Shown here: one piece after another, positions 1 through 30,424 of the stretch
Position numbering within the stretch: the stretch's first letter is position 1
Layout: each line of letters begins with the position of its first letter
From: a virus
Strand: one strand, 5' to 3'
IMG/VR virus record: IMGVR_UViG_3300025311_000015
Coordinates: 1-30,424 of that record
Length of the DNA: 30,424 bases
The notes under the pieces: generated by a model
Seen by the model: the letters and a program-made list of their open reading frames with translations, nothing else
Database searches by the model: none
What the model was told of the DNA's origin: nothing
Position numbers and translations under genes: made by a program

Positions 1-272
1 CCAGTACCAACGACTATTCCGTAACTGGTTCCAGGTGTTACAGCGTAATTATTGACATAAGCTAAAGCCCCCGCGCCACCCCCGGGATAAAAATCGTTTT
101 CTCCATCGTTGTAATGAAAGCATGAAGCTCCTCCCCCAATGCACACCACACTCACGCTTGTAACACCCGCAGGGCAAACCCAATTTGTGCTTTGGGCTGT
201 TATGTATTCTTGCTGACCCGGAGGAGCCGTGCCAGAATCAGCAGGCTTTAGCATCTTCAATATATTGCTCAT
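1..272 (-). CDS. Glycine-rich phage tail/fibre protein (3' part cut by window edge)
   Basis: An open frame runs leftward from an ATG at 272 to the window edge without a stop, giving 90 residues. The start overlaps the stop of the upstream fibre gene as ATGA (269-272), the coupling used across this operon. The protein begins MSNILKMLKPADSGTAPPGQ and continues into a region rich in Gly, Ala, Tyr and Val, including a GGGASC and a PGGGAGA segment. Such glycine-rich sheets are common in receptor-binding tips of phage fibres. I infer a virion protein at the distal end of the tail. The family cannot be named from this fragment. Confidence 0.7.
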   Translation of the reverse strand, partial: MSNILKMLKPADSGTAPPGQQEYITAQSTNWVCPAGVTSVSVVCIGGGASCFHYNDGENDFYPGGGAGALAYVNNYAVTPGTSYGIVVGT

Positions 273-1657
273 GGCTTGCCGACCTCGCAGCCGTAAATCG
301 TTGAGGCAACCTTCCATAACAGCACCCATGTATACCCAGTGGTCGCCAGCGTCGGAGCTACTCCAGTTCCGCCAACCTTAACCCATGTCGGCGCAACCGT
401 AGTCCATGTAATCGAGTAAGCCGTACCATCGTTAATGCCGAGCAGCACCGTCTGCCCTGCCTCAAAGTTGGTTGCAGCAGGTGTGCGAGATGCGCCGAGC
501 GTCACTATCTGTACCGAGCCATTGACCGGATCAATCTCGAATGCCGCGCCGTCGGTGATGGTGTAAACGGTGTCTTTCACTTCTGCGAAAGTTTGCTGTC
601 CGGTGAACGTGTTTGCCGCATTCCTGCGTGCAGCTTGAGCCGTGGTCAGATCGTCATCAACCGTCAGCGTCTTGGGCGTAGTGCCGCCTGTTGCGGTGAA
701 GCCGGTGGTTTGGGCAGTTAGAGGGACGCCTGCGAGGGCAGAGGAAGGCAAACCGGTGCAATTTGTTAGTGTGCCGGATGAGGGTGTGCCGAGGGCGCCG
801 CCGGGGGCAACGTAATCAGTCCCCGCCACAGCGATGCCCGGCACGCCCGTCCCCGTGGTATTTTTCAGGAGGCCGGTGTCCAGCCCGGACAGCAGCGTGC
901 CGTTGATCTTCACCACCGTCAGCGCCGTATCGCCCGTTGCATCGCCGGTGTGATTGGCGTTGCTCACCAGGCCACTGTAGAGCGTGTTGGCCGAGTTGTC
1001 GCCGGTGTTTGTATTGGTAGCAGTACCGCCTCCCGTGGCTACATCCGCATCCGAAATGGCGGTGTTGAGTTGCGCAACGGTAAAAGAACCAAGAGATGCA
1101 GCATTGCCGACCGAGGTGACATGCCCTGATAGATTAGCGTTAGTAGTGACTGTGGCTGCGTTTCCGTCTATGCTCGTAATGCCCGTCAACGCTTGAGCCG
1201 CAGAGGCTCTATTTGCAGCGATGCTGGTAGTGCCAACATAATGCACTTGAGCGAGGGCTGCTTTCTCGCTATCCAGTTCGTTGATTGCGGCCTGCACCGT
1301 CGTCGCCGCGATATTACCCGCGGGAACATTGTCGATGCTGCCTGCCGTGCGCTGCGTACCCGCCGTGTCGCGCAGTTCCGCGAAGTTGCCCGCCGTATAG
1401 GATCGCGCCGGAAAGCGTGTCGCATCCTCGAAGGCGCGCGAGACGGTCAGCACATTACCCGCGCGCGCCGTGCATTTCATAATTTCGTAGTTGACCTCCT
1501 GTGCGCCGGAGAGCTGGTAAACCGTCAGCAAAAACCAGTCGCCCCCGGTCGGGTTGGGGAAAATCGAGCCATCGGTCAGCGTGATTTCGGTGGCCACATC
1601 AGAACACGGTGTCGCCAGCGTCGTGGAGGCGTTGTTTTTGAGGAGTTGGATACCCAT
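269..1657 (-). CDS. Putative tail fibre / tail spike-type structural protein
   Basis: 462 residues. The N-terminal ~110 residues (MGIQLLKNNASTTLATPCSD onward, with a TVSRAFEDATRFPARSY segment) look like the virion-anchoring domain found at the start of many phage fibre proteins. The middle (about 120-300) is low-complexity, rich in Gly, Thr, Asn and Ala, with repeated NLSGHVTSVGNA and TGTGVPG-type stretches typical of elongated beta-rich fibre shafts. The C-terminal ~100 residues form a compact beta-rich unit (TVLLGINDGTAYSITWTTV). The gene sits among other fibre genes, 1 bp after the upstream one, and its stop overlaps the next start. Host recognition is the likely role; this is inference from composition and position. 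Confidence 0.7.
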   Translation of the reverse strand: MGIQLLKNNASTTLATPCSDVATEITLTDGSIFPNPTGGDWFLLTVYQLSGAQEVNYEIMKCTARAGNVLTVSRAFEDATRFPARSYTAGNFAELRDTAGTQRTAGSIDNVPAGNIAATTVQAAINELDSEKAALAQVHYVGTTSIAANRASAAQALTGITSIDGNAATVTTNANLSGHVTSVGNAASLGSFTVAQLNTAISDADVATGGGTATNTNTGDNSANTLYSGLVSNANHTGDATGDTALTVVKINGTLLSGLDTGLLKNTTGTGVPGIAVAGTDYVAPGGALGTPSSGTLTNCTGLPSSALAGVPLTAQTTGFTATGGTTPKTLTVDDDLTTAQAARRNAANTFTGQQTFAEVKDTVYTITDGAAFEIDPVNGSVQIVTLGASRTPAATNFEAGQTVLLGINDGTAYSITWTTVAPTWVKVGGTGVAPTLATTGYTWVLLWKVASTIYGCEVGKP

Positions 1658-1658
1658 G

Positions 1659-2198
1659 CTATATGTCCTTTACCTTAACCAGGATTTCGTCCTGCAAAAC
1701 GCGCCCCTCTGCGGTCGTCGTCGTCGTTTCGATCTTGTACGTCACCCCGCTCGTGCCCCCGGTGATCTCGTTGCGCACCCGCTTGTCGGTAACGTCCACG
1801 ATATTGCGCACCGCGATTTCCGTCACCCACCCGGTCGCGGTCTTGATTAACGCCACCGCGCGCATTGCCAGTAATGTGATACTCGCTACACCGTCCACCG
1901 TGTCAGCGCTGGCAATAGTTGCTGCCGTCACAGGCTCTTTATTACAGACATAGACGCGATCCCCTATGTTCATACCAGTCAATGTCAGCACTGCACCGCC
2001 AGAAAGTAGGTAGCGTTTTAACGGCGTGCTGACTGATGCACTAGCTGCTATGCTCTGTAAAGCGCTAACCTGCCCCTTAACCAGCGCGAACGAAAATGCC
2101 GTAGCCGGCGCGTCGGTTACCACCAGATCGTCGGTGTAGTCGATCGCGTAAACGTCGATTTCTTCCGGCTGTTTTGAAGCCTGCCCGACAATACTCAT
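1659..2198 (-). CDS. Phage tail-region structural protein, unknown family
   Basis: 179 residues, no clear enzyme motifs. The C-terminus (GGTSGVTYKIETTTTTAEGR, then a run of Glu, Ile, Val and Lys) matches the style of small virion proteins that sit beside phage fibre genes and carry a bound-or-tethered beta domain. The start overlaps the stop of the repeat protein upstream (ATGA at 2195-2198). The following fibre gene begins directly after its stop. I infer a virion or fibre-assembly protein; function is unassigned. Confidence 0.6.
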   Translation of the reverse strand: MSIVGQASKQPEEIDVYAIDYTDDLVVTDAPATAFSFALVKGQVSALQSIAASASVSTPLKRYLLSGGAVLTLTGMNIGDRVYVCNKEPVTAATIASADTVDGVASITLLAMRAVALIKTATGWVTEIAVRNIVDVTDKRVRNEITGGTSGVTYKIETTTTTAEGRVLQDEILVKVKDI

Positions 2199-2989
2199 CG
2201 TAGAAACTCCCTTTGTTGATATGGGCGGATGAACGTGTTGGCCGGAACGTCATTCCCGAACGGGTTATTGTCGATACCGGCTACGCCAACCCAGCCCCAC
2301 GAGTCCGTGGCCGCCGTTCTGACCGAGCTTTGATAAGCCGCGCCAATATTCGTCCAGCCCCACGAGTCCGTGGCCGCCAGATAGCGGAACGTCATAGCTT
2401 GCAATGTTGAGAAAGACAACGTCCAAGATGAATCTGCGGCCAGATATTTGACCGCCATAATCTGGCCGGTGTCATCCCACTGCCATACGTCCTGGCCGCC
2501 CACATACTGGGTGCGAGACAATAACGCGGAGCCGGTCAGATTCCATGCGTCGGTGGCCGCTGTTCTTGCCGAGCTCTGGTAAGCCGCGCCGGTGTTTGTC
2601 CACGACCACGCATCATCGGTGGCATAGAGCCCAGCCGTCTTACATGCCGCGCCGGTGTTCGCCCAGCCCCACGAGTCGGTGGCCGCCGTTCTGTCTGTGC
2701 TTTGATAGGCAGCGCCGGTGTTCGCCCAGCTCCATCCCGTATTAGATGCAATGGGTTTAACGCTGACAATTGTTGGTGTGGTTGACCACGCCCAAACCAC
2801 GCTCGAACTGGTGGAGACTAACTTGGTTGCCGCGCCATTAAACGTGAATGACCAGGTTGAACTCGCGCTGCATTCGACGGAGCGCTTGATGTTGAAATTA
2901 AACGACCAATTATCCGTCGCCGACATCTCGACGGAGCGGTAGCGCAGCGCACGATTAAACGCCGCGCCGTTGATCGTGGAACGCAACAT
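2195..2989 (-). CDS. Tryptophan-rich repeat protein of the tail/fibre module
   Basis: 264 residues built from roughly ten imperfect copies of a ~20-22-residue unit. The core is ATDSWGWTNTGAAYQSSxRT, with the W-x-W pair the best kept part. Copies near residues 85-150 and 205-240 are close to identical at DNA level too, while the N-terminal copies (ATDNWSFNFNI, SASSTWSFTFN) have drifted. The regular W/aromatic period suggests stacked beta-hairpins forming a shaft. It ends with a non-repeat tail (NNPFGNDVPANTFIRPY). It begins just after the end of the preceding gene and overlaps the next by 4 bp. A structural or adhesive role is inferred; I do not recognise a named family. Confidence 0.65.
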   Translation of the reverse strand: MLRSTINGAAFNRALRYRSVEMSATDNWSFNFNIKRSVECSASSTWSFTFNGAATKLVSTSSSVVWAWSTTPTIVSVKPIASNTGWSWANTGAAYQSTDRTAATDSWGWANTGAACKTAGLYATDDAWSWTNTGAAYQSSARTAATDAWNLTGSALLSRTQYVGGQDVWQWDDTGQIMAVKYLAADSSWTLSFSTLQAMTFRYLAATDSWGWTNIGAAYQSSVRTAATDSWGWVGVAGIDNNPFGNDVPANTFIRPYQQREFLR

Positions 2990-2990
2990 A

Positions 2991-3389
2991 TTAGATCAGT
3001 GTGATAGCCAACTGTCCGGCCAGGAAGCTCGGCACGTCGCCAGCCGAATAGGTTTTCGATGCGGTCAGCGTCCCGTAGGAGATCATCACCCCGGCGGTGG
3101 AGGCATCGAACAGCGCGTAATGCGTGGCCGTAACGTCCGTTCCGGTCACGACCGGGAACGTCACCACCGCGCTGTTGGAGGTTATCCCCGGCACGGATTG
3201 CGCCGCGAACACCATCGCCTGGCGCGCGTACCACGCATGGGCGCCTACTTGAATTTCGTTGCCAGTGATGCAGTCGGCGGTAGGGTCGGCGGTGAACAGC
3301 GCGATGTACACGTTGGCCGGGGCGGTAAACGCCACGGCGCGCAGGGTGGAATCGACGATCTTGGCTCGATAAGCGTTGGATGTTGGCAT
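2991..3389 (-). CDS. Conserved small phage virion protein (tail-fibre associated)
   Basis: 132 residues. The stretch ANVYIALFTADPTADCITGN is typical of a small protein common in tailed phages beside fibre or tail genes. The rest is beta-rich with a VTATHYALFDASTAG segment. It is the first gene after an intrinsic terminator (3413-3438) and starts 24 bp beyond it with an AGAAAGGAAATAGATC ribosome-binding region. Role in tail or decoration is inferred from context. Confidence 0.6.
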   Translation of the reverse strand: MPTSNAYRAKIVDSTLRAVAFTAPANVYIALFTADPTADCITGNEIQVGAHAWYARQAMVFAAQSVPGITSNSAVVTFPVVTGTDVTATHYALFDASTAGVMISYGTLTASKTYSAGDVPSFLAGQLAITLI

Positions 3390-3412
3390 GATCTATTTCC
3401 TTTCTGATGGGC

Positions 3413-3438
3413 ATAAAAAAACCGCCCGGAGGCGGTTG
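3413..3438 (-). terminator. Intrinsic terminator between the adaptor gene and the fibre genes
   Basis: Read on the minus strand this is AACCGCC-TCCG-GGCGGTT followed by seven T. It is a perfect 7-bp GC-rich stem with a 4-nt loop and a T tract. It lies between two genes transcribed in the same direction with no obvious new promoter after it, so it may work as a partial terminator or be overridden by antitermination. Confidence 0.85.
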
Positions 3439-3473
3439 ATTGGGTAATGGCTATCGGCCATCAGTCGTGATGC

Positions 3474-4160
3474 TTATTTTCTTGATGCATCTGCTGCTTT
3501 ATCGTTACTGACCGAGACTCCCATCTCGTTGGCGAAAAGCTGGTAATACGCGGCGGCTTGCTGCACGTTGGCCGTGTATTCGGCATCTTTGCTCAAGGCG
3601 CGGAACAGGATGTAGTTGATGACGGCGTTGGTGTAGATTTCGTTGACCGGCAAGGCTGCATCGCCCGCTACCGCAGTGGCTGGAATTTTGGAGTAGATGA
3701 TCTCCACATACGTTGGAACGGATGCGGGGGGGTAGACGTAAAACGTCAACTTGTTGGCCGCGAGGTCTTTGGGCGAGTTTTCATCGACCATGTAATGGAT
3801 GATTGACGCGCTCGGCGTCATGGTGTGCCAGTTCGGGTTCTGGTCGTCCAGCACTTTGCGCGGGAGCTTCTTGATCGCGCGCCCGACGGTCGAGCCGCCA
3901 GTTCCCATATTGCGCGGCACGTCCAGCAAGCGGATCGCGTCGGCTGGTAGCATTTGTTTCGTTCCCGCCACCAGCGCCATATTTTCATCGATGCTGTTGG
4001 CGTCCGGCTTGTACAGCACCACCTCGCGGCAGCCATCGTTAAGCCAATTAACCAGCTCCGCCGGGACATTCCCGCTCGCGGCTATCGGCCAGCGCACGTT
4101 ATCCGTATCCTGCAATACCTGTGATACGCGCCCCAATACTTGATTGACGGTAATTGCCAT
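3474..4160 (-). CDS. Phage adaptor (head-tail connector) protein, DUF6682-like
   Basis: 228 residues. The N-terminus MAITVNQVLGRVSQVLQDTD followed by RWPxxELVNWLNDGCREVVLYKPDAN is characteristic of the DUF6682-type adaptor proteins that bind under the portal of short-tailed phages. The middle holds a beta region (KLTFYVYPPASVPTYVEIIY). The C-terminus is helical (INYILFRALSKDAEYTANVQ), as expected for a portal-contacting helix bundle. It follows the capsid module and precedes fibre genes, the normal place for adaptors. The family name is from memory of sequence style, so moderate certainty. Confidence 0.6.
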   Translation of the reverse strand: MAITVNQVLGRVSQVLQDTDNVRWPIAASGNVPAELVNWLNDGCREVVLYKPDANSIDENMALVAGTKQMLPADAIRLLDVPRNMGTGGSTVGRAIKKLPRKVLDDQNPNWHTMTPSASIIHYMVDENSPKDLAANKLTFYVYPPASVPTYVEIIYSKIPATAVAGDAALPVNEIYTNAVINYILFRALSKDAEYTANVQQAAAYYQLFANEMGVSVSNDKAADASRK

Positions 4161-4181
4161 AATGATTCCTTTCGGTTTGGC

Positions 4182-4808
4182 TTAAATTGAGTAAATTGAA
4201 GAAGCAGCGATATTCATGCCGCGCAAGACGTGATGGCTGTGAAACTGCACCAGCGCCCTTAAAACACCATCCTCATAAAACGCACGGTGCGCGGTGGCCA
4301 AATTCGCGTTGAGCCAGAGTGCGGTCATGGATAGCCGCATGATCGCGCCCGATACAATCGCGTCGCGATGGTCGTTATAGAGTGAATCCGGGATAGTCTT
4401 GCTCGTAATGGTCGGCTCGTATGCCGTCGTGATGGCGTAGTCAGCTGATGCTTGCGGCAACGGGGTCACCGTCACCGTCCCGCGCGCCTCCTCAACAAAC
4501 ATCTCCGGGGTGCCGGTCGTGGTGCGCCAATCCGTAACCGTCAGATCAAGGTCTCGCACCGCAGCGCTTTCCAGTGCCGTGCTATCCGTCACAATCGACA
4601 ACACCTTGAGCACTTGCCCGCCAGAAGGTGCTGATACCTCGAACGGGAAATCCGTTGATGCGAGCGTTTCGGTTTCCGTTCCAACCCAGGCATACGTCCT
4701 GCGGCAAAAATCGATAGCCGATTGCAGCAAGTAATCCTCGATCAGCGGCTCCGGGCAGTCGTTGAAATTGACCGCGACAAACCGGGTCATGTTTGAAATC
4801 GCGGCCAC
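4182..4808 (-). CDS. Phage head-tail adaptor / tail completion protein
   Basis: 208 residues. N-terminal helices (CPEPLIEDYLLQSAIDFCRR) are followed by a beta domain and then a segment with LYNDHRDAIVSGAIMRLSMT. This helix-beta-helix plan and the xxHRDAIVSGAxxRL motif are common in short-tailed phage adaptor proteins. It ends 21 bp before the DUF6682-like gene and likely forms stacked rings with it between portal and tail. It could be a paralogous second adaptor layer. Function inferred from family style and neighbourhood. Confidence 0.55.
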   Translation of the reverse strand: MAAISNMTRFVAVNFNDCPEPLIEDYLLQSAIDFCRRTYAWVGTETETLASTDFPFEVSAPSGGQVLKVLSIVTDSTALESAAVRDLDLTVTDWRTTTGTPEMFVEEARGTVTVTPLPQASADYAITTAYEPTITSKTIPDSLYNDHRDAIVSGAIMRLSMTALWLNANLATAHRAFYEDGVLRALVQFHSHHVLRGMNIAASSIYSI

Positions 4809-4811
4809 GGC

Positions 4812-5168
4812 TTATCGTCCGTGCGCCTGAATGAATCCGAGCACCTTGGCGCGCATGTTGTCTTCGCTCATGGCGTGATGCAGCTTTTCGCCGTAGTGCT
4901 GCTGCGCGAAAGCCATCAGCTCAGGCTTGCCCATGCCACCCAGATGCGGCAAAGGTTCTGCCTCTTCCTTGGCCGCAGGCTTTTCCGCTTCTGCTACCGG
5001 AGCACCTTTGACGGGCTTGGCTTCGGCGTAGGCGTCCGTATGAACCAGCATACGCTTGGCTATCGCATCCTCGACGTTGTGAACCTGCCCAGGCTTGAAT
5101 GTCAGGTTAGTGCCGTACAAATTGTCGATATGCGACTCACGGTCGCCTATAAACTTAATTCCGATCAT
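4812..5168 (-). CDS. Small head-region protein, unknown function
   Basis: 118 residues from an ATG at 5168 with TTGGGAGCAATCC before it. A longer in-frame version starting at 5255 would overlap the upstream gene and is unlikely. The N-terminal ~45 residues (MIGIKFIGDRESHIDNLYGT, then LTFKPGQVHNV) look like a small beta domain. A charged Ala/Glu/Lys/Pro linker follows, and then a helical C-terminus resembling a short SAP- or Rho-N-like bihelical unit (GKPELMAFAQQHYGEKL). It sits between the capsid-associated gene and the adaptors. A head-completion or DNA-contact role is possible but unproven. Confidence 0.6.
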   Translation of the reverse strand: MIGIKFIGDRESHIDNLYGTNLTFKPGQVHNVEDAIAKRMLVHTDAYAEAKPVKGAPVAEAEKPAAKEEAEPLPHLGGMGKPELMAFAQQHYGEKLHHAMSEDNMRAKVLGFIQAHGR

Positions 5169-5236
5169 GGATTGCTCCCAATGAGAACGGGGAGCCGGAG
5201 CCCCCCGTGGTTTTGCTGCCGAACTGCTTATTTCGC

Positions 5237-5677
5237 TTACTTCGCGCCGAGGCACTCACCTTCGACCTTGCAATGCACGTCGGCAGATGCAGACTGCGCA
5301 TTTGCGGTGATGGTTGCAGTGATTACCACGTACGCATCGCGTTCCACAACAACAGGTGGAAACAGCTCGTAAGTTGTGGTCGCCACGCCTTGCAGTGCAT
5401 TAACGCCATCTGCCGCGATTGCGGTAGCAGAGCCACCGGCGGAACCGTCGGCATACTCAAAGCCGATGGTGGCGGTCAAGGCCGGTGTTCCGGTATCAAG
5501 GTCGCCGTTCTTGATAACCACGCGGTCAACTCTGGTCCCGGCAGAAATCAATACCGGGCGCACCTTATCGCCTGCAACCAGCGCAATTGGAACGGTTGCC
5601 TTATCGACGAACACGACGCGGTTGCCGTCGTCGCCGCTGAAAGGTGCGGCAGTGCTTTGCTTGTTGTAAATTGCCAT
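5237..5677 (-). CDS. Capsid-associated (decoration or head-fibre type) protein
   Basis: 146 residues, beta-rich, rich in Ala, Val and Thr, with a regular VRPVLISAGTRVDRVVIKNG segment and no catalytic motifs. Start ATG at 5677 with AAGGAGAAGCAAA before it. Lying directly after the major capsid gene, it fits a decoration or head protein. A similar type of small protein often follows DUF4043 capsid genes. Assignment is by position and composition only. Confidence 0.6.
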   Translation of the reverse strand: MAIYNKQSTAAPFSGDDGNRVVFVDKATVPIALVAGDKVRPVLISAGTRVDRVVIKNGDLDTGTPALTATIGFEYADGSAGGSATAIAADGVNALQGVATTTYELFPPVVVERDAYVVITATITANAQSASADVHCKVEGECLGAK

Positions 5678-5739
5678 TTTGCTTCTCCTTAAAAAGTTGG
5701 AATCAGGCCAGCGTGAACCGGCCTAACTCATTGTTTCCT

Positions 5740-7020
5740 CTACAATTTTACCGCTGTATCTATCACGACAACACCGTTATCCGTCGGCTCGATGTTGCCC
5801 AGCCCGTCTTCGTAGCTGAAACGCAGCTTGGCCATGCCGTACAACGTGTCGCCCGCGATTTCCAGATTGCGCTCGAAGTTGTACTTGTTTTCCAACCAGC
5901 TAATTCCTGCTTCCGTGCCGTTCGAGTTGCCGAACACCTTGCCCAGCGCCTGCGCACCGATCAAGATGGCGCGTTCCACCCCATAACCGGCAGTCAGCGA
6001 ACCATTGACGGCTTGATCCGTTTCTGTGGCCGTGTAGCGGTTAGCCACGGTGATGACCTTGGTGGATTCGCTGATGGCGAAGCGCGTACCCAGTCCGGCA
6101 GGCAACTTGCGGATCAGGATGCCGTTCTTCATGATTGGCTCGCCGGAGAACAGCGGATGCTTCGTGCCGTAGCTCTTGCGTGCCCAGGCCGTCTGCAACG
6201 CGGTCTTGTACTCCGAACTGGTGCTGATCTGCGCCCACTGACGTTCCGTGAGATACAGAATGCCCTTGATCGGATCATCATCGGCGGCAGGATCATCGGC
6301 CAGCTTGACGTTCTGCAACGGCATCACATGGTCAGTGACAAACAGCGCCAGCTCGTCGATGTGGTTCAGCGTCCATGTATCAGTCGAGATGATAGAACCA
6401 AGTTGCAACCCTCCCTTGGTAAAGCCGGGGCCATTTATTACCAGATGGCGATTGTAGGTCGGAGCCTTGACCGTATTCACCATGATGTCGGCAAAGTCGG
6501 CATCGGTCGCCAGTGGGATCGGCCACTCGCGGCGTTGCAACGAACCGCGTGCGCCGGACAGGTGAATCACTGCCGCCTGGCTGAACATGCGCGGGAAATA
6601 ACCTTGCATGGAGGCCATCGCGATGCCGCGCAACTGGATCGGCGTGCGTTGCTGCGACATTTTGCCGCCTGAATCCACCACAAAGGTAGAGTTGTCCAGC
6701 TTAATGTCCATACTGGAGCTGGACAGCTTGACGCCACGGCCTTCCGCGTTGCGGTCGCCCATGATCGGCTTGCCGGTCACGATGTCGAATGCGTCCACGG
6801 ATACTGTGTCGCCCGCGCCTTTAAACAGGTCTTTGACGCGCACAATCGGCATATCCTTGGAAGTCTGGCCTTTCAGCTTGGCTTCCGCGTCGGACTGCTT
6901 GGGTGACGTGCCGGTGATGTTGTTATCGAACGATGGTGCAGAGATCGTCTTTGCAAAGATCGCTGCGCTAAATTCCTTCCGGGCTAGTGCTGAACCCGAT
7001 GGGACATTGGTTTGAGCCAT
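5740..7020 (-). CDS. Major capsid protein, DUF4043 / N4-gp56-like type
   Basis: 426 residues. Features include the N-terminal FSAAIFAKTISAPSFDNNIT, MPIVRVKDLFKGAGDTVSVD, and VDSGGKMSQQRTPIQLRGIA stretches. These, together with a long middle domain and the late GVERAILIGAQALGKVFG segment, are typical of the Phage_capsid_3 (DUF4043) HK97-fold coat proteins. The start has AAGGAGAAGTGAA before ATG. It is preceded by the scaffold gene and an intrinsic terminator at 7037-7062. It would form the icosahedral shell. The strong ribosome site fits the high dose needed. The intervening terminator is odd for a coat gene and implies read-through or a local promoter. Confidence 0.85.
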   Translation of the reverse strand: MAQTNVPSGSALARKEFSAAIFAKTISAPSFDNNITGTSPKQSDAEAKLKGQTSKDMPIVRVKDLFKGAGDTVSVDAFDIVTGKPIMGDRNAEGRGVKLSSSSMDIKLDNSTFVVDSGGKMSQQRTPIQLRGIAMASMQGYFPRMFSQAAVIHLSGARGSLQRREWPIPLATDADFADIMVNTVKAPTYNRHLVINGPGFTKGGLQLGSIISTDTWTLNHIDELALFVTDHVMPLQNVKLADDPAADDDPIKGILYLTERQWAQISTSSEYKTALQTAWARKSYGTKHPLFSGEPIMKNGILIRKLPAGLGTRFAISESTKVITVANRYTATETDQAVNGSLTAGYGVERAILIGAQALGKVFGNSNGTEAGISWLENKYNFERNLEIAGDTLYGMAKLRFSYEDGLGNIEPTDNGVVVIDTAVKL

Positions 7021-7036
7021 TTCACTTCTCCTTAAA

Positions 7037-7062
7037 CGAAAAAACCGCCTCGAAGGCGGTTG
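7037..7062 (-). terminator. Intrinsic terminator between scaffold and capsid genes
   Basis: Minus strand reads AACCGCC-TTCG-AGGCGGTT then six T. It is a near-perfect 7-8-bp stem closed by a TTCG tetraloop, with a T tract. It lies only ~17 bp before the capsid start, so transcripts made upstream must pass it for capsid to be expressed with the scaffold. Confidence 0.85.
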
Positions 7063-7087
7063 GTAATTGGGTTTTTAAGTCTGTTGC

Positions 7088-8026
7088 TTACTGGAGCGAA
7101 GCCAGGTAATCGTCGATCTTGCTGGGGTCTTTCAGGAACAGTTCGGTCATTGCAGCCCCGCTCATTTGCTGGAGTTGCTCCCTGTCCGTCCTGCCCGGCA
7201 AACTTCCGCCCGGTACTTCGCTCAATGTATGGAATGGCATCGTGCTGCCGGTGGCTTGCGGACTAGCTGCGGCAGCCGGGGCTGTGCCTGCGATGCGATG
7301 CTTGGCTTTCACCAGCGCGTGCGCCTCATTCAGGAACCAATCCATCGGTTTGTCGTTGTTGTCCGGGTCTGCCCCCAGCGCCTTGACGTAGGTGTTGAGG
7401 TCTTTCGATTTGGCTTCGTCGGTTGCGTAATCCACGGAATCAGGCTTTGCCGAGATAAACCCGGCTACCGTCTGTTCCCATGTCCTGGTGTTGCGCTCTA
7501 CTGCCTCGCGCTCCACCTGTTCGCGCATTTCGCGGGAGATTTCAGACTTCAAAGACGCGACCACCAACCCCTCACGGAGCCGTTGCGCAGCCTGAAGTTC
7601 GGCCTGATACTCTTCCCACTCGATTTCGCCGTTCGTGAACCTCGCGCCGAGCGATGCCAGTTGCGCATCCGCCTCAGCTACCTTTTCCGCATGACCTTCG
7701 GGAAGACTGGCGACATACTGGCGTTCGGCAAGGCGTTTGTTCTCACCGGCCAGCTTTTGTACCTCGCGCTCAAGACTTTCGGTCTTGGTGCGCAGCTTGG
7801 CAAAATTGATTTCCTTGTCGTTGGCCTTATGCTCCGGTTCGGCTTGTTGTTCGGCTGGGTCGGACGATACCGCTGCCACTACGTCCTGTTCGCCGCTGCC
7901 CGCATCTTCGGTATCTGGAACGGCATCATCGGGCTGGGCTTGCGCCTCGCCGTTGCTGATTGCCATTGCCTCAATTTCCTCGATGCTCGCATTCGCAAGC
8001 GTTTCCACATCAGTCACTGCATTCAT
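7088..8026 (-). CDS. Capsid scaffolding protein
   Basis: 312 residues, very acidic and helical. The N-terminal ~75 residues are disordered (Glu/Asp/Ala/Gln-rich). A coiled-coil follows (FAKLRTKTESLEREVQKLAG), then a charged helical middle, and a C-terminal tail ending DPSKIDDYLASLQ. Scaffolds of P22- and N4-like phages have this composition and always sit just before the coat gene, as here. It would direct assembly of the procapsid and then leave. No protease motif is visible, so it is probably recycled rather than cleaved. Confidence 0.75.
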   Translation of the reverse strand: MNAVTDVETLANASIEEIEAMAISNGEAQAQPDDAVPDTEDAGSGEQDVVAAVSSDPAEQQAEPEHKANDKEINFAKLRTKTESLEREVQKLAGENKRLAERQYVASLPEGHAEKVAEADAQLASLGARFTNGEIEWEEYQAELQAAQRLREGLVVASLKSEISREMREQVEREAVERNTRTWEQTVAGFISAKPDSVDYATDEAKSKDLNTYVKALGADPDNNDKPMDWFLNEAHALVKAKHRIAGTAPAAAASPQATGSTMPFHTLSEVPGGSLPGRTDREQLQQMSGAAMTELFLKDPSKIDDYLASLQ

Positions 8027-8079
8027 TCCATACCTCCATTTACTCGTTACGCAGAGTTGCGATGGCCGTTTGACGGGCG

Positions 8080-8105
8080 TAAAAAAACCCGCTCAAGGCG
8101 GGTCT
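8080..8105 (-). terminator. Intrinsic terminator before the scaffold gene
   Basis: Minus strand reads GACCCGCCTTGAGCGGGT then seven T: a 6-bp GC-rich stem with a 4-nt loop and T tract. This is the second intrinsic terminator within the head operon and is similar in design to those at 7037 and 3413. Confidence 0.8.
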
Positions 8106-8158
8106 GGTTCCGATTGCTTACGGCAATCAGTCGATAATTTGTTTCTTGCTGCTATTCG

Positions 8159-8545
8159 TTACGCGGCCACAGGCGCAGTTGCACCATCCGCGCAATTGTA
8201 AAGAGCCAGAATCTGCCACGCGGAGCCGTTCCACATCAGCTCGGCCACATCGCCCACGTCCGCGAAGGTAATGGTTGTTGCACCGCCCTGGAAGGCTGTA
8301 GCAGGCGTCAGCACTGCGTTGAAGCCACCATCGGTAATCATCTGGAAGCGGCGAAGCTGGCCGGTCAGGGTACTATCAGCGAGCGTCGGGGTGATCTCCG
8401 CGCCAGCGGTCGCCAGCGTGGTGTTGTAGTTGGTGATGCCACATGCCGCCGTGGTCGATATGGCATTTGGCGCGCCGGATACGATGGTCGGAACGATGCC
8501 ATTGGAAACGTCGGGACTGGTGATTGCGAGTTTTTCGATTTTCAT
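8159..8545 (-). CDS. Small phage structural protein, unknown family
   Basis: 128 residues, start ATG at 8545 after AAAAGGAACTAAC. Beta-rich and low in charge. The middle has a TGQLRRFQMITDGGFNAVLT stretch and the C-terminus VAELMWNGSAWQILALYN, resembling the C-terminal beta unit seen in phage fibre or decoration proteins (compare the end of the gene at 269-1657). It lies between the portal-side genes and scaffold. A decoration or head-fibre role is possible. Confidence 0.55.
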   Translation of the reverse strand: MKIEKLAITSPDVSNGIVPTIVSGAPNAISTTAACGITNYNTTLATAGAEITPTLADSTLTGQLRRFQMITDGGFNAVLTPATAFQGGATTITFADVGDVAELMWNGSAWQILALYNCADGATAPVAA

Positions 8546-8566
8546 GTTAGTTCCTTTTGATTGAGA

Positions 8567-9001
8567 TTAAGTAGGCCAAGCTTGAACGCGAAGCTCGCCG
8601 TCTGCCTGATACGAACCATTTACTGTCAGCGAGCCAAATACCAGCGCTTGCTCATTACTGCGAAGGTGCATCTCGCATTCTTCGGGGATGACGGTCAGGT
8701 TGGCGGCAATACCTCCGTCGGCGCTTCTTGCGGCCTTTGCGGCAATTGCATCAATCGTTTGATTGTTAAGCGCGCGCCCAACAACGTACCCTTGTGCCAC
8801 TGCCGTAACTCCGGTGTAATCGATCACCAGCGACAAGTGCGTATCGTCGATCACCTTTGCGATTTCGTGCTTCTGCGCACCCACCACGTTAAAGATGTCT
8901 CCGGGTTCGATCATGGCACTTATCCAGTTTGTCCCGGTTCCTGCCACGATATTGCTGCCTTTCGTGACCGTTGCCGTCCCTGCTGCGTATGGCGTTGTCA
9001 T
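8567..9001 (-). CDS. Small virion protein with fibre-type N-terminal domain
   Basis: 144 residues. The N-terminal ~85 residues (YAAGTATVTKGSNIVAGTGT followed by NWISAMIEPGDIF and a DDTHLSLVIDYTGVT segment) match the small beta domain that starts many phage fibre and head-decoration proteins. The C-terminus (LTVNGSYQADGELRV) is beta too. It starts immediately after the portal stop (3-bp gap). Likely a virion component; exact place unknown. Confidence 0.55.
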   Translation of the reverse strand: MTTPYAAGTATVTKGSNIVAGTGTNWISAMIEPGDIFNVVGAQKHEIAKVIDDTHLSLVIDYTGVTAVAQGYVVGRALNNQTIDAIAAKAARSADGGIAANLTVIPEECEMHLRSNEQALVFGSLTVNGSYQADGELRVQAWPT

Positions 9002-9004
9002 TGT

Positions 9005-11248
9005 TTACGCTCCTGTTTGTGGTTGTATTCCGTCGTTGTTTGGTGTCTCGATACCACGCATCATCCCGGCCTCTTGTGCCGGGGCGTCTGGCATAACCTC
9101 CTGACCTCCCGGTATCATGGGCGGCACTGATTGCTGGTTTTGCACCACGCCGGCATCGGAAATGTTTGGATTTTGTCCACTTGCCTGCGGCTGATACCCG
9201 GCACCCTTCAAAATCTCATCGGCGACCGGCGCAACACCGGGCACGCTGGCGACAATCTGCGCAGCCTGCATGGCGGCATACATGGCCTCCACCATCTTCA
9301 CCAGCCGCTCGGACTCACCCTTTGCAACCATCGACTCAAGTTGCGCCACCTTGGCCTCAAGCAATGCGGTCTGCGCGTTCTCGCGCTTCATCATCGCTTC
9401 CTGCTGCGCGGCTTGCGCCTGTTGCGCGGCCTGCTGCATGGCCTGCTCTTCTTCCGGCGTCATGTCGTCCTGGATGTTCGCCAGCTTCCTGATACGCGAG
9501 ATGATCTTGTCCTTCTGCGGAACATCGGTCAGCCCGATCACGATGTCGGCCATGGCGATTTGTATCTCTGGCGGCAATCCCTTGGTGTATTGCGTCAGCA
9601 TCTGCAACTGCTGCTGGCGGAACGATGGCGTGCTCGGCACATCTTCCAACACCACCTTGACCGGCACGGCGGCCACCTCGTTCTGTATTCCTTCTGGTGT
9701 GCGCTGGTTCAGCACAACTGCATTGCGCTTGCCTTCCTTCTTGACCATCACCGGCATTTCGGCGTGCAGTATGTCTTCGCGCACCAGCGAGAACAGCAAC
9801 TCGCCTACCTGGCGGCGGGCGTACTGGTAGTTGTCGTTGATCTTCGCCAGCGTGATATTGCCCTGTTCGACCAGGTTGCTGATCGCCACCCCGGATGTGG
9901 CGTTGCTGTCGTTGCCCAGCATGGCGCGGTAGATGCCACCCGCGTTTTCCACGTTTGCGGCGGCGGTCTGGCGTCGCTGGTACTGCTGCGCGTTCAGCCC
10001 GGTGTCGTTTTCCTCGATGAACCTCGACTTCGGCTTGGCCGGATCAAGCAGCACAATCGAATCCTGGCGAGCCAAATTCTCCCGGACGTTCGCCCATGAG
10101 TTGTATCTGGTGTCCAGCGCGTCGGAATCAGCCCGCACCCGGCGGCTGTTGAGCATCCAGTGCATCTTGGAGTCAGCAGAATTCACCACGTCTTGCGGCG
10201 ATACCATGGCGCGGATCAGCCCGTAAGGAATGCGGCTACTATCCTCCTGCATACCCCAGAACGGCACATACGGGAAATGCCGGTGCGCGTAAGGACTCGG
10301 CTCATCGTACAAGCGATGGCAGCCCAGATAAAACGCCACCCGCACATGCGAGAACGGCGCGCGATAAATCTGAATAATCCCAGCCTGCGCCGCCACCACA
10401 TGGCGCGGATCGCTCGATTTGAATGGGACTACCTTGCCACCTGGCACCTTGAATACCTTACCCACCTTCCACGCGCGATACCACACCTCGAACATCGTGG
10501 CGCGTTTGCGCTCGGCATTGCGCCACTCGAAAGCGTCGATATTGGTGATGCGCTCCAGATGCGCGGCATACGCCAGCGTCGTGTCTGTGGTCAGGTGCGT
10601 GTCGGTCTGCCATGTGTTGAAAGCGCCAGTAATCGCGTATTCAATTAACTTACTGTGCTCCGGCATCATGGTTTTGAGCACATCCTGATCGAAGGTGCGC
10701 TTACGTATTACATAGCGCGCATCGGATAAATCCGGCACTTGGCTATTCCAATCCCACCACATCTCATCGCGGTGGATGCTCTCCACGCGATAAGGATAAG
10801 CCAGCGCATCGGTCGAGCGGGAAATGCCAATCCAACCCAACCCGGCCTTGATCTGCGCGGCATAAGCGTCCGAAATACCACGGTCTGCGCGCGTCTCGCG
10901 CTCAGCCTCGTTCAACTTGGCATTCAGCGCGTCCAGCATTTCCTCTGGCGCATCCTGCACTTCGTCTTCTTGCGTCACGCGCCAGTCGGTGCGGTTTCTG
11001 GCTTCCATGCCCAGCACCGCATTGATGGCCGGCGCGATCAGGTTGGTAACTAAAGGGGGGATACCCAGCCGCTCCATGCGCGCCAGACGCTCCTGCGTGA
11101 TCTGGTGGCCGTCGTAGTAATCTGCACACTTTGACGCCTCATCGCGCCATACAGGTTGATAGCGGATGTCGGACAGCATGGTTTCGAGCTGCTGCAAGGT
11201 CAGGCCATCGCCGCCCCCGCCCTCAATACCAGTCTGCTTTTGCGCCAT
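9005..11248 (-). CDS. Portal protein, P22-like
   Basis: 747 residues, close to the size of the P22 portal. The N-terminus has the usual run DEASKCADYYDGHQIT and LVTNLIAPAINAVLGMEARN, followed by a basic TDWRV. The middle contains the clip/stem segments (FPYVPFWGMQEDSSRIPYGL). Long Gln/Ala-rich helices of the barrel are seen near residues 600-640 (EEEQAMQQAAQQAQAAQQEA). A low-complexity tail (Pro/Gly/Asn/Gln) ends the protein. Twelve copies would form the DNA entry ring and dock the terminase. It overlaps the large terminase gene by 26 bp, so the two are probably translated together. Confidence 0.9.
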   Translation of the reverse strand: MAQKQTGIEGGGGDGLTLQQLETMLSDIRYQPVWRDEASKCADYYDGHQITQERLARMERLGIPPLVTNLIAPAINAVLGMEARNRTDWRVTQEDEVQDAPEEMLDALNAKLNEAERETRADRGISDAYAAQIKAGLGWIGISRSTDALAYPYRVESIHRDEMWWDWNSQVPDLSDARYVIRKRTFDQDVLKTMMPEHSKLIEYAITGAFNTWQTDTHLTTDTTLAYAAHLERITNIDAFEWRNAERKRATMFEVWYRAWKVGKVFKVPGGKVVPFKSSDPRHVVAAQAGIIQIYRAPFSHVRVAFYLGCHRLYDEPSPYAHRHFPYVPFWGMQEDSSRIPYGLIRAMVSPQDVVNSADSKMHWMLNSRRVRADSDALDTRYNSWANVRENLARQDSIVLLDPAKPKSRFIEENDTGLNAQQYQRRQTAAANVENAGGIYRAMLGNDSNATSGVAISNLVEQGNITLAKINDNYQYARRQVGELLFSLVREDILHAEMPVMVKKEGKRNAVVLNQRTPEGIQNEVAAVPVKVVLEDVPSTPSFRQQQLQMLTQYTKGLPPEIQIAMADIVIGLTDVPQKDKIISRIRKLANIQDDMTPEEEQAMQQAAQQAQAAQQEAMMKRENAQTALLEAKVAQLESMVAKGESERLVKMVEAMYAAMQAAQIVASVPGVAPVADEILKGAGYQPQASGQNPNISDAGVVQNQQSVPPMIPGGQEVMPDAPAQEAGMMRGIETPNNDGIQPQTGA

Positions 11249-12503
11249 AATCTATCCCTTTTGATTTTATCCTGCCAACCAGTCCGGCTTCCTTGGCTTG
11301 CGCCCATTGCCGGAATGCGTCGGCGGCTTCACTGCAACCGTTCGCCTTGTTCGGTTCGTCAATCCAGCGGCTGTCTTTCACGCTAAATCGTTTTCGATAG
11401 TTTTCCAGCCTTTTCAGCCCCATCTTGCACCCCTCGGCATCGAAATATGCGGAAGGGAAGTGACTTCGGGTAATCTGAATGCCTGTGTTGAGTTCTGTGA
11501 TAACCGGGACAATCTCGATATTCTGCACCCCCAAGTCCATCATCATCTGCTTGACGCTCTTGTTTGTGTCGCTCAGCCGTTTGTGATCCGCATCGTGCGG
11601 CATGAAATGCTTGTCGTACAGATAGTCGCGCCGTTGCAGCTCCTTGGCGTAATGCGCCAGCGTTTCTCCGTGCGCCTCGTAATACCCGATGAACCTGTCT
11701 TCCATCCCCACTTGCTGGTGGAACCACACCGCGCAGCCGTCGCTGTTGCCGATGTCCCAGAACGTATTGACCGGAATATCCAGTCGCGGGATAGCGCAAA
11801 TGCGCCCCTGCGCCCTAACTTGCTCCAGTTCGCGCTTGAAATAGTCGCCCTCGGTGTTCTTGAGGTACTTGCCTTCCCAGATGTTGGCAAACTTATCCGC
11901 ATCGTGCAGCCTGCGATCCGCCTCACGTTCGGCGATCAGCTCCGGCGATTGCCAAGGGTTGTCGTCGAAGTTCGCCTCAACCACGACCGCACCATCCGGC
12001 ACGTTGTCGCCGCACAGCAGTAATTCGATGGGATCGTCTTCCTTGAATCTGTTCCAGCTAAACCACAGCTCCGATCCCGGCTTGCGCAGCGTAGGCCGCA
12101 GCAGGTCGAGACTACGTTGGCAGGCGTTCTGCGCCTCCTCGAACCACGCCCGATCAAAACCCTCCAACGACTTGATGCTGTCCGCCGTGTGGCTTTGCAT
12201 TCCCTGGAACACGATGATGCCGCCGTTCTTGGCTTTAATTACCGAGTCCTGCACCTCGAAGTAGCTCCCGGCATTCATCCGGGCTATCGTTTCTTCCAAC
12301 AACTTCTTGGCCGAAAACTGCAATGACTTCTGGATTTCGCGCAGGCAAACTGAGTCGGTCTTGTCCATGATGTGTGACTCGATCATCATTTCCGCGAAGA
12401 ACCAACTTTTACCTGACCCTCGCCCGCCATGCGCCCCTTTGTATCTGACAGGCTGCAATAGTGGCGCAAACACCGGGGCTGTTTCGATGCGCAGCGTGGT
12501 CAT
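11223..12503 (-). CDS. terL: Terminase large subunit (packaging ATPase/nuclease)
   Basis: 426 residues from the ATG at 12503. A TTG eight codons upstream (12527) is an alternative start. Neither start has a strong ribosome site. Walker A is GGRGSGKS at residues 26-33, and Walker B is the FDRAWFEEA segment near 116-124 with the catalytic Glu. The C-terminal RNase H-fold nuclease is marked by DIGNSD (near 250), an MPHDADHK segment (near 301-308) and a late EAADAFRQW. This is the Terminase_3/PBSX-like family: it binds the portal, pumps DNA and cuts it. The start lies beside an unusual inverted repeat at 12510-12548. Confidence 0.92.
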   Translation of the reverse strand: MTTLRIETAPVFAPLLQPVRYKGAHGGRGSGKSWFFAEMMIESHIMDKTDSVCLREIQKSLQFSAKKLLEETIARMNAGSYFEVQDSVIKAKNGGIIVFQGMQSHTADSIKSLEGFDRAWFEEAQNACQRSLDLLRPTLRKPGSELWFSWNRFKEDDPIELLLCGDNVPDGAVVVEANFDDNPWQSPELIAEREADRRLHDADKFANIWEGKYLKNTEGDYFKRELEQVRAQGRICAIPRLDIPVNTFWDIGNSDGCAVWFHQQVGMEDRFIGYYEAHGETLAHYAKELQRRDYLYDKHFMPHDADHKRLSDTNKSVKQMMMDLGVQNIEIVPVITELNTGIQITRSHFPSAYFDAEGCKMGLKRLENYRKRFSVKDSRWIDEPNKANGCSEAADAFRQWAQAKEAGLVGRIKSKGIDYGAKADWY

Positions 12504-12509
12504 ACGTTT

Positions 12510-12548
12510 AATGGGTTTGAGGCTCAAAAAACACGCCTGAAACCCATT
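12510..12548 (-). promoter_or_regulatory. Inverted repeat at the start of terL
   Basis: Arms AATGGGTTTGAGGC (12510-12523) and GCCTGAAACCCATT (12535-12548) pair over 14 bp with one mismatch around an 11-nt loop. On the RNA the stem covers the candidate TTG start and ends a few bases before the ATG at 12503. No T tract follows, so it is not a standard terminator. It could limit terL translation or be a processing site. Confidence 0.5.
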
Positions 12549-12615
12549 GGATTAAAAAAATCGATTTGGCGTATCTATTGGGTTTGGTCTCGAATTTCAC
12601 GGGGTTATATGAAAA

Positions 12616-13260
12616 CTATTTTTGACCAACAATTATTCGCTCAATTTTAGTGAACTCAACCGGATTCCCAGGCTGCCCACCGTGATTTACATCCTGTTTG
12701 TCGCGGTAGGCAGGGTTACGGATCGCTGCACGTCTGGCGCACTCCTGCGCATAAGCTCGCGCGGCGGATGAATCAATGCCGCCTTCCTTTGATAAAGCGC
12801 TGGCAATCGTGCTCAACCCCTTATCTAGCCACGCTTCGGCGCTATTCTCGCGCGCGGAACTGACTTTTTCTCCATGCCCTCTCGATTGAATCCAATCCCT
12901 GAGCTGTGTTCTTGCCATCCCCAAACTTTCCGCAATCGTCCCGTCGTCCTCGCCATCTGCGATGCGCGCACAGATTGCATCAATGCCAATCTTGTCCAGT
13001 CTTTGAGCGGTTGTCAGCGGTTTTACTGCCTTTCCGGGCTTTTGCTTACTTTTTGAGCTACCAGAACGCGCTACAGTCGATTTGCTTGGGCTGGCTGATA
13101 CCTTAGCCTTGGCGGATTTGGCGGCTTTATCGAATTCCGTCCTTGCCTCACTTACCAAGCGGCAAGCCTCGGCGTACTCCTTGCCGACCTTGAAATTCTC
13201 GCGATCAGGCGCCGGGTGCGCTTTCTCTGCGGCATTGGAATGCTTTGGCGGTTTGCTCAT
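12616..13260 (-). CDS. terS: Terminase small subunit
   Basis: 214 residues. The N-terminal third is basic and disordered (Lys/Ser/Ala-rich with SKSKQKPGKAVK). A helix-turn-helix region follows (IDAICARIADGEDDGTIAES then LGMARTQLRDWIQSRG) and then a helical oligomerisation part (SAARAYAQECARRAAIRNPA). The fold order and the place directly before terL identify it as the DNA-recognition subunit that selects pac/cos DNA. The long basic N-terminus is larger than usual for this family. Start overlaps the XhlA-like gene stop as ATGA. Confidence 0.75.
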   Translation of the reverse strand: MSKPPKHSNAAEKAHPAPDRENFKVGKEYAEACRLVSEARTEFDKAAKSAKAKVSASPSKSTVARSGSSKSKQKPGKAVKPLTTAQRLDKIGIDAICARIADGEDDGTIAESLGMARTQLRDWIQSRGHGEKVSSARENSAEAWLDKGLSTIASALSKEGGIDSSAARAYAQECARRAAIRNPAYRDKQDVNHGGQPGNPVEFTKIERIIVGQK

Positions 13261-13568
13261 TTCAACACCAGATTCACAATTGACACGCCCATCAGCCCAA
13301 CCAGAGCTATTGCTCCAGTGACCACCCAGCCGCGCACCAGCTTCATGGTTGGCATCTCCAACTCAACCCCATGAATACGAGTTTCATGATCTTTAATCGA
13401 GACGAATGCCCGGTCTATGGATTTGTTTGCCTCTTCGTGTTTCATGTCCAGCCTGGTAAGCGTTTTCAGCGACTCATCGATTGATTCGACCGCTGTTGAT
13501 ACGCGCTCGACCACTTTTTCCAGGTTGGTTACGCGCACGTCAAGCACCGCATGGTTTGTGTCTATCAT
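13257..13568 (-). CDS. XhlA-like small membrane protein (lysis accessory)
   Basis: 103 residues from the ATG at 13568, which has GAGGTAAAA before it; upstream in-frame starts lack a site and overlap Rz. The N-terminal ~75 residues form a coiled coil (VRVTNLEKVVERVSTAVESI). A single C-terminal membrane helix follows (WVVTGAIALVGLMGVSIVNL). This coiled coil plus tail anchor matches the haemolysin XhlA family, which works with holins. It lies at the end of the lysis cassette and overlaps terS by 4 bp. Confidence 0.65.
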   Translation of the reverse strand: MIDTNHAVLDVRVTNLEKVVERVSTAVESIDESLKTLTRLDMKHEEANKSIDRAFVSIKDHETRIHGVELEMPTMKLVRGWVVTGAIALVGLMGVSIVNLVLK

Positions 13569-13570
13569 TT

Positions 13571-14011
13571 TTACCTCGCACCGTTCTGCCGGATCGCGTC
13601 GATGTTCAATTGGTCGCACCGCTCGATAAGGCTTCCAGCCGCGCTTTGAAGGTCTGCAAAAGCTCCATCCAATTTGTCTGAAAGTGACCCGGCTCCTCCA
13701 CCGCTATCGGCGTTGCCTTCGGCAGTTCCGGGCACGGGACAGGACGGAAAGTTGACGCGCAGCCTGCGACCATCAGCAGCGAGGCGGTTGATAGTAATTT
13801 GGTCTTTATCATGTTGTGCGTCTCCTTTCGTGATTCGTTCGGCGTAGGCTATGAATCCAAGCAGGTTCTGCTCCTGCTGCTCGATTACCAGTTTTTGCGC
13901 GGATTCATGTTCCCGCGAGATCACGCCTTGATAATAGGTCGATGTAACCCACCATGAGGGGAAAGCTCCACCGGCGAGGCCTATCAGGAGTATGACCCAG
14001 TTGGGGCTCAT
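13571..14011 (-). CDS. Rz: Inner-membrane spanin (Rz-like)
   Basis: 146 residues from the ATG at 14011 (AAAGGATGCAGG before it). One N-terminal membrane helix (WVILLIGLAGGAFPSWWV) precedes a periplasmic, mostly helical domain with a coiled-coil stretch (HESAQKLVIEQQEQNLLGFI). The last part contains the Rz1 gene in another frame. i-Spanins connect the inner membrane to the o-spanin and fuse the two membranes at the end of lysis. The classification rests on topology, place and the nested lipoprotein. Confidence 0.8.
   Translation of the reverse strand: MSPNWVILLIGLAGGAFPSWWVTSTYYQGVISREHESAQKLVIEQQEQNLLGFIAYAERITKGDAQHDKDQITINRLAADGRRLRVNFPSCPVPGTAEGNADSGGGAGSLSDKLDGAFADLQSAAGSLIERCDQLNIDAIRQNGAR
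13606..13812 (-). CDS. Rz1: Outer-membrane spanin lipoprotein (Rz1-like), nested in Rz
   Basis: 68 residues in a different frame, entirely inside the Rz gene. The signal sequence MIKTKLLSTASLLMVAGC ends in a clear lipobox (VAGC, lipid-modified Cys at residue 18). The mature part is short, with several prolines (RPVPCPELPKATPI) as in other Rz1 proteins. The start follows GGAGACGCACAAC. A fully embedded lipoprotein frame is a hallmark of two-component spanins and confirms the call for the host gene. Confidence 0.85.
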   Translation of the reverse strand: MIKTKLLSTASLLMVAGCASTFRPVPCPELPKATPIAVEEPGHFQTNWMELLQTFKARLEALSSGATN

Positions 14012-14319
14012 CCTGCATCCTTTTTGTCCAACCACTTACTTCCCAATGCACCAAATACCCACGAAGCCATGTACCCCGTGTAGTACCACTCCGTCAGGTT
14101 ATCTCTGATCGTCAGGAAAATAAATGCCCAACTCGAACACGCAAGCGCCACAAAATACGCAATGCGACCAAGCGAGGTCTTGCCGTTGTCATCGGCGAAC
14201 GCTTCCGCGAAGTCAAAGTCGCTTTTATCATTGCGCGTAGCCTTGAATGCCATCATCGCGGCAAGGATGGCAAGCAGAATGATGACTATGCCGAAAATGG
14301 GTTTGGCAATTTCGATCAT
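14008..14319 (-). CDS. Holin-like membrane protein
   Basis: 103 residues from the ATG at 14319; the longer reading to 14370 overlaps another small gene and lacks a site. Hydrophobic helices lie near residues 6-25 (PIFGIVIILLAILAAMMAF), 50-68 (IAYFVALACSSWAFIFLTI) and 78-92 (YTGYMASWVFGALGS), with a charged loop between the first two and a Lys/Asp-rich C-terminus. Size, topology and place between endolysin and spanins fit a holin. I do not match it to a named holin class. It overlaps its neighbours by ATGA on both sides. Confidence 0.65.
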   Translation of the reverse strand: MIEIAKPIFGIVIILLAILAAMMAFKATRNDKSDFDFAEAFADDNGKTSLGRIAYFVALACSSWAFIFLTIRDNLTEWYYTGYMASWVFGALGSKWLDKKDAG

Positions 14320-14414
14320 GTTATTCCAATCAAGACAGAGACAACTGTCACTGCCAATGCTATCAGGCAACCGGTAAATACCAATACTCCTGCCCAGCCA
14401 ATCTCATCATTCAT
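14316..14414 (-). CDS. 32-residue single-span membrane peptide of the lysis cassette
   Basis: A short frame, MNDEIGWAGVLVFTGCLIAL followed by AVTVVSVLIGIT, with an excellent ribosome site (GGAGG four bases before ATG at 14414). It forms one hydrophobic helix with an acidic N-terminus. Start overlaps the endolysin stop and stop overlaps the holin-like start, both as ATGA, so it is exactly tiled between real genes. It could be an antiholin, pinholin or holin cofactor. It is small enough to be missed by standard gene finders. Confidence 0.75.
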   Translation of the reverse strand: MNDEIGWAGVLVFTGCLIALAVTVVSVLIGIT

Positions 14415-14881
14415 ACAACCTCCATTACCACAACGAATAACCGTTTGAGCCAGCCCCGTCCAAACTTGTCAAAACTCCGAGTGCCCATGTACCGCAATGC
14501 GCGTTCTGCCATAAACAGCGCGCAGGCTTCCTTCCCGGCCTCTTTGACCTTCCGTTGGGTGTCAGCCCTAAAGATGCCGTCTTGAGGCACGCAAAGCACC
14601 TTTTGTAGCATCTTGATAGCCGGTGACACGCCTTGATTGACTGCCGCGTCAAATACCAGATGGTCGAGCGGGAATGGGATTAAATCGCACTTGGCCGCAT
14701 CCCAGTAGTCCCGCTTGTAAAGCATTTTGGCGCGTTCCAACGTCATGCCGGGTATGTTCTCGTCTGGGTATGCCCGCTTGCTGATGCCGTATTTCGTCTC
14801 TCCGCCAGGGTCGGAAGAATCATTTGAATACCCTCCCTCTACTCCGATAACATGCGAGAAAGCGGTATCAAAATTCATCAT
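14411..14881 (-). CDS. Endolysin, GH108 N-acetylmuramidase
   Basis: 156 residues. The N-terminus has the family signature EGGYSNDSSDPGGETKYGIS (residues 15-34) with the catalytic Glu15. The ERAKMLYKRDYWDAAKCDLI segment and the C-terminal peptidoglycan-binding_3-type helix region (VSPAIKMLQKVLCVPQDGIF) follow. There is no signal peptide, so it depends on the holin for export. It is flanked by lipoprotein and membrane peptide genes with ATGA overlaps at both ends. Confidence 0.9.
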   Translation of the reverse strand: MMNFDTAFSHVIGVEGGYSNDSSDPGGETKYGISKRAYPDENIPGMTLERAKMLYKRDYWDAAKCDLIPFPLDHLVFDAAVNQGVSPAIKMLQKVLCVPQDGIFRADTQRKVKEAGKEACALFMAERALRYMGTRSFDKFGRGWLKRLFVVVMEVV

Positions 14882-15414
14882 GGTGTAATGATTACCGGAT
14901 TCACGATAACTGGCTCAATGATTTGAGGATTTACAACGGTTGGAGCCGGAATCTGCACAACCACCGGATCAACCGTAATAGGCGCGGGGATCTGCACTGG
15001 AGCTGGCTGCGTAACAACAGTCACCTGCCCAGCCGGTATTTGTACCGGGGCAGGCTGCATCACGACCTCTGGCCGCAGGCTGCCGACGCTGTTCGCCAGC
15101 CCGATAGCAGCTTGCCCGCCAACGTGCAGGCCGACAACAGCTCCGGTTGCGCTAATCAATGTTGTAGCCACACCAGCCCATTCATTCGGTCGCGATTGCT
15201 GGATAGTGGCTGCTTGCGATGGTGCGTTGACCTCGATACTTTTCAGCCCGGTTATTTGCTGCCCCTCCATCGCCTCGATCTTGAGTAGAGGCTTGGCTTC
15301 GGCGGCGTGCTGGCGGTTGGCTTCCGTTTGGGCTTGCAGGTACGCGAAATAATCTTTGTCCGCCGCGCACCCGGCGAGGGCGAGTGCTGCGAGTGCTGCG
15401 ATGATGATTTTCAT
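14878..15414 (-). CDS. Lipoprotein with Pro/Val/Gln repeat tail, first gene of the lysis operon
   Basis: 178 residues from the ATG at 15414 (AAAGGGGATGCC before it). The signal MKIIIAALAALALAGC ends in a lipobox (LAGC). A helical part (FAYLQAQTEANRQHAAEAKP) and a hydrophobic glycine-rich segment (ATTLISATGAVVGLHVGGQA) follow. The C-terminal ~65 residues repeat PAPVQIPA / VVVQIPAP / VNPxIIxPVIV. The polyproline-like tail may span the periplasm or peptidoglycan. It is the first gene after the terminator at 15436-15461. It could be a lysis regulator or a surface lipoprotein; I do not recognise the family. Confidence 0.7.
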   Translation of the reverse strand: MKIIIAALAALALAGCAADKDYFAYLQAQTEANRQHAAEAKPLLKIEAMEGQQITGLKSIEVNAPSQAATIQQSRPNEWAGVATTLISATGAVVGLHVGGQAAIGLANSVGSLRPEVVMQPAPVQIPAGQVTVVTQPAPVQIPAPITVDPVVVQIPAPTVVNPQIIEPVIVNPVIITP

Positions 15415-15435
15415 GGCATCCCCTTTCGGTGGGCA

Positions 15436-15461
15436 ATAAAAAACCCGCGCAGGGCGGGTCT
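15436..15461 (-). terminator. Leader terminator before the lysis/late operon
   Basis: Minus strand reads GACCCGCCCTGCGCGGGTT then T6: a 6-bp GC-rich stem, small loop and T tract. It stands between the Q-position genes and the first late gene. In lambda the equivalent terminator just after PR' is what Q overrides. Confidence 0.85.
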
Positions 15462-15500
15462 GTGGATTCGATGGGGGCACTACCCCGACCGCACTGTGTC

Positions 15501-15542
15501 ATTTTACGTATCAATTTTCAACGGCATCATGTATCAATTTTC
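15501..15542 (-). promoter_or_regulatory. Two 12-bp direct repeats and candidate late promoter
   Basis: On the minus strand GAAAATTGATAC occurs twice (15542-15531 and 15519-15508), start to start 23 bp. A TAAAAT hexamer (15506-15501) follows the second copy and would be a usable -10. The -35 position is poor (TGATGC), so any promoter here probably needs an activator or recruited factor. A start near 15494 would give a ~35-nt leader before the terminator at 15461. The upstream repeat overlaps the last codons of the gene at 15527-15760. Confidence 0.45.
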
Positions 15543-15760
15543 CAGTGATACGCTTTATAACTTCCTTTATCGGTCAGCGGGCGCGTTGCAACGCTGCCAG
15601 CTTCAAGGAGCTGTTTAATCACTCGCGCAACACCGATCCTCACTCTGTGCTTGTCGTTGCCGCATGGTTTATGTCCGACGTAGCGCACGATTTCGATCAT
15701 TCTAAAATCGCGCCCAGGGTAGGCACTAAGAAGCTCAATAGTTTCTTTTGCATACTTCAA
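15527..15760 (-). CDS. Small winged-helix-like protein, unknown function
   Basis: 77 residues from a TTG at 15760 that overlaps the stop of the preceding gene (TTGA). GGAG lies directly before it, spacing is short. The sequence (FRMIEIVRYVGHKPCGNDKH, RVRIGVARVIKQLLEAGSVA) suggests a winged helix with a basic recognition helix. As the last gene before the late terminator it may be a regulator or a nin-like gene. No named family recognised. Confidence 0.6.
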   Translation of the reverse strand: MKYAKETIELLSAYPGRDFRMIEIVRYVGHKPCGNDKHRVRIGVARVIKQLLEAGSVATRPLTDKGSYKAYHWKIDT

Positions 15761-16152
15761 TCTCCGCTCCCATCAAAAGCCACCATCACCCGGAATATCG
15801 CCACACTGAGCGCGGCGTCATACTCATCACGACCAACATGCACAACGCGTTTTTGCTCATGCCGCTGCGGGTATTCGGCGCGCAATACCTGCTGTGGCAG
15901 GTAGGGCAGGATTTCATAAACGCCTTGCACGATCTTGGCGTTTGCAAAATTGACGGGTATCGGCTTTTTATCTATAGCCTCCGCATCAGTATCCTCACTA
16001 AAGCGGCTGTAGTTGCCCTCCAGTGATGCGCAGCGGCACGGCGGCAATGGGTGCGGGTATGCGCCACTCCAACACCAGCGCGACCAATTGAGTAGCTCGT
16101 GATGCACCCACTCCGGGACGGCTCGCAGTTCAACGCGTTTTGTTTTCGCCAT
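15757..16152 (-). CDS. Candidate late antiterminator (Q-position protein)
   Basis: 131 residues from the ATG at 16152 (GGTGGGGTG before it). The protein has a Trp/Cys-rich start (NWSRWCWSGAYPHPLPPCRC, residues 22-41) and a middle AKIVQGVYEILPYLPQQVLR AEYP (split here; residues 72-95) followed by a GRDEYDAALSVA segment that could be a recognition helix. The same layout (A..V...Y..LP...R.VL...Y) occurs in Q-type antiterminators. It lies just after rusA and just before a terminator and the lysis operon, the place of Q in lambdoid phages. Assignment is mainly positional; it could also be another nin-region protein. Confidence 0.45.
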   Translation of the reverse strand: MAKTKRVELRAVPEWVHHELLNWSRWCWSGAYPHPLPPCRCASLEGNYSRFSEDTDAEAIDKKPIPVNFANAKIVQGVYEILPYLPQQVLRAEYPQRHEQKRVVHVGRDEYDAALSVAIFRVMVAFDGSGD

Positions 16153-16330
16153 CACCCCACCACCTCTTGTCGAACTTCTTACACCTCATTAATTTTCGCC
16201 GGCCAGCCCCGCAAAACTCGCGGTTGAGCAGCTTGGTCAGGTGCCTGCAACCATCGCAGTGCGACGCCTCGGCGCGCATGGCGGCTTCCATTGGGTCGCG
16301 GTACATGAATGCAGGTAGCGCGTTACTCAT
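16130..16330 (-). CDS. Small Cys/His zinc-binding-like protein
   Basis: 66 residues from the ATG at 16330 (AAAGGTGCCA before it). A short N-terminal helix (DPMEAAMRAEASHCDGC) is followed by CxxC, then Cys42-type and Cys-Lys-Lys residues (REFCGAGRRKLMRCKKFDKR), so four cysteines are spaced as in a treble-clef zinc knuckle. It resembles the small zinc proteins of lambda nin regions (NinF-like in style). It overlaps rusA by 8 bp and the next gene by 23 bp, indicating translational coupling. Confidence 0.65.
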   Translation of the reverse strand: MSNALPAFMYRDPMEAAMRAEASHCDGCRHLTKLLNREFCGAGRRKLMRCKKFDKRWWGDGENKTR

Positions 16331-16688
16331 TGGCACCTTTCGTAATCCTGATTACCACCTTCCCGCCCTTGTGCGTCTCATCCATCACGAACAGGTACGG
16401 CTGAAACCGCGAATCATTCACACCGAGCGCATCGGCGATCCCGTCCAGAGCGCTCTTGAGCGAGGCCAGCACATTGTCGGCATCGGGATAATTCCGCGTC
16501 TTGGCGTAGCAGTCGATCCACAGGTGCAGCTTGCCGCTGTAATCAGCGAAGGTACGCGCATCGAACCCTGCCTCGCGCGCCAGGTGGAAAGCATCGCTGC
16601 GCGCGCGCTTGGCCGCCTTGGCTTTGGCCGCCCAATGGCTGCGGCCGTTCGGGGATAACGCCTTGTCCGGCCATTGGAGGGTTATCAT
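16323..16688 (-). CDS. rusA: RusA-type Holliday junction resolvase
   Basis: 121 residues from the ATG at 16688 (AAGGATTACGTGAA before it). The N-terminus has the LSPNGRSHWAAKAKAAKRAR segment. The catalytic core is YPDADNVLASLKSALDGIAD (residues 67-86) with Asp69 and Asp71, followed by GVNDSRF with Asp92, matching the three essential aspartates of RusA. The C-terminal VVIRI strand fits. It cleaves four-way junctions and would resolve recombination intermediates made by the Bet/Exo pair before packaging. Confidence 0.92.
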   Translation of the reverse strand: MITLQWPDKALSPNGRSHWAAKAKAAKRARSDAFHLAREAGFDARTFADYSGKLHLWIDCYAKTRNYPDADNVLASLKSALDGIADALGVNDSRFQPYLFVMDETHKGGKVVIRITKGANE

Positions 16689-16840
16689 TTCACGTAATCC
16701 TTGCACTTATCCGGCTGGTTCACGCCCTTACGCCAGTCTGTTTCGTTGCCGAAAACAAATCCTCGTTTCGCACATTTCCAAATCGCAAAATTGCCGATCA
16801 CGCGCAGCGCGCGGTGAATGCAGTCGTGGCACTGGCTCAC
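16685..16840 (-). CDS. 51-residue zinc-finger-like peptide
   Basis: A GTG-initiated frame (16840) not bigger than 51 residues: MSQCHDCIHRALRVIGNFAI, then WKCAKRGFVF and a C-terminal NQPDKCKDYVK. Cys-x2-Cys near residues 4-7 and two further Cys (23, 46) suggest one zinc site. The stop overlaps the rusA start as ATGA. The start codon is weakly supported (AGG ~8 bases before). It fills the only gap between rusA and the Gp49-like gene. Small cysteine peptides like this are common in nin regions. Confidence 0.6.
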   Translation of the reverse strand: MSQCHDCIHRALRVIGNFAIWKCAKRGFVFGNETDWRKGVNQPDKCKDYVK

Positions 16841-16848
16841 AGATGCGC

Positions 16849-17427
16849 CTATTCAGAACAGATTGTCAGCTTGTTGCGCAGCGCGTAGCCCATCAACGGC
16901 CATACTTTCTGTACCGCATTCTGGCGCGCGATCTTGCGTCCAAGTTCCGCGTCGAAGTTTTCCGGGCTGGCGCAGGCCGACTCGCCGGTGACGGTGAAGC
17001 CGTTGCGCAACACCAACACGCAGAAAGTCAGAAGGCATAGAGCTTGAGGTGATGGTTCTGGCGAGACAACGACGTGCTGAAGCATTTCCTTCACCTGCCC
17101 AGCGTGCAGCAGGTTCGTCCCAATCGGCCACCACGAATTGCCGTACTCGTCTCCCTCATACGGCTTCGTCGGCGTGAACGAAATTCCCGCATCCGGTGCA
17201 AAGTCCTTCGGTAGCTTCCAGCCAAGGAAGCGATCAACCATTTCATCCTTGACGCAGCCAGTCACAGCATCGTGCGCTGTAAAGTAGAACTCGCTGGCAA
17301 TATTCGCCTCGATGTCCGCCGGCGTGACGCGCGGCGCGGTAAGCCCTTTTGCTTGGATTTGGAATTCAAGCGCAGCATCATTTAGAGAACAAGAATCTCC
17401 GAATAATTTTGTGTTGCATACATTCAT
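16849..17427 (-). CDS. Gp49-like phage protein (PF13876 style)
   Basis: 192 residues from the ATG at 17427, the best of three tandem ATGs because AAGGAG lies six bases before it. The C-terminal half carries the recognisable family block CVLVLRNGFTVTGESACASP then ENFDAELGRKIARQNAVQKV and WPLMGYALRNKL. The N-terminal half (IEANIASEFYFTAHDA and a WWPIGTN segment) is more variable. Function is unknown, but proteins of this family are widespread in tailed phages of proteobacteria. Located in the nin-like cluster. Confidence 0.75.
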   Translation of the reverse strand: MNVCNTKLFGDSCSLNDAALEFQIQAKGLTAPRVTPADIEANIASEFYFTAHDAVTGCVKDEMVDRFLGWKLPKDFAPDAGISFTPTKPYEGDEYGNSWWPIGTNLLHAGQVKEMLQHVVVSPEPSPQALCLLTFCVLVLRNGFTVTGESACASPENFDAELGRKIARQNAVQKVWPLMGYALRNKLTICSE

Positions 17428-17444
17428 CATCATCTCCTTGGTTA

Positions 17445-17759
17445 TCACTTCAAAATCACCAATCCAACATCAAGCCAGTGCTGCTGGGTTCGCACCATCC
17501 CCTCAAAATGCGCCAACTTCACATAGTCAACTGCGCACAGCATGGTTCGGCGGTCGATCTCGTCATGGCATTTTGAGCAGGCGAATGCCCCCATCAGGTC
17601 TGAATGCTTCGTTCCAGCCCCGCCGCCGTTTAGGTGTGCCAGTACGGTAGTGGCCGGGTCGTGGTTGCAGATGCCAGGCAACCGGATAAGGCACGGCTGG
17701 CCGCGTGCGCTGTCTCGCAGGTGGTGGGATTCGTGGCGACGTTTCTTGAGTAGGCTCAT
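17445..17759 (-). CDS. YbcO/DUF1364-family putative nuclease
   Basis: 104 residues. The block HLRDSARGQPCLIRLPGICN HDPATTVLAHL is diagnostic of DUF1364 (YbcO) and the later SDLMGAFACSKCHDEIDRRT contains the HNH-like Cys-x2-Cys-His. YbcO structures show a zinc-binding alpha-beta fold thought to act on DNA. In E. coli DLP12 the same gene sits just before rusA, as in this cluster. Overlaps the next gene upstream by ATGA. Confidence 0.88.
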   Translation of the reverse strand: MSLLKKRRHESHHLRDSARGQPCLIRLPGICNHDPATTVLAHLNGGGAGTKHSDLMGAFACSKCHDEIDRRTMLCAVDYVKLAHFEGMVRTQQHWLDVGLVILK

Positions 17760-18295
17760 GCGAAACCCAACACGCGCTCTACAACCTCATCCAGCTCAGC
17801 GCGCCCCTTGTAGGTGTGCAGCACCTCGCGCAGCAGCACATCCACCACCGCCGAATAAAGCTGTTCAAACTCAGGCTGCTCCATTCTGGAAAAACTGATC
17901 GACCTGGCACGCAGCCGCATCTCGCCTTTCAGGTTGAACGTCTGCTCGTAAAATCCGGCAAGGATGATGATCTCTTCGCGGAACTGCTCGCGGTTCTTGG
18001 TGATTTCGCGCTTCTTGTACGTCCTGCGCTTGCGCGGCGGGTTCCACGCATCGAAGCCAACATCCAACATTGCAAAAAATTTCCTGTGAAATTTCCCGTT
18101 GCGCGGGATGATGAAATCAAGGAATGAAATCTCGCCCGGCTCCAGGTTGGTGATGCGCCGCCAAAACCGCTTCCACGCCTTGTCGTCCGCGTCGTTCGCG
18201 CCCCGGAAGCACTCGAACAGCATCTTGCGCAGGCCAACGCGCTCAGCCTCTTCCGGCAGCGGCGCGCACGTTCTGGTGATGGTGATGTTTGACAT
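17756..18295 (-). CDS. DUF1367-family phage protein
   Basis: 179 residues. Segment RNGKFHRKFFAMLDVGFDAW N, with PRKRRTYKKREITKNREQFR after it and the acidic-aromatic RMEQPEFEQLYSAVVDVLLR later, is typical of DUF1367, a family found in lambdoid nin regions. The middle is strongly basic, suggesting nucleic-acid contact. It overlaps the YbcO gene start by 4 bp and is likely cotranslated. Precise role unknown; proteins in this place often aid phage recombination or modulate host repair. Confidence 0.75.
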   Translation of the reverse strand: MSNITITRTCAPLPEEAERVGLRKMLFECFRGANDADDKAWKRFWRRITNLEPGEISFLDFIIPRNGKFHRKFFAMLDVGFDAWNPPRKRRTYKKREITKNREQFREEIIILAGFYEQTFNLKGEMRLRARSISFSRMEQPEFEQLYSAVVDVLLREVLHTYKGRAELDEVVERVLGFA

Positions 18296-18298
18296 GCG

Positions 18299-18577
18299 CT
18301 ATATCTCCACTTCCGCCGCCGCTCGTCTGGCTTTATTCGCCCGGCTCAAATTCATCGGAGCTGCCTTGGCAACGCATCCAACAGGCCACCATAAAACGCT
18401 TTCCTTTCCACCATTAATGAGCTTGTAGCACCCGATAATGCGCGCCTGGTACATACCCATCAGCGCAGCCTCAACATCGCGCCTACGGTGCCCTTGCGCC
18501 AGCGTGTCGGTGTCTACCGGCGCTTGGGATGTGGCCTTTGCAAGCAATGGCAGGAGTTTTGATTTCAGGTCGGTCAT
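18299..18577 (-). CDS. Small winged-helix-like protein
   Basis: 92 residues. The N-terminal ~70 residues (LKSKLLPLLAKATSQAPVDT, GHRRRDVEAALMGMYQARII) look like a winged helix, ending in a beta-wing (VLWWPVG). The last 20 residues are basic. The start overlaps the stop of a 57-residue frame as ATGA and the stop lies 3 bp before the DUF1367 start. Probably a replication- or regulation-related protein; no named family. Confidence 0.6.
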   Translation of the reverse strand: MTDLKSKLLPLLAKATSQAPVDTDTLAQGHRRRDVEAALMGMYQARIIGCYKLINGGKESVLWWPVGCVAKAAPMNLSRANKARRAAAEVEI

Positions 18578-18747
18578 TCCTCGCCCTTCTCGCCGCGAAC
18601 GATCCAGTCGTTAACGCTGGCCGTGTGCTCCCCCTCAATTTCAGCAATCGTTCTGAGCATTTCAAGCTCGCGCTCGATGTTGCCGTACAGGATCGCCAGT
18701 TCCAGCTCGGCTTTGGCGTTTTGCAGGAGGGTTTCGTTTAGGGTCAT
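18574..18747 (-). CDS. 57-residue acidic helical peptide
   Basis: Frame MTLNETLLQNAKAELELAIL then YGNIERELEMLRTIAEIEGE and HTASVNDWIVRGEKGEE, from the ATG at 18747. It is amphipathic and helical, 57 residues. Both ends overlap neighbours as ATGA (18744-18747 and 18574-18577), so it sits exactly between two coupled genes. This tiling is strong evidence for a real gene. Function unknown. Confidence 0.72.
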   Translation of the reverse strand: MTLNETLLQNAKAELELAILYGNIERELEMLRTIAEIEGEHTASVNDWIVRGEKGEE

Positions 18748-19397
18748 GCTGCGCTCTTTTCCACCAGCCGCAGGCTTCCGACAACCTCATCCGCATTCAT
18801 CCGTGTAATCCCAAGCATCTTGCTGCCGGTAGTGCCAAGCCTCAATACTTCGTGCGCCTTTGACGCATCACCTATCAACATCGGCGCAGCAACCTTATGG
18901 CCTTCTTTCGCGTTGTGCGCTTCAAAAATCCCAATAAGCTTTGCAGGGTATTCAACCTGCTCGTTTCGTGACTTAAATCCCCGGTAGCGAGTCTCAAATT
19001 CTCTTTCAACATGAGGCCATGCTTCATCCGTCTTATCGCATATCCCAATCCAGCCGCCCATGTCGTGCAGGACTTTATGGATCAATGGGTCGTCGAAAAC
19101 TACCGTGTCATACGGCCCGACTTGGCGTACCGCTTTATCCACTTTCGACCATGCCGAGAATGCGGCGTCCTGACTTGAACCCTGCATCATGCGGATGATG
19201 TCCGCGATCTTTGGCATGAATTGCCCAGTGTCGGTGTTGCGCAAATGACGGCCTAAAGCATCGCGCACAGCGGGTAGGTCATACGCTTGCAGAGCTTGCC
19301 AGTACAAGGCAATAACGCCACCAGAGAGCTTTTTTCCATATTGTTCGCTCACTACCTGGATGATATTTGTAAAATCGTCGTAGTCAGATTGCTGCAT
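18744..19397 (-). CDS. DUF6475-like phage replication-module protein (helicase-loader position)
   Basis: 217 residues from the ATG at 19397 (GGGGGTGCGCAAA before it); upstream in-frame codons lie inside the previous gene. The N-terminus QSDYDDFTNIIQVVSEQYGK and a KLSGGVIALYWQALQAYDLP segment, followed by RHLRNTDTGQFMPKIADIIR, match a family that follows O-like initiators in many phages. The middle (AWSKVDKAVRQVGPYDTVVF and GGWIGICDKTDEAWPHVERE) is also typical. The family place equals lambda P, so helicase loading is plausible, not shown. Confidence 0.7.
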   Translation of the reverse strand: MQQSDYDDFTNIIQVVSEQYGKKLSGGVIALYWQALQAYDLPAVRDALGRHLRNTDTGQFMPKIADIIRMMQGSSQDAAFSAWSKVDKAVRQVGPYDTVVFDDPLIHKVLHDMGGWIGICDKTDEAWPHVEREFETRYRGFKSRNEQVEYPAKLIGIFEAHNAKEGHKVAAPMLIGDASKAHEVLRLGTTGSKMLGITRMNADEVVGSLRLVEKSAA

Positions 19398-20193
19398 TTT
19401 GCGCACCCCCGAATAACATTGCCCTTGCGGTTTCCCGCGCCTGATCGTTACCTGCTTCGATACCCTTTCCGTCACCATCCAGCCATGACGCTTTGAAACC
19501 TGACCAGTTGCGTTCGCAGCACATACGGATGGTGTCCTCGATTTGCATCCCAGCCTTGCGAGCTTCACGTGCTATGCCGTCAAGAGCGGTTTGAGTAACG
19601 GCTGCGTCTTTAACTTTTCTGATTACAAGCCAGTCGGTAACGAATTGCCTGTTTTCAATTTCAGGAAAAACACACTCAGGCGCAATCTGCGCCGTGTTTT
19701 TGTTTTTGACTGGTTTTGATTTTGTAGAAGCAGATGAAGATGAAGATGAAGATGAAGATGAAGGGGTTAGGATTTGCTCTTGCTTTTGGTTAACCTTGTT
19801 GCTTGTTTTTTGGTTATCCTTTTGGTTATCCTTTTGGTTAACCAAATTAGGATTCCCGCCCAACCTTCCAGAATCTGCACGAATGTTTCTGATGCGCTCG
19901 TCCTTAACCATACGCCTGCTAAAAATAGAACCTTGCTCATTACGCGAAAACACACCAGATTGCTCAAGCTCATCAATAAGCTTTCCAATAACAGCGGGTG
20001 TTTCGCCGACCGTCCTGGCTATTTGCTGCGCTGACATTGGCTTGCCGTTTATGGAAAGATGCCCGTACTCATCGGACTCATGAACAACGCACATTAACTC
20101 TATCCACAAGCCACGCGCAGCAAGTGAGCAGGTTGATAACGCCGGGTCTTTACGCCAGTCTGCCGGGTAGAATTGGAATGATGGGCGCTTCAT
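19384..20193 (-). CDS. Phage replication initiator (O-like)
   Basis: 269 residues from the ATG at 20193; this start is fixed by its ATGA overlap with a 34-residue frame. Residues 1-105 form a winged-helix DNA-binding domain (FQFYPADWRKDPALSTCSLA, then MSAQQIARTVGETPAVIGKL and a GVFSRNEQGSIFSRRM wing). A linker follows (residues ~112-160) made of NQKD repeats and a run of about ten Ser, encoded by iteron-like and (GATGAA)n DNA. The C-terminal domain is helical (IEDTIRMCCERNWSGFKASW), as in proteins that contact helicase loaders. It would melt the origin inside its own gene, as lambda O does. Confidence 0.75.
   Translation of the reverse strand: MKRPSFQFYPADWRKDPALSTCSLAARGLWIELMCVVHESDEYGHLSINGKPMSAQQIARTVGETPAVIGKLIDELEQSGVFSRNEQGSIFSRRMVKDERIRNIRADSGRLGGNPNLVNQKDNQKDNQKTSNKVNQKQEQILTPSSSSSSSSSSASTKSKPVKNKNTAQIAPECVFPEIENRQFVTDWLVIRKVKDAAVTQTALDGIAREARKAGMQIEDTIRMCCERNWSGFKASWLDGDGKGIEAGNDQARETARAMLFGGAQNAAI
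19733..19762. repeat. (GATGAA)5 hexanucleotide repeat
   Basis: Five tandem GATGAA units encode the poly-Ser stretch of the initiator on the minus strand. The region 19690-19775 has strong purine/pyrimidine asymmetry with a T-rich flank, next to the iteron-like array. The number of units could vary by slippage. Confidence 0.8.
19784..19843. repeat. Iteron-like 12-bp repeats inside the initiator gene (candidate origin)
   Basis: Four copies of TTTTGGTTAWCC start at 19784, 19808, 19820 and 19832: TAACC, TATCC, TATCC, TAACC versions. All lie on one 12-bp register, with a decayed unit (TTGTTGCTTGTT) at 19796. They encode the NQKD/VNQK repeats. Because 12 bp is four codons, protein repeat expansion is another explanation, but their place in an O-like gene next to a strand-asymmetric tract is what lambda's origin shows. 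Confidence 0.6.
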
Positions 20194-20294
20194 TTCATAA
20201 TTCTTATTAGTTGCTGCCACAATTTAATGCGCTCAATTCTTGGAACCTTCATGTCAGCCAGAGCTACATCAAGTTGCATAAAAAAATAATCCAT
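20190..20294 (-). CDS. 34-residue leader gene coupled to the initiator
   Basis: Frame MDYFFMQLDVALADMKVPRI then ERIKLWQQLIRIMK, from the ATG at 20294 with AAGGGAATCAC before it. The stop overlaps the initiator start as ATGA. The peptide is amphipathic and helical. It may serve mostly to couple translation of the initiator, or be a small regulatory protein. It decides the initiator start at 20193. Confidence 0.65.
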   Translation of the reverse strand: MDYFFMQLDVALADMKVPRIERIKLWQQLIRIMK

Positions 20295-20410
20295 GTGATT
20301 CCCTTCACGTCCCGATTAAATAAGGTGCGCGGTGCGACCATCGGGATAATGGCTTTCGGTTATAAGCCTAGCCCCGCGCAATTTGTTTACTGCTTAAATC
20401 CTGCGGTCGT

Positions 20411-20674
20411 TCACGCCTTTTCCTGACCCATTCCGGCAAACCTGTTGATCCGGTCTTGCTGTATCTTGGTCACAACATCTATACCAAGCACATGGACCAT
20501 GAGTAGATCGCGCAAGTATTCAGCCTCTGACATTCCAACCTCGTTGGCGAGTCGGCATATACCGTCTTTGATCGCGTATGGGACTTTCGTGCGCAGGTCT
20601 TCGGTGCACTTCCCGAGCGGGTTGGAAGTGCCGGATCTTGAGGCCAGCGGGGCGTCGTCTTGTGGTTTTGTCAT
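20411..20674 (-). CDS. Ribbon-helix-helix-like regulator, early operon
   Basis: 87 residues from the ATG at 20674 (GAAGGTTGCGT before it). The N-terminal ~28 residues are polar and flexible. The rest (RTKVPYAIKDGICRLANEVG, MSEAEYLRDLLMVHVLG) has the strand-helix-helix pattern of Arc/CopG-type DNA-binding proteins, with the K-V-P start of the strand. It is the first gene after a tR1-like terminator, the place of cII in lambda, but the fold is not CII-like. Could be an operon regulator or replication modulator. Confidence 0.6.
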   Translation of the reverse strand: MTKPQDDAPLASRSGTSNPLGKCTEDLRTKVPYAIKDGICRLANEVGMSEAEYLRDLLMVHVLGIDVVTKIQQDRINRFAGMGQEKA

Positions 20675-20686
20675 ACGCAACCTTCA

Positions 20687-20718
20687 AATAAAAAAGCCCG
20701 AAGCATTTCTGCGCGGGC
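20687..20718 (-). terminator. Intrinsic terminator in the early leftward operon (tR1-like)
   Basis: Minus strand reads GCCCG, a 12-nt internal part with further pairing potential (CGCAGAAATGCTT), CGGGC and then T6. It stands between the Cro-like region and the RHH-like gene, all read in the same direction. Its place matches lambda tR1, so replication genes may depend on read-through or antitermination. Confidence 0.75.
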
Positions 20719-20799
20719 AAGGCCGATCACATTTTGCCGGGAGTAAGGCGGCAGGTTTTGGCTGTGACCGGTTTGGGGAGAAAGTTGGCGCGACCAGCC

Positions 20800-20820
20800 G
20801 TGATAGGATGGAGTTATCAC
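20800..20820. promoter_or_regulatory. Palindrome GTGATA-N9-TATCAC
   Basis: A perfect 6-bp inverted repeat (20800-20805 and 20815-20820) separated by nine bases, ~28 bp before the small plus-strand gene at 20848. The size fits a dimeric protein binding site. No good sigma70 promoter overlaps it, so it may be an activator site for rightward transcription through the antisense of cro into the repressor gene. Confidence 0.4.
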
Positions 20821-20847
20821 ACAACCTCCATCACGAAAGGACGCGCC

Positions 20848-21042
20848 ATGCGCAATGCAAAAGATTTCTTCGAGGACAACATCAGACGAATCGCCCCACA
20901 TCAGAACCAGATAGCAGACCAGATTGCTTACAACAGCAACATGGGCATGATCGCGCTGGCGGAACAGGTGGATTCAATCCAGCGTCTCTTGCGTCAGATA
21001 GAAGCGCGATTAGCCACACTCGAACAATCTCAAGGTCGGTAG
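20848..21042 (+). CDS. 64-residue coiled-coil protein, antisense to the cro side operon
   Basis: Frame MRNAKDFFEDNIRRIAPHQN onward, from the ATG at 20848 with CGAAAGGACGCGCC before it. The C-terminal half is a clear coiled coil (EQVDSIQRLLRQIEARLATL). It runs opposite to its neighbours and overlaps a weaker minus-strand frame (20882-21109). The good ribosome site and orderly heptads favour this frame as real. It would be made from a transcript that continues antisense through cro to the repressor gene. Confidence 0.55.
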   Translation: MRNAKDFFEDNIRRIAPHQNQIADQIAYNSNMGMIALAEQVDSIQRLLRQIEARLATLEQSQGR

Positions 21043-21109
21043 AGGTGCAGCGCGTCTTGAGCACGTTTTGCCGGATCAGCCCGTTTGCGATTTCTTCGAT
21101 CAGGCTCAT
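20882..21109 (-). CDS. 75-residue frame following cro (uncertain)
   Basis: Starts 1 bp after the cro stop, ATG at 21109. The first ~40 residues (MSLIEEIANGLIRQNVLKTR, then EIVRVWLIALLSDARDAG) look protein-like. The later part with CPCCCC looks like antisense of the plus-strand coiled-coil gene. Either it is a real gene overlapping on the opposite strand or only its first part is meaningful. Function unknown. Confidence 0.35.
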   Translation of the reverse strand: MSLIEEIANGLIRQNVLKTRCTSTDLEIVRVWLIALLSDARDAGLNPPVPPARSCPCCCCKQSGLLSGSDVGRFV

Positions 21110-21110
21110 C

Positions 21111-21308
21111 TCACGCGGCTTTCTTGTCGGAAATATCAGTGAAATATTTGAGTAGCGGCTGAATGGTGTTAATTCTTGGGTTGTCGGTTTGCCCCGCTTT
21201 AATCTTCATTAAGGTGCCGTATGGCACCCCCGTATTGACGGCGACCGTCTCCAGCTCCTTATAGGAACATGCGTCAATTTTTTCTTTTACAAAATACAGG
21301 ATGTCCAT
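21111..21308 (-). CDS. Cro-like helix-turn-helix repressor
   Basis: 65 residues from the ATG at 21308. The helix-turn-helix lies in CSYKELETVAVNTGVPYGTL MKIKAG (residues 14-40). It faces the repressor gene across two operators and is the first gene of the leftward early operon, as cro is. The promoter's -10 (21317-21322) puts the RNA start at about 21310, one or two bases before the ATG, so the message may be leaderless; no Shine-Dalgarno sequence is present. It probably binds the same ACCG-N4-CGGT sites. Confidence 0.75.
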   Translation of the reverse strand: MDILYFVKEKIDACSYKELETVAVNTGVPYGTLMKIKAGQTDNPRINTIQPLLKYFTDISDKKAA

Positions 21309-21316
21309 AACCACGC

Positions 21317-21345
21317 AATCTACCGGATTCGGTATCTCTTGTCAA
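21317..21345 (-). promoter_or_regulatory. Leftward early promoter (PR equivalent)
   Basis: On the minus strand TTGACA (21345-21340), 17 bp, TAGATT (21322-21317): a strong sigma70 promoter. One operator overlaps the first base of the -35 box and lies upstream of it, the other overlaps the spacer and -10. It would drive cro, replication and, with read-through, late genes. Confidence 0.85.
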
Positions 21346-21356
21346 CCGCATACGGT
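21322..21356. promoter_or_regulatory. Two operators of the cro/repressor intergenic region
   Basis: ACCGGATTCGGT (21322-21333) and ACCGCATACGGT (21345-21356): palindromic half sites ACCG/CGGT around a 4-bp centre, 23 bp apart start to start. The same pair recurs at 22478-22512. Binding would block the leftward promoter. Confidence 0.8.
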
Positions 21357-21381
21357 ATGCCTTTTTTGTTATGGTGCAGAA

Positions 21382-21738
21382 ATGGATGATTGCAAAAAAA
21401 TTCTCTGGGAAAATGTAAGCCTGTTAATGCACCAGCATTATGGAAAAGAAAATCTAACTCAGTGCGCAGAAGACTCTGGGGTTGGTCCAGGCACAATGTC
21501 CAGAATAAAAGCACAGGAAACTTCAGTTGGAATAGATACCATTGAAAAGCTCGCCACATTATTCAAAGTGCAGACTTATGAGTTGATGATTCCAAACCTC
21601 AATAATCAAGAGGTGGTGGTAGTAAAATCCATGCGAAGAATGAAGCCGGGGCAGCGCTCAGACCTTGTGAAAATTAGCACTACGCTTGCTGAACCAGACA
21701 GAGGCGACGGCGATTCACCAAAACACGCGGCGCAATAA
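21382..21738 (+). CDS. Phage repressor (CI-like), short form without peptidase domain
   Basis: 118 residues from the ATG at 21382; the in-frame upstream part would cover the operators. Helix-turn-helix at residues 25-45 (LTQCAEDSGVGPGTMSRIKA). The C-terminal half is short (NNQEVVVVKSMRRMKPGQRS and a charged tail) and has no Ser-Lys peptidase motifs of LexA/CI repressors. It should maintain lysogeny by binding the four operators. Induction cannot go by RecA-assisted self-cleavage. It heads an operon with a lipoprotein and an exported nuclease. Its own promoter is not obvious, as expected for an activated PRM-type promoter. Confidence 0.75.
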   Translation: MDDCKKILWENVSLLMHQHYGKENLTQCAEDSGVGPGTMSRIKAQETSVGIDTIEKLATLFKVQTYELMIPNLNNQEVVVVKSMRRMKPGQRSDLVKISTTLAEPDRGDGDSPKHAAQ

Positions 21739-21777
21739 CGTGATCCAGCTCCAGATACAGTTGCAGTGGGATTTTTG

Positions 21778-22080
21778 ATGAAACACATTGTTTTATGCGT
21801 AATTGTCATGCTCGTTGGGTGTGGCGACAATAAAGCAGGGCAAGAGCAGAAGCGCATTGAACGAAAGGCGGCGGCTCAACACCGCTTTGAGCAGTGGGCA
21901 TATATCGCCAAAGAAAAGCAGATCGCCCCAGGTGAAACCGTAAAATTGCTGATTATTCCAGATCCAACGGGAATTGATTTTCTTGATACCAAGTGTCTGG
22001 TCTACACACATCAAGACTACCGACAATCAAACATGATCTGCCCAAACGCTGATAGCCTAAGCCTTAAGGATGACAGATGA
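21778..22080 (+). CDS. Small lipoprotein in the lysogenic (repressor) operon
   Basis: 100 residues from the ATG at 21778 (GTGGGATTTTTG before it). The signal MKHIVLCVIVMLVGC ends in a lipobox (LVGC, Cys15). The mature part starts with a charged helix (QEQKRIERKAAAQHRFEQWA) and ends in a small domain with two cysteines (FLDTKCLVYTHQDYRQSNMI). It overlaps the HNH gene by ATGA. Expression from the prophage and envelope location suggest a lysogenic-conversion or superinfection-exclusion role; this is inference. Confidence 0.7.
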   Translation: MKHIVLCVIVMLVGCGDNKAGQEQKRIERKAAAQHRFEQWAYIAKEKQIAPGETVKLLIIPDPTGIDFLDTKCLVYTHQDYRQSNMICPNADSLSLKDDR

Positions 22081-22394
22081 AATCAAATAGCGTGTCGCGC
22101 ATCCTATCTAAACTGGTTGTCGCCGCGCTACTTGCGGCATCACTATCTGCATTCGCCTCCCCGCGCTGCGACACCTGCCCGCGTGACAGCAATGGTCGCA
22201 TCCAGCGCAGCGCCAGCGCGATAAAAGACTTCAAGCGCACCAACCCATGCCCGGCCACCGGCAAATCGACTGGCCGCTGTTCTGGGTGGGTTGTTGACCA
22301 TCGCATCGCGTTAAAACGTGGTGGCAGCGATACCCCAGATAATCTGCAATGGCAGACCAAGGAAGCGGCGAAAGAAAAGGATCGCTGGGAATAA
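22077..22394 (+). CDS. Exported HNH endonuclease
   Basis: 105 residues. The first ~27 residues form a Sec signal peptide (KLVVAALLAASLSAFA, cut after AFA). The mature protein is an HNH nuclease: DHR at 74-76 (in GWVVDHRIALKRGG), Asn89 in DNLQWQT, and a KEKDRWE end. Four cysteines (31, 34, 58, 68) could be zinc or disulfide pairs. The protein would act in the periplasm. Being coupled to a lipoprotein and the repressor, it would be made in lysogens. It could degrade incoming phage or plasmid DNA during entry. Confidence 0.85.
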   Translation: MKSNSVSRILSKLVVAALLAASLSAFASPRCDTCPRDSNGRIQRSASAIKDFKRTNPCPATGKSTGRCSGWVVDHRIALKRGGSDTPDNLQWQTKEAAKEKDRWE

Positions 22395-22412
22395 TTTACC
22401 AAACCACACACC

Positions 22413-22434
22413 AACCCGCTCCGGCGGGTTTTTT
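22413..22434 (+). terminator. Intrinsic terminator of the repressor-lipoprotein-HNH operon
   Basis: AACCCGC-TCCG-GCGGGTT followed by TTTTAT: perfect 7-bp stem with 4-nt loop. It separates the lysogenic operon from the rightward early promoter at 22489. Confidence 0.88.
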
Positions 22435-22477
22435 ATCGCCCAAAATTCCCCGGCTGGTCGCAGTATAGCAAAAATAT

Positions 22478-22517
22478 ACCGAATACGGTTGACATGATAT
22501 ACCGTATGCGGTAGAGT
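22478..22517 (+). promoter_or_regulatory. Rightward early promoter (PL equivalent) with two operators
   Basis: TTGACA (22489-22494), 17 bp, TAGAGT (22512-22517). Operators ACCGAATACGGT (22478-22489) and ACCGTATGCGGT (22501-22512) overlap the -35 edge and the spacer/-10, exactly as at the leftward promoter, with the same 23-bp period. RNA should start near 22524. The promoter drives recombination genes, cassettes, xis and int. Confidence 0.87.
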
Positions 22518-22523
22518 TCACCC

Positions 22524-22885
22524 ATCCCGTAACTCACCACGGGATACCGGCAGCCCGGCAGCGGCGAACAGAGGATAGAGCGGCACCTCCCAATAGCGTC
22601 AGTCTGAATCGCGGGATGTGAACCAGGATGACTTCGGTGAACCTGGACGGTAGCGAGAACAGTCAGTAGCAGCGATGGCGGATGCAATGAGCGTAGTGGT
22701 TCTACGTCACGCAGCTTAACCAGCTTAACCGCCATCACTACTACTGATTGAAAAGGATGCGGCAACCTTTATCCGCTCGATTGCGGCGCTTTCGTCAGCG
22801 CGCCACCGCTGGAGTAAGACCTGGGCGTTATTGCAGTGTCCACGCTGGTGGAAGGCCAGCACTATAACTATGGGGAGAAATTGCC
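22524..22885 (+). other. Structured, gene-free leader of the rightward early operon
   Basis: About 360 bases with no supportable gene; only frames of 13-36 codons with poor sites. It holds a perfect hairpin at the predicted RNA start (ATCCCGT 22524-22530 with ACGGGAT 22539-22545), a CCAGG...CCTGG hairpin with a TTCG apex (22623-22646), and a long imperfect stem (22664-22681 with 22729-22746, 16 of 18 paired). A repeated AGCTTAACC lies in its loop. It may be an antitermination or regulatory RNA; function unknown. Confidence 0.55.
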
Positions 22886-23203
22886 ATGCAAACAGCCATA
22901 AAAGAAATGCCGGAGCAGCTTGGCGAACCGCTGCGCGACATGTTCAGCACCATATTCGGCCTGCCGGATGTCCCGGCAATGATCCCGGTGGCGCGCGCAA
23001 AAGCCGCACGCAATCGCCGTACCGAGGAATTGGATGAGCTGCGCGACTTCATCGTCGATGCTGATCTGCGCGAATGCAACAAGATCATCGCAAGCCTGAT
23101 CGAGCGCGTATCAACACTCACCGGCTGCGCGTATGGTCTGGAAGATGCGCATGGAGTAATTGCCCGCGAAATATCAATGGAAGATCGTGAGGGGGAATTA
23201 TGA
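22886..23203 (+). CDS. Early-operon protein, unknown
   Basis: 105 residues, ATG at 22886 with GGGGAGAAATTGCC before it. Helical: a conserved-looking N-terminus (MPEQLGEPLRDMFSTIFGLP) with a DVPAMIPVARAKAARN segment, then an acidic-basic helical domain (LRECNKIIASLIERVSTLTG). No motif identified. First translated gene after the leader, so probably an early host-takeover or recombination-associated factor. Stop overlaps the next start as ATGA. Confidence 0.65.
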   Translation: MQTAIKEMPEQLGEPLRDMFSTIFGLPDVPAMIPVARAKAARNRRTEELDELRDFIVDADLRECNKIIASLIERVSTLTGCAYGLEDAHGVIAREISMEDREGEL

Positions 23204-23385
23204 CAATCAACTACGAACCGTGGGCTGAATCTCACGCACCGCAGCGGTTTGAGCGTACCGACCCGACCGGCAGGTGGTCGCCAGTACAGGACGAGATCAC
23301 CGATGAGCCATTCTGGCTTGCAATCGTCGGCGGCGTGGCGGCTGGAATATTCTTCGCCGCAATGCTTTTTTGGGGAATCAGATAA
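23200..23385 (+). CDS. 61-residue membrane protein
   Basis: Polar N-terminal ~38 residues (NYEPWAESHAPQRFERTDPT) followed by a single membrane helix (FWLAIVGGVAAGIFFAAMLF) and WGIR. Start overlaps the preceding stop as ATGA. The bet ribosome site (AAGGAG) overlaps its end. Small early membrane proteins of phages often alter host division or exclude other phages; here the role is unknown. Confidence 0.65.
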   Translation: MTINYEPWAESHAPQRFERTDPTGRWSPVQDEITDEPFWLAIVGGVAAGIFFAAMLFWGIR

Positions 23386-23396
23386 GGAGAAATGCA

Positions 23397-24170
23397 ATGA
23401 GTACAGCACTTGCAACGCTTACCAATAGTTTTGCCGCAAGGTTCGGGCTTGGCGACAACCAAGAAGAGCTTATCACCACGCTCAAGGCGACCGCCTTCAA
23501 GGGTGGCGCTGTTACCGACGCGCAAATGACCGCGCTCATGTTGGTGGCGCAGCAGTACAACCTCAATCCTTGGCTGAAAGAAATCTACGCATTCCCGGAC
23601 AAGGGCGGAATCGTGCCGATTGTCGGTGTTGACGGTTGGTCGCGGATTATGAACGATCACCCGCAATTCGATGGCATGGAGTTTGATCAGGATGATGAAA
23701 AATGCACCTGTATCATTTACCGGAAAGACCGTAGCCATGCAATCAAGGCCACGGAATACATGGCCGAATGCCGCCGTAGTAACGCAGGGCCGTGGCAATC
23801 GCACCCGCGCAGGATGCTCAGGCATAAGGCCATGATTCAATGCGCACGTCTGGCATTTGGATTTGGCGGAATCTACGACCAGGATGAGGCCGAGCGGATT
23901 GTTGAAGGTGGCAACGTAATCGAAGGTTCAGCAACCGCAGTCAAAGAATCTAAACCCGAACGCAAAACCATGACCCTCGCCGACCTGAAAAAGTATTCTA
24001 CCGACAAGATCGACGATGACGGCGTTGTGACTAAATTCAGCCCGAAGAGTCAGATTGAACGTCAAGAAGAGACAGCGCAGAACCTGATCGACTTCCTTTC
24101 GGCGAAGTATGTCATGCCGGAAGATGTGTTGCGTGAAATTCAGTCCTGGGAAAGGAGTGACGCAAATTGA
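23397..24170 (+). CDS. bet: Single-strand annealing protein, Bet/RecT family
   Basis: 257 residues from the ATG at 23397 (AAGGAGAAATGCA before it). Family blocks are AQMTALMLVAQQYNLNPWLK EIYAFPDKGG, then IVPIVGVDGWSRIMNDHPQF DG and the RRMLRHKAMIQCARLAFGFG segment. The C-terminal part is variable and basic, then ends in a helical tail. Bet binds single strands made by the partner exonuclease and anneals them to homologous DNA. The gene is directly followed by that exonuclease (TTGA overlap), a classical SynExo pair. Confidence 0.93.
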   Translation: MSTALATLTNSFAARFGLGDNQEELITTLKATAFKGGAVTDAQMTALMLVAQQYNLNPWLKEIYAFPDKGGIVPIVGVDGWSRIMNDHPQFDGMEFDQDDEKCTCIIYRKDRSHAIKATEYMAECRRSNAGPWQSHPRRMLRHKAMIQCARLAFGFGGIYDQDEAERIVEGGNVIEGSATAVKESKPERKTMTLADLKKYSTDKIDDDGVVTKFSPKSQIERQEETAQNLIDFLSAKYVMPEDVLREIQSWERSDAN

Positions 24171-25810
24171 TTACCATAAACGAAGTCCAGGGCAGCGATG
24201 GCTGGATGAAGGCACGTCAAGGCTGCTTCACCGCATCCGAACTGTCCGCCGCCGCAGGGCTATCGAAGTACATGAGCCGCACCGACCTGCTCAAACAGAA
24301 GGCTACCGGCATCACACCGGACATTGACAGCAACACTCAGGCGCTGTTCAACAAAGGCCACGCCGCCGAAGATGCCGCGCGCGCAATCGCGGAAGAAATC
24401 ATCGGCGATGATCTGTCGCCAGTCACCGGCATGATTGACGTTCAAGGTATGAAGCTGTTGGCCTCATTCGACGGAATAACATTCGGCGGCGATACTATCT
24501 GGGAACATAAGTTGTGGTCTCAGTCGCTCGCAGAGGCTATTCGCGGGGGAGAAATTGACCAGCACTACATGTTGCAAATCCATCAGCAGATGTTGGTATC
24601 TGGTGCAAAGTGGTGCCTGTTTATGACATCTGACGGCACGGAAAAGAACATGGAATATATGACCATTGACGCTCCGCAATCTTTCGACAATATCATTGCA
24701 ATCTGGAATCAGTTTGCGATTGATCTTGTTGGGTATCAGCACGTCGCGCCGGTAGAAAAGCCGCAAGCCGCACCAATCAAGGACTTGCCCGCAATCATCA
24801 TCACGTCGGCAGGTTCGTTATCTGTGGAAACGAACTTTGGTCAATGGGAGGTCGCCCTGCGTGAATTCATTGCCAAGATTCCTGAAAAGCCGTCTACCGA
24901 TCAAGAATTCGCCGACTGCAAGGCGGCTGTCGCGGCCTTCAAGAAAGCCGAGGCTGCGCTTGATGCTGAGGAAACGAGGGTTTTGTCGATGGTGCCGTCC
25001 GTAGATGAAATGAAGCGCCATAAAAAACTGCTGCGCGATTTATCGAGCACCACCAGGCTCGCGCTGGAAAAGCTGGTTGTGCGGCGCGACATCGAAGTGA
25101 AGACCGAAATCATGCAGGCCGGAAAGGACGCGCTGGCAGCACACATCGCTGGACTGAACAAGCGACTCGCCACTGTGCAGATGCCGCCTGTCGCCGCCGA
25201 TTTCGCGGAGGCTATCAAGAGTAAGCGTAACCTGGAGAACATGCGCGGTGCCGTGGCTGATCTAGTGGCCGCGAAGAAGATCGAGAGCAATGAGATCGCC
25301 GACAAAATCGACGCGAACATCAAAAAACTGGACGCTGCCAAGGAGCATAACTTCCTCTTCAATGACCGCGCCGCGCTGGTTATGAAAGCGGCTGACGATT
25401 TGGCATTGGTAATCAAAATGCGGATCGCCGAGCACCAGCAAGCCGAAGCCGCCAAGGCCGAAGCTCAGCGCGCAGCAATACAAGCCGAGGAGGAGCGCAA
25501 AGCCACCGCCAAGGCGCAGACCGAGGCTGCGGCTATCCTTGCCGCAGAACTGGCAAAGCAAGTGGCGGAAGAGGCGAGGGCGCGCGTTGACGTAGAAATG
25601 GAAGCCCTCAAGCCTGCAATCAAGTCTGGAACCAGGGCGTGGGCAGGCATTGATGCGCAGGAGCTTCGTGCGGACCGCCAAATTACCCCACCAATCCGCC
25701 CGGATGCCAAAGAAATCATCGAGACATTGCAAGATGTGTTTGGCGTGTCATACGGGACTGCTTGTGACTGGATACTTGAGGTGGCGGAGAATTTGCGAGT
25801 GTCAGCATGA
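24167..25810 (+). CDS. YqaJ / lambda-Exo-type exonuclease with long coiled-coil extension
   Basis: 547 residues from a TTG at 24167 (AAAGGAGTGACGCAAA before it), overlapping the bet stop as TTGA. Residues 1-200 are the nuclease: SDGWMKARQGCFTASE, Glu68 in the KGHAAEDAARAIAEE helix, Asp102 in ASFDG, Glu113-x-Lys115 in WEHKLW, and QIHQQM near 137-142, matching the PD-(D/E)xK set of lambda Exo. Residues ~220-500 are an added, strongly helical coiled-coil region (AAKAEAQRAAIQAEEERKAT), resembling the DUF1351-type phage proteins. The last ~45 residues form a small helical domain. The fusion is more than twice lambda Exo's 226 residues. It may organise loading of Bet. Confidence 0.85.
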   Translation: MITINEVQGSDGWMKARQGCFTASELSAAAGLSKYMSRTDLLKQKATGITPDIDSNTQALFNKGHAAEDAARAIAEEIIGDDLSPVTGMIDVQGMKLLASFDGITFGGDTIWEHKLWSQSLAEAIRGGEIDQHYMLQIHQQMLVSGAKWCLFMTSDGTEKNMEYMTIDAPQSFDNIIAIWNQFAIDLVGYQHVAPVEKPQAAPIKDLPAIIITSAGSLSVETNFGQWEVALREFIAKIPEKPSTDQEFADCKAAVAAFKKAEAALDAEETRVLSMVPSVDEMKRHKKLLRDLSSTTRLALEKLVVRRDIEVKTEIMQAGKDALAAHIAGLNKRLATVQMPPVAADFAEAIKSKRNLENMRGAVADLVAAKKIESNEIADKIDANIKKLDAAKEHNFLFNDRAALVMKAADDLALVIKMRIAEHQQAEAAKAEAQRAAIQAEEERKATAKAQTEAAAILAAELAKQVAEEARARVDVEMEALKPAIKSGTRAWAGIDAQELRADRQITPPIRPDAKEIIETLQDVFGVSYGTACDWILEVAENLRVSA

Positions 25811-26145
25811 GAGCGCTTTTGGAGTCCGAGTTGAACGGCGGGTTGGGGGTCTGGATACCCATCACCGAGAGCCTGCCAGAAAGCGGAAAACCAGTGCTTG
25901 TAGCGTGCGGGAAAAAGGTGCTGCGCGCCGCCCACGCCGGGAAGTTTGCGCTGGACGAGGAGAACTGGGGCTGGTGGAACGATGGGGATGGTGCGGACTA
26001 CAACGAGTCGAACGACACGACGTACTGGCCGGAGGGATGGTACGAATGGAACGAGTACGAGGACTGCCATTGGGCGCTGGATAATGAGCCGACTCATTGG
26101 ATGCCATTGCCGGAGACCCCCAACGTAGAAATAACCGGCGGCTGA
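25807..26145 (+). CDS. DUF551-like protein, first cassette of the attC array
   Basis: 112 residues as read from the ATG at 25807 (overlapping the nuclease stop as ATGA). The domain really begins at about residue 15 (VWIPITESLPESGKPVLVAC) and ends with THWMPLPETP, the two ends of DUF551. The cassette boundary GTTGGGGGTCT (25842-25852) falls after residue 12, so the first residues come from the flanking half site; a TTG at 25843 is a possible original start. The gene runs into site S1 at its 3' end. DUF551 proteins are common small phage proteins of unknown function. Confidence 0.75.
   Translation: MRALLESELNGGLGVWIPITESLPESGKPVLVACGKKVLRAAHAGKFALDEENWGWWNDGDGADYNESNDTTYWPEGWYEWNEYEDCHWALDNEPTHWMPLPETPNVEITGG
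25811..25848 (-). repeat. Half attC-like site S0 at the left edge of the array
   Basis: Read on the minus strand, after the core CCCCAAC come CCGCCGTTCAACTCGGACTC and CAAAAGCGC, which match the left arm and loop of the intact sites. The matching right arm is absent and replaced by the end of the nuclease gene. It marks the edge of the cassette block. Confidence 0.45.
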
Positions 26146-26175
26146 AAGCCGTCCGCGTTGATTGACGGGTTATGC
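26118..26175 (-). repeat. attC-type recombination site S1
   Basis: Left core CCCCAAC, right core GTTATGC. Inner arms AATAACCGGCGGC and GCCGTCCGCGTTGATT pair imperfectly, with one unpaired G in GTTGATT relative to AATAAC. The left core and flank (AGACCCCCAAC) is an 11-bp inverted copy of GTTGGGGGTCT at 25842; the right one (GTTATGCCCC) matches S2. Confidence 0.85.
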
Positions 26176-26211
26176 CCCGTCTTTCGATGGAAATATATTT
26201 TGATTTAGGTA

Positions 26212-26239
26212 TTGACTTTAATTCAAATAGGACTATACT
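26212..26239 (+). promoter_or_regulatory. Cassette-borne sigma70 promoter
   Basis: TTGACT (26212-26217), 16 bp, TATACT (26234-26239), in an AT-rich stretch within the second cassette. It would give a ~45-base leader before the ATG at 26289, which has AAAGGAGAATCAAA. A promoter inside a cassette allows expression in the silent prophage and sets the plus strand as coding. Confidence 0.75.
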
Positions 26240-26288
26240 TCTTTCAACGGTGAGCGATTGGCGCAAACCAAAAAAAAGGAGAATCAAA

Positions 26289-26441
26289 ATGGACACCACA
26301 AAATTAGTTTACGGAGTTTTGAACACCCGCACAGGATCAATAATTGCCGCGTTTCTTTTGAGCACTGACGCGCAGAAATACATTGATACCCTACACGCCA
26401 GAGAAGGTGTTCATGGCGCTCAATATGAAATTGTGCAATGA
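26289..26441 (+). CDS. 50-residue cassette protein, unknown
   Basis: MDTTKLVYGVLNTRTGSIIA followed by AFLLSTDAQKYIDTLHAREG and VHGAQYEIVQ. ATG at 26289 has a strong ribosome site and its own promoter (26212-26239). Small alpha/beta protein without known motifs. It overlaps the next gene by ATGA and the two form one cassette. An antitoxin-toxin pair was considered but nothing in the sequence shows it. Confidence 0.75.
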   Translation: MDTTKLVYGVLNTRTGSIIAAFLLSTDAQKYIDTLHAREGVHGAQYEIVQ

Positions 26442-26626
26442 GCGGCGGGGAACGTAAAGGAGCGGGCCGCAAGCCCGCGCCTACGGAACTGAAAAAGATT
26501 CCGGTGGGAATGAAGTTGCCCCGCTGGCTGGTGGAATGGATGCGCGCCCAGCCGGAAAGCCAAGCTGTGCTGATCGAAGATGCCTTAAAACGGCGGCACA
26601 AATTGAAACCGCCCGAAGGGGCATAA
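26438..26626 (+). CDS. Cassette protein with basic start and RHH-like helix region
   Basis: 62 residues. The N-terminus is basic and AGRKPAP-like (GGERKGAGRKPAPTELKKIP). Then comes VGMKLPRWLVEWMRAQPESQ and AVLIEDALKRRHKL, a strand-helix-helix pattern like small ribbon-helix-helix proteins found in phages. The stop TAA lies inside the core of site S2, so the cassette ends with the gene. It probably binds DNA; partner of the 50-residue protein. Confidence 0.72.
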   Translation: MSGGERKGAGRKPAPTELKKIPVGMKLPRWLVEWMRAQPESQAVLIEDALKRRHKLKPPEGA

Positions 26627-26683
26627 CGTCTGAATTAAGGGGCGCGCTTCAGCGCGTCCCTCTTGAATGATGGGTTCGACACC
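26618..26683 (-). repeat. attC-type recombination site S2
   Basis: Left GGGGCATAAC (10-bp inverted copy of the right end of S1), right GTTCGACACC (inverted copy of the left end of S3). Arms ATTAAGGGGCGCGC and GCGCGTCCCTCTTGAAT form a hairpin with loop TTCA and an unpaired G in CTTGAAT. The stop codon of the preceding gene lies in the left core. Confidence 0.88.
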
Positions 26684-26717
26684 GCCCTTTGATGCGTGTC
26701 ACAACAGGAGAAACAAA

Positions 26718-26912
26718 ATGCTTAAAAACTACCGCAAGAAGAATGTTCAACCGATGCGCCCTTATGAACCCGGTGAGGACATGACGGGCATATCTGTGAA
26801 CAAGGAAGACACTCCAGAACTCGGAGGGATGATTGCTATAAATCCTGCCAACGGAGAAGACCGATGGTATGTTGCAAAGCAATTTTTCGAGGATAACTAC
26901 GTCGAGGCGTGA
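26718..26912 (+). CDS. 64-residue phage-type cassette protein
   Basis: MLKNYRKKNVQPMRPYEPGE, then DMTGISVNKEDTPELGGMIA and INPANGEDRWYVAKQFFEDN. ATG at 26718 with CAGGAGAAACAAA before it, 35 bp inside the cassette. Small proteins with this plan (YRKK, MRPY.PGEDM.GIS, GGMIA.NP.N, WYV) are found in early regions of tailed phages. Function unknown. It has no promoter of its own in the short gap to S2, so it relies on upstream transcription. Confidence 0.78.
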   Translation: MLKNYRKKNVQPMRPYEPGEDMTGISVNKEDTPELGGMIAINPANGEDRWYVAKQFFEDNYVEA

Positions 26913-26913
26913 A

Positions 26914-26983
26914 GGTGTCGAACGTTTGAAATGAGGGGCAGCGCCGCTTTTGCGCTGTCCCGCTCGATTGATGGGTTGTGCGT
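26914..26983 (-). repeat. attC-type recombination site S3
   Basis: Left GGTGTCGAAC (matches S2 right end over 10 bp), right GTTGTGCGT (matches S4 left end over 9 bp). Arms AATGAGGGGCAGCGC and GCGCTGTCCCGCTCGATT pair around CGCTTTT, with an unpaired G in CTCGATT. Confidence 0.9.
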
Positions 26984-27006
26984 ATCGTAACTACGGAGAG
27001 ACAAGA

Positions 27007-27345
27007 ATGGAAACGACATTTGAAAAACTGCCAGCCGTTGCCGGTTCTGTGGCGTGCCTGACATGTGGATGTGGGGCGCGAAGTGACTTGCACTTGGAGC
27101 GAACGATTGCCGTTGGATTCGGAAGCTCCGGATACAGCCGAGACGGAGAAACGCTGTGGGATGAAGGGCAAACCGAGGAAGGGGAAGAAAAGTTTCCAAC
27201 CGTTGCTGATGTTGAGGCGCTGGCGTTGGAAGACCCGAACCACGACTGGCGAATTTTCTTCTTCGCTCCGTTGTATGAATCGGAGTACCAGCGGCAAGGC
27301 AGCGGCGTATGGGTACTGATTAGCAAAGGCGATGGTTTTGCTTGA
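27007..27345 (+). CDS. Acidic cassette protein with Cys cluster
   Basis: 112 residues from the ATG at 27007 (CGGAGAGACAAGA before it). An N-terminal VACLTCGCGARSDLHLE has three closely spaced Cys, possibly half of a metal site. A middle segment (SRDGETLWDEGQTEEGEEKF) is very acidic, and the C-terminus is alpha/beta (DWRIFFFAPLYESEYQRQGS, then GVWVLISKGDGFA). Its last codons lie next to S4. It resembles small phage or plasmid proteins of unknown function; acidity could suggest DNA mimicry, not demonstrated. Confidence 0.75.
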   Translation: METTFEKLPAVAGSVACLTCGCGARSDLHLERTIAVGFGSSGYSRDGETLWDEGQTEEGEEKFPTVADVEALALEDPNHDWRIFFFAPLYESEYQRQGSGVWVLISKGDGFA

Positions 27346-27346
27346 G

Positions 27347-27417
27347 ACGCACAACGTGGAGTTAAGGTCGCCTTCGCCGCCTTTGGCGAAGGTCGCGCCT
27401 TGAACGTAAAGTTAGAA
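27347..27417 (-). repeat. attC-type recombination site S4
   Basis: Left ACGCACAAC (9-bp inverted copy of S3 right end), right GTTAGAA (matches S5 left end). Arms GTTAAGGTCGCCTTCGCC and GGCGAAGGTCGCGCCTTGAAC pair around GCCTTT with the unpaired G in CTTGAAC. Its minus-strand form (CGTTCAAG...CTTAACTC) is very close to classical class 1 integron attC sites. Confidence 0.9.
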
Positions 27418-27438
27418 ATCAACCTCAACGGAGCAAAT

Positions 27439-27765
27439 ATGCCAACAAAAATGCAAAATGAAAACAAGACTATCTTTGGATTAACAAATCCAGGGGACTT
27501 TGCATTTGATGGATGGGTTACAGATACTTTGAGTCCAACAGGATTTAGCCCAACTAGATTGGTTTTCTTAAACCCACATTGCAGATTTAATCAATGCTCA
27601 GTCAATATAACTCGCGGTGAAGCACAATCTGGGGTTGCTCATCACTGGGACGGAAATTTGGAGAAGCCTACTATAACACCGAGTATTGGATGTAAAGAAC
27701 GGCCTTGGCCTAGAATGCGTTGCGAGTGGCACGGGCATATTACCAACGGGGAAATACTGCCGTGA
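27439..27765 (+). CDS. DUF6527-like cassette protein
   Basis: 108 residues from the ATG at 27439 (CGGAGCAAAT before it). The C-terminal half has NPHCRFNQCSVNITRGEAQS and EKPTITPSIGC, then RCEWHGHITNGEILP. The PTxxPSI and C.WHG.I.NGE pieces fit the DUF6527 family of small phage proteins with Cys/His clusters. The gene is AT-richer than the phage core. Family assignment moderate, function unknown. Confidence 0.72.
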   Translation: MPTKMQNENKTIFGLTNPGDFAFDGWVTDTLSPTGFSPTRLVFLNPHCRFNQCSVNITRGEAQSGVAHHWDGNLEKPTITPSIGCKERPWPRMRCEWHGHITNGEILP

Positions 27766-27766
27766 C

Positions 27767-27830
27767 TTCTAACGTGGAGCTAAGGGGCTGCGCGCTTTTG
27801 CGCAGTCCCGCTTGAGCGGAAAGTTAGGCA
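27767..27830 (-). repeat. attC-type recombination site S5
   Basis: Left TTCTAAC (7-bp inverted copy of S4 right end), right GTTAGGCA (matches the S6 core over 8 bp). Arms GCTAAGGGGCTGCGC and GCGCAGTCCCGCTTGAGC pair around GCTTTT with the unpaired G in CTTGAGC. The right core GTTAGGC is the commonest integron core sequence. Confidence 0.92.
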
Positions 27831-27847
27831 TTTTAACTGGAGAAAAT

Positions 27848-28018
27848 ATGTTTATGAAAAAATTTAGCAATTGGATAGTTGCACTTAAATTGAAATATGC
27901 TTTTCGATGGATCGAAGGTCGTGGATTATCTGTGGTTCGAATCGTCGAAAGAGCGGGAACACAATACATTGTTGCACAAGATGGAGCGTTTCATAAAATT
28001 GGGAAGCGCAGTGCCTAA
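27848..28018 (+). CDS. 56-residue basic cassette protein
   Basis: MFMKKFSNWIVALKLKYAFR, then WIEGRGLSVVRIVERAGTQY and IVAQDGAFHKIGKRSA. ATG at 27848 with CTGGAGAAAAT before it. A basic amphipathic N-terminal helix precedes a small beta sheet. The stop TAA lies inside the S6 core. AT-rich like the previous cassette. Function unknown. Confidence 0.7.
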   Translation: MFMKKFSNWIVALKLKYAFRWIEGRGLSVVRIVERAGTQYIVAQDGAFHKIGKRSA

Positions 28019-28045
28019 CGTGTGATAGGCGGATCACCGTGCAAC
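28012..28045 (-). repeat. Terminal cassette junction S6 (core present, attC arms absent)
   Basis: TGCCTAAC (28012-28019) is an 8-bp inverted copy of the S5 right core. Beyond it the sequence has only a small GTGAT...ATCAC hairpin and no second core. In the minus-strand polarity of the attC sites this is the start of the array, like the attI-cassette junction of an integron or a secondary insertion point. Confidence 0.6.
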
Positions 28046-28077
28046 GATAATTAACCGGAAGCCAGCAACCATAAGCC

Positions 28078-28281
28078 ATGCCAGCCATTAAATCGGATAT
28101 TTACATAACCATCCGCGCCGGTGAAAAATCATTCTCCATCGGCGGCGTGCTGCTGCCGGACGGGCGCTATACCATCAAGCGCGGCAGATCATGGGCGAAG
28201 AAAACACCAAGAGCAAGCCTGTCGCAGATTTTTACCGAGGCCAGGAAGTGGGCGGTACGAGAGAAAGGAAATTTGATATGA
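28078..28281 (+). CDS. Small phage protein before xis
   Basis: 67 residues. MPAIKSDIYITIRAGEKSFS followed by IGGVLLPDGRYTIKRGRSWA and a basic helix (ASLSQIFTEARKWAVREKGN). Weak ribosome site (GGAAG far upstream). Stop overlaps the xis start as ATGA, so it belongs to the integration module. Basic nature suggests DNA or RNA contact. Not recognised. Confidence 0.65.
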   Translation: MPAIKSDIYITIRAGEKSFSIGGVLLPDGRYTIKRGRSWAKKTPRASLSQIFTEARKWAVREKGNLI

Positions 28282-28562
28282 GCCTACCGATTATCACGCT
28301 TCAAAAGCTATCAGCAGAATCGGGTTATACTGAGGACGCTTTGCGCTCAAAAATAGCCCGTGGCGATTTTGCGGAAGGCATCCATTACATCAAATCCCCG
28401 GACGGGCGAATTCACTTTATCGTTGAGGCATATCTGAAATGGGTGGAATCAAACCGCACCGCAAAGGCATCCAGATCACGTTCTATTGGAATGGGGAGCG
28501 CCACAGGCCGACACTCGGAATCGAATCGACCACATCAAATCTCAAGTATGCGGCCCGCCTAA
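28278..28562 (+). CDS. xis: Excisionase-like protein
   Basis: 94 residues from the ATG at 28278 (GAAAGGAAATTTGAT before it). The first ~55 residues form a winged-helix DNA-binding unit (LQKLSAESGYTEDALRSKIA RGDF, then EGIHYIKSPDGRIHFIVEAY LKW), as in Xis/AlpA-type excisionases. The remaining ~40 basic residues overlap the integrase gene in another frame (124 bp), an arrangement also known in lambda. It would bend att DNA and direct the integrase to excise. Confidence 0.8.
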   Translation: MSLPIITLQKLSAESGYTEDALRSKIARGDFAEGIHYIKSPDGRIHFIVEAYLKWVESNRTAKASRSRSIGMGSATGRHSESNRPHQISSMRPA

Positions 28563-29599
28563 AAGGGGAGATCGAGCGCGCTATATCGCTGGGCAATTAC
28601 ACCCTTGAACAATATGTCGCACACTTCCCCACTTCGCGCATTGCACGATCCGCTCCGGCAGCGATTGGAAAGCCGACATTTGAGGTGATAGCAAAACGCT
28701 GGCTTGAAGCATCCAGCCACCTATCTGCCGGAACACTTATCAAGTACCGGCAGGCACTGGACTTCTGGCTTGCACGAATCGGCTGCGACCAAATAGATTG
28801 CATTCAGTATTCCACCATTGCCGCGCTGGCGAATTCGCAGGGCTGGGGTGCGAAGAACCGCAACAATATGCTGATCCCGCTACGTCAGGTTATGGAAATG
28901 GCTTTCCTTGACGGCCTGATCGACAGCAATCCAGCCGAGCGCATCAAAAATGCCAAGGTGCAAAAAGAGCCTCCCGACCCACTGACAGCGGAAGAAGTTG
29001 ATACCGTGCTGGCATACATGCAGAAATATGATGCACAGATCGTCAATCTGTTTGAGTTTTCATTCTTCACCGGGATGCGGCCAAGTGAGGTTATTTCACT
29101 GCGCTGGGGTGATATTGACCAGATGCGCGGACTCGCCAGGGTGAAGCGCGCCAGGACGTTTGGCGAGGAACACGAAACCAAGACATTCAAGGTGCGCGAC
29201 GTGGAGTTAAACAGCCGCGCCAAGGCTGCGCTTGCGCGTCAGAAGCCGCTCACGTTACTGAAGGATGGGTATGTATTCGAGAACCCGGTAACGGGCGAAC
29301 CGTACAGCGAGGAAAGGCCGCTGCGCCGGGCGTACTGGAATCCATCGCTCAAGGCTCTAGGAATGCGCGAGAGGAATTTCTACCAGACCCGTCATACCTA
29401 CGCCACCCTGAACCTGATGGCTGGGGCAAACCCGATGTGGGTCGCCAAGCAGCTAGGCCATGCCACCATGCAGATGGTTTTGACGGTTTACGGTAAGTGG
29501 ATTGACGGTGCAGACAAGAGCAACGAGCGGGGAAAAATCGACTCAATGTTTACCGACACCGCCACCAAAACGCCACCAAAAAAGAATGCAGTCTTATAA
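28439..29599 (+). CDS. int: Tyrosine-recombinase phage integrase
   Basis: 386 residues. The N-terminal arm-binding domain (GGIKPHRKGIQITFYWNGER) is of the DUF3596 type. The core-binding domain spans about 80-175. The catalytic domain carries Arg214 (TGMRPSEV), a likely Lys248, Tyr-x-x-Arg318 in FYQTRHTYA (Tyr in place of the usual His), His341 in QLGHAT, and the nucleophile Tyr351 in VYGKW. It ends 14 bp from the 3' end of tRNA-Pro, which is the integration target. It lacks the extra helix of integron integrases and is not IntI. Confidence 0.95.
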   Translation: MGGIKPHRKGIQITFYWNGERHRPTLGIESTTSNLKYAARLKGEIERAISLGNYTLEQYVAHFPTSRIARSAPAAIGKPTFEVIAKRWLEASSHLSAGTLIKYRQALDFWLARIGCDQIDCIQYSTIAALANSQGWGAKNRNNMLIPLRQVMEMAFLDGLIDSNPAERIKNAKVQKEPPDPLTAEEVDTVLAYMQKYDAQIVNLFEFSFFTGMRPSEVISLRWGDIDQMRGLARVKRARTFGEEHETKTFKVRDVELNSRAKAALARQKPLTLLKDGYVFENPVTGEPYSEERPLRRAYWNPSLKALGMRERNFYQTRHTYATLNLMAGANPMWVAKQLGHATMQMVLTVYGKWIDGADKSNERGKIDSMFTDTATKTPPKKNAVL

Positions 29600-29690
<91 letters not shown>

Positions 29691-29732
29691 AGGGCGCGAA
29701 TTATAGCAGAGCAGCATGAGTCATAAAGCGTT

Positions 29733-30095
29733 TTAAGCGCTTAACAGCGTAATAATTTCGCGAATCTCATGACGCAATGCTGCCGTATTCACTACTGAAG
29801 CAGATGTAATAGTGCTCTCGGTCTCGCCGGGGTGTCCCAAGCGGTTGCGCGCGCCACTGATGGTGAAGCCCTGTTCGTACAGTAACTCGCGGATGCGCCG
29901 GATCAGCAGCACTTCATGGTGCTGGTAGTAGCGGCGGTTACCGCTGCGCTTGACCGGTTTGAGCTGGGTAAATTCCTGCTCCCAGTAGCGCAGCACATGC
30001 GCCTTGACCCCGCACAATTCGCTGACTTCACCAATGGTGAAATAACGTTTGGCGGGAATCGGCGGGAGCTCGGAATTAGGTTTGTGATTTTCCAT
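29733..30095 (-). CDS. MerR-family transcriptional regulator (host)
   Basis: 120 residues. Winged helix-turn-helix: [27 protein letters not shown], then [20 protein letters not shown] with [18 protein letters not shown]. The short C-terminal part (residues ~85-120) lacks metal-binding cysteines. This small MerR protein follows ihfA in many beta- and gammaproteobacteria and overlaps its 3' end by 20 bp. Target genes unknown. Confidence 0.88.
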
Positions 30096-30387
30096 GATAG
30101 GACTTTTCCACCATGGTCTTCAGTTTCTGGCTGGGATGGAACGTCACGACACGGCGTGCGGTGATTGGAATTTCCTCGCCGGTCTTGGGGTTGCGCCCAG
30201 GACGCTGCGGTTTGTCGCGCAATTGGAAGTTGCCGAAGCCGGACAGTTTGACGCTCTCGCCCTTTTCGAGTTGCGCGCGTATTTCTTCGAAGAACGCTTC
30301 CACCATATCCTTAGCCTCGCGTTTGTTGAGGCCGACCTTCTCGAACAGCAGATCAGCCAGTTCGGCCTTGGTTAACGTCGTTGTCAT
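30076..30387 (-). CDS. ihfA: Integration host factor alpha subunit (host)
   Basis: 103 residues. [20 protein letters not shown], then [40 protein letters not shown] is the HU/IHF DNA-binding arm with the Pro at the intercalating tip. ATG at 30387 with AAGGGAGAAAA before it. IHF bends DNA and helps phage integrases; its gene lies beside the integration site by operon order, usually after pheT (outside this window). Confidence 0.96.
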
Positions 30388-30424
30388 TTTTCTCCCTTAA
30401 TCATATAAATCCCGCGCAGCGAAC

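Follow-up and report, generated by a model that had tools for sequence, protein, structure and literature searches.

A P22-like temperate phage carries a cassette array that very probably belongs to a phage-specific integron class with inverted gene polarity

Phage mosaicism is usually explained by homologous or illegitimate recombination. Integrons serve bacteria in shuffling resistance genes. Phage integrons and CALINs with tested attC sites are already known: according to the part of Qi et al. (2023; PMC9892861) available to us, they occur in Vibrio anguillarum p16 and p42, Shewanella M16-3, TJE1, PH101 and MW202573, and recombination with attI1 in E. coli has been shown for some of their attC sites. 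Within the portion of its main text that we could consult, that paper is silent on how genes are oriented with respect to attC, on an IntI/attI lineage specific to phages and on the turnover of cassettes among related phages. The locus described here resembles these phages, as far as that same portion describes them, in having an attC array in a phage genome, where such arrays occur with or without IntI (PMC9892861).

The DNA analyzed here (the window) comprises the 30,424 bases of an IMG/VR virus record and represents a P22-like temperate phage integrated at tRNA-Pro. Genes for portal, terminase, coat and tail-fibre-like proteins, Bet/RecE and an arm-domain tyrosine integrase are present, in agreement with the sequence-only reading, which had placed a CALIN-type array inside a temperate phage. 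Beyond the tRNA, the flank with the MerR and IHF-alpha genes shows 88% identity to Gallionella sp. STA_52 and Ca. Ferrigenium straubiae, and the host is thus probably a member of the Gallionellaceae. The array sits between recE and the phage integrase, and the Bet/RecE genes upstream of it share its strand:

23397..25810, + strand: Bet/RecT-like annealing protein and RecE-like exonuclease (phrog_252, E 4e-87; phrog_7655, E 1e-141)
28439..29599, + strand: phage tyrosine integrase that has an arm-binding domain and is not an IntI (PF12167, PF00589)
29617-29690: tRNA-Pro, the phage attachment site (tRNA match)

The initial claim that the window lacks an integron integrase holds, since its sole integrase is of the phage type and scores merely 21 bits against the IntI model (cut-off 265). 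Because of this score and the arm-binding domain, the idea that this enzyme acts as IntI was dropped. Searches of viral contigs with RecE and DUF6527 found no relative, and a search of plasmids did not yield the DUF6527 cassette. No attC was detected beside the same integrase in host-family prophages (L017-L022), so that a direct empty-slot comparison is not available for the window. Among 80 Bet relatives, three (L280, L305, L330) have arrays of the inverted class described below, located downstream of bet and on the bet strand, which resembles the slot in the window.

The array consists of six cassettes and five intact attC sites, each with AAC/GTT outer cores, pairing arms and one extra G, where the sequence-only reading had located them. 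A truncated sixth site lies at the left edge:

25811..25847, + strand: truncated sixth attC, right half only (GTCCGAGTTGAACGGCGGGTTGGG at 25824-25847; GTCC-GA-GTTGAAC-GGCGG-GTTGGG)
25842..26124, + strand: cassette 1, DUF551 (PF04448, E 1e-9; cores GTTGGGGGTCT/AGACCCCCAAC, 11 nt)
26122-26171: attC1, AAC..GTT; the + strand corresponds to the bottom strand of canonical sites, right arm with extra G
26169..26627, + strand: cassette 2, ORFs 26289-26441 (50 aa) and 26438-26626 (62 aa); cores GTTATGCCCC/GGGGCATAAC, 10 nt
26625-26676, + strand: attC2, AAC..GTT, pairing arms, extra G
26674..26923, + strand: cassette 3, ORF 26718-26912 (64 aa), codon score +; cores GTTCGACACC/GGTGTCGAAC, 10 nt
26921-26977, + strand: attC3, AAC..GTT, pairing arms, extra G
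26975..27355, + strand: cassette 4, ORF 27007-27345 (112 aa); cores GTTGTGCGT/ACGCACAAC, 9 nt
27353-27413, + strand: attC4 (cmsearch 52.8 bits)
27411..27773, + strand: cassette 5, DUF6527-like, ORF 27439-27765 (PF20137, E 9e-6); cores GTTAGAA/TTCTAAC, 7 nt
27771-27825, + strand: attC5, 45-nt interior identical to attC in Gallionellaceae chromosomes
27823..28019, + strand: cassette 6, ORF 27848-28018 (56 aa); cores GTTAGGCA/TGCCTAAC, 8 nt

The + strand genes of the array are real as judged from the DUF551 and DUF6527 Pfam matches and the phage relatives of the 112-aa gene. Since cassette 2 has two ORFs, there are seven genes in six cassettes; its 62-aa ORF matches phrog_8312 (E 2e-4), and the codon score of this cassette favours the + strand. 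The ORF of cassette 1 (25807-26145) reads in through the half attC, and its in-cassette start is perhaps the TTG at 25843. The cassette 4 protein shares 65-68% identity with genes of phages L015 and L016 and about 40% with Bacillus phage proteins; in L016, the homologue is part of an ordinary early operon without attC.

Facing cores match within each of the six cassettes over the 7-11 nt listed, whereas the cores inside one attC site match over just 3-5 nt. None of the other core pairings among the 720 possible equals the true one (sum 55, as compared with a mean of 25.8 and 50 for the next best), which bears out the original observation that cores match within a cassette and differ between cassettes. 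Control GTT..AAC pairs match at 7 nt or more in 0.46%. In the arms of the five sites, 98.3% of cells are paired as compared with 82.8% in shuffles, and 6 pairs are changed on both sides as compared with 2.4 in shuffles (0/500 shuffles as high). On the + strand, the right arm of each of the five sites contains the single extra G. Core pairing and covarying arms agree with the prediction for integron cassettes, in which each cassette contributes both of its own cores and each site in the array is pieced together from two cassettes. At the left edge, the half attC is joined to the end of recE. Its right-half pattern, drawn from known attC sites and chosen after those had been seen, occurred in 0 of 200 shuffles, and the covariance model gives it no score. 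At the right edge, no recognizable attC site or attI was found. A search of the array against Rfam at the gathering threshold returned no match, which says little because we know of no attC family in Rfam.

Next, we focus on the polarity of the genes. At all five sites in the window, the attC bottom strand is the coding strand, and the canonical polarity with attC at the gene 3' end is not met. The controls R721 (aadA1) and R100 (intI1/aadA1) are canonical, with the bottom strand that bears the extra G opposite to the gene. A covariance model built from the five attC sites of the window was used on Gallionellaceae chromosomes and viral stretches. In the chromosomes, it matches the same attC family with genes in the ordinary orientation; the family occurs in 83/120 Gallionellaceae genomes and IntI in 65/120. 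For the viral sample, a pattern scan yielded 57 viral stretches, in which cmsearch located 242 attC sites. The longest-ORF rule proved too noisy for polarity on its own and a codon score was used instead, giving 142 inverted, 10 canonical and 36 unclear viral cassettes over all sites. With stricter, non-redundant cassettes, the viral loci show 84 inverted and 9 canonical, the Gallionellaceae genomes 24 canonical and 4 inverted. These calls are based on a simple codon score and our own gene calls, and about 10% of the viral cassettes are unclear or opposite. For polarity, the cleanest control is a single 45-nt attC that viral loci and genomes share with at most 2 substitutions: its flanking genes are almost only on the + strand, which is the attC bottom strand, in the former and almost only on the - strand in the latter.

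Some related phages, not including the window, possess a full-length IntI beside inverted cassettes and attI. A full-length IntI was found in 2 of 50 viral records with this attC type, while 48 had no full-length match, many of them being fragments. Both IntI records have, on one strand and in this order, repressor-type and early genes, cassettes, attI and intI, and a search with these two IntI proteins led to 41 viral loci. In the viral loci, the upstream genes almost always share the strand of intI, whereas in Gallionellaceae genomes most of them are on the other strand. The phage IntI are full-length with the IntI-specific insert, most have the LPxALxxKYP motif, and those on phage contigs score >430 bits with TIGR02249, above the curated cut-off, the best PDB match being IntI4 (2a3v). 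IntI-bearing contigs with head, portal, tail or terminase genes are of siphovirus (G177), podovirus (G178) and myovirus (G181) type. In a tree, 12 phage IntI fall on one side of a branch and the Gallionellaceae IntI on the other, with weak support (77/74). A conserved phage attI, AAC/TTRAATTCRRCGACAC, precedes intI and is present in 22 viral stretches; within 4 kb upstream of it, 49,842 gene bases lie on the + strand and 388 on the - strand. The motif was absent from all 399 bacterial genomes of the order that were searched, and no integrated copy with that attI was located. No LexA-like box was found in 10 phages, yet just 3 of 31 genome loci have one and the comparison is thus uninformative on LexA control of the phage intI.

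Comparison of related phages reveals gain and loss of whole cassettes. L146 and L147 have 100% identical IntI and flanks that are >99% identical, and several of their cassettes differ. For example, TGCGCCCTAAC/GTAAAAGTGAGG..cassette..TGGGGTCGAAC/GCTTAGGTGTGG in one stands against TGCGCCCTAAC/GCTTAGGTGTGG in the other. Every junction reads AAC/G on the gene strand, equivalent to G/TT on the other strand. Where a cassette is absent, the attC upstream of its gene is also gone and the downstream attC is kept, indicating that the mobile unit is attC plus gene and that the inverted polarity is the active one. L148 and L149 provide a further case of a whole-cassette difference, and L156-L160 combine one IntI with three different cassettes at attI. 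The proposal that phages swap cassettes is therefore supported, as related phages hold different cassettes with breakpoints exactly at the cassette boundary; a fixed gene order with repeats off the boundaries, which would have refuted it, was not seen in the related phages compared. Mobility of the window's own array can be suggested by analogy only, because the window has no IntI and no relative with a different set of its cassettes. The inversion of attC relative to the genes, the phage lineage with its own IntI and attI, and the left-edge half attC are points that the sequence-only reading did not contain. The 78 viral cassette proteins show almost no homology to one another. Named viral cargo includes Mom, Dam, N6/N4 methylase, Lar, RtcB, PAPS reductase, DHH phosphoesterase and exonucleases, and this cargo suggests anti-restriction and early functions.

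We are confident that the array of the window is an integron cassette cluster (CALIN) of a phage-specific, inverted-polarity class. That the hairpins are merely transcription terminators or repeat elements between early genes is hardly credible. They are G+C-rich and lie between co-oriented genes, and the window has no recombinase for them, but terminators would account neither for cores that match exactly per cassette and not within sites, nor for arms that covary and bear their extra G at a constant position, nor for precise whole-cassette gain and loss and the intI and attI adjoining such arrays in related phages; moreover, the sites lack a T tract. Capture of a piece of an ordinary Gallionellaceae integron array, as in the Vibrio anguillarum and Shewanella phages, would be conceivable given the attC family and IntI of the host family, the chromosomal identity of the attC5 interior and, in the accessible part of PMC9892861, bacterial integrons captured by other phages. 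We nevertheless regard it as improbable: a captured chromosomal array would be canonical, whereas the window genes lie on the attC bottom strand like those of other phage arrays, and at least cassette 4 is a gene known in ordinary phage operons.

Harder to set aside, although we hold it only tentatively, is a history in which this member of the phage class was built not in trans but by an IntI once present in the same phage and later deleted together with attI. The left-edge half attC and the missing right-edge attI suggest deletions at both ends, and relatives keep intI just to the right of the array. Conversely, no intI or attI remnant was found in the window, which does not meet the criteria of a complete integron (intI beside the array, attI), and most viral contigs with this attC type have no full-length IntI match, with the caveat about fragments given above.

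For the CALIN of the inverted phage class, we propose that an integron integrase, supplied in trans by an intI-bearing phage or the chromosomal integron of the host, would act on the array. The strand that it folds would be the bottom strand of attC, which is the coding strand here, and the cut would fall on the opposite strand between G and TT, each cassette thus moving as attC plus gene. Since the gene is antisense to attC, an inserted cassette would keep the direction of the phage operon. In intI-bearing phages, the order along one strand is phage promoter, older cassettes, newest cassette, attI and intI; with all of these on one strand, cassettes and intI would be co-read from the phage promoter and not from an integron Pc. 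The sequences themselves establish the attC structure, the inverted polarity, the phage intI and attI, and the gain and loss of whole cassettes with the crossover at G/TT. By contrast, the strand that folds in vivo, the use of the phage promoter for transcription and the identity of the IntI that built the window array are all inferred, and recombination by IntI is likewise undemonstrated. The class membership of the window array, now without intI and attI, rests on attC family, polarity, position and cargo, and the array could be a fixed relic. Nearly all viral evidence comes from metagenome contigs, and there are no experimental data.

More generally, we consider it likely that an integron lineage with a separate IntI clade, attI and cassette pool belongs to the temperate phages of betaproteobacteria and perhaps to others as well. 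Its genes would be antisense to attC, which would make each insertion fit the phage operon, and phages would use it to swap early and anti-restriction genes (Mom, Dam, methylases, Lar). The bacterial and phage pools would share the att chemistry and be kept apart by gene orientation. Phages thus seem to maintain and reshuffle their own pool of genes, and a dedicated site-specific system appears to exchange phage early and anti-restriction genes singly, with swaps visible between near-identical phages. The data suggest that gene orientation forms a barrier between the cassette pools of bacteria and phages. The same attC sequence can serve genes of either orientation, which bears on the open question of cassette formation. 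Neither the phage attI nor inverted cassettes as a class turned up in the literature searched (preprints not covered), and a phage class with nearly all genes opposite to the bacterial-integron direction is apparently undescribed.

Among the known phage arrays, MW202573, P22-like and shown as a CALIN in Fig. 2D of PMC9892861 (a source available to us in part), is by our own reading a member of the inverted class, with the attC bottom strand on + at 2067, 2279 and 3668 and genes on +. In contrast, M16-3 and p16 have intI on one strand and cassette genes mostly on the opposite one, which is the ordinary layout, and the TJE1 sites, judged by eye, are canonical. The sedentary chromosomal integrons of Gallionellaceae (e.g., G005 C5:207-212 kb) share the attC family, including identical 45-nt interiors, and the attC bottom-strand placing relative to intI with the phage integrons, but their cassette genes point away from intI whereas those of the phages point toward it. 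In reverse integrons, as in Treponema, intI is co-directional with the cassettes, and it is intI whose orientation relative to attI is flipped. The phage class resembles these in having intI and cassette genes on one strand, but differs in that the relation of intI to attC is ordinary and it is the genes that are turned round relative to attC.

The class 1 IntI1, represented in the integron integrase (IntI) tree by L214, which is identical to the IntI1 of plasmid R100, clusters together with the phage IntI in two trees (support 98/88 and 99/95). Class 1 IntI1 sits on a long branch, however, and this placement is uncertain.

Phage IntI also occur in other lineages. At the viral loci L245 (Rctr41k, KX853513), L166, L169 and L173, which lack integron annotation, intI comes first, the array with attC-like sites of a different type lies downstream, and every gene is encoded on the intI strand. 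A divergent phage IntI is found at L167 / L256 (G194), where a chain scan detects five consecutive compact attC-type sites and the array polarity is likewise inverted. In the Gallionellaceae genome loci L195 and L235, a few cassettes have an inverted score; these may be phage cassettes acquired by chromosomal integrons, or miscalls.

In the window, the 112-aa cassette protein (27007-27345), of unknown function, has relatives of ~40% identity in the large Bacillus phages Goe24 and SIOphi. In the region 29600-30424, the tRNA-Pro site beside merR and ihfA is also used by related integrases from Gallionellaceae prophages (L017, L022).

In the Bet relative L330, a phage attC at 13076-13140 (GCCTGAATTAAGCCGCGCC...GGCTTGAATGAATTGTTAGAC) matches the attC of the aadA1 type except for a few positions, and the gene polarity near it is inverted.
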